Source: Rhizoclosmatium globosum
Lineage: Eukaryota; Chytridiomycota; Chytridiomycetes; Chytridiales; Chytriomycetaceae
Direction: 5' to 3'
Length of the DNA stretch: 64,000 nucleotides
Assembly: GCA_002104985.1 (NCBI GenBank)
Contig: MCGO01000034.1
Location: forward strand, 310,001-374,000
Both the position numbers and the translations under genes were made by a program. The notes under the pieces are model-generated. The model ran no database searches, had not been told where the DNA came from, and saw only the letters and a program-made list of their open reading frames with translations. Within the stretch, counting starts at the first letter, position 1, and each line of letters opens with the position of its first letter. This document shows, piece after piece, positions 1 through 64,000 of the stretch.

Positions 1-488
1 CACAATTCATCCACCAACTGAGCCGAATACGTTACTTTCACTGTATGAATGCTTCCCACTACCACATTTCCCACATCACCTTCACTCTGTTTATCCACGG
101 GAAGAATAAACACGGCCCTTTCGTCATCAGAAGTGGCAGTGGGTGACCTCGAATGCGGCCTCTTCCCGAATCCATTGTTCCCGGTCTTCCAGCTTCCGCG
201 TCGAGGTCGAATCAGGCCAATGTTGTTTCTGTTTCGTGCGCGTTGGAACATGAGGAAACCAACGACGGCGATTGCGATCAGAAGGAGTGATGCTGATGCG
301 ATTCCTGCGATTGCCGGTGTTGAAAGTGTGTTTTGGGTTGAGGGTTGTTGCACTTGGATTGAAGGTGATGGTGATGGTGATGGTGGTGGTGCATCGATTG
401 CAGCTCGGTTTGTGTCAAAGTAGGCGGGCCTTGGATGCGGTGCTGGGCCTTCATCTTCGACGTAGTTGTTGCTACTCGAATAGGACAT
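1..488 (-). CDS. Single-pass membrane protein with SH3-like cytoplasmic tail (3' end missing)
   Basis: The minus-strand frame is open from an ATG at 488 to the left edge, giving 162 codons; the C terminus lies outside the window. In order there is a short polar N terminus (MSYSSSNNYVEDEG), a Pro-Ser repeat around residues 36-45, one strong membrane segment around 60-80 (GIASASLLLIAIAVVGFLMF) followed at once by a basic stop-transfer stretch (QRARNRN), then a Ser/Arg-rich tail. The last visible residues (HTVKVTYSAQLVDEL) resemble the first strand and RT loop of an SH3 domain (ALYDY...DELSL type). Fungal membrane proteins of the Fus1/Sho1 kind place an SH3 domain after a membrane segment, so a signalling or polarity role is possible. 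That is inference: only about 15 residues of the putative SH3 fold are visible. No signal peptide precedes the membrane helix. Confidence 0.6.
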   Translation of the reverse strand, partial: MSYSSSNNYVEDEGPAPHPRPAYFDTNRAAIDAPPPSPSPSPSIQVQQPSTQNTLSTPAIAGIASASLLLIAIAVVGFLMFQRARNRNNIGLIRPRRGSWKTGNNGFGKRPHSRSPTATSDDERAVFILPVDKQSEGDVGNVVVGSIHTVKVTYSAQLVDEL

Positions 489-1299
489 TGTGTTTGGTGG
501 AAGGTTCAACCAAACAGGATGGGGGATTGCTTTTTCGGATGGTTTTGGCAGGTCGAACATCAATCCATCCACAACAAGATGTAGAACCTTAACTTGGATG
601 TAGAACATTATGGTGTTGATACCACATCCATAAATAATGAATGGCATCTTTTTATTCAAGAATATGTCTAGTGCTATCTATCTGATTTCCCAAATAACTG
701 TCTCATGTTACAAAGAAGAGGAATCAGATTTCTGTATGAATAGACAGTATATTTATCATACACAAAATTAACACATGAGTTGACCGCGAAACTACAGAAA
801 AAGAAACATACAGTGTGAAAACTAGGTATCCCTCCCTCCATCAAGCATTCCCCTCCTCCCAAACAAGTATATCCTCCCAAGAAAAGACTAACAAAAAAAA
901 AGAACAGAACAAGCGTCCCCACCAAAACAATAACGGAAAAAACAGGTGATATAGAAGAAAGAAAAAGAGGGGAAACCATCATCAGAAACAACATTCACCC
1001 CCAAATCAAATCTAGAACCAACTCCACTCCTCCATCATCGTTACAAAAAAGGAACCCATCCATCAGGGGGGGAAAACAAAAGAAAAGAAACAAACACCCA
1101 ACCTCACACCCATAAACATCCCCTTTTCCACAGTCCACCTCAAAACCCAACCACGCCCCACATAAAATCAAACAACCCCAAAGAAAAAAGAAAAACAAAA
1201 AACAAGGAAAAAAACAAAAACAAGGTGCCAGGTTCATGAACTCCCCAGTGAACGAAGAAAAAGTCCAACCTTTCACATTTATCATTTTTTCCAGCACGC
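489..1299. other. Intergenic, no gene seen
   Basis: The stretch lies between the start of the SH3-like gene (488, minus) and the stop of the Stm1-like gene (1300, minus). It is A-rich with poly-A/AAC runs on the plus strand from about 880 to 1220. ORFs here are low-complexity shadows. It should contain the promoter of the first gene and the 3' UTR of the second. No RNA gene or repeat was recognised. Confidence 0.5.
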
Positions 1300-2780
1300 T
1301 TATTTTCCTCCCAAAGATGGGAACGCGTTGGTGTCCGCAATATCAACAACCTTTCCACCACGGGCAGCTGGGGCAGCAGCACGGCCAGAAGCTGGACGGG
1401 CTCCACCACGAGCACCTCCACGACCTCCACGAGCACCTCCACGGGCACCTCCAGTGGCTGGACGCTCCTCGCGACGCTCACGTGGGGCGAAGGCTGGGGT
1501 CTCGTCGGCGAACTTGAATTGGAGCTCGACGGTGGCCTTCTTCTCCTTGGTAACTTCCTTGACCTTCTTTTCCTTCTGGGCCTAATTGTTGTTTGTGTGG
1601 GGTTAGAAGTCGTGTTTTGGAGGGAGGGAGGGAGGGGTGTGGAGTGGAGTGAAGAGTGCAGTGAGTTTCAGAATATTTGGTGCGTTCTTCTCATTAAAGA
1701 ATATTTCGAAGAGCTGGGTTAAATAGCAAGATATGCATTTCATCAAAAAGTAGGGGAGGAGTTGGTAGGTGCCAGGGTATTGAGAGTAGAGGAGAGTAAA
1801 GAAACGATAGTTTACCTTTCCAGCGAAAAGAACCTCATCCTCCTTCTGGAAAACATTGTTCTCCTTCAAAAGCTTAGCATCCACACCCTCGTTGGCAGTA
1901 CGCTTAGCAACATCAGCAGCAACCTTGTTCGCCTTGACCTGAGCCAAGTACTGCTCCAAAGTCAACTGAACCTCCTCAGGCTCAGCTGGAGCAACAACTT
2001 CCTCGGCTGGGATGTTCTCGGCAGCAATTTCCTCAACAAGGTCCTTGGCACCTTCGATTTCGGCTTCGACTGGTTGACGGTCGTTGTCCTTCTTGTCGCC
2101 GTCTTCACGACCCATACCGGACTTGCGGTCGAATTCGCGCTTGCGGCCGGAGGAGGCACCGCCACGGGGGCCCTTGTGGTGGGCGTCACGGGTGCGCTTT
2201 GTTTCGGTGACTGGGTGCTCCAAGTCGGATGGACGGGCAATGTCGGAGGTGTTGTTGTCGCGTGGCTCTCTTGGTTGACGTGGGCCTAATAGTTGGGATG
2301 AGGGGGAAGAAAGGATCAGGATATTGTTTCAGGAAAGGATAATGGGAAGGAGGATGGAGAGGAGGAAGGGAAAAGGGGGAAAACACAGGGGGAAGGAGTG
2401 TTCAGAATTGGTGCGTTCTTCTCATTAAAAATGATTTCGAAGAGCTGGGTTTAAATAGCAAGATATGCGTTTCATCATATAGTTGCCTTCCCCCTGTGTT
2501 TTTTGGGAGCTTCGTGGGAGGATAGGGAAAGTTGATGGCAGCTCATGACTTCGTTTCCACCCTCAGTATTCACACACCCCATAAACATCCCACACACAAT
2601 ACAATCTCATTGATTTCGACACTGAGAATGAGAAGTCTCTGAAGTAGTTGAAGTTGGTGATGCGCAGCACAATTTTCGCGAGTGAGGCACACAATGGCAC
2701 TCTTTTGAGGGTACATTGACGATCCACCACTTCCTTCTAGTCTTAATCCTCCTACAGGTACACCCTCCAGCTTTCCTTCA

Positions 2781-2818
<38 letters not shown>

Positions 2819-3033
2819 CTTTCTCTGAATCGCCACTAATTCGTACCGCGGTTTCTCTTCTCGTTTGAGCCGACTGGGCCCTTCTTTCCAGGAGTGTTTT
2901 GCTTCTTCTGCGCAGCGGCAACTGGAGCCTCGACGGCAACTGGGGCTGGAGCAGCGACCTTTGGCTGAGGAACAAAGGCCGTTGTGTCGGTCGAGTCGAC
3001 GTCTCCGAGGAGCTCAAATGGATTCACTGGCAT
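1300..3033 (-). CDS. STM1: Stm1/SERBP1-like ribosome-associated RNA-binding protein
   Basis: Three exons on the minus strand (3033-2847, 2285-1816, 1581-1300) join in frame to 312 codons. The N terminus MPVNPFELLGDVD is the Stm1_N signature. The middle is charged and RG-rich (RNRGPRQPREPRD; GPRGGASSGRKREFDR), as in the HABP4/PAI-RBP1 domain. The acidic/Gln segment VQLTLEQYLAQVK and the RGG-rich tail, ending DIADTNAFPSLGGK, also match the family. Known members bind the ribosome, occupy the mRNA channel of dormant 80S ribosomes and affect mRNA stability. Exon 1 ends in phase 1 and exon 2 in phase 0. Introns are long for this window (561 and 234 nt) and each holds a snoRNA candidate, making this a likely snoRNA host gene, consistent with a highly expressed ribosome-linked gene. 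Five AAACC repeats lie just before the ATG in the mRNA sense. Confidence 0.88.
1664..1750 (-). ncRNA. Candidate box C/D snoRNA B, in intron 2 of the Stm1-like gene
   Basis: This is a second, related copy of snoRNA A in the next intron. It has a C box TTGATGA at 1746-1740 and a D box CTGA at 1671-1668. Between them the sequence aligns to copy A nearly base for base; the core GCATATCTTGCTATTTAA, the rRNA-complementary AACCCAGCTCTTCGAAAT and AATGAGAAGAACGCACCAA are shared. The stretch complementary to 25S rRNA is 10 nt (GAGCUGGGUU) against 12 in A. No long external stem is visible, unlike copy A. The surrounding intron sequence is unrelated between copies, so selection on the RNA is the simplest explanation for the conserved block. 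Confidence 0.7.
2397..2485 (-). ncRNA. Candidate box C/D snoRNA A, in intron 1 of the Stm1-like gene
   Basis: In the minus-strand (host-gene) sense there is a C box ATGATGA at 2478-2472 and a D box CTGA at 2405-2402, about 70 nt apart. A perfect 17-bp inverted repeat (2486-2502 with 2380-2396) brackets them exactly as the external stem of an intronic C/D snoRNA would. The internal segment TAAACCCAGCTC (complement of 2442-2453) can pair over 12 nt with GAGCUGGGUUUA, a highly conserved part of 25S/28S rRNA domain V, a region where 2'-O-methylated G residues are known in yeast. The D' box is degenerate, so the exact modified base cannot be fixed by the D+5 rule. The segment before the D box (AGAACGCACCAA) is conserved in copy B, but I could not assign its target. 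Confidence 0.75.
2784..2814. repeat. (CT)n dinucleotide repeat
   Basis: About 15 CT units on the plus strand, read as (GA)n on the strand of the Stm1-like gene, lie inside its intron 1 some 35 nt past the 5' splice site. This is a simple repeat; the Arg-Glu repeat ORF it creates is spurious. Confidence 0.95.
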
Positions 3034-3044
3034 GGGACTTTGGT

Positions 3045-3069
3045 GGTTTGGTTTGGTTTGGTTTGGTTT
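3045..3069. repeat. Five tandem GGTTT (AAACC) pentanucleotides
   Basis: A perfect 5 x 5-bp tandem array sits just upstream of the Stm1-like start codon at 3033, so the presumed 5' UTR or core promoter reads (AAACC)5 about 11 nt before the ATG. It could be a protein-binding array or replication slippage. Confidence 0.9.
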
Positions 3070-3448
3070 TAGAAGGAGTTAGAAGGTGTTACGAGTGAGT
3101 ACGAGTTGAGTACAAAGAGTAGACAAGAGAGACGCCATCCACTCAACCATCTCAGTTCACAGGTTCATTACGACACCACTGGAATGGTCCGATGGCCGTG
3201 ATGATGGATTGATGGTGTTGGGATGGGGGCAGGTGCGAAAGGAGGGCTCACTTTGTTTTTTTTGGGACGACGGCATCTCACACTCAACTCACTTACTACT
3301 AAGTGCTAAGTTTAGAAGAATACAGCGAGATTGGACGCGTGTCCTTTGTTGGAATTGTGTTAATAATATGAATATATTGCACTTCAGTAGTCTTGTCTCG
3401 TCTAATCAAACTGTACAATGAGAACATGGAAAGCAGGAATACATGCAA

Positions 3449-4567
3449 CTACATCGTCTGCGATACAATAGATACTGCAGAAGACACATTGTGCGACAGT
3501 CCCAATGTCCCACTGGATCCGATTCCACCGGACATTCGCCTCTCCTCAACCAATTTAACCAAATGTCCGTCATTCGCTCGAGTACTATTCCCTGAACTAA
3601 CTCCAGGCGTCGTAGTCCCCTCCAACGCCTTCTTCCGTGCCTGTACCCACAAAAACTCTAAATTAATCACACGCACAAAGATATAACTCTGAATCGCGTA
3701 AAACACCAACACAAAACTCCCATCCGTTAAATTGTTTGTGCACCACATGATCAAACTGTTGGCGCACAACACAACTACACTTCGTAACACGTTCTCGTTG
3801 ATTAAAATGTACATGAGGCGTTTGAACGCGTCCATGCTGGCGCCTAGCATGAAACAGTCCAAGATTCTTTGTCGGCAAAAGTAGATGCATGACACTGTCG
3901 CGAGAATGTCACACAATAAGTCTGCGGCGGAGGCACCAGTGCCACTGGTTGGGTTCTGGACAAATTCACAGTGGTTTTCGCATTCTTGCCATACTGCTGT
4001 GGATGTCGAAAGATCGAAAATGGCCCAAGCGAATCTATGTAAAAGTGCAATTCCCATGGGATATCTGAACCAGTCACAGAACTGTGTCACAGCCCAAGTC
4101 TTGAAGAGAATAAATCCATCTGATTGTCAGATTAGTCGCGTTATGTCGTCTGACAGTGTACCATCACACAAAAAAAACACACAATAACAACACTCACCAA
4201 ACATGAGGTAATAACTATGACTAAATATATTCGTCATGAAATCCACCCACACGCAGTTTGACTCCTTCAAAAAGTAGTGACACAAGAATAGCACATTGTA
4301 CAGTGTAGCAATAAAGTTGAACACTGTAATCACATTGAACATGAACGGATACTTTTTCGAACGCGTCTCCTCGGAAGATATACGGACGGCGTTTAATATG
4401 ATCCCGGAGATTGAGTTTTCAACTGCGAACCCGAGGATAAAAGTTGTCAGAGGGATCAGAACTGTCTTGTCAAACAGGAGCGGGTCGGGTTGGCTTGTAG
4501 CCCCTGTCGTCGAGAGACTATGCGACTGGTCCGTAGTCATGGTTCCGTTCCTGCGCTCCATGAACAT
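3449..4567 (-). CDS. Seven-membrane-segment protein A (tandem paralogue)
   Basis: Two exons (4567-4198, 4119-3449) with a 78-nt intron give 346 codons. About seven hydrophobic segments are visible: IPLTTFILGFAVENSISGII, a NVITVFNFIATLYNVLFLCH stretch, MTNIFSHSYYLMFG, GIALLHRFAWAIFDL, AADLLCDILATVSCIYFC, ENVLRSVVVLCANSLIMWC, and GSFVLVFYAIQSYIFVRVI running into EFLWVQARKKAL. A Ser-rich presumed cytoplasmic tail follows. Gene B immediately upstream is a clear paralogue with the intron at the same place and phase, splitting the conserved ...FG|D junction. I do not recognise the family; seven segments plus a Ser-rich tail suggest a receptor- or rhodopsin-like topology, but no GPCR motif is evident. 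The start is uncertain because M residues at codons 1, 3 and 10 are all possible. Confidence 0.75.
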
Positions 4568-4686
4568 CTTTCCCCACCTTCCCCTTTGTTTTTGTGGATG
4601 AATTTTTCGGCAGATGTGGGATTGTCACTCGCCTTGGATCTGGCTCCATTATTAATACAAATAGAAAGCAAAAAAAAATATAGATT

Positions 4687-5852
4687 TCATTTATCGCGCC
4701 CGTTTTGTGTAAAAGAACGCGACTGTATCGAAGAACCTGGATACACAGATGACAACGTCCCTTCAACAGTTCCACCACCACCAATCCCTTTTACCCCACT
4801 CGACACCATATCCACAGCAACCATCATACCCGGTCCCACATTCGCTAACCCTCCACCCACAACAGCACCACCGCCACCACTCTTCGCACTCTTCGCACTC
4901 TTCGCACTCCGAGTCCCACTCCTCTTACTCAAAGCCCTCTGCCGCGCCTCCACCCACAAAAACTCAAGATTAATAACCCACACATAAACCAAACTCAACA
5001 CCGCATAAAACAACAACACAAAACTCCCATCCCCGACACCCGTATTCGTGCACCACACAATCAAGCAATGCGCAACAAGCACAACCGCGCTCCTCACAAC
5101 ATTCTCATTCACAAGGACATGCAGTAACCGGCGAAACGCGTCCATGTTCGGGCCGAGCGAGAAACAGTCTTTGAGGGCGGTGCGGCATGTGTATAAACAC
5201 GTGAGGGTCGCGAGGGTGTCGCAGAGTATGTCGGCTGCTGACGCGCCTGTTCCTGAGATTGGGTTTTGGATGAATTCGCAGTGGGATTGAGGGGTCCAGA
5301 GGGCTGTTGAGGTGGAGAGGTCGTATAACGCCCATGTGAAGCGGTGGAGGAGGGCGAGGGTGAATATGGGGATGTATATGGGGCGATATTGGGTGATTGT
5401 CCATGTTTTGTAGAGGATGAAGGAGTCTGTTTATGTAGAATTTTCATGAATGGTGTGTGGGGAGGAACGATTTGAGGTTTTACGTTACCAAACACAAGGT
5501 AATAACTGTGACTAAATATATTCGTCATGAAATCGACCCATACGCAGTTTGATTCCTTTAGAAAGTAATGACACAGGAATAACACATTGTACACGACAGC
5601 AATGAAGTTGAACAGTGTGATAATATTGAAAATGAGTGGGTATTTCTTGGTTCGGTCTGGTTCAACCGATATTCGGACCATGTTTGATATGATTCCAGAG
5701 ATTGAGTTTTCAACTGCAAAGCCGAGGACGAACGTTGTCAGAGGGATAATTGTTGACGCGTCTGTTGCAGACTCTAGATGCAAAAGTGTTGAATTTTGAA
5801 GAGGGGGTGGTGGTGGTGGTGGGAGGAGCGTGGTTGCATTGAGTGACGACAT
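4687..5852 (-). CDS. Seven-membrane-segment protein B (tandem paralogue)
   Basis: Two exons (5852-5489, 5426-4687), 62-nt intron, 367 codons. It aligns along its whole length with gene A; the most conserved blocks are GFAVENSISGII, YNVLFLCHYFLKESNCVWVD with FMTNIFSHSYYL, SGTGASAAD and NLEFLWV.AR..AL. The N terminus has a poly-Pro run (residues 11-17) in place of the N terminus of gene A. The C-terminal tail is Gly/Ser-rich with an SAKSAKSAKS repeat. The stop is only 119 bp from the start codon of gene A, so A's promoter is short. Function unknown; an unclassified 7TM sensor or transporter pair arising by tandem duplication is the best description. Confidence 0.75.
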
Positions 5853-6539
5853 GGTTTTGATTGTGTATTTTCATTGTTTGTCTTTGGGACTTTGGAAAAG
5901 TAGAATGAATAGAGGGAGGATATTGTTTGAAAAGGATAGTTGGATGTGAAGTGAAAGACTCTGGTTGTTGTGGCTGTGTATTTGCAATTAATGTGTTTCC
6001 TGATCGCATTTCATTTTGTTGAAATCGTTTTGTGCTGCTTCCGAAACTCTCATTTCTCCAAAGCCATCTCAGATAGTCGAATAAGGGGACTAATAGGCGC
6101 TTGTCGAATTAAAATGAAGTATAAATTTGCGGTGGAATAAGCTATCCCACCAATCAGACTTCGATCATATGTTGCACAAGGTTTCACAATGTATTGAAGC
6201 GGAATTCACTTATGAAGGAGCCTAACCGGTGTTCTAGATATTATTCAAACTTACGAAGTGCTTGATTCTTACTGCCAACACTGTCTAAGTGGCATATGCA
6301 TCGACAAATCGAAGGAGAGGTGTAGGAATGAGGTGAATTCCATTACAAGACACAGTTACACCAACACCCCCGCAATATTCAATTATTCCAAGCCCTAGTG
6401 CATGGATATGAGTGGGGAACATGGCACTGGAACGTTGACTTCTTTTTGTTCCAGAACAAGTGATTTATTAGACTCCCCCCAAAAAGCAACTCAAGCTCCA
6501 CCACCACCTCGTTTTTCCTGAATCATTTTTTGAGAAGAG
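5853..6539. other. Divergent intergenic region
   Basis: 687 bp separate the start of 7TM gene B (minus) from the start of the KH/SAM gene (plus); both promoters must lie here. A poly-C/A stretch is present near 6474-6510. No ORF with coding character, RNA gene or repeat was recognised. Confidence 0.5.
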
Positions 6540-9500
6540 ATGGAATCAACGCTCACGTTCTCGATTTCGGGACTTGGACTGAGCGAGTCGCACGTGACGT
6601 CGCTGTGTTTGCGGGTGGTTGAATCGAATGTTCGGTCGTCTGTTTCGTGTTCAAATTCACTTGTTTCTGTGCGACTTGACGGCCCAGTCGATGCCGTCAT
6701 TCGAGCAAGAACAAAGTTGCTTTCAAAGAATCCGGCGCTGGTAAAAGCCTCCCTCCTTTTTTAATTAGTCTGGGTCTAGTGTAGTCCTTGCTAACTCCAC
6801 CCTGCCCAACCTTACTTTCCCTTGCCACTGCCACTGCCAGACCCAAGTGTCTCTCAAAACAAACAAGCGACTGATCCTAAACCATCTCGATGAAATGAAA
6901 GCTGACGTCAAACAATCGCTCGCTGCCATCATGAGCCTGTCAAATACCCAAATAACATGCCAGGACTCGGCTCCAGCTTCATCGCCCTCCTGCTCTCTCG
7001 CTGACCGGATGGATGTGGAAATTATGGGCACATGGCTCGACATTGAATCTCACGCTCGGATTCAGACGTTGGTGTACCTGGACAAACTGAATGGCTTTAC
7101 TTGTCGGACCCTTGATTTACCATTTGATTGCTATCCGTTGATTGTGGGGAGAAGGCGGGCGCTGCTCAATAGGATTATGGAGGATTCTGGGGGTGCTAAT
7201 ATTTATCTGCCGACTTCTCTTGTTCACTGTTTCTCGTTGGACTCAAATGTACCAAAGAATTCAGTTTCAATTACGGGACCAGCAGATATTGTCGATGTTG
7301 CTATTGGGAAGATTCAGCATTTGTTGGTGACTAAGGTTTGTATTCTGAAGTTTCAAGAGTGAAGCGAAACCATCTTTTATTCAAAAGCTTGAGTGTCTCA
7401 GGCTCTATGAAAAACATGGAAATATCTTTCTGTACGAAAGAAACCCGGAAAACACTTCATAGTCATCCCTGAAACAAAGCCTAAGACAACTTCAGCTGAC
7501 TAACTTTACTTCTGCAGAAACAATCCCTTATCCACAAAAAGACACACCTTCTCCGCCGGAAAATTGACTGGCTCATCACATCACAACTTCAGCGTCTCCA
7601 CAAAATCATGTACGACAACGGCGTACACCTCCAAATACCACCCCTCGGATCCCCCATGACAACCATTGACGTGATTGGCGACAATGTCGTGTACATTGAG
7701 CGCGCGATTCGTGCGCTTATGGAACTTGTGTGTCAGTTCTATATCGCGGTTGTCACAGTCGACCCTGGGACACCTGGAGCATCTCTAGTTGCGACAAAAA
7801 ACGCGTTGGCTCGGATAACTCTAACAACGCGTTGTGAAATCATGACAAGCAGTCTAGGACTCGAACTGTACGGAACTGAAGTTGCTGTGAAAGCTGGTGT
7901 CATGCAGCTCTATGAACTAGGAACATTAACCGTGAGTTACCAACTGAGTTTTGTGTTTTTAAATCTCATCTTTGCTTGCGATAGACGCACATTCGTGAAG
8001 TGAAGTTCCATCTCGAATTGTCTCTAGAACACAAGGAATTCATCAACGGCAAAAAATCTGGGAAAATCAACAAAATCACAAAAGGATGTGGATGTAATAT
8101 CGTATTTCACGAAGACTTGAATGAGTACAACATGGTCATTGACGTGTCACATTCGTCTGTACGAGACGCGATGGAAGGATTGAAGATGCTTGAGGTATAG
8201 AAACGGTCACATTCTTCACTTACAACTCACTGTTGATTTTAGGACGAACTCCCCGCCGAAATGTCATTCTTCATCCCTGAAGCATACCACAAACGCATCA
8301 TCGGCGTTGGCGGCAAAAACATCCAACGCATCATGAAAAAGTACGGCGTGTACGTGAAATTCTCCAACGCTGAAGAGTTTGCTTTGTTGGGAGGGTACCA
8401 TGAAAACAAGGACAATGTAATTGCGCGAACTCCTGCGAAAAACGCGGAAAACTTGGACCTTTTGAAGGAAAGCGTTTTTGAAGTCGTTGCGTTCCAAAGC
8501 GATGTTACTGGAACTGTTTCAATACCTCGAGTCTTGCACAGGAGTGTGAAGGGGATGCATGGGCTTGTTGTGAGTGGGATTGAGCGTGGGTTTGGAGTGA
8601 AGGTTTGTTGGCCAGATAAGGAGAGTGGGAGCGATGATGTGAAAGTTATTGGACCCGAAGTTCAAGTTTTTCAAGCGAAAGCTGAACTATTGGTAAGCTG
8701 CTTTGTTGTGTAACTGTGAGATACGGTATTGAAATTTCCGTGTTCTAGAATCTTGTGCCAGATGTAAATTCGTTTCCGATTCCGTACACAAAACAAGCTG
8801 TTCAGGAAGTGAACGCTGATGAATTTCAAAAGTACTTCAAGGAGCGATTGTTGCGTGAACTTGGCGCCGAAGTGTACGTCAATATCCCAACTGAATCCGA
8901 ATCCACCCCAGACAGCACCACTACAACCCCCAACACAAGCGAAATCACATTCATCGTATACACGCGTCGTGGCTCCGACAACTGGGACTTTGTCAAACAA
9001 ACGATTCTCTCCTACCTCGAAACCAAACATGTCCCCACAAAAATCCAATCAAGCCCAGAAAAATCCACACCCTCATTTGCGAAACTGAGTCCTCCAAAGA
9101 CATACGACTCGTTCCAGCATTTCAACAGTAAACTCTTGTCCACATCAAGCCCAGCACAGGATTTCGGATACGCAACAAGTTATTCGCTATTTGAACCGCC
9201 ACAGTCTGTACCGCCTCCATTGATGCAACAGTATAGTACGTCTGCGAACTTGAAGAATGTATTTGAAGGTGTTGGAGCGACTCCGATTATGAGTTCTCAA
9301 ACTCCCCCGTTACCGCCGCCTCGAATCCAGACGTCAAATGCGCCGAATCTGCAGTTTAGGCCTCCGTTTATTGGGTCCGGGCCTGGGGCTTCTGGATTCG
9401 GTGACCAGGGGCAACAGCGGTGGCCACAGAATACTGGTTCTGCGTTCGTGGGTATGGGAGCTGGTGGAAATGCTGACTTTTATCATGGTATGTTTGGCCA

Positions 9501-10714
9501 AAATGAGCTTAACACGCCGGGTGGACCACGAAGTGCTGCATCTGAGAATGTCACTGGCCCGTTCATTGCGTTCCCTGATTATCAGCAATCTCCGTCTGCA
9601 GCAGATGACGGTCACAGTCCAAGACTTTTGGAACAATTTGGCGGATTGAGTTTGGCGAGGACTCTGTCGTCTAGTGGAACAGCGGCTGGGAATGAACCAG
9701 GTCGACGGGCTGTGTCGAAGCTTTCAATTGGAGAGAGCGAAGCTGGTATGTTGATGCTGATTTATTAGTATATATATTCTGACAAGTATTTAAGACAACG
9801 AGAATGTCACATTTGGTCCAAACACGATCCACCAGCTTCTTTACAACACAGATTCCAACTTTGATCCACTTCAAGTCTTTTTATCGTCGCTTGACCTGTC
9901 ATCTCATGTTGTCTCATTCAAAGCTCAACACATTGATCTCGACATCCTGTTGGCGCTCAGCGATACAGACCTTATGAAAGCGGGTGTGAAAGCATTTGGG
10001 GCACGGAAGCGACTCATGAATGCGATTCGGCGGTTCAATCAAGAAAAGTTTAATCGGCATAGTAGTCAACAGTTTACAACGTCGATCAGCAATACTCCTC
10101 CGTCAGTAAGGAGGCAACAAGTACAACAACAGCTGCAGCAGCAACAACAACAACAACAAAGTCCTTTGATTCATCAGCAACACCTTCAGCAGCAATTTCA
10201 GCAACAGCCTCAACAGCAACAACAACAACCTCCTCAAGGACAATCTAGCTTTATTTATAATATGCAGCAACAGCAACAGCAAAGTAACCATCCAGTCCAA
10301 GGACCTGGAGGGTTGTTAACGCCGTCTGCAACTATGTTTGACTTTTCTATGGTTCAAGGTGGGGGTAATATGGTGGGACAACCTCAGCAAAAACAACAGC
10401 AACAATTTCAACAGCAACAATACCCACAACCAAGTCCAACGCAGTCACGAATGATGCCACCTCCAGGATTAATGATGGGCCAACCGGCTACTCACCTTCA
10501 ACATACCCAACAATATATGCTGCAGCAGCAGCAACAGCCACAACAACAACAACAACAGTTTCAGCAACAATATCAACAACAATACCCTCAACTTGGCAAC
10601 CCTGTGAATTTGCAAGGACTGCCACAACAATCTGGAGTCCCTTCGTCTCCAATGGGGCCTTCATATTCCAATGCGGGGTTGAACGACAACAATCGCAAGA
10701 ATAATCGTGCGTAA
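6540..10714 (+). CDS. Bicaudal-C-like RNA-binding protein (KH repeats, SAM domain, polyQ)
   Basis: Seven exons (6540-6740, 6841-7335, 7518-7931, 7985-8194, 8243-8692, 8749-9745, 9795-10714) join in frame to 1228 codons. The second exon begins TQVSLKTNKRLIL, like the start of animal Bicaudal-C. KH modules follow; two have a canonical GxxG loop (GKKSGKINKI near residue 392 and GVGGKNIQRIMKKYG near 460), while earlier ones (VGRRRALLNRIMEDSG; LRRKIDWLITSQLQRL) are degenerate. A Pro/Gln-rich linker leads to a SAM domain at about 945-1000 (IDLDILLALSDTDLMKAG, then VKAFGARKRLMNAI), very similar to the BicC SAM that forms polymers. The tail is a long Gln-rich region (about 1035-1190), prone to slippage. 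The expected role is mRNA binding and translational control or RNP granule assembly. The intron before the SAM exon is only 49 nt. Confidence 0.85.
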
Positions 10715-10855
10715 TATCGTATCCTTCGTTTAAACACTATTTTTGTTTATGTTTTTAAGTTTGTTTTTACCCCTCACCCACCAATTCAGTAACCCTTGAT
10801 ATCAGTAATACAGTTACTTTTTCTAGTAACTTCGAGTGGGAATCAAGAGAAAAAG

Positions 10856-12468
10856 ATGCAGCAAAACAACAGCACCACCACCACTCACGCCTTCCAAAAC
10901 CAACTCGCGCCCTGGCTCCAATCCGAGCCTTCCTATGACCCACCCAAGCTAAAAGCACCACTCCGAACATCGTCGCTGAATCCCGAGTCCGATCTGTTAA
11001 ATCAACTTGAAAAGATGAATGCGAAGCTGCGCAGCGATCCAAATGCGGTCACGTCGGTTCTTGTCGCCGACGCCTCAGTTTCAAATGCGAATGCGAAAAC
11101 AGACGATTCGGAGCACGCCCAAATTGCGTTTTATTTGTCGGTGCTCGAATCGCTCGAACAGGACAAGAACTACCTCGCAAAAATAGATGCTTTAATTAAG
11201 GCGAAAGTGCGGTTGGGCGTGCCTGAGAAGGTTAGGACAAGTGTGTGGAAGGCCCTGGCTTTTGCGGATGTCGCCGTGATTTCTCAGGAGAGATATGATG
11301 CATTGGTTGATTCAGATGCACGCGGATTCGACAAGATTATTAAACAGGTATCTGTTAAGTTTTATTTACTGCAATCACGTATTAATTGGGTATTATTCTT
11401 TGGAAGGATATTCATCGGACTTTCCCTGACCACCCCCTCTTTTCATCAGACACCTCAGACTCTCCTGGCCAAAAATCACTTTATAATATCCTGAAAGCAT
11501 ACGCAGTCTTTGATTCAGACTGCGGATACTGTCAAGGGCTCTCCTTCCTCGTGGCACCCTTACTTATGCAGCCAGAAATGTCCGACCTTGATGCATTCAG
11601 AATATTCACACGCATCATGGATGAATCTGTTACAACGGGAGGGAAACGATTCGCTCTTCGATCGCTCTTCACGCCTGACATGCCAGGCCTGCATTTACTT
11701 TTGCACCAACTGGAAGGTCTTGTGCGGACTTACCTCCCAGCTTTATACGCGCGACTGCAGCTTTTGGGTATCACTGCGAGCACGTATGCGTCTCCATGGT
11801 TTCTTACGCTGTTTACGTACTCGTTCCCGCTTCCGCTCGTGTTTCGGATATATGATTTGATTTTGAGTGAAGGGGCCGTGATTATGATGTTGAAAATTGG
11901 ACTGGCGCTCTTGAGGCGGAATGAGCCGGTTATTTTGGCTATGGGGGAAGAGGACTTTGAGCCTGTACTGGAGGTATTGAAAGGAAAAGGGGTTTTGGGT
12001 GTATATTATGGACACGAAGTCGAAGGAGTTATAAAAGACGCGGCGTTACTAGATTCTGTGGTGACGGAATCCGCCTTGACAAAGTTGACAGCTTCGTTGA
12101 GTACACCCTGCTTTGTGTGTACTAAATATTGTCACTGACTCATATCAACACGACAGGTACTTTGAACAAAAACAAATCTCATCCACAAGTATGCTAGAAA
12201 TTCAAACTCTTCGCGCAAAAGTGGACTTTGTGACGATGCAAACGAAGCTCTATACCAAGATAATGTAAACTTGAAGGCGACACTGTCAAAAGTCAACAAG
12301 GAACGCATCTCTGATGTGGCGGAAATTCAACGTCAATGTGAAGTAAAAATTGCAAGTGCCATGGCTGTTGCCGAGTTGGAAAAGAAGAAACGGGTTGAAT
12401 TGGAGAAGGAGCTCAAGTTGTTGAAGCAGAAGATGTCGAAAGCTGAAATATTGGGCGATTCGTGGTGA
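10856..12468 (+). CDS. TBC-domain Rab GTPase-activating protein (Gyp5/EVI5-like), apparent frameshift near the end
   Basis: Exons 10856-11347, 11407-12095 and 12157-12468. The TBC domain carries the arginine finger DIHRTFP (start of exon 2) and glutamine finger DCGYCQG, then LVAPLLMQPEMSDLDAF and the late-TBC SPWFLTLFTYSFPLPLV, as in active RabGAPs. A C-terminal coiled coil follows, the Gyp5/EVI5 layout. The exon 2 donor is weak; GTTGAG at 12096 gives the best join (TAS then YFEQKQ). In exon 3 the coiled coil starts in one frame (MLEIQTLRAK) and continues in another (DDANEALYQDNVNLKATLSK). One base is missing between about 12216 and 12236, perhaps from the A4 run, so either the C terminus is frameshifted or the sequence has an error. 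The start was chosen at the first ATG after an AG-rich leader. The 3' end is convergent with MYND gene 1. Confidence 0.82.
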
Positions 12469-14017
12469 ATTTGTATCCCAGTATTGCCGTCGTCGTCAGT
12501 ACCGTTTTATTATCTATCGCCTGCATTCTATAACAACCTCTACCTCGCTTACTTAAAATAAACACCATAGCTGTACGACACCCTTTATGAACTAACCACG
12601 TTACTTGTTGCCACTCTTTTGCTGAGAACAGAAAATACAGGTTCGCCACTGGAATATCCAACAACCCATCGTTTATATCTTTTGGTAACGCGACGGTGCA
12701 GACTTGGTCAACGACAGATTCAACCGTACAGTACGAGGAATTCAAATGACGCAAACTGGCAGAATATATGCCATGAATACAGACAGCGTCTCCCTTACGA
12801 AACTCTCCCTTCACTCGACAAAAGCTCCTGTGCTTCTCCTCCCAATGACTTTTCTGACAAGCTTCCGAGCAATAATAGTACCTCTCACATCTCCCACACT
12901 TTCTGAACGATGTCCTAGATTCCCGCCTGCTTTACACCCGTCACAGAACAACCCGATTCCATATCTATGCCGAACTTTCTGAGTTGCAGTTTTCTCGGCA
13001 ACATCGAATGCGTTTGATAACGACAATCGAGCTGCTGGAAGCCATGCCTTCTCGTCTTGAATATGCAATCCATTCTCGCCACAGCCTGCATCATCGTTTC
13101 CTTCCCCTCATGATCCATCTCTTTTTCCAGATTTTCTTTCGATACAATAGACTCAAACATTTCAATCGAATGAAAAAGCCGATGAAAAACACGCTTTCCC
13201 AATGATACGCTCATGTCATACGATAATAGCAGCGCGATTGCTTTGTGGTATACCTCTTCATTTTCAGAGTTTGCAACTCGATTAATGAATCGTTCATCTG
13301 ATTCCGTTACCGGACGTCGCGATGAACTCTCAAACGTCTCATAAAAGAAGTCTAGGTACGCAGTTTTATGGACTCCAATGCCTGGCGGTAAAGTGTCCCA
13401 CACGGTCGCTGCAAAATCACGTATGGGACGTTCGTTGTTCAACTTCCATTCGTCCTGCGCGTGCTTGGAAGGATGTAGCATCAGTTTGATAGATACTTGC
13501 ATTTTCTGTTGTTCAAGTTCAGGTTTACTCTGTCCATTTGAGGTTTTCGGCGCGTTTGAGAGAATAGTGGTTGCTTCGTGGAGAAGCGTTTCGATAGAGG
13601 AAAGACCGTAATACGCCATTAGAAAGTAAACGTGGAACTCGATATCTTGTTTTTCTTCACTGTATTTCTTTGGAGGGTTTGAAAGCGCTCTTGAGTTTTT
13701 GTGTCAAGTTGACCCCATGCAACCTCGTTGCTGACATCGGTCATTGTCTTTGCAAGATGAAGCTTTTCGGGCTCGCTTATTTTTTTGGTAAGCATTTCAG
13801 CTCCGTATTGGATCAGGTTTATCCATTTGCGTTCTCGAAAGAGTTCTTGGGATTTGCTGATGACATTGATGGGAGTTTTGGATTGCTGCTGGGATTTCGA
13901 TTTGCCTGGTTGTGCCCCAGGGCGGAATCCTTTTAGATTCTACTGGTGAAGTTGTCATTGACATGAAACGCGTGATGGTAACTCAACTGTTGCTGGAGAT
14001 TGTCGTTTTGGAGCCAT
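12413..14017 (-). pseudogene. MYND zinc-finger protein 1, three apparent frameshifts, promoter displaced by retrotransposon
   Basis: This is a paralogue of the intact MYND gene at 28021-29460. A short first exon (MAPKRQSPAT, 14017 to about 13988) seems to splice through a GTTGAG donor to an exon starting near 13945. The body matches its paralogue (HPSKHAQDEW; RPIRDFAATVWDTLPPGIG; FHRLFHSIEMFESI), but the frame changes at about 13650-13654 (T5 run on the plus strand), about 13055-13062 and about 12901-12909. Each break is a one-base loss. The MYND finger survives only across the last break (CDGC before it; KCGRCERYYYCSEACQ...HW...H...C after it). The retrotransposon LTR begins 22 bp upstream of the start codon. 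The gene may be a fresh pseudogene, or intact with consensus errors. The C terminus is uncertain and its last part overlaps the end of the convergent TBC gene. Confidence 0.75.
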
Positions 14018-14039
14018 TGTTTTTAAGATGAGTATTATT

Positions 14040-15038
14040 TGTGACAGGCCTCTCCGCTGGCTATGTCCTGAATCCCCGCTCCGGTCCTAGGGTTCTGGTA
14101 ATAGGCCTTTGGTAAATGCCTGCAAAAGTCCTTGCTGACTCCGAAAATGGTCCCTTGATAGGTTCGGAGGTTGAGGAACAGTATCCTTAAGGTCTAAGCT
14201 TAAGGTGGTTTAGAAACAAAATCAAGAACAACAAAACTAAACAACAACAGGGAAGGAAAGGGATAATAATAATGACAAAAGGAATAAACGAACATAAAAT
14301 AAATTCCACATCTCGCTCGCACCTGGCCTTCATGCCTTACTACAACTACTACGAGAGTCTGCACCACACCACTCCCGGTCCTCAATAAGATATAAGTATT
14401 ATGTGTTTCGCTATAAGCTCTGTTTCCAGTGCCTAAGTATACTACGCATACCGACGGAATAATAATAGCCTAATAGAGGGCAATTGACTATCCGCAGTAG
14501 GTTCTGCCGCCAGTTGAGATTCCAATACTACCTTCCACGGTCCTACCCTGCCTGAAGTACTCGCTCAACGCACCCCAACCTACTCGCCGTCTCCAGGCTC
14601 CACACATAATCACGAAAGGCCTCGCTCGCCCCTTTGGTCTGCTCTCGCTCACTTTCGCTCTATACTTATCTACAACGCTATAGCTAGATCCCTTTTCTTG
14701 GTTTGTTTATCGTTGCGGCTCAGGACTCGTCGCGCCCACTTCTTCAGCTCGTCGCCGTCGATGTCCTTTTACAACGCGTCCTCCGCCCTCCCAGGGTAAC
14801 TGGTGTCCACGGTGCCTACCCCGTTGTGGATCCCGAACTGGTCTCGCGTTATTAGAACGCGCTGCTGCCGTCACAGACTGGTGACTTTCAACTTATCAGC
14901 AACTTTTATTCCATTGTTCACTTGTCGCTCCCCAACAATCAAACAATAATCCAAAAATCCAGACCTAAAATAATAAATAAAGAAAACCCTCCCAATAGTA
15001 AGTACAACTCTCAACCCCATGTCGATTTGTACGCGACA
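14040..15038 (-). repeat. 3' LTR (coding sense), 999 bp
   Basis: Near-perfect copy of 26964-27964, shorter by two homopolymer bases (A4 at 14277-14280, G2 at 14377-14378). On the plus strand it is followed after two bases by TGGCCCCTGAAACA (15041-15054), which looks like a tRNA primer-binding site but lies at the wrong end for the coding orientation. Confidence 0.95.
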
Positions 15039-15273
15039 GTTGGCCCCTGAAACAATCTGTATCCGCCCCTTGGATACATCCCACAGGTAACCCCTATCAG
15101 GAAGATACTCATACCCTCCAATCCCTAGAACTCCAAAACAAATCCCAAAAAAACTCCTAACTTGGCGCCAAAACCCTTCTCAGGCAAAAGACTCCAAGCC
15201 ACAGAAAAACTAAATAATCAACCAATAAACCAATCCTCCTATACTCCCAAACAACTTCAACCAACTCCTCCTC
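15039..15273 (-). other. Retrotransposon 3' untranslated segment
   Basis: 235 bp between the Pol stop and the 3' LTR. A convincing polypurine tract directly before the LTR in the coding sense is not seen (the adjacent sequence is TTTCAGGGGCCAAC). No ORF. Confidence 0.6.
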
Positions 15274-16422
15274 CTAGGACTGCCTTGCAGCCCTCTTGTC
15301 AGCTAACCTCCCTGACGTTCTTGTTCCCTCCTGAGGAACTCTTGGTTCAATTGCTTTATTCCTCCTCTTCTCCTTCACTTTACCTCCTCCCACTGCAACA
15401 TTAACCTTTGCTGGCAGTATGACTGCAACATCCTCCAGGTCGACAGCTGGTGGCAATAAAGGGTCATCCCTATAATAAGCATCCACATGGCGCTTAAAAC
15501 TCTTATAAATAGGTCCTCCGTCAGCCTTTTGTTTCTCCCAAAAGATACGACGGGTTTCAGCAGATAGGGTGTCATCATTATACTCCCTATTCTGGTTAGC
15601 CTTCTGGCCTTTGAACTTGACCAGGTAATAGAACATTCCATTCCTCCTTGTAACACTTACAACCTTCTCTATTTCATATAGAGGGTCTGTTCTGTCTTCA
15701 GGGACAAAAGTGGGATCCATCTTTTCTCTAAGTGCAATACTCTTTGTTATAAGGGGCTTATGGACATTAACAGGTCTCCTTGTCAGGATGATTGAGTGCT
15801 TCTTCCACTCAGCAAGCTCCTCCTCAAAGGTTTTGCCATAGAGCTCCTCAATGTCCTCCAAGGAATCCACAGGTAAACGTACAGAGTAAGGTCTCAAGCG
15901 CCCAACATGCACTTTCCTAGATACAGGTTCACCTCCAGGGAAAGTTTCAATGACAGTGAACACTGTACCTGAATCTCCTTTGGATTGATCAACAATCCTC
16001 ACTGGCCCAACCCATCTGGGCACAAATTTCTTCTGGGTCTTCAACCTCAGGGCTTCACTTTCCAGGGGTACAGCAAGCCAGGCTTGGTCCCCAATGTCAA
16101 ATTCATGCGGGCCTTGGTCCATATCCTCAGACCTCTGTCTCAGAGCTTCCTTCTTTGCTGCAACCTTGGCTTTAATAACAGACTGTGCAGCTTGTAAGCC
16201 TCTCAGGATCTCCTGGATCACTACACGCTTCTGTTGTTCACGTTTCTTCTTAGCGTCCTCGCTCAATTCAGCTTCTTCAAAGTCTGATACTTCATCAAGG
16301 AATACCTCATAGGAAACCTGAGTCTTCTCAGTTTCTGCCCTCCAAATAAACAAGTGTCTCATAGTCTTTATTTCCAAAGGCGTAAACTGGTATATTGACT
16401 CTCCAGAATTTGCCGGAGCCAT
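15274..16422 (-). CDS. Retrotransposon Pol: integrase C-terminal domain and chromodomain-like segment
   Basis: 382 codons, of which the first about 30 overlap the previous frame. A helical region rich in Lys/Glu/Ala (AKKKREQQKRVVIQEIL; VIKAKVAAKKEALRQRSE) leads to the SH3-like integrase C-terminal domain (FDIGDQAWLAVPLES; RWVGPVRIVDQ; VHVGRLRPYS, equivalent to the GPY/F module). After a linker there is a chromodomain-like stretch (PLYEIEKVVSVTRRNGMFYY followed by LVKFKGQ), suggesting targeting to modified chromatin as in chromoviruses. The aromatic cage is only partly evident. The end is basic (RTSGRLADKRAARQS). Confidence 0.82.
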   Translation of the reverse strand: MAPANSGESIYQFTPLEIKTMRHLFIWRAETEKTQVSYEVFLDEVSDFEEAELSEDAKKKREQQKRVVIQEILRGLQAAQSVIKAKVAAKKEALRQRSEDMDQGPHEFDIGDQAWLAVPLESEALRLKTQKKFVPRWVGPVRIVDQSKGDSGTVFTVIETFPGGEPVSRKVHVGRLRPYSVRLPVDSLEDIEELYGKTFEEELAEWKKHSIILTRRPVNVHKPLITKSIALREKMDPTFVPEDRTDPLYEIEKVVSVTRRNGMFYYLVKFKGQKANQNREYNDDTLSAETRRIFWEKQKADGGPIYKSFKRHVDAYYRDDPLLPPAVDLEDVAVILPAKVNVAVGGGKVKEKRRNKAIEPRVPQEGTRTSGRLADKRAARQS

Positions 16423-17365
16423 CCCACATAGGCTGCGGTTTTAACACATAAGGTTCTTTTGAACGAGGGTCAAACAAAGTGTGAACCTTGTCAATATAAG
16501 AGCCATCTCCCAAGTAACTCCTATAGGTACAACTAAGCACCCCTACAGTGTCTTGTCTTCCCAAGCTCACAAATGCTTTCCCCTTGTTGAATTCTAGGTC
16601 CTCTGGTGGAGGACCAATGGTAATAGTCTTATCTCTACTATATATTGCAACAAACCTTGCAACAGGTACAGTACCCATCCTAGTGTGGAAGGTATGTTGT
16701 TCGCCTGGTGAGAAACGATAAACACTGTCTCTCAAGGCCGCAACACTTCCGTCTTTCAGGTATATGCAACTTGGCATTCTGTCACTTCTTGACTTCTTCT
16801 TAGGGTCATAGACCAAACACAAGATGTCTAAGTCATGTTTTTCAAAGATTTCTTTCAGTGTAGTCCACAAGGGTTGATCCTCCTTATGGTAACCGTATAA
16901 GTGTCTGCAACACTTATCATTAAACTGCTCCAAACTAACAAACTGTGCAATAGCAATGTTAGGATATTCTCTACTTATTGGTTCTTTTATCCTCTGAATG
17001 TGAGTATTGGTTTCCAGCTCATCAGGTCCTGCCCTGAGGGGTTCAGCTACAACTATATCAAAGTCATCTTTACCAACTGGTACATAATCTGGGGGGAACA
17101 TGTGGACCTTAGGGCTAAGGCCATAGAACATGTCTGATGGTACGCGAGCGTCTCGCCCATGCCACATGAAGAATGGGGTCTCATTTGTAGTTGAGTGCTG
17201 ATGTGTGCGATAAGCAAACATTACAAACGGGAGTATCTCTTCCCAGTCATCAAATTCATTTCTATCAATGTAAGCTCTTATCTCCTGTGACAGAGTCTTA
17301 ATGAACCGTTCACAAGGTCCAAGTGACTGTGGGTGGTAAGGAGCTGTGAAAGTCTTTTCAAACCC
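16328..17365 (-). CDS. Retrotransposon Pol: integrase core end (catalytic Glu) plus large unassigned insertion
   Basis: Open frame directly after the TAA. It holds the rest of the core (TAPYHPQSLGPCERFIKTLS; MFAYRTHQHSTTNETPFF; LMW-type WHGRDARVPSD). Instead of the usual short helical linker to the integrase C-terminal domain, some 200-230 residues intervene (from about VPVGKDDFDIVV to AFGNKDYETL). They contain a mixed alpha/beta-looking sequence with LDILCLVYDPKKKSRSD, MPSCIYLKDGSVAALRD and TLFDPRSKEPYVLKPQPMW. I recognise no domain. The frame shifts by one base near 16330-16345 to continue in the next ORF. Confidence 0.75.
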   Translation of the reverse strand, partial: GFEKTFTAPYHPQSLGPCERFIKTLSQEIRAYIDRNEFDDWEEILPFVMFAYRTHQHSTTNETPFFMWHGRDARVPSDMFYGLSPKVHMFPPDYVPVGKDDFDIVVAEPLRAGPDELETNTHIQRIKEPISREYPNIAIAQFVSLEQFNDKCCRHLYGYHKEDQPLWTTLKEIFEKHDLDILCLVYDPKKKSRSDRMPSCIYLKDGSVAALRDSVYRFSPGEQHTFHTRMGTVPVARFVAIYSRDKTITIGPPPEDLEFNKGKAFVSLGRQDTVGVLSCTYRSYLGDGSYIDKVHTLFDPRSKEPYVLKPQPMWDGSGKFWRVNIPVYAFGNKDYETLVYLEGRN

Positions 17366-18352
17366 TTACATTCTACTTAAAACTTCCAATAGCTCACTAT
17401 CTAATGGTGGACCATTATCAGTATGCAAAAACACAGGTATACCTATCCTGCAAAATATTTCTGATACTAAGGCTCGACATACAGTCTCTGCTGTTAGGTT
17501 GGGGATAGGCACTGCTTCAGCCCATTTGGTCATGCTGTCTACATAAGCCATCACATAAGTATTTCCCTTTTGGGATTCCTTAAGTGGTCCAATGAAGTCT
17601 AAGAACACTCTCTCATTAGGGTATTCTCCTAGCGGGATGGGATGCAGGAAACCTGTCTTTGCAACAAAGTCCTTTGACTCATTACAGATCTTACATGTCT
17701 TCACATGTCCTTTCAGGTCTTTTATTATGGTTGGCCACCAATATCTTTCCAATAGTGCTGGTAACGCTTTGGCAGCAGAGAAGTGTCCTGCATACAAATC
17801 ATCATGATGTTGATACAAGATCTTGCGACGCATACCATCAGGTACACAAAACGCAATTCTTCCTGCACTTCTCCTTACTGTTGTAGTGGCAACATCTCTA
17901 ACAATAAAGAGAAGTCCTTTATTATCTATAACATAGTCCTTACTCAATTCAGCCATTTCTTCAATGGTTGAGTCCTCTGGTACTGTCCCATTCTCTCTGA
18001 ACCTCATGATAGGTCCAAAGAATTCATCAGAGAGTTGCATCTCTCTGGCTTCTTCATAGGATGTTTCTCCTTGACCTAAAGAAATACAACCCAAGTTGGT
18101 TTCCATTGCAAAAGTATAAAACTCCTCTAAGTTTCTAGCAGGGCTAGTGTCACTTTCTTTGTTATCAAGCCAACTTGTTGAGTTCAACAAGTAATTTCCT
18201 CCATCACTAAGGTGAAGTTCAAGTCTTAGATGGTCACTACCAGTTGACAAAGAATCTATTCTTATGTCGAAATGTTTAGGGTCAATCTTCTTGTCTACCA
18301 AGATATGATCTATTCTCCATAGGGGATATTCCACTTGGTTCTGGGCTTTCAA
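17366..18352 (-). CDS. Retrotransposon Pol: end of AP endonuclease, integrase zinc finger and first part of DDE core
   Basis: 328 codons (the first codon here is TTG, not a natural start). It begins with the last endonuclease motifs (WRIDHILVDKKI; SDHLRLEL). After about 110 residues comes an integrase HHCC finger (HHDDLYAGH...ALPALLERYWWP...CKICNES). The catalytic core starts at VFLDFIGPL (first Asp) and FLHTDNGPP (second Asp). The frame then meets TAA at 17368-17366 and continues in the same frame, with the catalytic Glu in LGPCERF. Counting the stop as one residue, Asp to Glu spacing is exactly 35, so only a substitution, not an indel, separates the two halves. Confidence 0.88.
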   Translation of the reverse strand: MKAQNQVEYPLWRIDHILVDKKIDPKHFDIRIDSLSTGSDHLRLELHLSDGGNYLLNSTSWLDNKESDTSPARNLEEFYTFAMETNLGCISLGQGETSYEEAREMQLSDEFFGPIMRFRENGTVPEDSTIEEMAELSKDYVIDNKGLLFIVRDVATTTVRRSAGRIAFCVPDGMRRKILYQHHDDLYAGHFSAAKALPALLERYWWPTIIKDLKGHVKTCKICNESKDFVAKTGFLHPIPLGEYPNERVFLDFIGPLKESQKGNTYVMAYVDSMTKWAEAVPIPNLTAETVCRALVSEIFCRIGIPVFLHTDNGPPLDSELLEVLSRM

Positions 18353-18972
18353 AAGCCAAGTCCCTCCATCACTTTAGGGTGTTTAACACGAAAACCATCG
18401 TGGAAGTTCTCCATCATAGAGGCAAACCAATTCCTCTCTTCTGAGGTTATTGTTGATGGGAACAAGTCTTTCATCTCTTCAACCACAACTGCAACATCTT
18501 CTGTTGCTGGTGCAATATTCATATCGCCAATTAATATGGTTACGTAACCTTCCTCTCTGAGGGAGTCACAGTAATCCTTTAAGTGCTTGAGGAAAGTCAT
18601 CTTATAGTCGTGACGCTCTGACTTCCTCATTCCACTAGGAACGTAAGTGTTCACAATTGCCAATTTATCAAGGAATAAGGTTTGCACCCTACCTTCATCA
18701 CTCAGCAGGTGCTCTGGAGCATTGCTCCTAGTCAGGCTCTCCAGACCTCCAGATGTTCTTACTTCCACTTTACCATGTAGTTCTTTTCTCCAAAGGACTC
18801 CAACTCCACAATGGCCAGTTCCAGTGTCATTGAATGAGTAGTTCCAATTTTCTAAGTCATTCATAGCTGTGAATAACTTCTTACTCTTTGGGTCTTTTCC
18901 CATCCTTGTTTCCTGCAGGCATACAACAGAACAGTCTTGATCATCCAAGAATTTCTCTAAGACCTCAGTCAT
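18349..18972 (-). CDS. Retrotransposon Pol: AP endonuclease (ExoIII/APE1-type) domain, main part
   Basis: 207 codons, joined to the preceding frame at an ATGA overlap and to the following frame at a T4 run (18351-18354 region). Signature motifs are in the correct order: VVCLQETRMG (metal-binding Glu), HCGVGVLWRKEL, the GRVQTLF strand, TYVPSGMRKSERHDYK (active-site Tyr region) and ILIGDMNIAP (catalytic Asp and Asn). The rest of the fold (WRIDHILV, SDHLRLEL with Asp and His) is in the next frame. The QET, YVP, GDxN, WRxD and SDH set matches repair-type AP endonucleases and the endonuclease domain of non-LTR retrotransposons; LTR elements do not normally carry it. All catalytic residues I can check are present, so activity is plausible. 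Confidence 0.85.
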   Translation of the reverse strand: MTEVLEKFLDDQDCSVVCLQETRMGKDPKSKKLFTAMNDLENWNYSFNDTGTGHCGVGVLWRKELHGKVEVRTSGGLESLTRSNAPEHLLSDEGRVQTLFLDKLAIVNTYVPSGMRKSERHDYKMTFLKHLKDYCDSLREEGYVTILIGDMNIAPATEDVAVVVEEMKDLFPSTITSEERNWFASMMENFHDGFRVKHPKVMEGLGF

Positions 18973-20924
18973 AGGAACTTCTGAAGGGCCTTATCCTCTA
19001 TGAACTTCTTCAAAAGGCTTCTCAAACCATTGATATTCCAGGTTGAGATATTTATGCTCTTAGCTGTGTATCCTCTTTTAGGCTGTTTTGGGACTTTTCT
19101 CAAGTCCTTAACGCTCAACACTTGTTGTTTTGTTTTAGTATCCTTTGCTAAACGTTTTGAAATGTCAGTCATCAATTCGTTAACTGTTCTTTGGTTATCA
19201 TCCATGAAACGTTGAATACTTCTTGAGTATAATCTTTGGAACTCTTTCTTCGCATGAGTTTTTTGTGTGTCTGTCTCTGCTAATGAGTGGAGGATGTAAG
19301 TTTCATACAATGTTTCAAGGGGTGGGTTTTCAATCCCTAGGTCAGAGTTCTGACCCTCGCCCCATTTTTTAATCATTTTCTTCATCCTCGAAGAAATCTC
19401 ACTGAGGTTTATTGTTTCCTCTGGTGTCTTATGGATATCCACTCTGGAGAGTGCATCTGCAACAACTTGTTTCTTTCCAGGAGTGTGGACCAAAGTTATG
19501 TCATAGTTTGCGAGGGAGTAAGCCCATCTTGCAAACCTTCCAGTCAGCTCTCCTCCTTTGAATAAGGGTATCAAAGCTGAGTGGTCCGTATATACAGTCA
19601 CTGGTCTGTCAAACACATAACGGTCGAAACAGTTAATTGCCCAAACAACGGCAAGACCTTCCCGATCTGTGTTTGAGTACCTCTGCTCAACCTCAGTTAG
19701 CATCCGACTAATAAATGCAACTGGTTTTCTCTCACTTGTTTTGTCTTTGCTTTTTGCATAGAGGGCTGCACCCAATGCAGTTCCTGATGCATCACATTCA
19801 ATGATGTATTCTTCATCTTCACCTGGTAAGTAAAGGATCATGTCACTTTTCAGTTTAGAAAGAAGCTCCTTGAAAGCATTCTCACAGGCATCAGTCCACA
19901 ACCATGACTGATCAGCTTTAGTTAACTGGTATAAAGGTGCAGCCACTTGTGCAAAACCTTTAATGAATCTCCTAAAATAGTTTCCAAATCCTAAGAATGA
20001 TTGTAACTGCTTTACAGTTTTTGGACGTGGCCAGTTGCTTAAAGAAGCAATCTTATCTGGGTCGCGTCTAAGTCCATCCTTTGAGATACGGTGTCCTAAG
20101 AATGGTAATTCTGCGTGGAATAGGGCACATTTTGAAGGCTTAATCTTCAAATTGTGGTCATACATCCTTTCAAACACAAGTTCAAGGTGTTTAAAGTGGT
20201 CTTCCTCTGTGTTAGAATAGATAATAACATCATCGATGTAAACAAGTGCAAACTTGTACTTGTAACCTGCTAAAACAGAGTCCATCAATCTTTGGAAAGT
20301 TGGTGGTGAATTTGTCAAACCAAAAGGTAACTTCCTAAATTGGAACAGTCCTTGTGAGGAAATAAAGGCAGTTTTTTCTTTCCCTGTGTCATCCATAGGG
20401 ATCTGCCAGAATCCTTGCAAAAGGTCAATAGAGGAGAAGTAGTGTTTGCCTCCAACAGCATCAAACAACTCTTCAATTTTTGGCAATGGGTATCTATCAG
20501 GTATTGTGATCTCATTAAGTTTTCTGTAGTCGACACAAAAACGCCAAGATCCATCTGACTTCTTAGTCAAGACTACTGGTGCTGAATATTGGGATAAAGA
20601 TGGTTCTATTATTCCATCTTTCAACATCTTTTCTATGTGTTCCCGCAGAATAGCAGTACGTCCTGCTCCTTCTGGGTAAGGTGGTCTATGGGGTACCCTT
20701 GCACCTTCCTTCTCCTGGATGATATGAGCTGGCATTCTCTTAGTACCTGTGACAACATCAGGCTTGAAAATATTTACATATTTTCTTATCAAAGATATCA
20801 GCCTTTCTTTAGTTTCAGGTGTGTAAAGTGAATCCATATGATCCAATTTCATCTTCTTAAGGACTTCTTCATCAGAGCCATACAGCTCTGGTATATAATC
20901 CATTTTTTTCTTCCTTTGAAGCAT
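18969..20924 (-). CDS. Retrotransposon Pol: reverse transcriptase, RNase H and the start of an AP endonuclease
   Basis: 651 codons. RT motifs appear in order: KKSDGSWRFCVDYRKLN (about 121-137), FSSIDLLQGFWQIPM (163-177), LPFGLTNSPPTFQRLMD (199-215) and the catalytic YIDD box (229-232), all typical of Ty3/gypsy. RNase H follows: IIECDASGTALGAALYA, then VYTDHSAL, then VADALSRV. After about 100 residues of charged linker, where a chromovirus would begin integrase, the frame instead reads INISTWNINGLRSLLK, the first motif of exonuclease III/APE1 endonucleases, and stops (TGA overlapping the next ATG). The endonuclease continues in the adjacent frame, so a single Pol polyprotein is likely. Confidence 0.92.
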   Translation of the reverse strand: MLQRKKKMDYIPELYGSDEEVLKKMKLDHMDSLYTPETKERLISLIRKYVNIFKPDVVTGTKRMPAHIIQEKEGARVPHRPPYPEGAGRTAILREHIEKMLKDGIIEPSLSQYSAPVVLTKKSDGSWRFCVDYRKLNEITIPDRYPLPKIEELFDAVGGKHYFSSIDLLQGFWQIPMDDTGKEKTAFISSQGLFQFRKLPFGLTNSPPTFQRLMDSVLAGYKYKFALVYIDDVIIYSNTEEDHFKHLELVFERMYDHNLKIKPSKCALFHAELPFLGHRISKDGLRRDPDKIASLSNWPRPKTVKQLQSFLGFGNYFRRFIKGFAQVAAPLYQLTKADQSWLWTDACENAFKELLSKLKSDMILYLPGEDEEYIIECDASGTALGAALYAKSKDKTSERKPVAFISRMLTEVEQRYSNTDREGLAVVWAINCFDRYVFDRPVTVYTDHSALIPLFKGGELTGRFARWAYSLANYDITLVHTPGKKQVVADALSRVDIHKTPEETINLSEISSRMKKMIKKWGEGQNSDLGIENPPLETLYETYILHSLAETDTQKTHAKKEFQRLYSRSIQRFMDDNQRTVNELMTDISKRLAKDTKTKQQVLSVKDLRKVPKQPKRGYTAKSINISTWNINGLRSLLKKFIEDKALQKFL

Positions 20925-21192
20925 CCTTTGTGGGATGGGAGTTCATAATAGAGTTACCCTCCTCTTGTAATTCCTCCATTGCGTCAACAAAAGTTTCTTC
21001 AGTGACATTGAGTCCTTTAATAAACTCTTTATCCTTGTTCATGCGCTCTTTCCAGAGGCGTGTCTTTTCTTGCAAACGTGTTTGCTTCTTACTTAAGGCT
21101 TTGTGAAGCTTTATTTCTTCTTTAGGTTCATTAATAGATTGAGCCCTTCTCTCAATTATGTCATCTGCCATTTTATCAACATTAGCCATCAA
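20872..21192 (-). CDS. Retrotransposon linker ORF between protease and reverse transcriptase
   Basis: 106 codons in the same frame as ORF3, starting seven codons after its TGA. The sequence is charged and helical (KEEIKLHKALSKKQTRLQEK; FVDAMEELQEEGNS). It runs into an A7 run at about 20904-20910; removing one A (or a +1 shift) joins it directly to the reverse-transcriptase frame, whose own first ATG is at 20924. It most likely represents the N-terminal part of Pol rather than a separate protein. Confidence 0.6.
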   Translation of the reverse strand: MMANVDKMADDIIERRAQSINEPKEEIKLHKALSKKQTRLQEKTRLWKERMNKDKEFIKGLNVTEETFVDAMEELQEEGNSIMNSHPTKDASKEEKNGLYTRAVWL

Positions 21193-21213
21193 TCGGCGGA
21201 AGTCTCGGTGTGT

Positions 21214-23094
21214 TCACACAGGTTTCTGCTTGATTGATTTCAAAAATGTATTTAAGTTACTGCGATCTTTAAACATATCGCGATTCATCTTTATAGAATC
21301 CACCGGATCAATAAAGAATTGATCTAAGTCATATCCCTCATACGCATCAAGTAACTCTGCGTCATAATAGACATCAAGGTTTTCATCATCTATGTCAGAA
21401 TCACTATTATCCAATGGTGTTTCAATTGAATCAAATTCATCAACTAAGACTGGGGAGACCTGTTGATGGTTCTCCTGATCAGAGTACGGTTTCCCTGTCT
21501 CCAAACAGTGTAGGAATGATTGGTTATCTACCGGATTGTGTAATCCAGCCATCATTGCAAAGTGGATCAAGGTATCTTGGTCATTCTCATCAATTGTGGA
21601 AGGGACATCCAGTATGGGTGTATTGGCACTTAACAAGACTTCAGCCAAAGGGAAACCTGCATGAAGCTTGATCTTTTCAGATCCTACATAAGTTACTTCC
21701 AACGGCACTTCGCCATTAGCAATATCTTCCGTAGTGTATACAGTTCTTGCAACAAGAATGCCTTTTTCTGGTAATCCCGAAAGAGTTTGTGCGATACAAT
21801 TTTCAAAGACTTTACTCTTTGGTATAAGTCGGTCAGTTTTGACTTTGACTCTATATCTCATAGATGGTACTAAGGTCATAGTTTTAGTAACACTCAAACG
21901 TGCATTCTCACTAGGTGTATATGTGGCAAAGTACTTTAAGGGGACACTAAGCCGTTTACCACTCTTCAGTGGGGGACCATAGAAGAGTCTATCAATTGAG
22001 AAACAGATGTCCATGTTGAACTGTTTACATTGAGGTGTTCCTAAAATAACATCTCGAGGAAGTCCTGGAACTACAGAAAACTTCACAGTTTTCGCAATTG
22101 CTTTGCTTCCTCCCAGGTACACTTTAATATAGCAGTAGCCAACTATTGTCATTGATCCAGCAACTCCTCTTGTCTGGTGCAATGTGGTGTATTTGAATAA
22201 CACAGGTTGATCCTTCATGCTTTCATAAAAAGCAAGGGAAATAGAGGAATGGTTGGCTCCAGTGTCTACTAAAGTATCCTCAACATAGATACTTCCAATG
22301 TAAGTGCTAATTGTAGCCACTTTATAGATTCGACTATCACCATCCTCATCTTCAGTGGTATATGTGAAGAGGGGTCTGTATCGTCTGTAATCACAGCCGG
22401 GATTATTACAGAGCTCTGCTTGAGCAAAGGAGTCATCTTCAAAGAGGCCAGTAACTACTTCATCGAAGCTGACCTTCGGTGTTACTTTCTTTATAGGGTT
22501 AAATTTTACCACTTGAGGTATTTTTCGAGTGAAATACGCTGGACCCTCTCCACTTCTGTGGTTTGGTTCAGAATGGTCCTCACATACTGTTGATTCAGGT
22601 ACAGCTGACCAGCGGTGCCTGTGTTCCAAGTTTCCAATTTGAAAGGTGAATGCCTGTGACGCAGGGTCAACAGTCTCCATTGAGGACAGTTCTGTGCTAT
22701 ACCTGGGTATTTGGTACAATGGAGTTTCGATTAAAACATTGTTTTTATTAAACTCCAACTCAATAGATGATACTGAAGGTGTCAGGACACTCAAAACTTC
22801 AACAAAAGGTAAAGATTCTGGGAAATTTGGAATAATATTAGGCGTAAAAATAGTAACAGGAAACAAGTCTGTAGTAGAGTCTGACGCTTCATTGACCTGT
22901 AGGATTTCATGATTAGAAGAATTAATGCAGGTATTTGTTTCATTACCACTTTTCTCGCGCATCATCTCACGAAATCTTTCAGCCAATGGGCAGTCAGCAT
23001 GACCATGGCCATATTCATGGCACAGGCTACACTTGAATCCTTTCATATCTCCACGCAACGCAGTTTTGAAGCGAGTCCGATCGGCGGCAGTCAT
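21214..23094 (-). CDS. Retrotransposon ORF3: CCHC zinc knuckle and retropepsin-like protease
   Basis: 626 codons. A CX2CX4HX4C knuckle sits at residues 22-35 (CSLCHEYGHGHADC), normally the C-terminal part of Gag, so ORF2 and ORF3 together look like a split Gag-Pro. The aspartic protease active site is at 277-279 (VDTGANHSS), followed by the flap-like GVAGSMTIVGYC and the LPRDVILGTPQ block (the ILG motif of retropepsins). The C-terminal 150 residues are acidic and unassigned (DSDIDDENLDVYYDAELLDA). The frame ends in TGA at 21214-21212 but continues open in the same frame into the next linker. Readthrough, a mutation or an internal start could each connect it to pol. Confidence 0.85.
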   Translation of the reverse strand: MTAADRTRFKTALRGDMKGFKCSLCHEYGHGHADCPLAERFREMMREKSGNETNTCINSSNHEILQVNEASDSTTDLFPVTIFTPNIIPNFPESLPFVEVLSVLTPSVSSIELEFNKNNVLIETPLYQIPRYSTELSSMETVDPASQAFTFQIGNLEHRHRWSAVPESTVCEDHSEPNHRSGEGPAYFTRKIPQVVKFNPIKKVTPKVSFDEVVTGLFEDDSFAQAELCNNPGCDYRRYRPLFTYTTEDEDGDSRIYKVATISTYIGSIYVEDTLVDTGANHSSISLAFYESMKDQPVLFKYTTLHQTRGVAGSMTIVGYCYIKVYLGGSKAIAKTVKFSVVPGLPRDVILGTPQCKQFNMDICFSIDRLFYGPPLKSGKRLSVPLKYFATYTPSENARLSVTKTMTLVPSMRYRVKVKTDRLIPKSKVFENCIAQTLSGLPEKGILVARTVYTTEDIANGEVPLEVTYVGSEKIKLHAGFPLAEVLLSANTPILDVPSTIDENDQDTLIHFAMMAGLHNPVDNQSFLHCLETGKPYSDQENHQQVSPVLVDEFDSIETPLDNSDSDIDDENLDVYYDAELLDAYEGYDLDQFFIDPVDSIKMNRDMFKDRSNLNTFLKSIKQKPV

Positions 23095-26033
23095 GTTGTG
23101 GGTTTCTTTGGAGAGTTGAGCACTAACAGCGGCATGTCAACATCAGAAAGTAAGGTAGCTCGTTCTTTCTTGGGATCCACATTAAACTGTCGGTTTGATG
23201 GTTTCCGTTCGCGCTCAACCTCTCGTTCGCGACTTTGTTCGCGTGCTTGAAACCTGGACGTTCGCTCGACAAGGGTAGCTACGTCAGATGCAACACTGCG
23301 AACAGTATTCTCAAGACCCTTTTTCCAAGCCTCGGTGTTACCACTTTCGTCGTCAGAGTCGCTGTTCATTCCTTTTTTCTTTGCCAAAAATTCAACGATG
23401 TCATCAAGTTTAACAGAAGAATCCCGGTAATCCTTCTCCACTCCCGCTGAATTTTTAATTGGTCCATTAACAACGGCTCTCCACTTGCTAGGATGAGACT
23501 TTGACAGAGCCGTCATGAAAACTGAACGAAGTTCGTTTGATGTCAATTTGTAAGAACCAAGTTGTTGGTTTTCTGTAACTAATTCTAGACAGGCAACACG
23601 TGCATTGTTTCCATTAATAGCGAAATTACGAATGGCTTCAGCTCGAGTGGCCATAGACAAATCAGTAGATACTAGAATTTTCCAGTTTTTCTCAAAATTA
23701 GCCCACGTAGAGTCAGTTTCCAATGCGTCGCGGAAAGTTTCCATTTTCTTTCCTTTAGAGTACTGGAATAGAGGGACGATGGCCGACATTAAGTCGTCGG
23801 GTGATTGGAACTTTGGGGTCAATCCCGTTGCAAACCGCGTTTTCAAGTCATTAATTAGGTTGTAGAAACGATGAGGTTTTGAAGGATCAATGGGAGTACT
23901 TTTAATTCGATCCTTAGCTTCAACCCATTCACTTTGGCGGTCCAATCGAAGACCAATAGTTTCAATACTCGTAGAGAGGGTAATTGGGTCAATCATTTTG
24001 GACTCAATCTTATAAAAACCGTCGTCCAAGATGTCGCGGGCCGATGCGGCTATTCCAACAGCCTGTTTACTAATGTCCGTCAAGGTCAAGACCTTGTTCT
24101 CAGGTACACTCGCAAACAAATTTTTGATCAATTTTAAATAATTATCAGGAGTATATCCCGCGAGTGACAAACTAAAGTACGTGTTTAGGGCGTCATACAC
24201 GAGACTCTTGATGTCGGAATCCATGACTTCAGTGATCCCGTCGTCCTCATACATCCGTGTATCTGCTTTAAGAAGAACGTATCTTTTACCAGTGCCCAGG
24301 TCAACGGTGATGGTTCCAGGTTTTGCGACTGGTATTTGGCTTTTACTAATGAGTACGATCGATATTAGAAGAGCAAGGACCAGGCTGAAAACAATTATAT
24401 ACAGCGATACCTTCTTGTTGTCATGCCACTCATTGTGATTATTTGCACTGACTGGTAATGCGAAGAAGAGGATTCCGAGCAAGGAAATGTCAAGGGTTGG
24501 AATTGTCGCTTGACGTTCTCTTCTTTCGAGGCACGAGGTCCGGACCCATACAACCAAAACACTTAACATATTGACAAGGAGTACTCTAACTTTATTCGAA
24601 CTGAAAAACAAAAGAGAAAGTATACAACACGAAAGTCCTTTAGCGTTCGCTATGGTAGCCACGGCTGTTACGGTTGGATTGTTGACGAAGTCCTGTAACT
24701 TGAACGTACAATAGATGTTAGAGAGAGTATCACTCCAACTTAACAACTTACTATTAAAGGTTTCCAGGATATTAGGCTTTTGACGCTTCTGGAACTTGCG
24801 GTAGGCTTTATCAGCCCTCGCTTGATCCTTATGGAGTTCTTCGTTCTTAACATGAGTAGACCTTCCGGCGATTGCGGCAGCTCCAAGCTCGGCAGCAACG
24901 GCGGGAGCCATCACATGGATTCCCGATGCCATCTTGAACTGGAACAGGTTTTGCATCGCTTTGAACCCAGCGAAGTCCATGGCTGTAGCGGATCTCTGGA
25001 GTGCCTGGTTTCTGAAGAAGGCGTCTCCTAAAGGACAAAGTCCGTTAGTAACAACGTCGGTACCCAAACAAGGGGGTAAAATCGTGTATAGACACGAGGA
25101 CATCAGTGATAACCACTGGATACAACAGTCGAAGCTCGACTGGGAAGACGCGGTGTACGCGAAACCAAATAAAATAAATAACATCGCTACACTCAGAACT
25201 CCTCCAACCCAAACTAACAAAAAGGGATAAGACGACTTACTCGTTTTGCGAGACTCTTCCTTAGTAGGCGTAGCCGTCGAAGTCGTGGTGGCTCGTTTAT
25301 CGGCTGGCAGAGGCAGTGGTGTTTCGTCGATAGGTTCGCCATCGGAGTCGAGGACCACAGTCGCATCCCTTTGGCGCTTCCTGCTACTGTAGAGGTCGTC
25401 GAGCTCTTGTTGAGTAGAATCCAAGGTAGCTGCGTATGACTGAAGGTGCTCCTCCTGCACTTTGACTTTAGTTTTCAAGACACTAACTTGCTCCCGTAGC
25501 GCCTTGCAGTTGGTTTCAAAGAACCCGATCTCGTCCAGCGCCTTTTCGTTGTCTTTGATGGCGTCCGCTAGGGCATCTTTCTTGAGTTTGTAAGACGCGT
25601 AAGTATCCTCGAATTTCTTGATGTTCTTCTTATTTTCTTTCTTCAAGCTTTCGAGAGCAACTTCCAGCGTTTCGGCTTTGGCTTCGGCGGCAACAAGACG
25701 TTCGTTGTTCAAGTCCAATGTTTTGTCCTTGAGGTCGATCATGGCGATGGTTTCGGAGAGGTTCTTGCGGAGTGTTTGTATCTCCTTATTCTTAACGTCA
25801 ATTTGGTCTTCTAGGGACGGCTCCATGTCAACGTCTTCGTCTTCGACGGGACTATCGTCGGCAGATTGCGATACGTCGGTGGCGTCTGGCTCCAATGAGG
25901 TGTGGTCTTCGTCGATGCCGTCTTCAAGTTCCTTTTCGGTGTAGAGGCGGTCGGCTCGAACGGCTCCTTTGGCTCCCAAAACAGGAGAGGCTGGCACGGT
26001 ATCGGCAGTCATGAGGTCTTCGGTAGTAGACAT
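23091..26033 (-). CDS. Retrotransposon ORF2: coiled coil, membrane segments and Gag-like region (unspliced reading)
   Basis: One open frame of 980 codons. Residues 1-230 are acidic and coiled-coil-like (heptads with KNKEIQTLRKNLSETIAMID). Two hydrophobic regions follow: one beginning YPFLLVWVGGVLSVAMLFIL and another, VSLYIIVFSLVLALLISIVL. The C-terminal third looks like a Gag capsid: LINDLKTRFATGL, MSAIVPLFQYSKGKKMETF and FLAKKKGMNSDSDDESG, then an Arg/Glu-rich segment. Two good spliceosomal introns lie inside the frame (25240-25028 and 24751-24693), so the full frame can only come from unspliced RNA. The stop overlaps the next start as ATGA (23094-23091), compatible with termination-reinitiation, frameshifting or a one-base error. 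Membrane segments in a Gag precursor are unusual. Confidence 0.7.
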   Translation of the reverse strand: MSTTEDLMTADTVPASPVLGAKGAVRADRLYTEKELEDGIDEDHTSLEPDATDVSQSADDSPVEDEDVDMEPSLEDQIDVKNKEIQTLRKNLSETIAMIDLKDKTLDLNNERLVAAEAKAETLEVALESLKKENKKNIKKFEDTYASYKLKKDALADAIKDNEKALDEIGFFETNCKALREQVSVLKTKVKVQEEHLQSYAATLDSTQQELDDLYSSRKRQRDATVVLDSDGEPIDETPLPLPADKRATTTSTATPTKEESRKTSKSSYPFLLVWVGGVLSVAMLFILFGFAYTASSQSSFDCCIQWLSLMSSCLYTILPPCLGTDVVTNGLCPLGDAFFRNQALQRSATAMDFAGFKAMQNLFQFKMASGIHVMAPAVAAELGAAAIAGRSTHVKNEELHKDQARADKAYRKFQKRQKPNILETFNSKLLSWSDTLSNIYCTFKLQDFVNNPTVTAVATIANAKGLSCCILSLLFFSSNKVRVLLVNMLSVLVVWVRTSCLERRERQATIPTLDISLLGILFFALPVSANNHNEWHDNKKVSLYIIVFSLVLALLISIVLISKSQIPVAKPGTITVDLGTGKRYVLLKADTRMYEDDGITEVMDSDIKSLVYDALNTYFSLSLAGYTPDNYLKLIKNLFASVPENKVLTLTDISKQAVGIAASARDILDDGFYKIESKMIDPITLSTSIETIGLRLDRQSEWVEAKDRIKSTPIDPSKPHRFYNLINDLKTRFATGLTPKFQSPDDLMSAIVPLFQYSKGKKMETFRDALETDSTWANFEKNWKILVSTDLSMATRAEAIRNFAINGNNARVACLELVTENQQLGSYKLTSNELRSVFMTALSKSHPSKWRAVVNGPIKNSAGVEKDYRDSSVKLDDIVEFLAKKKGMNSDSDDESGNTEAWKKGLENTVRSVASDVATLVERTSRFQAREQSREREVERERKPSNRQFNVDPKKERATLLSDVDMPLLVLNSPKKPTT
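24640..26033 (-). CDS. Alternative spliced product of retrotransposon ORF2 (inferred)
   Basis: Exons 26033-25241, 25027-24752 and 24692-24640 join in frame to 373 codons. Intron 1 (213 nt) has GTAAGT, the perfect branch site TACTAAC about 20 nt before the end, and TTTAG. Intron 2 (59 nt) has GTAAGT, CTCTAAC and TTACAG. Splicing removes the first membrane segment and ends the protein soon after in a basic tail (RLRQQSNRNSRGYHSER). Intron 1 is a multiple of three and lacks stops, like an exitron; intron 2 is not, so splicing it switches frame to the stop at 24642-24640. The product is a soluble coiled-coil protein without the Gag-like region. The splice sites are seen in the sequence; that both forms are made is inference. 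Confidence 0.6.
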
Positions 26034-26276
26034 GGTGAGTTGTTATTGAATTACAAGTTGGGATTAACAGTGAATGTCAGGACCTGTCTTAAATGGCCTC
26101 CCATGTCAATCTTGGACAAATCGATGACGGTCGAGACTTCTGATCGTCGCGTTTACTACTATCTCAATTCGGATATTTCGTCCTTAGATCGATTTGAATC
26201 TTCAAAGTTACAACTAATAAACAGTCTTAAATGCCAATTGGTTCAATATTCACAAGATTTACTAACTTCGGCTTTA

Positions 26277-26765
26277 TTAGATTATATTGTTTCCGATGTT
26301 CTTCAAACAAACGAACATCGTCTCAAAGAAGTACTGAAGTTCCCATTCCTCTTCACTGATCAAGTCCGGGATATCAGCGAAAGGATCTTCACCGTCTTCG
26401 ACCAGTTCTGGTGGCTCTGTGGATACATCCGAAAGAGCGTCAGCGTCCTCTTGAGTGGAAGTATCATCGAGTTCGTTTGAATTAGCAATTATTCCATTTT
26501 CGGTTCCATAAAGAATAAAAGATTCTAGTTCACGATTCCTTTGGTTGTTGTGTGAGATCTCCAAATAGCGTCGAAAGACATGGTTAGTTTCGTCGTTGTC
26601 GAATAAGCTCTCGGTCGGTAAGAATGGTAGTGATATGGTCCAAAACACATCAGCGAGGTCAATTGGAGGTATAAACATGTTGGTTGAATTGATTTCCTCA
26701 ACTAGAGTGTGAAGGTCTGGACCTTTCATTCTCAATGATAATCTCACCCAAAACTTAAAGTTCAC
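26277..26765 (-). CDS. Retrotransposon ORF1, small acidic protein
   Basis: First ORF after the 5' LTR, 162 codons. The N terminus is hydrophobic/basic (MNFKFWVRLSLRMKG), followed by LHTLVEEINS and a Pro/Leu segment. The second half is strongly acidic (DDTSTQEDADALSDVSTEPP; EDGEDPFADIPDLISEEEW). I recognise no domain. The last dozen codons (after EEEWELQ) look non-coding in composition and a GTACTT donor-like site lies there, so the true 3' end may be spliced. A plus-strand ORF overlaps its end (see findings). Accessory proteins are not standard in Ty3/gypsy elements. Confidence 0.55.
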   Translation of the reverse strand: MNFKFWVRLSLRMKGPDLHTLVEEINSTNMFIPPIDLADVFWTISLPFLPTESLFDNDETNHVFRRYLEISHNNQRNRELESFILYGTENGIIANSNELDDTSTQEDADALSDVSTEPPELVEDGEDPFADIPDLISEEEWELQYFFETMFVCLKNIGNNII

Positions 26766-26963
26766 TCAAACTTCGTTTATTGAAACTCGAAATACGAGAA
26801 TAAATATATAATTAAGGTGTACTTACCTTATAGCTCAGGTATAAGCCTGATTTCCTCAATACTCAATGGTATTGGTTTCAACAATCCTAAGATTGGAATA
26901 GACCTCCAACGTCTAGTAAATGAACTGATTCCAACAGTTCCACTTTTGAATTGGGCCCCCCTC

Positions 26964-27964
26964 TGTGACAGGCCTCTCCGCTGGCTATGTCCTGAATCCC
27001 CGCTCCGGTCCTAGGGTTCTGGTAATAGGCCTTTGGTAAATGCCTGCAAAAGTCCTTGCTGACTCCGAAAATGGTCCCTTGATAGGTTCGGAGGTTGAGG
27101 AACAGTATCCTTAAGGTCTAAGCTTAAGGTGGTTTAGAAACAAAATCAAGAACAACAAAACTAAACAACAACAGGGAAGGAAAGGGATAATAATAATGAC
27201 AAAAAGGAATAAACGAACATAAAATAAATTCCACATCTCGCTCGCACCTGGCCTTCATGCCTTACTACAACTACTACGAGAGTCTGCACCACACCACTCC
27301 CGGGTCCTCAATAAGATATAAGTATTATGTGTTTCGCTATAAGCTCTGTTTCCAGTGCCTAAGTATACTACGCATACCGACGGAATAATAATAGCCTAAT
27401 AGAGGGCAATTGACTATCCGCAGTAGGTTCTGCCGCCAGTTGAGATTCCAATACTACCTTCCACGGTCCTACCCTGCCTGAAGTACTCGCTCAACGCACC
27501 CCAACCTACTCGCCGTCTCCAGGCTCCACACATAATCACGAAAGGCCTCGCTCGCCCCTTTGGTCTGCTCTCGCTCACTTTCGCTCTATACTTATCTACA
27601 ACGCTATAGCTAGATCCCTTTTCTTGGTTTGTTTATCGTTGCGGCTCAGGACTCGTCGCGCCCACTTCTTCAGCTCGTCGCCGTCGATGTCCTTTTACAA
27701 CGCGTCCTCCGCCCTCCCAGGGTAACTGGTGTCCACGGTGCCTACCCCGTTGTGGATCCCGAACTGGTCTCGCGTTATTAGAACGCGCTGCTGCCGTCAC
27801 AGACTGGTGACTTTCAACTTATCAGCAACTTTTATTCCATTGTTCACTTGTCGCTCCCCAACAATCAAACAATAATCCAAAAATCCAGACCTAAAATAAT
27901 AAATAAAGAAAACCCTCCCAATAGTAAGTACAACTCTCAACCCCATGTCGATTTGTACGCGACA
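26964..27964 (-). repeat. 5' LTR (coding sense), 1001 bp
   Basis: Begins TGTGACAGGCC and ends GTACGCGACA on the plus strand (TG...CA ends). It is identical to the other LTR except for one extra A (A5 at 27201-27205) and one extra G (G3 at 27302-27304). Transcription of the element should start within this copy. The base right after it in the coding sense is GAGGGGGGCCC, not a recognisable TGG primer-binding site. Confidence 0.95.
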
Positions 27965-28020
27965 TATTTCCTTCATTTTATATAAAAATCAACATCCTTC
28001 ATTCATACACCTTAAATTAT

Positions 28021-29460
28021 CTACATCATAGACCCACTAGTTTCTTCCCACTCTTCAGCACTATACAACCGCCATAAATTCCTCATCTGCAAAGTATACT
28101 TAGCAGAGTCAGAACCATCCAGCATTAACGAGACAGTACATTCCATCCCCTTAACACCTTCAATCCTCACAACATCTCCATTCATTGTTTGAGGACCATC
28201 CTCAATCCTCAACCCATACACAACACCGACATCCCCAACTTCAAATTCACCCTCGCGTCGACAAGACCGTCGATGCCCAACACCCCAATGCCGAGCCTGA
28301 CACTCAACCGAACAATAATACCTCCGTCTACACCTCCCACACTTCCGAAACGAATCACATCTTTCCCGAACTACACCGCATCCATCACACGTAAACCCAA
28401 TCCTCCACATACCCTCAAATTGTGGCTCAACGGCGCTTAAATACGAGTTGCGGGTATTGTGTATCATACGGAGCCATTTGTTTTTGATTTCGAGAATGTA
28501 TTCCATGCTTGATACGACGCCAAAGAATGATTCCGGGGTTGTGTCCGTGTCGCTGTTATTATCTGCGGAGGCATCAGTTGAGAGATTCTCGTTTTCGAGG
28601 ATTGTTTGGAAGAGGTCTATGGAATGGAAAAGGCGATGCGCGACTGTCTTTCCAAGTATCCGAGACATTTGGAACGCCATGTATAGTCCGATGCTTTGAT
28701 GGTAAATATGCTCTTTGGTATCATGTTTGGCAATGTCAGTGATGAAACGAATATCTTCCTTCGTTATGGGTGCTTTGGTGTTATTAAGAGTATTGGCAAA
28801 ACACTCAATGTACGAATCTCGTTGGATTCCAAGGCCTGGAGGTAACTCGTTCCATACAGCGAGGACGTAATCGCGCAAAGGTCTTTCCTGGCCTTGTTTC
28901 AAAAGCGACCGCGCGTGTTTTGAGGGATGTAGAATCAGGTCTTTTGAGACCTGCATTTTGAGTTGCTCCAGATTCCGTTTTTCCGAGATGGTTAGTGGGG
29001 AATCTGGGTGGATGTTTTGGATGATGGTTTGGGCTTCGAGTAGCAATTCTTGGCTGGAGCATAATTCATAGAATATCAAGAGGAAAGAAACACGCAGATT
29101 CACGTCAGCATTAGTTTGTTCGAGTTTGCGTCTCAGGTTGCGACAATTCTTTGAGAGAGATGATGTTGGGTCATTGGCTGGGGCTGTGCAATATTGGCTG
29201 GCGTCCTTCATGGGATTTATGATTTTGTTCTTTATCGGAAGGCTGACAGAGTCAGAATCGAGAACCTGGACACCATAGAGAAGAAGCTCAGGATACTTTT
29301 CCTCTTTGGACCATTCCATGACAGTATCGATAACATTATCAGGATCAAGTTTAGCGTTTGATGGTTTTGATTGAGGTCTATTCTGTCATATTTAATCAGG
29401 TATTGGTCAGTTGGATTTCAAGTGAAGGAGGCATCTTACTTTGCCTTTCCTCTGTGGCAT
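28021..29460 (-). CDS. MYND zinc-finger protein 2 (intact)
   Basis: Two exons: 29460-29440 (MPQRKGK) and 29382-28021, joined in phase 0 to 460 codons. The body is helical and shares blocks with MYND1 (KMQVSKDLILHPSKHARSLL; ERPLRDYVLAVWNELPPGLG; AHRLFHSIDLFQTIL). A complete MYND finger lies near residues 345-390 (CDGC...KCGRCRRRYYCSVECQARHW...H..SC), coordinating two zinc ions and usually binding proline-rich partners. A C-terminal domain (EFEVGDVGVVYGLRI...) is shared only with MYND1. MYND1 and MYND2 lay side by side before the retrotransposon inserted; MYND3 is divergent. No SET domain is present, so this is not an SMYD methyltransferase. Molecular function unknown. Confidence 0.85.
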
Positions 29461-29568
29461 TGTCCAGATAAATAGCTATTGTTAACAGGAAAGGAGGAAC
29501 AGCTCCCTCTTTTGCCCTTAGTAACAAAGTTGTTGGATAGATAGATTTCAAGACAAACAAAAGAAGTG

Positions 29569-30836
29569 ATGGCAAAACAGAAACGCAAAACACCACATCA
29601 AACTCAGAACAAGAAAGCAGGTCAACCAAGTGCTCCACCACCTTCAGCCACTCAAGTTAAGCTTACCCTCCTAGTCACTACCACGTTAATCTAACCAATA
29701 ATAACCAGACCCAATTAACAATCTCCGAATGTCTCTCAAAAGCCCAATCTCTCCTGTCAACTAAATCCATCCTTTCACTTCTCGAACTCGGAACACTGTG
29801 GTTCTTTACCCACTTTACATCCCCACAGTCAACCGCAACCCTCGCTGAAAAGGTGCAACTTCTTCAGTCGCTGATCAGTGCTGCCAAACTGGTTTCAGTC
29901 GAGGAGGAAAACGAACTGACGCCTTTGCTGATTGAGAAAATGGAGCTGTGGAATCGAGTCACGCCGGAGACGGATGGGCCGCTTGTAGCATCGCTGCGGT
30001 CTGTGTTGTTGTATGAGTTGTTTGAGAATACAGAGGACTTGTATGCTGCCGAAGATGAAATTGCGAATGCGTATTCGAGGAGGAAAGTCGGGGAAATGGA
30101 TGAGTACTCGGAAAGCGTCATGAAGCAGTTGTTGCTGGATATTCCTACGGCTGTTGTCCTTTTGGAAGTGAATATTGATGAAGCGCTTGAGTTTATGCAT
30201 CGGAAAAAGTATCGGGAGTTGCGGGATCATGTTATGCTGAAACTGAAGAGTATTCATCGGGGGTTGAGTTATGAGCGGGATGCATATGTTCGTCTGTTTC
30301 TGGCTAGTTGTCGGGAAGGCGATCCAACTGATATTCGGATCGTGGATGAAGAGTTTATTATCGCGTTTGCGAGAGACGAGAAGGAGCATTTGGTGCATCG
30401 AGCGATGGCTGCCTTTGCTGCGTATATCATCAGTGTGCATTTGGGAAAACCTGTTCCACGGAGGTTGTACACTGCAATGTTGTGGCTACGACAGCACCAT
30501 CCCATAGACTCTGAACAAAAAGTATGGTGTCTTGAAAAAGTCATGGTTCTTCGAACGGCGATCTATGCACCAGGTGGATTGATGCATATACTTGACAACT
30601 ATGTGATTTCAGTCCTGAAAAGCTACGAGCTTCACTCAAAACACGCACCATACAAACTAGAATGGATTGGACACTGGTGTACAACCTGTCTCGCAATGCG
30701 AATGGATTTATTGGAAGGGGAAAGAAGGTTACGGAAATGCAGTCGGTGTGGGATACACTATTACTGTTCACGAAAGTGTCAACTTGAGCATTGGAAGGCT
30801 GAGCATCGAATAAAATGCAACAGGATTGTAGAATAA
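29569..30836 (+). CDS. MYND zinc-finger protein 3
   Basis: Two exons (29569-29655, 29709-30836), 404 codons, joined through a GTTAAG donor in phase 0. The Lys-rich N terminus MAKQKRKTPHQTQNKKAG parallels those of MYND1 and MYND2. A long helical body (LSLLELGTLWFF; RRKVGEMDEYSESVMKQLLL; AYIISVHLGKPVPRRLYTAM) ends with a MYND finger close to the C terminus (CTTC...KCSRCGIHYYCSRKCQLEHW...H.IKC). It lacks the extra C-terminal domain of the other two. The 108 bp between its start and that of MYND2 act as a shared divergent promoter. Role unknown. Confidence 0.82.
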
Positions 30837-30958
30837 AGGATAAAAATGTATATTTGTCAGGTATTCGGGAAGGAAGGAAAGGGGGGATCCACGTGCTTTG
30901 CTCCAACCCAAAAAACTCTCTCTGGAGCCACCTTCCCAAAACCAAAACCAAAAATCAA

Positions 30959-32230
30959 ATGAGTATTTCTCGCGTGTCGATTGTTGGCGCTGGATTGATG
31001 GGCGCCGGAATTGCGCAGTCGATTGCTGCAGCACCTGCGTTGGTTGCAAAGAAGATTCAGGTTACTTTGGTTGATGTGACTCAGGTGAGACCCCCGCTTT
31101 CTTTCCAGGCTTTCCCAGTGTCCTAGTATCCTAGTATCCTATTACACGGCATGGCAAGCTTAATCCTGCCTTGATACCTGTTTCACCTACTCCATCAATT
31201 CAGCCACACCTTCTCTAATCCAAAACAACAGGACCGTCTCGACAATGGCAAGAAAATCATCCACCAATCACTCGCCCGAATCGCAAAAAAGAAGTTTGAC
31301 GGCGACGCTGCGAAATCGGGAGAATTTGGTGCGCCTTTTCGTTCCGTGTTTTTGCTTTGCTGAACAAAACGTGGTTCTGGTTTTTTAGTTGATTCCATCT
31401 TGTCCTCCATCGCATTCAAGACAGATGCCGGTGCCGCTGCTTCAGAGTCGGACTTGATTATCGAGGCGATTGTTGAGAACTTGGACGCGAAACAGAAGCT
31501 CTTCAGGTTCTTAAAATACTCTCCTTACCATAATAATCTTGATAATTAAAAACATTAAACAACAGGGACTTGGATACCCGTGCCCCAAAACACGCAATCT
31601 TTGCCTCAAACACATCCTCCCTCCCCATCGCCGAAATCGCTAAATCAACTCTCTCCCGTCGTGACCGCTTCGCAGGTCTCCACTTTTTCAACCCTGTTCC
31701 TCAAATGAAGCTTGTTGAAATCGTGAGAACCAAGGAGCTTTCTCAGGACGTTTTCGTGGGGTTGAAGCAGTTGGTTAAGGATATGGATAAGGTCGGGGTG
31801 GAGTGTAAGGATACTCCTGGGTTTATTGTGAGTTATTATTCCGTATTCGTTATTTCTTTTTTGTCGTCAGTGGGATTTCGGCAGAGGCCCAAGCAACTAA
31901 AAACGACTATTCTTGTTATGACAGGTCAACAGACTTTTGGTCCCATACATGCTTGAAGCCGTTCGCCTCGTTGAACGCGGTGACGCAACCAAAGAAGACG
32001 TGGATATCGCCATGAAGTTGGGTGCCGGGTACCCAATGGGTCCATTTGAGCTTGCTGACTATGTCGGTTTGGACACTACTCAGTTTATTACCGAGGGTTG
32101 GTACAAGGCTGGAAAAGGGTTGCAAGGAAAGGAGTTGGTGCAGCCTCCTGAGAGTCTTGTAAAGCTTGTTGGGGAGGGTAAGTTGGGAAGAAAGAGTGGT
32201 GCTGGATTTTACGACTACGGCAAAAAGTAA
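30959..32230 (+). CDS. 3-hydroxyacyl-CoA dehydrogenase (3-hydroxybutyryl-CoA dehydrogenase type)
   Basis: Five exons (30959-31084, 31232-31328, 31389-31506, 31566-31827, 31925-32230) join to 302 codons, the usual length. It oxidises L-3-hydroxyacyl-CoA to 3-ketoacyl-CoA with NAD in beta-oxidation or butyrate metabolism. The Rossmann fingerprint [10 protein letters not shown] is at residues 10-19. [11 protein letters not shown] and the catalytic [16 protein letters not shown] (His and Glu dyad) follow. The C-terminal domain has [11 protein letters not shown] and [16 protein letters not shown], and the end reads [11 protein letters not shown]. The start has no obvious mitochondrial presequence and no peroxisomal SKL-type end, so location is unclear; upstream in-frame codons to 30815 could add a leader but look non-coding. 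Confidence 0.92.
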
Positions 32231-32663
32231 AGGGAATTGCTTCAGTTGAAAGAAGAGAGAAGCGCGAGGAGGAACTGAAATTTCTTGTTTATTTTGTTTT
32301 AAAGTCACCTTTGACTTGAAACGCGAAGCTTTTTGAGTTATAAAGCATTTCTTTTTTATTCTTAAGTTAAGTGTGTCTTTTGGTGGATGCTGTTTCTTGT
32401 GCTTCTGGTCTCCTCATGGTCTCTTATCAATCCAAATCCAACCAGGAGAATACAAACCAATCTGAAACAGGAAGTCCAACCGTCTCCTAAAAACAATTAC
32501 TATAAATAGGTGAAGCTTCTGGAAGAGTGTTCTTGAAACAAGATACAATTGATTTGATTGGCCGAATTGACGTTTTTCCAATCCTCCAAACCCGAACCCT
32601 GTTTGGACCACTTCTTTCGGTCTTGTCCCATCAATCGAATCAGGCAGCAAAGCACCAAAAAGA
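32231..32663. other. Intergenic, no gene seen
   Basis: 433 bp between two plus-strand genes; AT-rich with short T runs. No coding or RNA feature recognised. Confidence 0.5.
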
Positions 32664-33464
32664 ATGGAGGAAAAGAGACATTCTCCAGTGACTAATCGAA
32701 GCGATGTTTGTATCGCTGATCAAGGGTCTTTGCTGGTACCAACTGACTGGTTCCTTCTTAGACGCAGCCTGAGGAGCCAAACAACCTTCATCTTCTCGTT
32801 CAAAGCATTCCTCGTTCACGATCAGGTTCTCCTCATGCTTCAAATGGATCTACAAATCAACAAGGATCATCATCGTATGGCAACTCTAAACAACCCTCCT
32901 CTTCCCACTCTCACTAAAAACAAATTCAAATTCACTCAGAATTCAAACTGGAAATTCCGATGAAAAGAAGCGACGAAACTCGGGCGAACTCGATGGTCCC
33001 CTTCCAAAACGGACTTCTGCAATCGCGTCAAAGTTTCAGGCATCATTAAAAGTAAAGGAACAACAACAGGCAATTATCGAAGCCCGTCTTGTGTCGCCGC
33101 CAGGGGGTGCTTCAAACCAGGAATCATTCTCCTTCAACCAGCGACCCCTTCAGCCGGCTCCCCTCTCCCGCCTCACTGTCCCAAAACATACACCTTCAAA
33201 TGATCCGTATACAGCTCCTCCCCACTCGGCTCCACCTCCTCATGATCACCACAACAGTAACCAGTACCCACCCCAACCATATCGCCCCATAAGTGGCCCT
33301 CCTACAGCAACTGGCCACTACAATGAACGTTCAAAAATCCCTCTCCCTCCGCCATCTCCATCTTCACATCACCCACCACCCCACTCCGCCTTCCCTTCCA
33401 CAACCGGAAACTACCCACACCACTCCCCACCCCAACAACAAACCCTCCACAACCCATACCCCCT

Positions 33465-33501
<37 letters not shown>

Positions 33502-34104
33502 CCCCCTCCCCAACCCCTTCCTCCCTCATCATCAACATCATCCCGCCGCGCATTCCTCTCCCTCTTCGAATCAGTCTACGACACAGCATCAGACGACCTC
33601 CCCAAACTAGTCGCAACCCTGAAAGACCAGATGCGCAAGTCCTCGTCGCTCTTACAGACCCTCCAGGCCTCTGGACAGATGATCGAGGGTCTTGTGCGCT
33701 CGTGTTTTCGGGATATGCAGGTTCAGTATGGCGAGAAGTTTGGAGCTGCTTTGGCGGATTTGAATCGGAGGGTGGAGGTTTTGGAGGGGAGGTTGGGGCA
33801 GGGTGGTGGTGGTGGACAGAATGGATATGGTGGAAGTGGTTCACAGGGGCAATCGCAGGCTCATGGACAAGTGAGAGGGGGTGGTGTGGAGTATTCGAAT
33901 ACGGGGTTTAGAGGGGAACCAATGACGCCGGCTGTGAAACCGCCCAGTCTTGATTTTCCTGTTCCTGCACACTCTTCGACGTTGACGTCTGGATCGTCTG
34001 GGTCGGGGCAACAGCAACACTCAAATAGTGAGCATACACCGCATGATGTGAATGCCCTGTTAAAGTCTTTGATGGATCGGCTTGATCAGTTGGAAAAGAA
34101 GTGA
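32664..34104 (+). CDS. Unassigned proline/glutamine-rich protein with a coiled-coil core
   Basis: Three exons (32664-32705, 32762-32874, 32940-34104) give 439 codons in frame; the second intron is 65 nt, GTATGG...TCACTCAG. The N-terminal quarter is Ser/Asn-rich with a basic patch (DEKKRRNSGE) and a helical SKFQASLKVKEQQQAIIEAR. A Pro/His-rich region and a run of 12 Gln (CAA repeats near 33470-33500) follow. The conserved-looking core is RRAFLSLFESVYDTASDD, LPKLVATLKDQMRKSSSLLQ, MIEGLVRSCFRDMQVQYGEK and FGAALADLNRRVEVLEGRL, likely a helical/coiled-coil oligomerisation module. After a Gly-rich linker the end is again helical (VNALLKSLMDRLDQLEKK). Composition suggests a nuclear or transcription-linked scaffold. 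I do not recognise the family. Confidence 0.7.
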
Positions 34105-34186
34105 AGTGTATGTTCATCACATGATTTTTGTTTTAAAGTATGCAAAATATAGCGTTGTCTTTTTTAATCGTAATATGATATTGTTG

Positions 34187-36919
34187 TCAAAGGAAGGTCA
34201 TAAGAGCTGCCTTTAGATCTCTGCGAGAACTTGTTGTTGGAATATCGGTTGAATTGCTAGATTCCAATGTAGTCAGCAAAGATCGCATGTACGCTTCTTT
34301 CTTGATATCGAGTGTACGGCTTTTAAGTTCGGCGAGAACCTGCTTTACTCTATCAATTCATATTAGTCAACACCTCAAATAAACTATTGGACATAACTCG
34401 TGATGTCTGAATGGTTTCAACAACACTGCTTGTGCGCCAGACTCCGCAATTTCTTCAACGCGACCCATTTGAGAGTCAGAAGAAATAACCACAACTGGAA
34501 CTGAGCATTGTTGGGTAAGGTCGGTATTCGTGCTGGAATTGCTCGAAGCGAATACAGCATCAAATTGACCGCTTTGCAGAATTTTCAAGGCTTCCGCTGC
34601 CGTAACAGCGATTTTAACTCCATACCCTTCACTCTTCAGTATCGATACAAGAATATTCTGACTTTGCGCACATTCATCTACAACCAGAAACTTTGGCTTA
34701 ATAATATTTTCAGTCGACAAGAATATTTTCGCTGAGTCCATGACTTCAGGTGTAGCCTCGTTCGGTGCTTGTCCTTGCTCACAAGGAATCGCGGCAACGA
34801 TACAGGTTCCAGCGTCATGTTTAATGTCAAAATGCCCACCCTAAAATTAGTTTTTTCAGTGTTGAAACGTGAATTGAGTTTACTCAACCATTTGTTCGGC
34901 AAGTCTCTTTGCAAGATATAGCCCGACTCCAGATCGTCCGTACACTTCATAAAGCTTCTTGACGTTTCCAAGTTTGAGAGAAGCTTCTAATTCATTATTC
35001 TCTTTGGTAGATGTTCCACTAATTCTATCGCGAACCGCGATATAAAACAAGTAATCAGAGGAAACGCTTGTAAACACTTCCAGCCTCAGTTTTCCACCGC
35101 CATTAAAATACTCGATCATATTCAAAAATACGTGCGAAATAGAACGGATGTCGCCTTTCAAAAGAAGTGTAGGGGTTGTCTCCAGACGGTCACAGAAATG
35201 AGTTGACATCGCATTTCGCGTTTTCGTTGGAATGGAGTCAAGAATTTGGTGTATTAAATCGGAAGGTTTGAAGTTCGAATACAAGTCTACTGGGGTTGTC
35301 CTATAACATCTCATTTAGTACGCCTATCACTCGCTAGGTTCTCATAGAAACTTAACTGTAATCGGCGCAAAGCCTCCACCTGCTCCACCACAGTCTTCAA
35401 TCCTTGACACGCCGCTAAAATAACCGAGGCGTCGTTCCCAGCATGTATCATTTCGTGAACCGCGTTTCTGATTTCAGTACACGTGATATCCAGTAACAGA
35501 CTTGCATCCACTATATCCTTGTTAGTATTTCCATCCGTTCCAACAACTCTCTGTTTCATTGCCGCGAATATCGTGGCCATACTTGATTTCCGTGATTTTG
35601 CAAGTCGTGGACTTCCTGGCGGCGGAGTTGACGGTGAAAGTAGAGATGTTGGTGGGACAGGGCTTCCTTCATCGTCAAATGCAGGATTGACGAACACGTC
35701 AAGAAAGGAGCGTCGGCGTCCCGGAACTTTGTGGAGTTGGAAGGGAGATTCTGGTAAGGATTCGGGTTTGAGGTCTTGGTATTTGTCAAGGAGTTCTAAT
35801 AGTTGGAATTTGTTTAATTCAAGTTGTTTTCGGAGGGATACGGTTTCAATTTCGAGGGATTGGATTGTTTCGCGAAGATTTTTTGTTTCGTTGCGTTCAG
35901 TTTGGAGGTTGGCTTGTAGAGTTCCAAGTTGTGGAGAAGGGATGGGTCTTGAGCAGCTTGTGAATCCCAACTATGGGGTTATTTGAGTAAATGAAAACTT
36001 TTGAATGTTGATACGATACCAATTTTTTGGATTTCTGGTCGAAAAATGGCTGGATATCAATCGAAACGCGGTTCGGGTATGCGGTACTTGAGCTCAAGAG
36101 CTCAACTTTTAACGACACACTTGTTTGCTTTTGAAACACTTCTGCTCTGCTGCTCATGAGCTTCAAGAAACATTCTGGTTTGACAAGCTCGCGGAATGGA
36201 GGACCAAAGTGCTCATTTGGGTTCCAATCAGTGGTAGAAAGTCCAAAGATATCGTGAAACGTTGAGTTGAGGTACAGAAGGTCTCCCTATAGAAGATTAA
36301 ATCAATAATAATGTCAACTGTTTTTCATGCATACTTCTTGATCATATAGCTCAACTGCGTAAGGTAACGCGTCGAGCAAAGTCTCTTGTCGAAATTCAGT
36401 ACTGTGTTTAGTGTCGATGGTTGGTGGGGTTATTCTGTGCAGCGTAACGTTCTGATAAAACGATAAAATTAGGTTTAGACAGGTATATAATATACTCACG
36501 GAATCGGGGTGTTCCTCTCTCAGCTCTGTGCCCTTAACAACAAGAATGCCATTTCGATTCGCAGAGCCGCTTTTCACCTCCTTTCGCTTCCAAATCAAAG
36601 AAAACCGTTTCTTTTCATTATTTGACATTACCGAAATAGTTCCAGGAAAACTAGAATCGGTTTCATCGTTACTTGAAATCCATTGAGTCAAGTCAAGAAA
36701 CTCTTGAATAGATGTTGCCGCGATAAGAACGCGTAATGTTTCAGCAGAGGTTGTGTCATCAAGGTCGCTGGCTTCCAGCGGAATCGGAAGTTGAGTGAGA
36801 CCAAGAAGACGGGATAGAGCAGCGTTTGCCCACCATTTCCACTCTTGTGGCACACTTTCCCCCACAGGTTTTTCTATGAGGAAGCACGGTGCGTTGAGGG
36901 AGTTGAGAGTCAGGAACAT
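34187..36919 (-). CDS. Hybrid histidine kinase paralogue 1, predicted pseudokinase
   Basis: Seven exons (36919-36500, 36451-36335, 36286-36020, 35970-35357, 35300-34889, 34840-34398, 34349-34187) give 811 codons. The order matches kinases 2 and 3: N-terminal conserved domain (EWKWWANAALSRLL), PAS-like segment (GDLLYLNSTFHDIFGLS), helical dimerisation region, ATPase-like domain and receiver. Key residues are lost. The H box HEIRNPL is TEIRNAVHEM, without the phosphorylated His. The DxGxG box is RDRISGTS. In the receiver the phospho-accepting Asp of FMDIEMP is replaced (FDAVFASSNSS). The glycine loop YGRSGVGLYLAKRL and receiver Lys (LLKPF) remain. The frame is clean throughout with no stop or frameshift, so it is probably a functional non-catalytic regulator, perhaps a partner of the adjacent kinases. 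Confidence 0.85.
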
Positions 36920-37200
36920 GGTGTTGCTGATGGTCTGATGGAAAAGGTACTATGAAAAACTTGACTTCAATCAAAGGCTACTGTTTCCATTACGTAACGG
37001 AATTGTGAATTGTTAGTAATTTTCTAGACAATGGGCTTCTAGAAGGAGACGCGGATGATCCTGAACAATGACAACCACGCTCTTGGGTTATCCCTTTCAA
37101 AATCCGAATATATGATGCATAATGGGCTAAATACGATGTACTTGATTACTTTGCGATTTGTTCTACTTTTAATTTCTTTCATCATTTAACTCATTTAAAA
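36920..37200. other. Divergent promoter region
   Basis: 281 bp between the start of kinase 1 (minus) and the CPSF6-like gene (plus). No other feature recognised. Confidence 0.5.
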
Positions 37201-38567
37201 ATGTCGAATCAACTAGTGAATCTCTATGGCGACGACGACTCGAATCTGTTTGGCAGCTCCGACGAAGTTCTCGGCGGATCCAAGGCCGAGCCAAAGCCAG
37301 TTATCCAACGACGCAATTCAATTGACGACGAAGTTGACTTTGGCGATGACGAACTTCCGATGACAACTACGACAACTGGCTCACACCTGGCTGGTGCTAA
37401 GCTAGGCCCTGAATCTAGTGCTACTACTACTACTAGTACTACTACTACTAGTAAGAGTACGAGTAGTGTCGCTGTCAAGGTCGTCGATCCAGACAAGGTT
37501 GCCCTCTACATAACCGACCTAGCCTGGGTGCGTACTCTTCCCACCTAATACAGCTCTATTAACTCCCGCCAAAGCACACGTCCGATGCGATCCTCCTCCA
37601 ACTCGCCCTTGATGCCGGAATCCCGTCCTCCGAACTTTCGCTTTCCGACATTTACTTTGCCGAATTCAAAGTCAACGGAAAATCAAAGGGAATTGCCTAT
37701 GTCGAATTCAAGTCGCCTGAGCCCGCGCTCCGCCTCCAACAGGCGCTTTCAGATGGTTCTCTCTCCGAAAAGGATGGATCCAGAACGGTCTCGGCTGTTC
37801 TCTGCAATCGTATTGATGATAAACCACGGCTGTTTCAGATTCTGCCGAATGTGAATGCTTTCAAAATTGTGCCGGGTGGTTCAAAGGTGGGTAGTGGGGG
37901 GGTTTTTGGAGTTAGTGAAACTACATCCAACAACGGCAAGAATCATTTATTGAATATTCTGTATATTTAGAACCTGCCGAATCAAAACCAAATGCCGCCA
38001 GGTGTTAACAGCCCTGCCATGAACAATATGAACATTAACATGGGTGTGCCTCCTGGAATGAATATGAACATGAACATGAATATGATGGGCGGTCCTGGAA
38101 TGATAGGCCCGGGTATGATGGGAGGTGGGCCACCTGGAATGATGGGAGGCCCTCCAGGTATGATGAATGGTCCTCCAGGCATGATGGGAAATCCAGGGAT
38201 GATGGGAAACCCAGGCATGATGGGGAACCAAGGAATGATGATGAACGGCCCTCCAGGAATGATGGGTCGACCGCCAATGTACAACAACAATAATAATATG
38301 GGAGGCCCGGGTGGTCCAATGCGGAACAACAACTTCAACAACAACGCCAACAATCGATTCAACAACGGAGGACCTTACCAACGCAATAATAATATGCCTC
38401 CTGGCGGATACGGAAACAACAATCAGATGGGAATGATGGGTAATCCGGGAATGAACGACTTTGACGGCGGAATGATGGGTCCTGGTGGCGGATATGGACA
38501 TAATATGCAAGGAAACAACATGAACAGGAATAATAATAACATGTATGGAGGTGGTGGTGGAAAATGA
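37201..38567 (+). CDS. CPSF6/CFIm68-like RRM protein of the mRNA cleavage factor I complex
   Basis: Three exons (37201-37527, 37575-37886, 37971-38567), 411 codons. The acidic N terminus (VNLYGDDD; DEVDFGDDELP) is followed by an RRM at about 103-185: VALYITDLAWHTSDAILLQL, DIYFAEFKVNGKSKGIAYVE and SAVLCNRI. The ITDLAW(W/H)T and NGKSKG(F/I)A signatures are those of the CFIm 68/59-kDa subunit family. The rest is low-complexity Met/Gly/Pro/Asn-rich with repeated PGMMG units (about 230-290) and NNN runs, in the place of the Pro/Gly-rich region of CPSF6. Known CPSF6 pairs with CFIm25 to choose poly(A) sites. Stop to the next gene's ATG is only 32 bp. Confidence 0.78.
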
Positions 38568-38599
38568 GACATAGAATAAAGTTTTTTTGCTTTCACACC

Positions 38600-41385
38600 A
38601 TGAAAATGATCCCAGGACTCAATTCAGAGACAATACCTTGCATCTTGATTCAAAAGCCAACGTATACGAGTAGCGTCGACTCTTGGAAATGGTGGATCAA
38701 CTCGAATCTCGGGTCCTTACTGTCTTACAACGGACCCATCTTGAATGATGTCTCCACCATTCCAGTCCTGGAATCTCAGAATATTCACAGTCTGCTCACA
38801 TACCACATGTCTCCAACCGGTTTCGACGCGTTCTGCAATTGGGTTGCATCTATTAATGTCTCTGATGACGCGTCTTTGGAACATTCAAAATTTGATGGTT
38901 TGGTTCAAGTCGCCAATTTAGAACTACCTCTCAAGATAAGATGGTACATCTCAAAGGCAGAATCAAAAGATACAGTAATTATAGTCAAGGGGACAGTGGA
39001 CTCTGAGGTTAGTGTGACTCCTCGCTCTTCCCATTGTTCACCCGAATTTGCGTTTGCCAGCAGCAGTTCACATATGAAGATGAGTTCCCAGTTCGCCGTG
39101 CATCTGCGCCTCCAACAATAAAACATCACGCTGTTTCGGCAACGGCTTCTTCTGTTTTATTGGATCTGTTGCCATACTTGATAGAGCAGTACGACAGCAA
39201 GGTAACCCTCTCACGCGAAACAGAGAAGGAAATTAAATTGTATTATAAAGGGAAATTCGACATACTCCAACAAGATCTTTGAGAATAAGACGCTGGAACA
39301 ACTCATGTCTACAAATCACCTCGCTCAATACCAAACAAATAAGTCAAGGGCCATTAAAACAGCAACAAAATTCACGATGGACGTTGAATTGATAGACAAT
39401 CTTAAATGGAAATACATGAGAATCGATTTTCAACCTGTTTGGGTGAAAGGAGTGAAAAAGCTGGTAAGCTCCTTTTATTCTGTATCAACACCATTACTTA
39501 ATTTGTTATAGACTGGATTTCTTTGTTGTGGGACGGACGTTACACAAGAAAAGCAAGCTACCAAAGAAATATCAGAGCTCCGCGACGAAATCGCAACACG
39601 ACAGAAAGATCTCTTTACAGAGCGAGATACCTACGATAAGCAGCTAACGCATCTCAAGAAATGTATGCAGACTTTGGAATCGGAGAATTCGGCTTTGATG
39701 AAGCAAAGGGCTTTGAGCAAGGCAGAGGTGACGCGGCTTGACGAAGTCGTGGCGCAACTTCGCAGTGAGCTAGATGCCACCAAAACTCGTAACGAAAAGA
39801 ATGCTTCTGAATCGGGGACAGAGGGTGGAACTGAAGAGACCTGGAAGCAGAAAGATGCGTTTGTGGATAAGGTTTGTATCGAGAAGATATTTAAGTACGT
39901 TTTAACGTTTTTCTTTTGTAAGATGTGTCATGAGATCCGAAACCCTCTGAACGGGATAATGCACTGTAACGAGAATATACGATTTAATCTCTCAAACATC
40001 CAGGAAGTCCTGATTGACATAAAAGGTATTTCTGATAGATTTTTTTCGCGGAATTAGGCTGAGAATCAATCCAGGAACACCTCAGTTGGATTCAATCTCA
40101 AAGTTAATCAAGGCAGAAGTTCGCAACGCCATGGAGGACTATAACCTCATTCTTTTATGTTCGAAGCATCAAAAGATGATGTTGGACGACGTTATATACT
40201 TGTCAAAGATCAAGTACGTACTTTCATTGTTGAAGCGAGAGTGTATTAATAATATGTCCCAGTACAAAACCAATCTCATTCGACTTGGCCCCATTTTCTC
40301 CAACAGATTTAATCCACGAAATAATGGACTCCTTCCAGTATCAATACGAAATGATGCACATCACATCAACGATTCTATTTAAAGGCTTGCTCGAATCCGA
40401 CCACAATCAAATGGTCATTGGCGACAAGAACGCAATCTCTCAAATCTTGATCAATATTATAAATTTCGCCATGAGGTTTAAGCAGAACGCGAATCTGCAG
40501 CGAGTTAAAGTCACAACAAGTATCCTTGAGAATCTTGACATTGCGCCGAAAGTTGAACTTCGTGTGTCGGTTAAGGATAGTGGGATTGGAATGACGGTTG
40601 AGGAACTTAAAATCGTGTTTAAGGAGTTATTGTTTTCGCCACAGAAGGTAAACTACTCTAATGTGGTGTGTATATTAATTAACTGATCAGATTCGAGCTG
40701 AATTTGGAGGACCTGGGCTTGGATTGTACATTGCGAAAAATCTCGTGGACTTGATGGTAATAAGAGGGAAAAATAATGAGGTGCTTTTACTTATTCGTAA
40801 ATAGGGTGGAAACTTTGATCTCAGGAGCATTCATGAAACGGGAAGCAGTTACTCATTCACGATAATTCTCGACAAAGTTCCTTCAGCTCTTGTAGCAACA
40901 GACCTGGAAGATCTACCAGCACTGCCTGCAAAAACCATTTTGGTTGTCGGTAAGAAACGATGGAAATAGCTTTTCTGAGACTAAACAGAGATGCATTATC
41001 CGATGTAGATGATAATGAAATCAACCGTAAAGTCCTGTGCGGAATACTCAAGAAAGCAGGCTACCAAACAGCTCAAGCACAAAACGGTCTCGAAGCATTC
41101 GCCGCTGTATGCACCATGAATTTCGACATGATATTTATGGACATTGAAATGCCTGTGTCCAACGGAACTGATTCGACAATGAAGATTCGGGAGTGGGAAA
41201 GCAAGCAGAAATTTAAGAACCCGATTCCAATTGTTGCCGTGACGGGTAACGCGAGGACAGATCAAATGCAGGAGTATTTAGGTGCGGGTATGCAGGCCGT
41301 TGTTGTGAAGCCGTTCAGGCAAGATGAAATTGTAAAAGTGTTGGAGGAGATGAAACAAATGAGGTCACGTTGCATATTAAAATAA
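38600..41385 (+). CDS. Hybrid histidine kinase 2, one apparent one-base frameshift
   Basis: Nine exons (38600-39007, 39061-39201, 39251-39463, 39512-39871, 39923-40213, 40263-40647, 40691-40756, 40805-40949, 41009-41385), about 794 codons. The conserved N-terminal domain (SWKWWINSNLGSLLS), a degenerate PAS-like region and a 90-residue coiled coil lead to the H box CHEIRNPLNGIMHCN (His about 377). The ATPase domain has the N box GDKNAISQILINIINFA, DSGIGMT and GPGLGLYIAKNL. The receiver has DDNEINRKVL, the phospho-Asp in FMDIEMP, AVTGNAR and VVKPF. Everything needed for a His-Asp phosphorelay is present. The exon with the H box is one base too long: the T7 run at about 40043-40049 shifts the frame to a TAG; with one T fewer it stays open. 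Polymorphism or sequence error is likely. Confidence 0.87.
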
Positions 41386-41528
41386 AGTGGGAGGTGTTAT
41401 TGTTCCAATGATTTCACCGTGAAATCCAAGCTATTGTCGATTGGGGCGCTTGTCAATTAATTATTCACTGCAAGAAGACAATATACAGCATTGAGGATTT
41501 TGACTGTTGGATCGTATAATTCGAGGTT

Positions 41529-41590
41529 GGATCAAATGCAGGAATATTAAGGCTTTCCGGCTGTTGCTGTGACCGAAGACGAAACAGATT
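41529..41590 (+). pseudogene. Fossil fragment of a receiver domain
   Basis: Between kinases 2 and 3, GATCAAATGCAGGAATATTA (41530-41549) and the following GCTGTTGCTGTGA resemble the end of the kinase 2 receiver (41260-41312: GATCAAATGCAGGAGTATTT, then GCCGTTGTTGTGA). The frame is broken by a TAA. It looks like the residue of a duplicated and deleted kinase 3' end. Confidence 0.5.
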
Positions 41591-41714
41591 AAGGCGCAGT
41601 GATAAATATTTCACCAAAGAATTTGAGGAAAGGAAGGCACATTGTTTAAATTGTAGTATATTTTGGCAACAAGAACAATAGAAACAAAAACAACCCCGCC
41701 CCAAAACCCGAAAG

Positions 41715-44469
41715 ATGCTCATAGCCTTCAAAGAACTCCTCAATAACGCCCCCGAGCCCTACCTTCTAGTATCGCGCAAGAAAACACGCCCAACAGACCC
41801 TTGGGAATGTGACTGGTGGGCCAACAAATCCTTCTGCACCATCATAAACCTCCCCTCTTCCACAATGAAAACTACATCAAGCTCAAACTCGCTAAAAGAT
41901 TCCATGTTGGGTTTCATGAAATCCAAATCCTTTGAAGAACTTAATAATTGGATCCATGGAGACCAGTTTCCGAAAATTGTTCAGGATGACTATGGCAGTG
42001 AAGTAGAGGCGAAATGGAAAAGTTCGCTTTTGGACAACGAGTCGGGAGGGGTTTGTGATATAGAATGGTGGGGCCGGTTGTTGGATACAGATGGTATTGT
42101 TTCCGATGTTGATAACTTTCTGTTGTTGAAGGGGAAAGTGCTGAATGCGGTAACTTGATTTTGATTAGGTTTATATGAGTTTAATCGTGTTATTAAAAAA
42201 AAAATAGGTTCCAAACGCTTCATTTTTGACTGAAAATGAAGTGGCGAAGTTATATTCCGACTTGACGCATACTCAGAAGGTTGTGATGGACGATGAAGGA
42301 CTTAAACGGAAAGGGCTACATCAAATGATCAATAACTCGCCGTCTTCCATGGTCTTATACAACATTGAGGTAATTTTAGTTCTTCTGAACCACTAATAAC
42401 TTTCAAACTCACCAACCGTCTACAGGGTAAAATAATCCTAGCAAACAACCGTCTCTACCAATTTTTTGGAATGCCTCCTGAAGACTGGCAAATTGAGAAA
42501 ATCCCACCCTTCAATCAACTTGTCCATCCAGACCACTTTGAAGCTTTCACGGCATCCCGCCTGAAGGCCATGAAAGAACTTACCACAGCTCATACAGAGA
42601 TGCCCATGATCCGAGGTCCTTGTACACACTTGTGGGTTGAATACTTGCCGCTGATAGACCATACAACGAATTCATTGGTTCGTTAATGTCTTTTCAGTTG
42701 TGTTTTTTTTTTTTACTGATAATGCGAGCCATCAGCTTGGATTTATGTCCTGCGGTATCGATATATCCGAACGAAAACGCGTCGAAGCTGAACGAGTACA
42801 AGCACTACAAAAACTAGCTGATATGGAACGCGTTCGTGCTGAGGAAGCTGAAGAGACGCGGAAACAGCTGGAAAGCTTTATCGACACTGTTTGTCACGAG
42901 ATTCGGAACCCGTTGAATGGGATTATGCATTGTAATGATTTCATTAATATTTGTTTGATGGAGATGAAGGAGAAGTTGGAGGTGCTTTCGCGTATGGATG
43001 TGCTTGATGTTGAAAGTGTGAAGTTGATTGTGAAGAGGATTCAAGCGGATTTGGAGCATGCTATGGAAGAATGTAAAGCGATACTGCTTTGTGCGACGCA
43101 TCAAAAGTCGATTGCGGATGATGTCTTGCATTTGTCCAAGATGAAGTAAGTCTCTGCTTTGTATTTCGCTTTGAGCTGAGGTTTATTACCAGCACAACGA
43201 CAGTTCACCTTGATATATCCGACTTCACACCGACAGATCTTGTCAAACAAATTACAGGATCGTTCCGGGCCCAACTTAAATCCAAGGGAATATCCCATTC
43301 AACTGAATTCCGGGGACTCCTAGAAACAAACCCAAATCAAGTGTACCTCGGCGATAAAGTCCGCATCGCACAAATTATCATAAACATCTTCACGAATGCC
43401 ATCAAGTTTACACAGAATGTCGATGATCGTTGGATAAAAGTAATCGCGTCAGTAAGCGAGAGTGTAGAATGGGAGCCGAGACATTCATTTACACTTGAGA
43501 TTGTAGATAATGGCATTGGAATGACTGAGGAGGAGAAGGAGAGATTGTTTCAAAGATTTCAGCAAGCTAGTATCAAGACATACAGTCAATATGGAGGATC
43601 AGGTCTTGGTTTGTTCATTTCAAAGAACCTCGTGTCTGCAATGGTAACGTGCATTCAATTTATTTTTTAATTAACATTTGTGACTAGAACGGGTACTTTC
43701 AAGTCACATCCTCAAAAGGAAGCGGCACAAACTTCAGCTTCACAATCCCCTTGAACTCTCCCAATCCAATTCCAACAACGTCAACAAATCTGTAATGTCC
43801 CTGTACACACCTGACACGCCCATTGACATCCCAAGCTTAACTGCATTCACCACTCCATCTTACACACAAACGGAAGACCACAACGCACGCACCTCTGTAA
43901 CTTCATCTCACTCAACCGAACAATCCACACACCCTACACGTATACTCATTGTCGACGACAACGACATCAACCGCAAAATCTTGTCCACAATCCTCAAGAA
44001 AGCAGGATACGAAACCGTGGAAGCCGAGAACGGAGCTGTAGCCCTGGATTTATCTGCCCGGTCCATATATTCCCTCATTTTCATGGATATTGAAATGCCA
44101 GTCATGGATGGAAAGGAAGCGACTCGACGGATCCGAGAACGCGAGTCTTGCACAAACAGGGAGATGGATTCTGAGGGTGGAACAAAAGTCCCGATTGTAG
44201 CAGTGACAGGAAACGCACGTAGTGAACAGGTGAAAGATCTGATTGAAATGGGTATGGATGCTGTTATTGTGAAGCCGTTCAAAGGTGCTGAGATACATAA
44301 ATGTGTGAGCAAGATATTGGAGAGTGTTGGGGAGAGGGAGAAGCCGCTGTCGACAAGGGATTTGAAGAGGAGGGCGACAAAGTTGACGACGAATTTGAGG
44401 CAGACGCAGTTTGTTGCGGATAGTATTATCAAGAGTCAAAGTTTCCCGAATCATCCAAAGGGGAGTTGA
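41715..44469 (+). CDS. Hybrid histidine kinase 3, one apparent one-base frameshift
   Basis: Six exons (41715-42149, 42208-42369, 42426-42677, 42736-43145, 43193-43643, 43688-44469), about 830 codons. N-terminal conserved domain (PWECDWWANKSFCTIINLPS), a PAS domain with GKIILANNRLYQFFGMPPED and LGFMSCGIDISERKR, a coiled coil, then H box CHEIRNPLNGIMHCN (His about 337). The ATPase domain has DKVRIAQIIINIFTNAIKF, DNGIGMT and GGSGLGLFISKNL. The receiver has VDDNDINRKIL, FMDIEMPVMDG, AVTGNAR and VKPF. Introns at the H box to ATPase junction and after GLGLFISKNL match kinase 2, showing common descent. The last exon is one base short near the C4 run at about 43747-43750; adding one C keeps the frame from the ATPase domain into the receiver. 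Expected to act in osmotic, oxidative or light signalling through a phosphorelay. Confidence 0.87.
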
Positions 44470-44523
44470 TTTATGTGTTTTTTTTATATGCATAATATAT
44501 TTTGAATAAAAGAGAAAGACATT

Positions 44524-45447
44524 TTACAGCAAGGAAGGAGGAGGAGCGGCAGTGGATCCATTCCGGATTTCAGCAACACGTCGTCGAAGTTCAACAACTT
44601 CACGTTCACTTTCCTCCAGTGCTGCCAATTCTTTTCCAAGAATCTTCATACTGTCTTCCAACACCGATTCGTATTCTTTTACGTGACGCATTGGATCCAG
44701 ACGAGCAAGAACAGTGTTGAATGGGTGGGAAGTAGATGGCTGATTCGAGATGGACGAGAGAAAGACTGGGTGCGAGGACTGGGTCGATTCGATCAAATTT
44801 GTGATTTGGATCGGAATACGGGTGTATCTATGATATGATTGAGTGAGAACAGATGTAATTAGTTACCGAACTTACTCTTGATCAGGTCTCTTTTTCGACA
44901 AGGCCACAAAGTCCCAATTCAGAGTTGTACCTTCGAATCCAAGCGTAAACAGCATCAAAACACGATCTTTCTGATTTGCCGATTCAATCAAGTCTTCAAA
45001 GAGAGCATCTTCCTTCAGAGACACGACTTTTCCATCGATTCTTGTTCCTTTTCGAAACGAGTAAATTCCGACAATTGAGTCATTTGAGTCATTTGATTTT
45101 GTTGAGTCAAAGTGCGAAAGAGGTGCGAATCCAGTGAGAACAAGGACCGAATGAGTGCGTGTGGAGTCCTCGGCGTCGTCTGTGGTCTGGTTGGATGTGT
45201 GTTAGGCGTTGTTTGGGGTAGCTATTAAGGTATTAAGGTATTAAGGTAGGGTGGTAGGATACCTGGTTGGTTGTGATTGAGGCAGAGTGGCCCAACTAGG
45301 TTGGTTGATTGGTTAACACTAGTCCCTAGCTACCACCTACTATATACAACCACTCACCAGGACACCTTTGCTCAATCCACCCGAATTCAGCAAATCGTAC
45401 TTGATCTGTGCAAGGACAAGCCCGGACACTTGGACACTCTGAACCAT
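44524..45447 (-). CDS. Abraxas/FAM175-like MPN-domain protein
   Basis: Three exons (45447-45358, 45186-44876, 44827-44524), 234 codons. The first exon MVQSVQVSGLVLAQIKYDLL resembles the start of ABRAXAS1/ABRO1. The body has HSVLVLTGFAPLSHFDS, VGIYSFRKGTRIDGK (compare the VGWYKFRR motif of Abraxas), DRVLMLFTLGFE and, near the end, a coiled coil (VKEYESVLEDSMKILGKEL). Like Abraxas it lacks the JAMM metal-binding motif (an MPN-minus domain), so it would be a scaffold for a BRCC36-type K63 deubiquitinase (BRISC/BRCA1-A-like complex). Its length is shorter than animal Abraxas and ends soon after the coiled coil. The start codon is only 41 bp from the divergent cyclin start. Confidence 0.68.
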
Positions 45448-45488
45448 TTTTCCTATTTATTATTTACCTACCAAAACCATAACCACCA

Positions 45489-46700
45489 ATGTCACTTGTT
45501 CCACCCAAAAACGCGTGGCGATTCAGCGCCGAAGAAATGCGGTTTCCAGCATCGGTTGTGCATTCAAACATTCGATTGGAAGATGAACGCGAACTCCGAT
45601 CGAAAGGATCCAAGTTTATTGCGAATATGGGCGTTGCTTTGAAGTTGTAGGTTCCCATTTCTTTTTACTTGAATTGAAGATAGTTTAATACTAAACTAGC
45701 TGGTACCCAACGAACTAGACCCGCTGCTGTCATTGCCACCGCCCAAGTGTTTATGCATCGCTTCTTCCAACGAGAGTCCTTCAAAACACACAAGTACCAC
45801 GATGTCTGTGGCGCTGCGGTTTACTTGGCGACGAAAGTGGAGGAAACGGGAAGGAGGTTAAGGTGCGTTTCGTTGGTTGGTTGTCTTGGTTGGGGATCTT
45901 CCTCTTCTGAATGTCAGCACAGACAAGTCATTACAATTGCTGCTCAAAAGGCTCTCAAAAATGATGCACATAAAGTGGAAGAGAACTCAAAAGAGGTGGG
46001 GCACTCTGTAGTATAACCAAACTGCGTTTGACTGACACACACACTCTCTCTCTCTTACTTAACACAGTTTAAGAACTGGTGGGACACTATTATGTATTAC
46101 GAAGAACTCTTACTGGATGTACTGTGCTGGGAAGTCAATATTGATTATCCTTATGAATGGATTCTGCGGCTATGCAAACTATTTGGAGGTTCGTTCACTT
46201 TGTATTGATCAGTGAAGTCCATCGATTCGTGTGTATGTTTGATTGAGCAGTTGAGCGTTGAATGGAAGGACGGTTGATCGATGAAGATGGATGGAATCGC
46301 ACAAACATCCCTCACAGAGTCAAACTCAGTCTCTCGCCTCTGTAGATCTTGTATCTACAGCTCCATCTTCACTTGAACTAAACCTTCTTCGTCCATCCAT
46401 TCACTCCCCACATAAACAGCACCCCAACCAATAAAAGAATCAGCATGGGCACTCGCAAACGATTCCTACAGATACCCCTTCTGCCTCCAATTCTCATCAC
46501 AAGAAATCGCTACAGCCTGTGTCGTCACTGCATTCCTTCTCGCAGAAGGACACGATTCAGATCCATCGCGGATTTTCGTGTATTGTTCGACATTTGGGAT
46601 GTCCTGGGAACGGGTGATGGAGGTTGTTGAAGGACTTGTTGGAGAGGTGCATGAACGCGAAGTGAAGATGCGATTGGCGATTGTTGTGGAGAAGGTGTGA
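45489..46700 (+). CDS. Transcription-type cyclin (K/T/L/C family)
   Basis: Five exons (45489-45646, 45719-45862, 45923-45995, 46068-46188, 46420-46700), 258 codons. The first cyclin fold has RSKGSKFIANMGVALKL, PAAVIATAQVFMHRFFQRES, HDVCGAAVYLATKVEETGRR and VITIAAQKAL. The second has WWDTIMYYEELLLDVLCWEV, YPYEWILRLCKLFG, SAWALANDSYRYPFCLQFSS and EIATACVVTAFLLAEG. The HRFFxRESFK and KVEET blocks place it with CDK-partner cyclins of transcription and splicing (CDK9/12/8/11 partners) rather than cell-cycle cyclins. The acceptor of exon 2 was chosen downstream of TACTAAAC because the nearer AG is too close to the branch site and breaks frame. The protein lacks the long tails of cyclins T, K and L. 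Its 3' end meets a decayed surface-protein fragment tail to tail. Confidence 0.85.
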
Positions 46701-47085
46701 TTATTTGAGCTTGATTGGGCGAGAATAAAGAGAGCTGAGGATTCGATGACCTCTAAATAGGATATAAACGAAAAATACAACTTTGTGAGAGAACCTCATC
46801 AAAAAAAGGACGAAAACAAGTCCGACGGCAAGGAACGACACAATCAATGCCTCGCAACCACTCACAACAACATTAATCTGAACAGTGTTTGAAGTAGAAG
46901 CAGTGGCAGCGGTTTGGACTGTGGCTGTGGTGGTTGACGCGATAGCGGTTGTAGTTTTGGCGGTGGAGGAAGCGAAAGTAGACGAATGAGAAGCTGCTAC
47001 ATGGGCGAGGTTCGAGGACGTGGTCGACAAAACGGTACTTCGAACAGAAGTAGACACTAGAATAGACGCAGTTTCAACAGTCGAA
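46701..47085 (-). pseudogene. Truncated 3' copy of the Ser/Thr-rich surface-protein gene
   Basis: The minus-strand frame reads SILVSTSVRSTVLSTTSS, then TVQINVVVSGCEAL and IVSFLAVGLVFVLF. This matches the C-terminal Ser/Thr stalk and GPI-signal region of the gene at 60077-62709 (TVQINVVVSSAKAL; VVSFLAVGLVFALL). Only the last 120 codons are present; nothing equivalent to the ectodomain lies upstream. A T-run length difference at the end (about 46793-46799) removes the conserved stop, so the frame runs on. It is best read as the remnant of a duplicated gene. Confidence 0.75.
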
Positions 47086-47613
47086 TGAGAAAAGTATTGA
47101 TATCATTCTATCAGCGCAGGGGTTTCTTGATTTCAACTTATGAAGATTCGGCTCCTTATTTTTAATACGAATGAACAAGAAATAATGCAATGTTGATTGC
47201 TTTCCTTCTAGCAGTAAGGCAGAAATATTCTAAATGGTGTTTAATTGCAATGTTTTTTGAAACTATAAAGTTTGTTTACGGAATTTACTACGAAGATAGA
47301 GTGTAACAAATTGTCACATTAGTGTAGTTCATTATTGTATTTTTTGGTGCCAAGGAAAATGAAAAGTTATTAAAATTTAAATCTGATTCTGATCCGCTAT
47401 CAAAGTTAATTACTTTTTGTTGTTGAATTTCATATCCATCTCAAAAATCGCGATGATGCCATTCACACAAATCTCCAAGCCTTCGTCGCAAAGGAACGAA
47501 AATCGGAAATTTGTTATCGCACGTGCAAATGATGCACTTCTGTCCGCATTTAAACCGCCAATCTTCTCAAAGTTGTCTGCCAGAACAAAAAAGTCTTTAC
47601 TGAATACTACAGA
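47086..47613. other. Intergenic, presumed promoter of the first DUF1254 gene
   Basis: About 530 bp, AT-rich. A 66-codon ORF just before the gene (47417-47617) overlaps the start region and has no recognisable features. No RNA gene or repeat seen. Confidence 0.45.
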
Positions 47614-49103
47614 ATGAGTGTAAACGCAACGGTTCTTTCTGCTTCTGCAGCCATCTGGGGATACCCACTTGTTCAAGTCGGCCTTACGGCGGCTGGCGCG
47701 TTGACAACTGCAGGTGGAACCTTGAATCAGTGGATCTCGCAGGACCAGTTGTCAACTCCGACGAACCAGGCGATTGTGACACCAAACTATGATACGTTGT
47801 ATTCTCAAGCGTTCCTTGATTTGACAACGACTGGAGTAGTTGTAACTGCTCCAACGACAGTTGTTGACAGATACATTCTGTTTGAGTTTATGGATGCATA
47901 CACGAACGTCTTTGCTTCAACGTCTCGTCGTAACTACCCAAAAACGAACGGAGGAGGAAAGTTCTTGGTATACGGGCCAAACAGTCCCAAGGTCGCTGAT
48001 GAGTCTGGGTTTGACGCAGTTTTGCAAGCTCCAACGAATCTTGTTTGGTTGCTTTCTCGTACTGAAGTCAAGTGAGTTGTTCACACAACCTGAAGTCTCT
48101 TTCAACTAACAAAAAGAGCAGATATTACTTCAATGACACAGACCTTGCCATCGCCAATTCCATTCAAAAGACCTTCACCCTCACCACCACTGTATCTGCT
48201 AGTCCTAAAAAGGGTGTTTCGGCGTTGATTCCATCTGGCACGAATTCAAGTGATCCACTCTACTTCTGGAAAGTCCTTGGAACACTTATTACCTTTACCC
48301 CACCTGCAAACCTGTCTGAATTAATTCCTTTCACTCCCATCGGAATCTCTGCCAAAGGGTTTAACAGTTCTCAGGTTACACCTCAATTGGCAACTCTCCT
48401 CGCTCAAGTAGCAGTTGGTACTGACAAGCAACTGAAACAGTTGACGTTGGGAGACCCAGTTGCAGCTGTGAAGACTCCATCTCCGTTCTCGGAAATTAAC
48501 AACAACTGGGTCACGTTCCCATCTTTGGGCAAGTTTGGAGTGAATTTCGGGTTCAGAGCTGGGATCGCTGCCACAGCCATCGCAGGAAACCTGAAGGAAG
48601 ACGCTGTTTATTATAGCGGAAGACTTGACAGCAATGGAAATGTGTTGAAGGGAACATTGAGTTACACGATTGACTTCCCCGTTGATATTCCGGCCGACGC
48701 GTTTTGGTCCATCACGGCTTACTACGGTGCGAATGGAACGCTTATTAAGAACGCCGCTGGGATTTATGCTGTTGGATCGCATTCTCCTTCGTTGGTTCAG
48801 AACTCGGCTGGGTTCTACCGTGTTCAGTTACAATCCAGTAAACCAACTCAAAATGATGTCAACTGGTTGCCAACTCCATCTTCTGCTGAGTTTTACTTGA
48901 TTGTGCGGTTCTACCAACCACGTGCCGAGGTGTTGAGCAACACATGGCCTGTTCCATGGATTGTCCCTGTTGTTGATTATGGTGCAATTTCTGGTTCTGG
49001 AGACAGTCCTGTTGCTCCCGTTGGAACTGCGTTGTACTCTGCGGGAGATGTTGTCAAGGTTTCACTTTTGCTAATTGCAGCGTTGTTCACGTTTATCATT
49101 TGA
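47614..49103 (+). CDS. DUF1254/DUF1214 family protein, copy 1
   Basis: Two exons (47614-48071, 48122-49103), 479 codons. The N-terminal half has the DUF1254 signatures AAIWGYPLVQVG, TPNYDTLYSQAFLDLTTTGV, DRYILFEFMDAYTNVFA and FLVYGPNSP. The C-terminal half is DUF1214: GTLSYTIDFPVDIPADAFWS, TAYYGANGTLIKNAAGIYAV, DVNWLPTPSSAEFYLIVRFY and NTWPVPWIVP. The family is common in bacteria and some algae and giant viruses; no enzyme activity is established. The C terminus is hydrophobic (VVKVSLLLIAALFTFII) after a small-residue stretch, like a GPI-anchor signal, yet no clear N-terminal signal peptide precedes the domain, so a missed 5' exon is possible. A tandem paralogue follows. Limited, bacterial-type distribution suggests old horizontal transfer (inference). 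Confidence 0.83.
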
Positions 49104-49217
49104 TTTTATTAGAATATGAATATGTGAAAGAGATTTGAGTTTATTGAAGTAAATTTCAGCGACATTGGCTGACGAATCTTACGTAGTCCAAAAAACTTTT
49201 TCACAAAAGCAACCCGA

Positions 49218-50662
49218 ATGAGTGTCAATATGACATCAGTTGCAATTTCTGCAGCTATTTGGGGATATCCGATTGTTCAAGTTGGGTTCACAGCGGCATC
49301 TGCATTGGCAACTGCGGGAGCCACTTTAAACGAATGGATCTCTCAGGAGCAGCTGTCCACTCCAACCAGCCAGGCTATCGTCACTCCAAACTATGACACT
49401 TTGTATTCTCAAGCGTTCATTGATTTGACAACGACTGGAGTAGTTGTCACTGCTCCAACGACAGTTGTTGACAGATACATTCTGTTTGAGTTTATGGATG
49501 CATACACGAACGTATTTGCTTCAACGTCTCGTCGTAACTACCCAAAAACGAACGGAGGAGGAAAGTTCTTGGTGTATGGGCCAAACAGTCCCAAGGTCGC
49601 TGATGAGTCTGGGTTTGACGCAGTTTTGCAATCTCCAACGAACCTTGTTTGGCTGCTTTCTCGCACTGAAGTCAAGTGAGTTGGTTGTCTCACTCTCTGG
49701 AGAGTATTATATTGATATCGAAATCTAGGTATTACTTCAATGACACAGACCTGGCCATCGCACACTCAATCTACAAGACTTTCACTTTGACTCAAACCGT
49801 CCCATCCAGCCCGAAAAAAGATGTATCCTCATTGATTCCATCAGACACGAACGCTAGTGACCCTCTTTACTTTTGGAAAGTTCTCGGAAACCTCGTTGCT
49901 TTTAGTCCTCCTGCAAACCTCTCTGACCTTGCCCCATTTGCTCCGATTGGACTCTCGGCATCCGGATTTAATACGTCTCAAATTTCTCCGCAGTTTGCGA
50001 CTATTCTTGCTCAAGTTGCATCTGGAACTGATACACAGTTGAAGCAGTTGACTCTCAGTGATCCCGTTGCTGCCGTAAAGACTCCAGTGTCTCTTTCTGT
50101 TGTAAACAACAACTGGTTGACATTCCCTTCTCTTGGTAGATTCGGAACAAACTATTACTTCAGGGCTAGTATCGCTGCAACCGCTATTGCAGGCAATCTT
50201 CACGAAGATGCCGTGTACTATAACGGAAGGCTGGATAACACCGGAACTGTGTTGAAGGGATCAATGAGTTACACTATTGACTTTCCAGCTGACGTTCCGG
50301 CCAATGCTTTTTGGTCTGTCACGGCTTACTACGGCGCCAACGGTAGTCTTATACAAAATCCTGCTGGTATTTATGCTGTTGGTGCGCATTCTCCTGATTT
50401 GGTCAAGAATTCTGTTGGATTTTATCGCCTCCAGCTCCAGACAAACAAACCAAGCCAGAAAGATGTGAACTGGTTGCCGACACCAGCCACTGCCGAGTTT
50501 TACCTTATCGCTCGTTTCTATCAGCCACGTGCGGAGGTGGTGAACAACTCTTGGCCTGTTCCGTGGATTGTTCCTGTTGCGGGAACTGGTTTGTATTCAT
50601 CCGGCGGCATCGTTCAGGTTTCTCTTTCTATGGTGTTGTTATTTATTGCTCTTTTATTGTAA
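49218..50662 (+). CDS. DUF1254/DUF1214 family protein, copy 2
   Basis: Two exons (49218-49675, 49729-50662), 463 codons, intron at the same position and phase as copy 1. All the same motifs are present (AAIWGYPIVQVG; TPNYDTLYSQAFIDLTTTGV; TAYYGANGSLIQNPAGIYAV; DVNWLPTPATAEFYLIARFY). Between about 49400 and 49680 it is nearly identical at the nucleotide level to copy 1 (about ten differences in 280 bp), while flanking exon sequence differs at roughly a fifth of positions, which points to gene conversion. The C terminus is shorter but again ends in a hydrophobic GPI-like signal (IVQVSLSMVLLFIALLL). Confidence 0.83.
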
Positions 50663-50738
50663 TCTTGATAAATGCGATAAATGCGGAACAACTAATCTTT
50701 GATCCGAATCTCTCCTTGATCCAAACAAACCACCAAAC

Positions 50739-52279
50739 ATGTACCGACAACTCGCCCGCCACTTTTCAACAAAAGAGGCTCTTTCATTCGACCGGCAGCA
50801 TCTGTGGCATCCATACACATCGCTTACAAGGCCGCTTCCAGTCTTTCCTGTTGAAAGAGCAAATGCATCAACAATCTACTTGGAAACTGGCGAAGAACTT
50901 GGTACAACTAAGGCAATTGAACAAGTATCTTATTAATTCATTATTAATTGAGCAGTGGATGGAATGTCGTCGTGGTGGTGCGCTGTGCATGGATGTACGT
51001 GCTCTGATGCTTAACTGATCGTTGTTTGAACTCTTTAAATGACAGACAACAATCCTGTTTTGAACAAGGCAATCACTAATCAAACTGCCTCAATGTCACA
51101 TGTCATGTTTGGAGGCCTTACTCACAGACCCGCTGTCAACCTGGGTGAGTACCTTATCACATTCACTAGACATTCCGTGCTTAACTACTTAACTACGAAT
51201 CAACCAGGAAAGCGATTGCTAACAATGCTTCCCCCGTCTCTTGACTGCATCTTCTATGCAGATTCAGGGTCGGTGTCGGTCGAAGTCGCTCTTAAGATGG
51301 CTATTCAATTCGCTTTTGCTCGTGGGGAACCTCAAAAGTGCAATATTATGACTGTAAAAGGAGGTTATCATGGTGATACTTGGAATGCAATGTCCGTCTG
51401 TGATCCAGGTTTGTTTCGACCATTTCCTTACACCTTCTCAGATTTTAACAACTCAGTACTTATCTAGTAACTGGAATGCACAACATATTCGGTCCTACCC
51501 TTCCAAACCGTCTTTTCCTTCCCCCTCCCCAAACCCCCTTCAACGCTCAAACCCTTCTCGAAACAGACAAATGCGCCCTCGAAGAAGCTTTCGCAAAATA
51601 CGCCTCAACTTCAGCTGCATTCATCATCGAACCAATCCTCCAAGGCGCCGGTGGAATGCGTTTCTACAGCCCCCACTACATCACACACCTCCACGCCCTC
51701 TGCAAAAAACACAACGTGCTCCTCATCCACGACGAAATTGCAACTGGGTTTGGACGCACTGGGAAACTGTTTGCCTCTGAATGGTGTCCGTCGAATGTCA
51801 CGCCTGATATCATGACCATTGGAAAGGCGTTGACGGGTGGGACTATGACAATGGCGGCTACCATTGCGACGAGAAAGGTTGGAGAGACGGTGTCGAAGGG
51901 GGAAGCAGGTTGTTTTATGCATGGACCGACGTTCATGGCGAATCCACTTGCGTGTGCGGTTGCAGAGGCCAGTTGTGCGTTGTTGATGGAGAGTGGCTGG
52001 GAAGAGAACGTGAAGAGGATTGAGGGGCAATTGCAAAAGGAGTTGGAGGTTGCGCGTGGGTTTAGTGGGGTGAAGGATGTACGTGTTTTGGGGAGTGTGG
52101 GGGTTGTGGAAGTGAAGGAGCCTGTGGATATGGCGAAAATTCAGAAACGGTTTGTGGAGCTTGGTGTTTGGGTGCGGCCGTTTGGGAGACTCGTTTATTT
52201 GATGCCGCCGTATATTATTACGGAGGAGGAGCTGCGAAAGTTGACGGGCGCGGTTGTGAAAGTAGTTTCTGAACTCTAG
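50739..52279 (+). CDS. BIO3: Adenosylmethionine-8-amino-7-oxononanoate aminotransferase (biotin synthesis)
   Basis: Five exons (50739-50901, 50956-50994, 51046-51144, 51208-51408, 51468-52279), 437 codons. It converts 7-keto-8-aminopelargonate to 7,8-diaminopelargonate with S-adenosylmethionine as amino donor and PLP as cofactor. Signatures: [12 protein letters not shown] (the WHPYT motif specific to BioA), [67 protein letters not shown] (PLP-binding Asp) and [11 protein letters not shown] with the Schiff-base Lys. The N terminus [17 protein letters not shown] resembles a mitochondrial presequence. A 39-nt exon encodes the conserved DGMSSWW block. No other biotin gene lies nearby; only 76 bp separate it from the preceding stop. 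BIO3 is the yeast name for this step. Confidence 0.93.
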
Positions 52280-52388
52280 TCAGTCATGACTCTGAAAGAT
52301 TAACAACTATTTACATTTAATTATATACATCCAAATTATATACATCCACACTCTATAATCTATATACATTCCACAATCTACATAACTA

Positions 52389-53434
52389 CTATTCAGCCTT
52401 CAATCCTGCCAATCTCGCCGATCTTCTTGGACCTTGTTCCTTCATCAATGCAATCCTCACACTTCTTCGCAATGGTCCCTTTTTCTTCTCCAAATTGACT
52501 TTCTTTCCTCCGCCAAATACTCGTTTTCTAACCTCAACTGGAATCTCAATAATCTCAACGGGAATCTCATTCACACCAACAACAGAAACAGCATCATTAG
52601 CATCACCTCCGACAATCTCATGACCAACGACAATCTCATTCTCAACACGGACAATCTCATGGATCTCATTCTCAACTACATTCTCATCACACACGTTCCT
52701 CAAAGCACTCTCAGACCGCCTTCTAAACTCCAACATATGCTCATTATGCGCTCGACGACGTCTCCGTTCAGGCGTCAAAGCTTTCTCAAGAATCTCTCGA
52801 CACGCTCGGGAACACTTCATTTCCAACTCCTTTTCATCACTCGAAGCGGGGTTTCGGGGGAGGAAGGATTGGATTTTTAGGGGTGACGTTACCGGGATGG
52901 ATGCGGAACCGAATTGGAAGCGGCGTGTGGTTTGGAGGTGTTTTAGCCATTTTGAAGGGTGAGAGATGAGTGGGGGTTGTGGTTGTCGTGGTGGTTGTGG
53001 GAGGGCGAAGGATGGGAACACGAGTTGTGGGGTATGGGATAGGCGGAGGGCTGATTAAGATGGACGTTAGAATTATGGAGGAATGGAAGGAATGGCTTAC
53101 GAGCTCGTTTCAGTTTTGAGATTGTGATTTGGGCTGGAACAGGAAGAAGTGAGATGGGAATCTGTGAAGAGAGTTGAGTGGCGATGCGTGAAGTAATCAA
53201 AGGCAGTCGAGATACGGAAGGGGTGGAGGAATGTGATTGTGTTGATGATGATGAAGATGAGGTTTTTGTGATAGATAGAAAGCTTTTGGGGATAGGGACC
53301 CCGGGGGAAACAAAGATGTTTGAGGACACTAGTTTTGGAGTGAAAGAATTGTCAGTATTTTGTTTTTTGTTTGAGAAGGAAAGTGACGGAGGAGAAACGA
53401 GCGAGAGGAGGATGTTATGAAGGTAAAAAATCAT
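52389..53434 (-). CDS. Unassigned basic, probably nuclear protein
   Basis: Two exons (53434-53101, 53050-52389), 331 codons. The first 110 residues are Ser/Pro-rich (TKTSSSSSSTQSHSSTPSVS), then a Pro/Gln stretch. A short helical basic segment follows (RACREILEKALTPERRRRRA) with HNEHMLEFRRRSESALR. An acidic, Val/Ile/Glu-repeated region (NEIVVGHEIVGG; NEIPVEIIEIPVEV) leads to a strongly basic end with two related motifs, LRRSVRIALMKE and PRRSARLAGLKAE. Similar R(R)SxRL motifs occur near the ends of DNA- or chromatin-associated proteins. No domain recognised; DNA or chromatin association is only a guess from charge. Confidence 0.6.
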
Positions 53435-53960
53435 GTGATGATGAAGTGAATGCAGCAGAGGCGAGTTACTTCAAGCTGACGCCTTTGTTGTTAGTTGGGT
53501 AATTTAGGTGGGGTTGACTCGGCACGATGCTTCTACATCGACACTTGCATATAAACTATCCCGCAAGAAGCGATGCTGGACCATGAAAGTATAAGAGCAC
53601 TATGAATGGGTGTGGATGCGGAAATATACTCACTGTTGTTTCTGAGAAAGAAAAAACAAGCAAGTGGGAACCGCATTTGCCCACACGTTTTCGCAGAATC
53701 TGACAATTCTGTGTCGGAAAATTCCAATACCGCGCGTCACTTCAAAGGAATGCACGCGACTGGAAAAATCCTGCTTGTAAATCTATTTATTTGATAGCAC
53801 ACACTCGCATTCAATAGTCATAAAGTCCTCATTCGTAATAGAATATAACAATCCATTCACCGCCCTCTCTCCTTTTCCTTTATAATAATACCTTACTTCG
53901 TTCCTCACTCAATCCCTCACCACATCACTCGAAATTTCCATTCTCGCACCCCCCAAAATC
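53435..53960. other. Intergenic, no gene seen
   Basis: 526 bp between two minus-strand genes. ORFs on either strand here are short and featureless. It should contain the promoter of the basic protein and the 3' UTR of DOT1. Confidence 0.5.
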
Positions 53961-55689
53961 TCACCGCCTCAAAGTATGAACATAATACTTTCCCCCCTCC
54001 GCCATCCAACTCACCCGATTCTCACCAAACCAATACTCCCTCGTAACAAACATCCCCTCCAACGCGTTCTCCCCACCTCTCCGCACAACCCCACGCGCGA
54101 CATCTTCCTCCGTGATGATTGTCGAGCCGAAGGGTTTCAGGGAAATCACGACGGCGCCTTCTTTGAGGTCGAGGAATCGTTCGAGGATCCGGAAGTTTAG
54201 GTGTGCGTCGAAGGCGTAGTTGTTTACAAAGATTACGTCGGCGCGGGGGAGGAGGAATGTTGTTGATGGGTCGTCTAAGAAGTCGCCTTTGGATGTTTTT
54301 TGTGAGTGAGGAGGGTGGAGGGAGCGGGGAGTGAGAAGTACCTTTCACGAGGGAAATGGAGCCGACAGGGATTTTGTAGAGATTGCAACGGGCGAGGAAT
54401 TCTTGACGTTGGAGGGTTGCGAGGCGGGCTGGGTTTTCCATTATTTCGATTCCGTGGGCTTCGCATTGGGTTTCGGCTGCGACTTGGAGGACTACGTTTC
54501 CTGTTCCTGAACCCATGTCGAGGAAGATTGGGGGTGGGGAACCTGGTTGAGCTATTCTGTTTGTGATTTGGTTGAATTGAGTTAGATTGTATGAAAGACT
54601 GGTGAGACTATGGATTCTGTCTCCGTAGCCCCTTCGATCGGTTTCCTCTCTCAACTCATCCATAAACTTACATGCGATCTTTGACACGTTCAATAAACTC
54701 AGACACGAGAGAATGCCTGACTTCGCCATAGACATTATTCGAAAATGTTTTATAGTTTTTGAGAGAATCCACGTCCGGCGCTACAGTGTGAGCGTACGCT
54801 TCATCCAAGACATGAGCAATAAGAGCAGGATGTGCCGGAGAAGACTGTGTGTTGTTAATTAGAAGGTATGTTGGGATCGCTATTGATTACGCTTCCGTGA
54901 TGCCTATTCTTCCCTCTTTCATCCGTATGTTCGCTCTAACGAAGACTTTCTTTTCCTTTTCTCTCTACTTTTGCTTTGATTCGACTTCATTGACAGATTT
55001 GATCCGTACCCCCATCAACATCCTCCCTCTCGTTCTCGCAGTTCACTAACCACCCATCAAGTCAAGACAAGTGTACCCACCACAGAATGCAGATTCAAAT
55101 CAAGTGAACCCAACAACTGATTATACTCCAGCACAGCCTCCTTAATAGCCTCTGGATCCTTCCTATTCACAGCCCTGACAACCTTCCTCTTTGTCCCACC
55201 AATATCATCCCCAAACAAGGACCGCTTCTCCAACGGAACACAGAACTCGATAGTGTGTTGAACAGCCGCTTTTAGTTGTTGGATAGGATTGAATTCATCA
55301 GCGGCTTTTGGGATGGCAAGGGGAAAGCGTTCTGATTGGCCGTTGAAGTGAAGGAGGGATAACTCGTCGAAGCAGTCCGAATCGGACGCTGGCTGTTGCG
55401 TGAGTGATTTGTAGAGTGATTTGTTGTTTTTGACAGTTTTGAAAGCTGAGCAGAAAGTGGGTTGGGTGGAAGGGTGGGTTGTGTTTGTTGATTGTTGTTG
55501 TTGTTTTTGTTGTTGTTGGGCAAGTGACAAGTCTTTTGGCTCGGGTGATTCAATCTTTCTCTTCTTTTGCGAGTGGGTTGTCGTTGAATCGACTCGGATG
55601 TAAATGCAGCGACTTGGCACTCGCACTGATTCTGACGTGTTTGTGTTTGTGGTTGAAGCGGGACATTTGATTCGGTGGTGGACAACCAT
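53961..55689 (-). CDS. DOT1: DOT1-type histone H3K79 methyltransferase
   Basis: Four exons (55689-55081, 54844-54672, 54556-54342, 54286-53961), 440 codons. DOT1 uses S-adenosylmethionine to methylate H3 Lys79. The N-terminal third is basic/Gln-rich (THSQKKRKIESPEPKD; QQQQ), suited to nucleosome binding. The catalytic domain reads NNVYGEVRHSLVSEFIERV (the VYGE motif), IFLDMGSGTGNVVLQVAAET (SAM motif I), CEAHGIEIMENPARLA, then GDFLDD, ADVIFVNNYAFD (catalytic NN motif) and FLDLKEGAVVISLKPFGS. It ends WMAEGGKYYVHTLRR. All DOT1 hallmark motifs are present with correct spacing. The exon 3 donor (AAAG|GTACTT) splits the KGDF block cleanly. Confidence 0.93.
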
Positions 55690-55936
55690 TCGATGATTTG
55701 TTTTTGTTTGGATTTATTTAGATGAGAAAGATTTGTCTGTTTCTTTCTTTTCATTTCTTTGGTCTTCGTTTGTCCATTGTTTGAATAGACATCCTTAAGG
55801 ATGCACAGGGTAGGTCAGATGGGTTCACTAAAAAAGAAAAGTTGGTTATTTAAGGTTACTTGCTGTCTCGAGTAGTCTCACGTAGATACAATTCTAGTTC
55901 ATGATTTATTGTACTATCTCAATTGCAAATAAATGA

Positions 55937-57187
55937 ATGGAATGTTCTACATTGAGGCCAAATAGATTATTTTATAAAAATCGCAAAACATGTCGTCCTG
56001 GAACAACTGTTTGTGTTTCCTTCCTGTTTCTTGTCCTTCTGCTTCAACTAATACTGTCTTATTTGATGCACAGTGATCTCAGCCACGGTACCCTTCCGCT
56101 TCCCTTTCCTTTTGAACCATTCAACCAACATCCAACTCAACCTCGCTTTCTCCCTCTTCCAAACCAGCTCCAAGCCGTCCGAGCCCACGGTTTCAAGCGC
56201 ACCTTTTGGCAGATCCTGACTGTGTTTGTATTAGTTGCTTGGTGGTGGTAGTGGTTGTGGATGGAAGGCTAACCCCGTTCGAATTAGCGACACGCCAAAG
56301 GTCGGAACCCTCGTTGGAAAGGACCAGTTTGGAAACGAATACTACGAAAACAGAAAGGATATCATGGGTGCGTGTTTAGATTCAAAGAAGTTGAGATGGG
56401 TTGGGGAGAGTGAGCGAGTAGAAGAAGGGGGATGAGGAGGAAGGGAAGCTAGAACCGACTTTCAAAACTTGATGTCCGTAGAAATTATGCAGGCTCGAAA
56501 GTGGAGGACTGTCTTGGGGCCATCAGAGATGAGGGAGGACTTGGAGAGTGAATGGTATTATGCAAAACAGCTCAACCCTCTGGAAACACCGCCTCACAGA
56601 ACCAGAAAACGAGGTTATCAAATGAATTAGAAAGAGCAGAATATTGGTAGAATTCACATGACATGGGGATTGCAGTAGGATGTTGTTGGAAATGAAAATG
56701 GAACACCTTCGTAGGAATGAATTTCACGCAGCGACTGTTCAGAAATTTGATTGAGCTGTGGACATCGAAGAGCGATAGTGTCGCATCAGACAACATATAT
56801 GGGTTGCATTCAATCCAAACCACAAACCGACTTTCGCAAGCGTGTATTTTAATATCTGCATGCACTTGCTAAATGTGATTTTGATAGGACGTGACCGTTG
56901 GGTTCTGTACAACAAGTGGAACTACGATGCTTCCCAGGTCCCACCAGAATGGTAACTCTACTTTTCATTCAACATCGCGTTCTCTCTCTCTCGTATCTAA
57001 ATAATACACGCGAAGGCACCAATGGCTCTCCCGTTTCACTGACGATGTTCCAACACCCGAAACGGTTCCAAAGCCATTCTACACAACCACCTCGACTGAG
57101 AACTACACTGGTTCCTCTGGTGCTTTCAAGACTTACAGCACTGTGAAGCCAAAGATTGAGGCATGGGCTCCAGAGAGCCGTCGTTGA
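55937..57187 (+). CDS. Complex I accessory subunit NDUFA12 (B17.2)
   Basis: Five exons in my model (55937-56008, 56168-56227 or -56221, 56268-56367, 56888-56951, 57016-57187), about 150 codons. The N-terminal matrix-side segment reads LQAVRAHGFKRTFWQIL. The family core follows: DTPKVGTLVGKDQFGNEYYE, RDRWVLYNKWNYDASQVPPE and WHQWLSRFTDD(V)P(T). It ends with VKPKIEAWAPESRR. KxGTLVGxDxxGNxYYE and VPPEWHxWL are diagnostic of NDUFA12. It belongs to mitochondrial NADH:ubiquinone oxidoreductase. The first exon is uncertain: no ATG gives a clean, conserved N terminus, and the short intron after FWQIL could start at either of two GT sites. The 520-nt intron between the third and fourth exons is unusually long and holds nothing I recognise. 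Confidence 0.83.
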
Positions 57188-57357
57188 GGGCTCTTTTTTT
57201 GGTGGAGCGTATCGTGTATGGAAGGGAAGGAGTACTCTTTTTACGAGAATTGGAATATATCACTTTAAAATCATTATTGTAATATGAGAAGCAAGGAATC
57301 ATCTAAAGCACGCACATCAAATCAAAACTCTCCGATAGAAAACCAACCACCCACCCA

Positions 57358-58374
57358 ATGTCTTCCCGTCCAACAAACTCCTCTGGCGCACCTCGACGTC
57401 GTCCAATGCTCAAAGTTATCATCCTAGGGTACTTAGTACTAACTTCCTAGGCCCGTTCCTAACCTCTTTACTTGTTTATCAACCCAAACCCAAACACCAA
57501 ACCCAAACCCAAAAAAGCGATTCGGGCGTCGGCAAAACATCGCTCATGAACCAATACGTAAACAGAAAGTTTTCAAACCAATACAAGGCAACTATCGGCG
57601 CAGACTTTCTCACAAAGGATGTTGTTGTTGACGACAAGACTGTCACTACTCAGGTACCCCCTCTCCCTCCTCCCATTCCCCTTCCTTACACCACACTCGT
57701 TTTAATCAACACATACCTTATACTTCACACCAAAAAAAACCAGATCTGGGACACAGCAGGCCAAGAACGCTTCCAATCCCTCGGCGTCGCATTCTACCGT
57801 GGAGCCGACTGCTGCGTCCTTGTCTTTGACGTGACAAATAGTAAATCATTTGATCAGTTGGATAGCTGGCGCGACGAGTTTTTGCTGCAGAGTAGCCCGA
57901 AAGACCCGGACACGTTTCCGTTTGTTGTTGTTGGGAATAAGGTTGATTTGGAGGAGTCTCGGAGACAGGTTTGTTCTGTTTGTTCTGTTTGTTTTTGGGG
58001 AGGGGTGGTTTTTAGGGAATCGGGTGTGTTATGGGGATGTGTTTGGGTGGTGTGTGTTTTGTTAACGTCTTTGTTCTCGAATGAATAGGTTTCGCAAAAG
58101 AGGGCGTTGCAGTGGTGTTTGCAGAAGGGGAATATTCCATACTTTGAGACGAGTGCGAAGGAGGCGATTAATGTGGATTTGGCGTTTCAGACTATGGCGA
58201 GGAATGCGTTGGATCAAGAGATGGAGGTTGAATTGTGAGTACTGTGTACTGTATTTTCTTCAGCAGTTTTAAAACGTGAACGCATTCAGGTATAACGATG
58301 TTACGGATGCTGTCAGGATTGATGCGGAAAGTGGTGCGGCTGGACGGGCGAATGGGGATTCTTGTGTTTGTTGA
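57358..58374 (+). CDS. YPT7: Rab7/Ypt7 small GTPase
   Basis: Five exons (57358-57428, 57518-57653, 57744-57968, 58089-58234, 58290-58374), 220 codons. It controls late endosome/vacuole fusion. G1 is [12 protein letters not shown], the switch I effector loop [14 protein letters not shown]3 [14 protein letters not shown]4 GNKVDLEES and G5 ETSAKEAI. Rab7-type features include [20 protein letters not shown] and [15 protein letters not shown]. The C terminus ends in CVC, a geranylgeranylation motif. An N-terminal extension of about 15 residues ([16 protein letters not shown]) precedes the GTPase fold. The intron in the first exon splits the P-loop (ILG|DSGVGKT). Confidence 0.94.
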
Positions 58375-58648
58375 CTTGCTTATTTGGTGGGATGAATTTG
58401 CAATCTACCCGACAATCGAATCTATAAATATGTTAGCTTTCCATATTGTCAAAGCTTCAGCTATACTTCAAGGGCAGCCTATTCAACGACCAAAAACTCA
58501 TTCTTGAGAACTGAAAGGATAGAGAACCGATATCGTCACCCCACAACTGAATCCACACCTCTCTTCAGATTCATGCCAGAAGTAGTACGAGCACTTTTAT
58601 TAATCAAACCATCATGCATATCTTCTCTCGTTCAGTGAAATAGGCAAA

Positions 58649-59512
58649 TCAATCCACTTGGTACATTTCCTCCAGGACTTCAAGAGCAGCCTTGTCAATG
58701 ACCAAAAACTCATTCTCAAGAACCGGAAGAACCGAAACAGTTTCCGCACTAGTCACCAAAATCCTCCTTTCCTCCACCTTATCCTCCTTCAAAGTCTTCA
58801 GAGTAAACTGATCGGCAGCACGAACCAGATTGAGTTCAGGTTCCCTGGAGCCATACATGAAATAGCATTTTTTACCGGCGAGGTCGAGAGCATCAAGGCG
58901 TTCTTTGAGGGACAGTTTTGAGGAAGAATCGAGAGCGAGAGAGTCGACGACGACGAGTTGGTTTTGGTTGAACTTTGTTGCGATTGCGGATCTGACTGCG
59001 GCGTCGTAGACTTTGCGTTGGATGTCGGGAAGGGCGGCGCCGGGCGTGGGTCCGTGCACGGCGTAACCTGTTTGTGTTTGTTGGTTGGTTGGTTAGTGTG
59101 ACAGGTTGCCTGAAAGGAAAGGGGGACAAGTAGCATTCGGTGGCATGCAATAGCATTTAATATACTATTAGATGCTAGGACAGCAACGGGAAGCTTGGAA
59201 TGCGAAGGTAGCAGTAGGTAGGCAAGGTATAGGTAGACAACAAACAACAACATTACCTCCAACAAAGTGAGCAGCCCTCAGAGTACCCACTCTCGCCTTT
59301 CCCCGTCCCTTTTGCGGTGCAGGTTTCCTCGTTGATCCTCTGACTTGGCCCAGCGCCTTTGACGCTTCCGTGTTCTGTGCCTTCCAAGCTGTTTCGTATC
59401 GCACGGCCCGGTGCAGCAGATCCGTCCGTGGAACTACCGCAAATGACTTGCTCAAACTGACAATTCCAAGCGCACTGCCATTCGTGAAGGATCGCACAAA
59501 ACACTCGGCCAT
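58649..59512 (-). CDS. Mitochondrial large-subunit ribosomal protein uL4m
   Basis: Two exons (59512-59257, 59067-58649), 224 codons. The uL4 signatures are the loop GQVRGSTRKPAPQKGRGKAR, which reaches the exit tunnel, then VGTLRAAHFVGGYAVHGPTP, and the helical core LPDIQRKVYDAAVRSAIATK with LDALDLAGKKCYFM. The N terminus is a mitochondrial-type presequence (MAECFVRSFTNGSALGIV). An upstream in-frame ATG at 59548 would add 12 residues (MSFHSFPPKKAK); 59512 was preferred because the downstream sequence is more presequence-like, but both are possible. Homologues: bacterial L4, yeast Yml6. Confidence 0.9.
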
Positions 59513-60076
59513 CTTCGCTTTTTTTGGAGGGAATGAGTGAAATGACAAACAGACAAAAGAAAAGAAAAGAACTTAATGTTAATCCAACAGGTATAACAAT
59601 CGCCTTTGTGTAAGGAAAATTCATCTTTGAGTTTATGCGAGACATCAACGTTTTCAACTATGATTGCTTCAGTCAACTGCCAAAGGTACAATCATTTACA
59701 ATTACTTCAACTCTGACGGCTTCCTCTACCAGTTCAACTGCTCTCTCAAATTAAGGGTTAAATGGTTTGTGTCTGATTGTGTAACCTTCCAGGTGAAAAG
59801 CAAAGACTCATTCAATTTGCTAAATATCTTTGAATAAATACAATCTTTATACTCGAAATAAACATGAGTGTATCAACGTTTCTAATAGCATTAAGTTTAT
59901 CTTTGAATACTTGGAGAGGAATAATCGATTGTTGTCAAATTATGCACTTTTTTCATCATCACATTTTCATTTTCCACAAATCTTCCATTGCATCATAAAG
60001 CAGTACATCTGCCGTTTTTGTTTGTTTTTTTTAAATGTGATACGGTCACAACTCAAGATGCCGAGCCTTCTCGCCG
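59513..60076. other. Divergent intergenic region
   Basis: 564 bp between uL4m (minus) and the surface-protein gene (plus). A plus-strand ORF from the ATG at 59863 (MSVSTFLIALSLSLN) starts like a signal peptide and could be a 5' exon of the next gene, which otherwise lacks one; I could not find a splice that makes this convincing. Confidence 0.4.
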
Positions 60077-62709
60077 ATGGACTCATCAGCAAATGAAAAA
60101 AACGACTCCAAAATGACGACCCAACCATCATACATAGTCTATGATTCGCCCTTTCTCCAAAGCTTCAAGGACTCTCTCTGCAATGGCCTTCCCGCATTGC
60201 CGCCACTTACACACTTGTGTCTGTCACGCGCTGCCACGTCTACTTATGGTGCCTTATCTCCCAGTGAGCTGGCTGAATACTACAAGAACTCGGTTTTGTT
60301 CCAGGGATCAAGCGCCGTTTGTGGAAATTCAGGACTTTTGGCCGATCGGCTCAATACTGTTTATGCTTTGATGGGCCCCGTTAGCACGGTTTCAATTGCC
60401 TTGAAAGCTGGCGAAGGAACTCGAGCAAACCCAACCGTGACCGGATTCAGTGTTGACTTTCAAGTTGAGCAGGCTGAAGGAATCGCGTTATGCGAGATCA
60501 CCTTCAATATTGCCAAAAGTCAAGACCCAAAGTACATTCTCTCGTCTTCTCCAAAGTGTGGTTCAAAGTTTGCCACGGCTCCTTCCTCTGCTATCACCCC
60601 GGAGGCTTCCTGCTTCGGAGCTTTGAAGTTTGATGGAAACGCTGTGACTTTTCCATGGTGTACCAATGGCAATTCTTACACGGATACAAATCTTGCATCA
60701 CGATATGGCTCATCCTCCGACACGATGGCTCTTTACTCGTTGGGTACAAACAAGCTTATCGTCCAATTTGCGAATAATTGGTCAGCCTCTTCCGATTCAG
60801 AGACTTTGTGCACGTTGGAGTATCATTCAATTGGTCTTGGCGAAACAAAGGGCACATTTGCTGTCTCCGAGGAGGACACTGTCCGTGGCGATGCATCGTA
60901 TCTGTCAGTCACATCTCTGGACGACCCTTGCATCTCAACCATCACAGATGACTCATCAAGTGGTAATTTTTTCCTTCCCAGTGGTGACGTTGCTTCTTGT
61001 GGCGGGAACTCCTTCAATGACCGATTCCTGTTCCTTTCCAAAAAGCAGTATTTTGTTGCTGCAAGCTACATTGATTTAGACACAATTATTGTGGTCATTT
61101 CTAACGCCGAGATTATTACCAGTAACGTTGGAGCTCAAGTTTATCCAACAAAGCGTCGTGATGGCATTACACTGGGAGAAAATGATTGGATGTTGGTTTA
61201 CAAGCGAGTCATTCCACCAGTCGCCACAACGGCGACAATTGCTGCCTCCACTGTAGTGTAATCAACTGATTTGTCAAGCATATTCTCGTCCGCATCATCG
61301 GGTACGAGCTTGCCAACAACAGAGCCTTCAACAATCATTGTGTCGGCTACAGTTTCGGATGCGACGTCTTATGAATCACAAAGCACTAATTTGGTGTCAA
61401 CAGCTTCGTTGACTATTACGTCCGCATCTTTGTTGAGCGCTACTGTATCTTCTGGTAAGTTTAACCATGAATTAAAGTGAATATTTTCACTAATTTTCCG
61501 GCAGCTGAAGTAACGCAAGGTTCGTCCACGGCCACTGTTTCGCTTCCAGCTTCTCAAACCCAAACAGCCGCCTTGATCTCCACTCTATCCACAACCTCTG
61601 TTTCGTTCTCAGCTTCTCATACCACAGCCGAGTCTCAGTCAGCCATCTCCATTTCGTCAACGGCAACAGTTTCTGCAAACATTGCCTGTAAAACCAATAC
61701 TGCATCTCAAGCCCTTACCAATATCGCCAACGGCCCTATTCCCGCTTCATCGTCTCAAAACTACTCTACAGACGCGACAGACGCTCTCGCCGCATTGATC
61801 AAGCAAGCTCCAGCGGTTCTTGCCAAAACTGGGACTTTTCAGGTTGCCTCGGCGTTTTTGCTTACGGGACCTCTTTCGGCTACTGCCAATGTCAATTTGT
61901 TGGGAGCTTCATTTACTGGAGGCGTCAATGGCGTCGGTGTCTTGATTTCATCTGTGGAGTTTAAGGTATAGCCCTGCAGCTTATGAAATACTCTCAATAC
62001 TAATTGGTTATTCCATCAGTTTTTGGGTAACTGGGACATTCAAACCTATGGCGACGTTACGTGCACATTTGTGGTGAATGCAACTTCCATTGATAACGGA
62101 GTCGCGTTTTATTATGTGATCGACTCAACCAAGGTCAAGAGCGAGTGGTTCGGTATTCAGCTTTCTCAGGATGGGAAACAGTTGATTGTTTCTGTTAATA
62201 CTGAGCACACTGTTATGGCCTCGGTGAGTTTCGGTGTTACTGCGAGCAAAACAAGGGAGTCTATTAAGGATGGATTCTTGGTGTTGAACGTTGTTGGTTC
62301 GTCAATTGCTCCAGTCTCAACCACCAGTGCCCTTGCTTCTTCTGTTACAAAGGTGTCAACTGTTTCTACTACGTCTATTCTAGTGTCTACTTCTGTTCAA
62401 GGTACCGTTTTGTCGACCACATCCTCCAGCCTCGTTTCTGTAGGAGCTACTTTGTCTGCTTTCGCTTCCACCACCTCCAAGACTGTTACCACTGCGTCCA
62501 CCACTTCGGCTACAGTCCAAAACGCTTCTCCGTCTACTTTTGATTCCACTACTGCCAAAACCACTGTCACGTCGACCACTCCAGCTACAGCCCAAATCGC
62601 TGCCGCCACTACCACCTCGAAAACTGTTCAGATTAATGTTGTTGTAAGCAGCGCCAAGGCATTGGTCGTGTCGTTCCTTGCCGTCGGACTTGTTTTCGCT
62701 CTTCTTTGA
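60077..62709 (+). CDS. Ser/Thr-rich cell-surface protein with GPI-type end, interrupted by one in-frame TAA
   Basis: Exons 60077-61454, 61505-61965 and 62020-62709 are in one frame throughout except for a TAA at 61259-61261. Residues 1-390 form a Cys-containing globular region (YGALSPSELAEYYKNS; SAVCGNSGLLADRLNTVYAL; NVGAQVYPTKRRDG). A Ser/Thr stalk follows, then a second module (ALAALIKQAPAVLAKTGTFQ; FLGNWDIQTYGDVTCTFVV) and a long Ser/Thr-rich stalk ending in a hydrophobic GPI-like signal (ALVVSFLAVGLVFALL). The stop may be a recent nonsense mutation, a sequence error, or mark two genes. No splice sites in frame remove it. No N-terminal signal peptide is visible from this start (ATGs at 60077 and 60113). 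A truncated copy of its 3' end lies at 46701-47085. Family unknown; adhesin-like role inferred from architecture only. Confidence 0.65.
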
Positions 62710-62871
62710 CGAGGTTCTTTCACAAAGTATTTTCCGTCATCGACTTATCTGCCCTCCGTTGGGTATTATTGTTTTTATCACTTAAATCATCCATTTTTGA
62801 ATTCCCGTGAAGGAATAAACAAAAAAACTTATCCCGCACAGTCGCTTACGAAGGCAGAATTAATCATACTT

Positions 62872-62962
62872 TATTCTTGTTCAAGCTCAAATGATCACAT
62901 CTTCTTCCCAACAATCGCAAGTCGCATCTTCACTTCTCGTTCATGTACATCTCTCTCGTCAG
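62872..62962 (-). pseudogene. Remnant of a cyclin 3' end
   Basis: The minus strand reads VHEREVKMRLAIV then a stop, matching the last codons of the cyclin at 45489-46700 (VHEREVKMRLAIVVEKV, stop), including the stop position and about 25 bp beyond. The upstream part of the cyclin is absent. Together with the fragment at 46701-47085 it shows that a cyclin and surface-protein pair, tail to tail, was duplicated. Confidence 0.7.
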
Positions 62963-63112
62963 GACTCCATGACAAAGCCTTACCAATATTGCCAACGGTT
63001 CTTTTGCCGTATCGTCGTTATTTCGGTTATTTAAGAAGACACGCCTTACTCGTTCCTTTCTTTTCTTTTTGTCTATTTCACCACTATTTCACTACCACAA
63101 AAGAACAACAAA

Positions 63113-63264
63113 ATGGAACGCCGACGGGACCACCACAGCAACCACGACCGAAAGCCCTATGAAAGACCCAATGACAGGCATAACAATAATGACAGGGAAA
63201 GAGAAGGAGGTCGTTCAAGAGACAGGGTTCAAAGGAGGGACGTCGATGAAGGAGAACCACCTTC

Positions 63265-63300
<36 letters not shown>

Positions 63301-63941
63301 CCAACAACAACAACAACAAACAAAAGACGCTCCAAAGCCAAAAGAGGCGCCAAACTTTGGTGTTTCTGGTGCATTGACGGCCGAGGCAAACACGTTCAAG
63401 GGCGTGGTGCTCAAGGTGCGTGGATCCAACTGCGCTCGTTGCAACTAGTCCTAACCTTGTCACTCTATCTATCTACTGTCGCTGTATCCTGTATTTAGTA
63501 TGCCGAGCCGCAGGAGGCGAGGAAACCCGTTACAAAGTATCGACTGTATTCGTTCAAGGGAAAGGAACAGGTTGATATGATTCCTGTTTCGAGACAGTCA
63601 GCTTATTTATTTGGACGAGATCGGATTGTTGCTGGTACGTGACTTGTTCGACGTTCTTTGACTGGAAAGTAATTATTGTCGATTCAGATATTCCTGTGGA
63701 TCATCCTTCAATCAGCAAACAACACGCCGTGCTTCAGTACCGTTTCGTTTCTTCATCAGATCAAGGCGGGCGAGCTGTGAAACCATATATTATTGACTTG
63801 GATTCTGCGAATGGAACTTTCCTCAATGGCCAGAAGATTGATGGATCTCGGTATTACGAATTGAAGAATCAGGATGTCATCAAGTTTGGGTTTTCGTCTA
63901 GGGATCATGTGTTGATGGCTGAGGATGCTGATGAAGATTGA
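63113..63941 (+). CDS. SNIP1/Pml1-like FHA-domain protein (RES/spliceosome)
   Basis: Three exons (63113-63415, 63499-63634, 63688-63941), 230 codons. The N terminus is Arg/Asp-rich (RERERGG-like) with runs of 12 Asn and 6 Gln encoded by an AAC/CAA array at about 63269-63321. The conserved lead-in NFGVSGALTAEANTFKGVVL and YAEPQEARKPVTKYRLYSFK precedes an FHA domain: SAYLFGRDRIVADIPVDHPS, ISKQHAVLQYR, PYIIDLDSANGTFLNGQKI and YYELKNQDVIKFGFSSRDHV. GR, SxxH and NG phosphopeptide-binding residues are all present. Homologues are human SNIP1, yeast Pml1 (pre-mRNA retention and splicing complex) and plant DAWDLE. The ATG has several upstream pyrimidine tracts but no better start. Confidence 0.92.
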
Positions 63942-64000
63942 TGGTCTATACTGTGTCAATTCATTTTACTGCCAATAAAGGCGGTTAGTGGTCAATCGAC

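Follow-up and report, generated by a model that had tools for sequence, protein, structure and literature searches.

In the textbook view, an LTR retrotransposon makes its DNA and inserts it with no more than reverse transcriptase (RT), RNase H, and integrase. AP endonucleases are borne by non-LTR retrotransposons such as L1 and Tad. In fungal Ty3 elements, for example PosPlaTy3 of Postia placenta, a dUTPase sits at variable places in Pol (PMC2864245, excerpts). The Juno and Vesta LTR elements of bdelloid rotifers have a DEDDy exonuclease as ORF3; excerpts of PMC5408684 describe nuclease capture at least twice, and no significant departure from neutrality in these ORF3s. Kuafuorterviruses are LTR elements of animals in which Exo_endo_phos is reported "sporadically" and "may be derived from hosts" (PMC11673190, excerpts). 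That survey covered 8001 genomes, 2772 of them fungal, and placed the lineage in 169 eumetazoans; the RT motif is given as IADD, VADD, or LADD. Within the excerpts of these papers, this "sporadic" occurrence is the one published precedent for Exo_endo_phos in LTR elements.

The element in the window

We analyzed a window of 64,000 nucleotides from Rhizoclosmatium globosum, in which an LTR retrotransposon had been predicted at 17366..20924, with an AP endonuclease between RNase H and integrase. The full element, with its LTRs, is larger than this span and occupies 14040-27964 on the minus strand (13.9 kb). Its features, in window coordinates, are:

14036..14039, no strand: left target-site duplication TATT, read from the flanks
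14040..15038, minus: 3' LTR (1001-column match to 26964-27964, 99.8%; TG..CA ends)
15274..16440, minus: C-terminal Pol frame (reading frame), with a chromodomain-like stretch at about 15589-15678 (weak Pfam match)
16328..17620, minus: integrase core with its C-terminal extension, interrupted by a frame break near 17366
17672..17845, minus: integrase H2C2 zinc domain (Pfam)
18200..19060, borders approximate, minus: ExoIII/APE1-type EEP domain, over three frames (Pfam and PDB matches; genome match C268:328478-328960)
19503..19814, minus: RNase H (Pfam RT_RNaseH)
20085..20564, minus: reverse transcriptase (Pfam RVT_1; YIDD by eye)
21214..23136, minus: frame with a zinc knuckle (by eye) and an aspartic protease (DTGAN; weak PF13650 match at about 22036-22275, E 0.0029, below the cut-off)
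23091..26042, minus: gag-like frame of 983 aa, assigned by position and without a Pfam gag match
26964..27964, minus: 5' LTR (from the LTR pair comparison; TG..CA ends)
27965..27968, no strand: right target-site duplication TATT, read from the flanks

This is a Ty3/Gypsy LTR retrotransposon: it has a pair of 1001-bp LTRs, a 4-bp target-site duplication, and an integrase that follows RT and RNase H. The nearest structure in the PDB to the RT is that of Ty3 (4ol8), with E = 1.8e-67 for L003, an A1 relative of the window copy, and 6.7e-25 for L013, an A2 relative.

The predicted order of domains was borne out. On the frames of the window, Pfam recovers, in order, RVT_1 (2.9e-36), RT_RNaseH (2.5e-29), Exo_endo_phos (PF03372, 5.2e-9), Integrase_H2C2 (4.1e-17), and rve (1.2e-8), and in all six of the intact relatives that we scanned, RT, RNase H, EEP, and H2C2 lie in one uninterrupted frame (rve was recognized in four of the six). 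In the window itself the EEP domain is in pieces: its N-terminal motif, NINGLRS, closes frame 20942-18969, the middle frame (18990-18349) matches positions 22-165 of the 225 in the Exo_endo_phos profile, and the last part of the domain (WRIDHIL, SDH) opens frame 18373-17366. Frame breaks occur at several places in the window copy. When it is aligned to the copy on C86 over 6.8 kb, there are 21 mismatches and gaps open 18 times; part of these frame breaks may be assembly errors. A chromodomain after the integrase, which was also predicted, is not a certain feature, as its matches are weak: E is 0.059 for the window copy and 0.013 for L033, and both fail the Pfam cut-off.

The EEP domain across the genome

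Among the 60 H2C2 matches in the genome, EEP is directly upstream (within 1 kb) at 41, more often than chance would give, and 36 of these 41 have a spacing of 304-447 bp between the two domains, so the search of other copies that had been proposed did recover the order. At another seven matches EEP is farther up, before RT. EEP is thereby present in one of two positions in Pol at 48 of the 60, and these represent two divergent Ty3 lineages. Many copies have a stop-free, single open frame across EEP, of up to 3901 codons. Some contigs of this assembly are near-duplicates.

Copies without EEP had been raised as an objection to the original prediction, and they do occur, but EEP is kept in many copies. 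Of the other H2C2 matches, 11 have RT but no EEP and one has neither. One of the 11 is an A1-family copy that lacks EEP through a clean 1.17-kb deletion; the four that were read of the other ten (L045, L046, L048, and L049) are on other branches. Since these 10 Ty3-type matches and the deletion copy are in the same genome, the host does not require the enzyme of every such element. Judging from sequence, many copies and several families carry both an integrase and a putative ExoIII/APE1-type nuclease, which is not a one-off captured exon.

The original prediction likened this domain to the nicking enzymes of non-LTR elements, and that likeness was not supported: by its sequence matches, we classify the domain as ExoIII/APE1-type, not LINE-type. 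TIGR00633 (NCBI's xth, with a cut-off of 99.05 bits) is passed by 34 matches, at 99.9-136 bits; the frame-broken window copy scores 89.8 bits and the B3 group scores 68-69 bits, which are below the cut-off, and the B3 scores are inside the LINE-like range. For the four LTR-borne EEPs that we compared to the PDB, the matches were ExoIII/APE structures only, with no LINE endonuclease among them, while a control LINE EEP from the same genome (one of five LINE-like EEPs, L050-L054) matched only LINE-1-type endonucleases. LTR-borne EEPs match cellular exonuclease III or APE1 over the whole domain, at 25-35% identity and with the same active site. The AlphaFold model of the window's middle EEP frame has a predicted pLDDT of 78.7 and pTM of 0.80. 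Separately, this genome has 19 LINE-like EEP-RT clusters, which are candidates as LINEs.

In an alignment of 22 non-identical LTR EEPs, N68, E96, Y171, D210, N212, D283, D308, and H309 (APE1 numbering) are kept. The only exceptions are at the ends of frames, in L027, L037, and L009; for instance, L009 has T in place of D308, just where its broken frame stops. The LINE-like EEPs retain almost identical active-site columns, so these columns alone do not separate the types. Position 70 is N in the LTR EEPs, as in ExoIII, and is A, P, or L in the five LINE-like EEPs. Between L003 and L018, identity is 64% in RT, 61% in EEP, 60% in the integrase core, and 30% and 32% in the linkers (pS 0.79-0.87, EEP pN 0.26). 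Across the four pairs that we compared, synonymous change is near-saturated (pS 0.71-0.91). EEP is well above both flanking linkers in three of the four pairs and less clearly above them in the fourth (L003/L006, the most similar pair, has a linker at 79% versus 82% for EEP). EEP is clearly below RT in three of the four pairs, and likewise in a further pair, L007/L030 (73% versus 94%).

Origin and possible role

For the EEP tree, we used domain matches that span at least 200 model positions, with identical rows taken once, and 22 chosen from 240 homologues (P0002-P0241); a full host APE was absent. The RT and integrase trees used spans of at least 250 and at least 180. All three trees largely agree on the A1 subfamilies. 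The A1 and A2/B EEPs are at separate places in the EEP tree, but AU tests do not reject a single clade for them (p = 0.30). The tests also allow LTR and LINE-like EEPs to share a clade (p = 0.357), the EEP-less Ty3 rows to form a single outgroup clade (p = 0.436 and 0.45), and the EEP-bearing RTs to form a single clade with Ty3 added (p = 0.18). The trees therefore fit one capture or two. A host APE exon had been suggested as a possible source. We compared one host-like exon, L056, which looks APE2-like by eye: its match to the A1 EEP covers only 73 aa, at 34%, versus 32% over 283 aa for a bacterial ExoIII, and this comparison is alongside a tree without a full host APE. Outside this genome, a search with EEP plus linker against 5.8 billion proteins, presumed to be mostly prokaryotic or viral, gave one match (P0001), which is something else; IMG/VR, presumed to be of similar composition, gave none. 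Neither search speaks to the rest of the eukaryotes.

The likeliest account, to which we give an even chance, is that a Ty3/Gypsy lineage took up an AP endonuclease of the exonuclease III type and kept it in Pol, where it mends the cDNA, at abasic sites or at 3' ends that are blocked, before ordinary integration. We infer that EEP would be made as part of the polyprotein, packaged together with RT and integrase, and act on the cDNA of the element while reverse transcription is under way or soon after it. By cutting at abasic sites and clearing 3' ends that are blocked, it would supply RT with 3'-OH ends for extension, and integrase would then insert the mended cDNA in the usual way. 3'-phosphodiesterase/phosphatase activity is known for the ExoIII/APE family. 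The abasic-site role rests on analogy: EEP may resemble the dUTPase of some retroviruses and fungal Ty3 elements in protecting cDNA under a load of uracil or abasic damage. The Pfam scans showed neither a uracil glycosylase nor a dUTPase next to EEP. An AP endonuclease alone would cut the cDNA and not complete its repair, which counts against a repair role.

Insertion itself looks ordinary. We read 4-bp duplications (TATT, CTGG, GAGG, and ATGT) at four of five insertions, and the same element was inserted independently at different sites on C13 and C203. The B2 copy at C146 has LTRs of 1436 bp (99.7% identical) and no clear duplication. The LTRs and duplications point to integrase-mediated insertion, and the alternative integration route that was originally suggested gained no supporting sign. 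We think it quite unlikely that EEP assists integration by nicking target DNA as a LINE endonuclease does or by processing the gaps that integrase leaves. The two enzymes are encoded together, usually less than 1 kb apart, but TG..CA ends and duplications are what integrase leaves, the domain is ExoIII-type and not LINE-type, and at the seven matches with EEP before RT it does not adjoin integrase. A bolder version, that two Ty3 lineages captured the nuclease independently, and one later moved it within Pol, because it joins in integration (at target gaps or cDNA ends), seems improbable to us; if true, it would be integration chemistry of an unfamiliar kind for retrotransposons, as we know of no integrase-plus-AP-endonuclease route in the literature. 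A rather unlikely but more substantial possibility is that EEP acts on cDNA ends or on what is left of a primer, trimming the one or removing the other as a 3'-5' exonuclease or an RNase H-like nuclease, since priming in these elements would be unusual. ExoIII-family enzymes do have 3'-5' exonuclease activity. Just inside the 5' LTR, the sequence does not start with TGG in the window or in the two A2 copies that we read (C13 and C203), and the first 16 or 14 bases there match exactly at three genome places each (C268, C86, and C78; C13 and C203 twice), with no further place turning up; the places on C86 and C78 and the second one on C203 are known from the match alone. A search for a self-priming complement gave a longest match of 8 nt. 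However, at C368 a B1 copy bears EEP even though a TGG-like site lies a single base beyond its LTR, and the priming motif was judged by exact match only.

EEP might instead do no work for the element, as a fused repair gene that is carried along. That several pairs conserve it less than RT, and that a deletion copy exists, would fit, but the retained active site, the conservation above linkers despite near-saturated synonymous change, and the presence in two divergent lineages make this very unlikely. We consider it refuted that a nested LINE, a neighboring host gene, or an assembly chimera put EEP between RT and integrase: the broken window copy and the near-duplicate contigs could raise this suspicion, but the long intact frames, the narrow spacing, and the independent insertions contradict it. 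A nested LINE or host exon is rejected on the intact frames, the placement at 41 of 60 matches, and the sequence type of the domain.

Comparison with known systems

Within a single genome, two divergent Ty3 lineages maintain a repair-type nuclease in Pol, which makes less sharp the usual division between LINEs with AP endonucleases and LTR elements with integrases. These elements display domain capture and relocation inside Pol. They also offer a natural system for asking if reverse transcription of LTR elements is held back by abasic damage or blocked ends, with the EEP-less Ty3 elements and the deletion copy as built-in controls.

The window element resembles Ty3/Gypsy elements (Ty3 and chromoviruses) in its LTRs, its order of protease, RT, RNase H, and integrase, its 4-bp duplication, and its Ty3-type RT, and differs in the extra ExoIII-type domain in Pol, the weak chromodomain, and the length. 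L1- and Tad-type elements also combine an EEP superfamily nuclease with RT, but theirs is L1-EN-like and N-terminal to RT, and they lack LTRs and integrase. Cellular exonuclease III and APE1 share the whole domain and the active site; the window's EEP sits in a retroelement polyprotein. As described in the excerpts, PosPlaTy3 likewise has a captured cellular enzyme for uracil or DNA integrity at a variable position in Pol, but this is a dUTPase and not a nuclease (PMC2864245). Juno and Vesta are LTR elements with a captured nuclease, but in the excerpted account it is a separate ORF3 with the unrelated DEDDy fold (PMC5408684). Finally, the RT motifs here, by eye, are YIDD in the window, FVDD in B1, and LQDD in B2, unlike those given for Kuafuorterviruses in the excerpts of PMC11673190.

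The window copy

The element in the window (G000:C268:310001-374000, in a genome of 56.9 Mb in 420 contigs) lies between two LTRs that are 99.8% identical across 1001 columns (BLAST). The LTRs start with TG and end with CA, and TATT is present on each flank. Its features are:

14040-15038, element on - strand: LTR (direct-repeat search and BLAST of the two ends)
26964-27964, element on - strand: LTR (same methods)
26042-23091, - strand: open frame, gag by position, 983 aa
23136-21214, - strand: zinc knuckle and DTGAN protease motif, both by eye (Asp_protease_2, E 0.0029)
21213-20872, - strand: open frame without a named domain
20942-18969, - strand: open frame with RT, RNase H (RH) and the EEP start
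18990-18349, - strand: open frame with the EEP middle
18373-17366, - strand: open frame with the EEP end, H2C2 and the start of the integrase core
17365-16328, - strand: open frame after the integrase-core start
16440-15274, - strand: last open frame

The original prediction placed an AP endonuclease between RNase H and integrase (IN). Pfam bears out this order, with RT, RNase H, Exo_endo_phos (PF03372, or EEP), H2C2 (the integrase zinc domain), and rve in sequence on these frames; the chromodomain that was also proposed is only hinted at. This copy is interrupted in several frames. Compared to the copy on contig C86, it is 99.3% identical over 6.8 kb, with 21 mismatches and 18 gap openings, so assembly error may account for part of the damage. 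The gag-like frame (window 23091-26042) has, by eye, long hydrophobic stretches, which are unusual for a capsid protein. On the left flank of the element is a CAA/CAG repeat run (window 10114-10592), perhaps a glutamine-rich host gene.

Identity of the nuclease domain

The EEP of L003, a relative from the window's group (A1), matched exodeoxyribonuclease 5cfe (3.5e-22), chloroplast AP endonuclease 8ka3, and further ExoIII/APE1 chains in PDB. The EEP of L013, from another EEP-bearing group (A2), matched 5j8n (1.1e-23), and those from group B3 (6e-11) and the window's middle frame (9e-13) likewise matched ExoIII/APE1 chains. No LINE endonuclease was among the sequences matched by L003, L013, B3, and the window (51, 49, 51, and 50 sequences, E ≤0.01). 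As a control, one of five LINE-like EEPs from this genome matched nine sequences, of which seven bear the name of LINE-1 or its ORF2 and the others are LR1 and LTX, which we take to be variants of the same endonuclease.

For TIGR00633, the xth (exonuclease III) family profile, 34 matches pass the cut-off of 99.05 (best A1, 136; A2, 131, 117, and 106; B2, 131; B1, 121.5). B3 falls under the cut-off at 68-69, and the LINE-like EEPs score 33-85. The active site is retained in 22 non-identical LTR EEPs except for L027, L037, and L009, whose frames end early (in L009 the D308 column, which lies at the frame end, holds T). The five LINE-like EEPs have nearly all of these columns in common with the LTR EEPs; position 70 differs, being N in LTR EEPs and ExoIII but A, P, or L in LINEs. 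The PDB matches and the xth scores uphold the claimed ExoIII/APE1 identity, and we are nearly certain that the element is Ty3/Gypsy and that its Pol bears a nuclease of ExoIII type.

Where database homologues of the domain on its own carry a name (among the best 120 of 174 and the best 120 of 2431 proteins under 1e-5), it is exodeoxyribonuclease or exodeoxyribonuclease III; identity to these listed matches is 25-35%. A database protein of 959 aa, P0001 (source lgn), has an N-terminal ExoIII domain followed by a group II intron-type RT (RVT_1, RVT_N, GIIM); it could be a genuine fusion, or else two neighbouring genes read as one.

Distribution, history, and constraint

A profile search of the contigs gave 83 matches to PF03372, 60 to H2C2, and 132 to RVT_1, which we clustered by strand and distance. 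Clusters with integrase were RT-EEP-IN (32), EEP-RT-IN (4), EEP-IN without an RT match (10), RT-IN (12), and IN alone (2); those without integrase were EEP-RT (LINE-like, 19), EEP alone (16), and RT alone (53). These counts can include allelic pairs, since there are near-duplicates among the contigs: a rhodopsin locus occurs twice (C194:16380 and C399:561637, 99.9% identical), which suggests haplotype duplicates in the assembly. C13 and C203 represent two independent insertions; their flanks differ, and their duplications are CTGG and ATGT.

Counting both PF03372 and xth matches, an EEP lies within 1 kb upstream of 41 of the 60 integrase matches and farther up in 7; another 11 have RT with no EEP match, and one has neither. 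The RT-to-IN distance is 853-1041 bp in all 11 EEP-less cases (five of which, L045-L049, were read individually) and 1873-2430 bp in the 33 with an RT match and an EEP within 1 kb. Uninterrupted EEP-containing frames reach 2867 (C43), 3275 (C130), 3609 (C113), and 3901 (C114) codons.

Other copies have the order RT-RH-EEP-IN, in both A1 and A2. In B1 and B2 the order is EEP-RT-RH-IN, with integrase still last (L028 and L029 on C368 and C412; L021 and L022 on C146 and C347), and likewise in B3 (L059 on C301), whose Pfam EEP score of 22.4 bits is just under the cut-off of 24.5. Unbroken copies of this type have open frames of 1415-1873 codons.

A2 and B form a single clade in the RT and IN trees (100/100). 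A1 is a separate clade (84/99 for RT, or 100/99 with Ty3 added; 90/89 for IN), and Ty3 and EEP-less elements of this genome branch between the two. The EEP tree has an A1 clade (100/100) and an A2+B clade (97/85). Since A2 and B have a common EEP at different places, the EEP most simply would have relocated within Pol. A1 and A2/B may have captured it in one event or in two: the AU tests are compatible with a single clade, either of the EEPs (p = 0.30) or of the EEP-bearing RTs (p = 0.18), neither being rejected.

Pairwise protein identities of the EEP, its bordering linkers, and RT indicate that the EEP is under constraint, though often less than RT. Between L003 and L018, where synonymous change is close to saturated (pS 0.79-0.87), identity is 64% for RT, 61% for EEP, and 60% for the integrase core, versus 30% and 32% for the linkers. 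The corresponding values for EEP, RT, and linkers are 43.5%, 57%, and 25 and 30% for L003/L007, and 49.6%, 70%, and 39 and 38% for L013/L017. The contrast is small in the closest pair, L003/L006 (82%, 91%, and 71 and 79%), and the EEP is clearly faster in L007/L030 (73% vs. 94% for RT). Copies lacking the EEP had been named as evidence against the prediction, and an A1-family copy, L047 (G000:C384:148900-151400), does have a clean 1.17-kb deletion that includes the EEP. Outside the deletion it matches its relatives at 97-99% identity, and its RT frame is also broken within RNase H, ahead of the deletion. The RT-RH-EEP-IN arrangement is real and general in this genome, and the EEP is functionally constrained.

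Possible role and known systems

LTRs and 4-bp duplications imply that integrase probably inserts the element's DNA, which would leave the EEP unneeded for opening the target. The LTR is 267 bp in the A2 copy on C13. The B1 copy on C368 has an LTR of about 324 bp and the duplication GAGG, so the ordinary LTR and the 4-bp duplication extend to a B-type copy. (In this copy, C368:90809-101588, internal pieces are inverted and duplicated between the LTRs.) The B2 copy on C146 has a 1436-bp LTR (99.7% identity), and we did not find a clear target duplication at its insertion.

Enzymes of the ExoIII family are known for cutting at abasic sites, for clearing blocked 3' ends, and for 3'-end degradation. 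The most economical role, to which we give about even odds, is that the EEP would repair cDNA or clean its 3' ends while reverse transcription runs. An end-processing role also stays in play on account of the odd priming region, which adjoins the 5' LTR on its internal side: the usual TGG is absent there at window 26948-26963 and at C13:476826-476839. The first 16 bases after the window's 5' LTR occur at only three places in the genome (C268, C86, and C78), and the first 14 after that of C13 also at three (C13 and twice on C203), some of these not individually read.

The matches listed in searches of the open-access literature describe no LTR elements with a conserved AP endonuclease; an earlier description may stand in subscription papers, preprints, or repeat databases. 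A fungal LTR survey includes one chytrid and a figure with four "complex transposons" bearing added domains, and its text portions examined do not mention an ExoIII/EEP-type domain (PMC3248453). As far as the excerpts of each source go, the nearest precedent is a single sentence on Kuafuorterviruses of animals, in which Exo_endo_phos is "only present sporadically" (PMC11673190), and the ORF3 of bdelloid LTR elements is a DEDDy exonuclease, which is unrelated to the EEP (PMC5408684). From similar excerpts, the nearest functional parallels are in fungal Ty3 elements with a dUTPase captured at variable places in Pol (PMC2864245) and in retroviruses that bear a dUTPase or for which packaging of uracil glycosylase has been proposed (PMC4261571).
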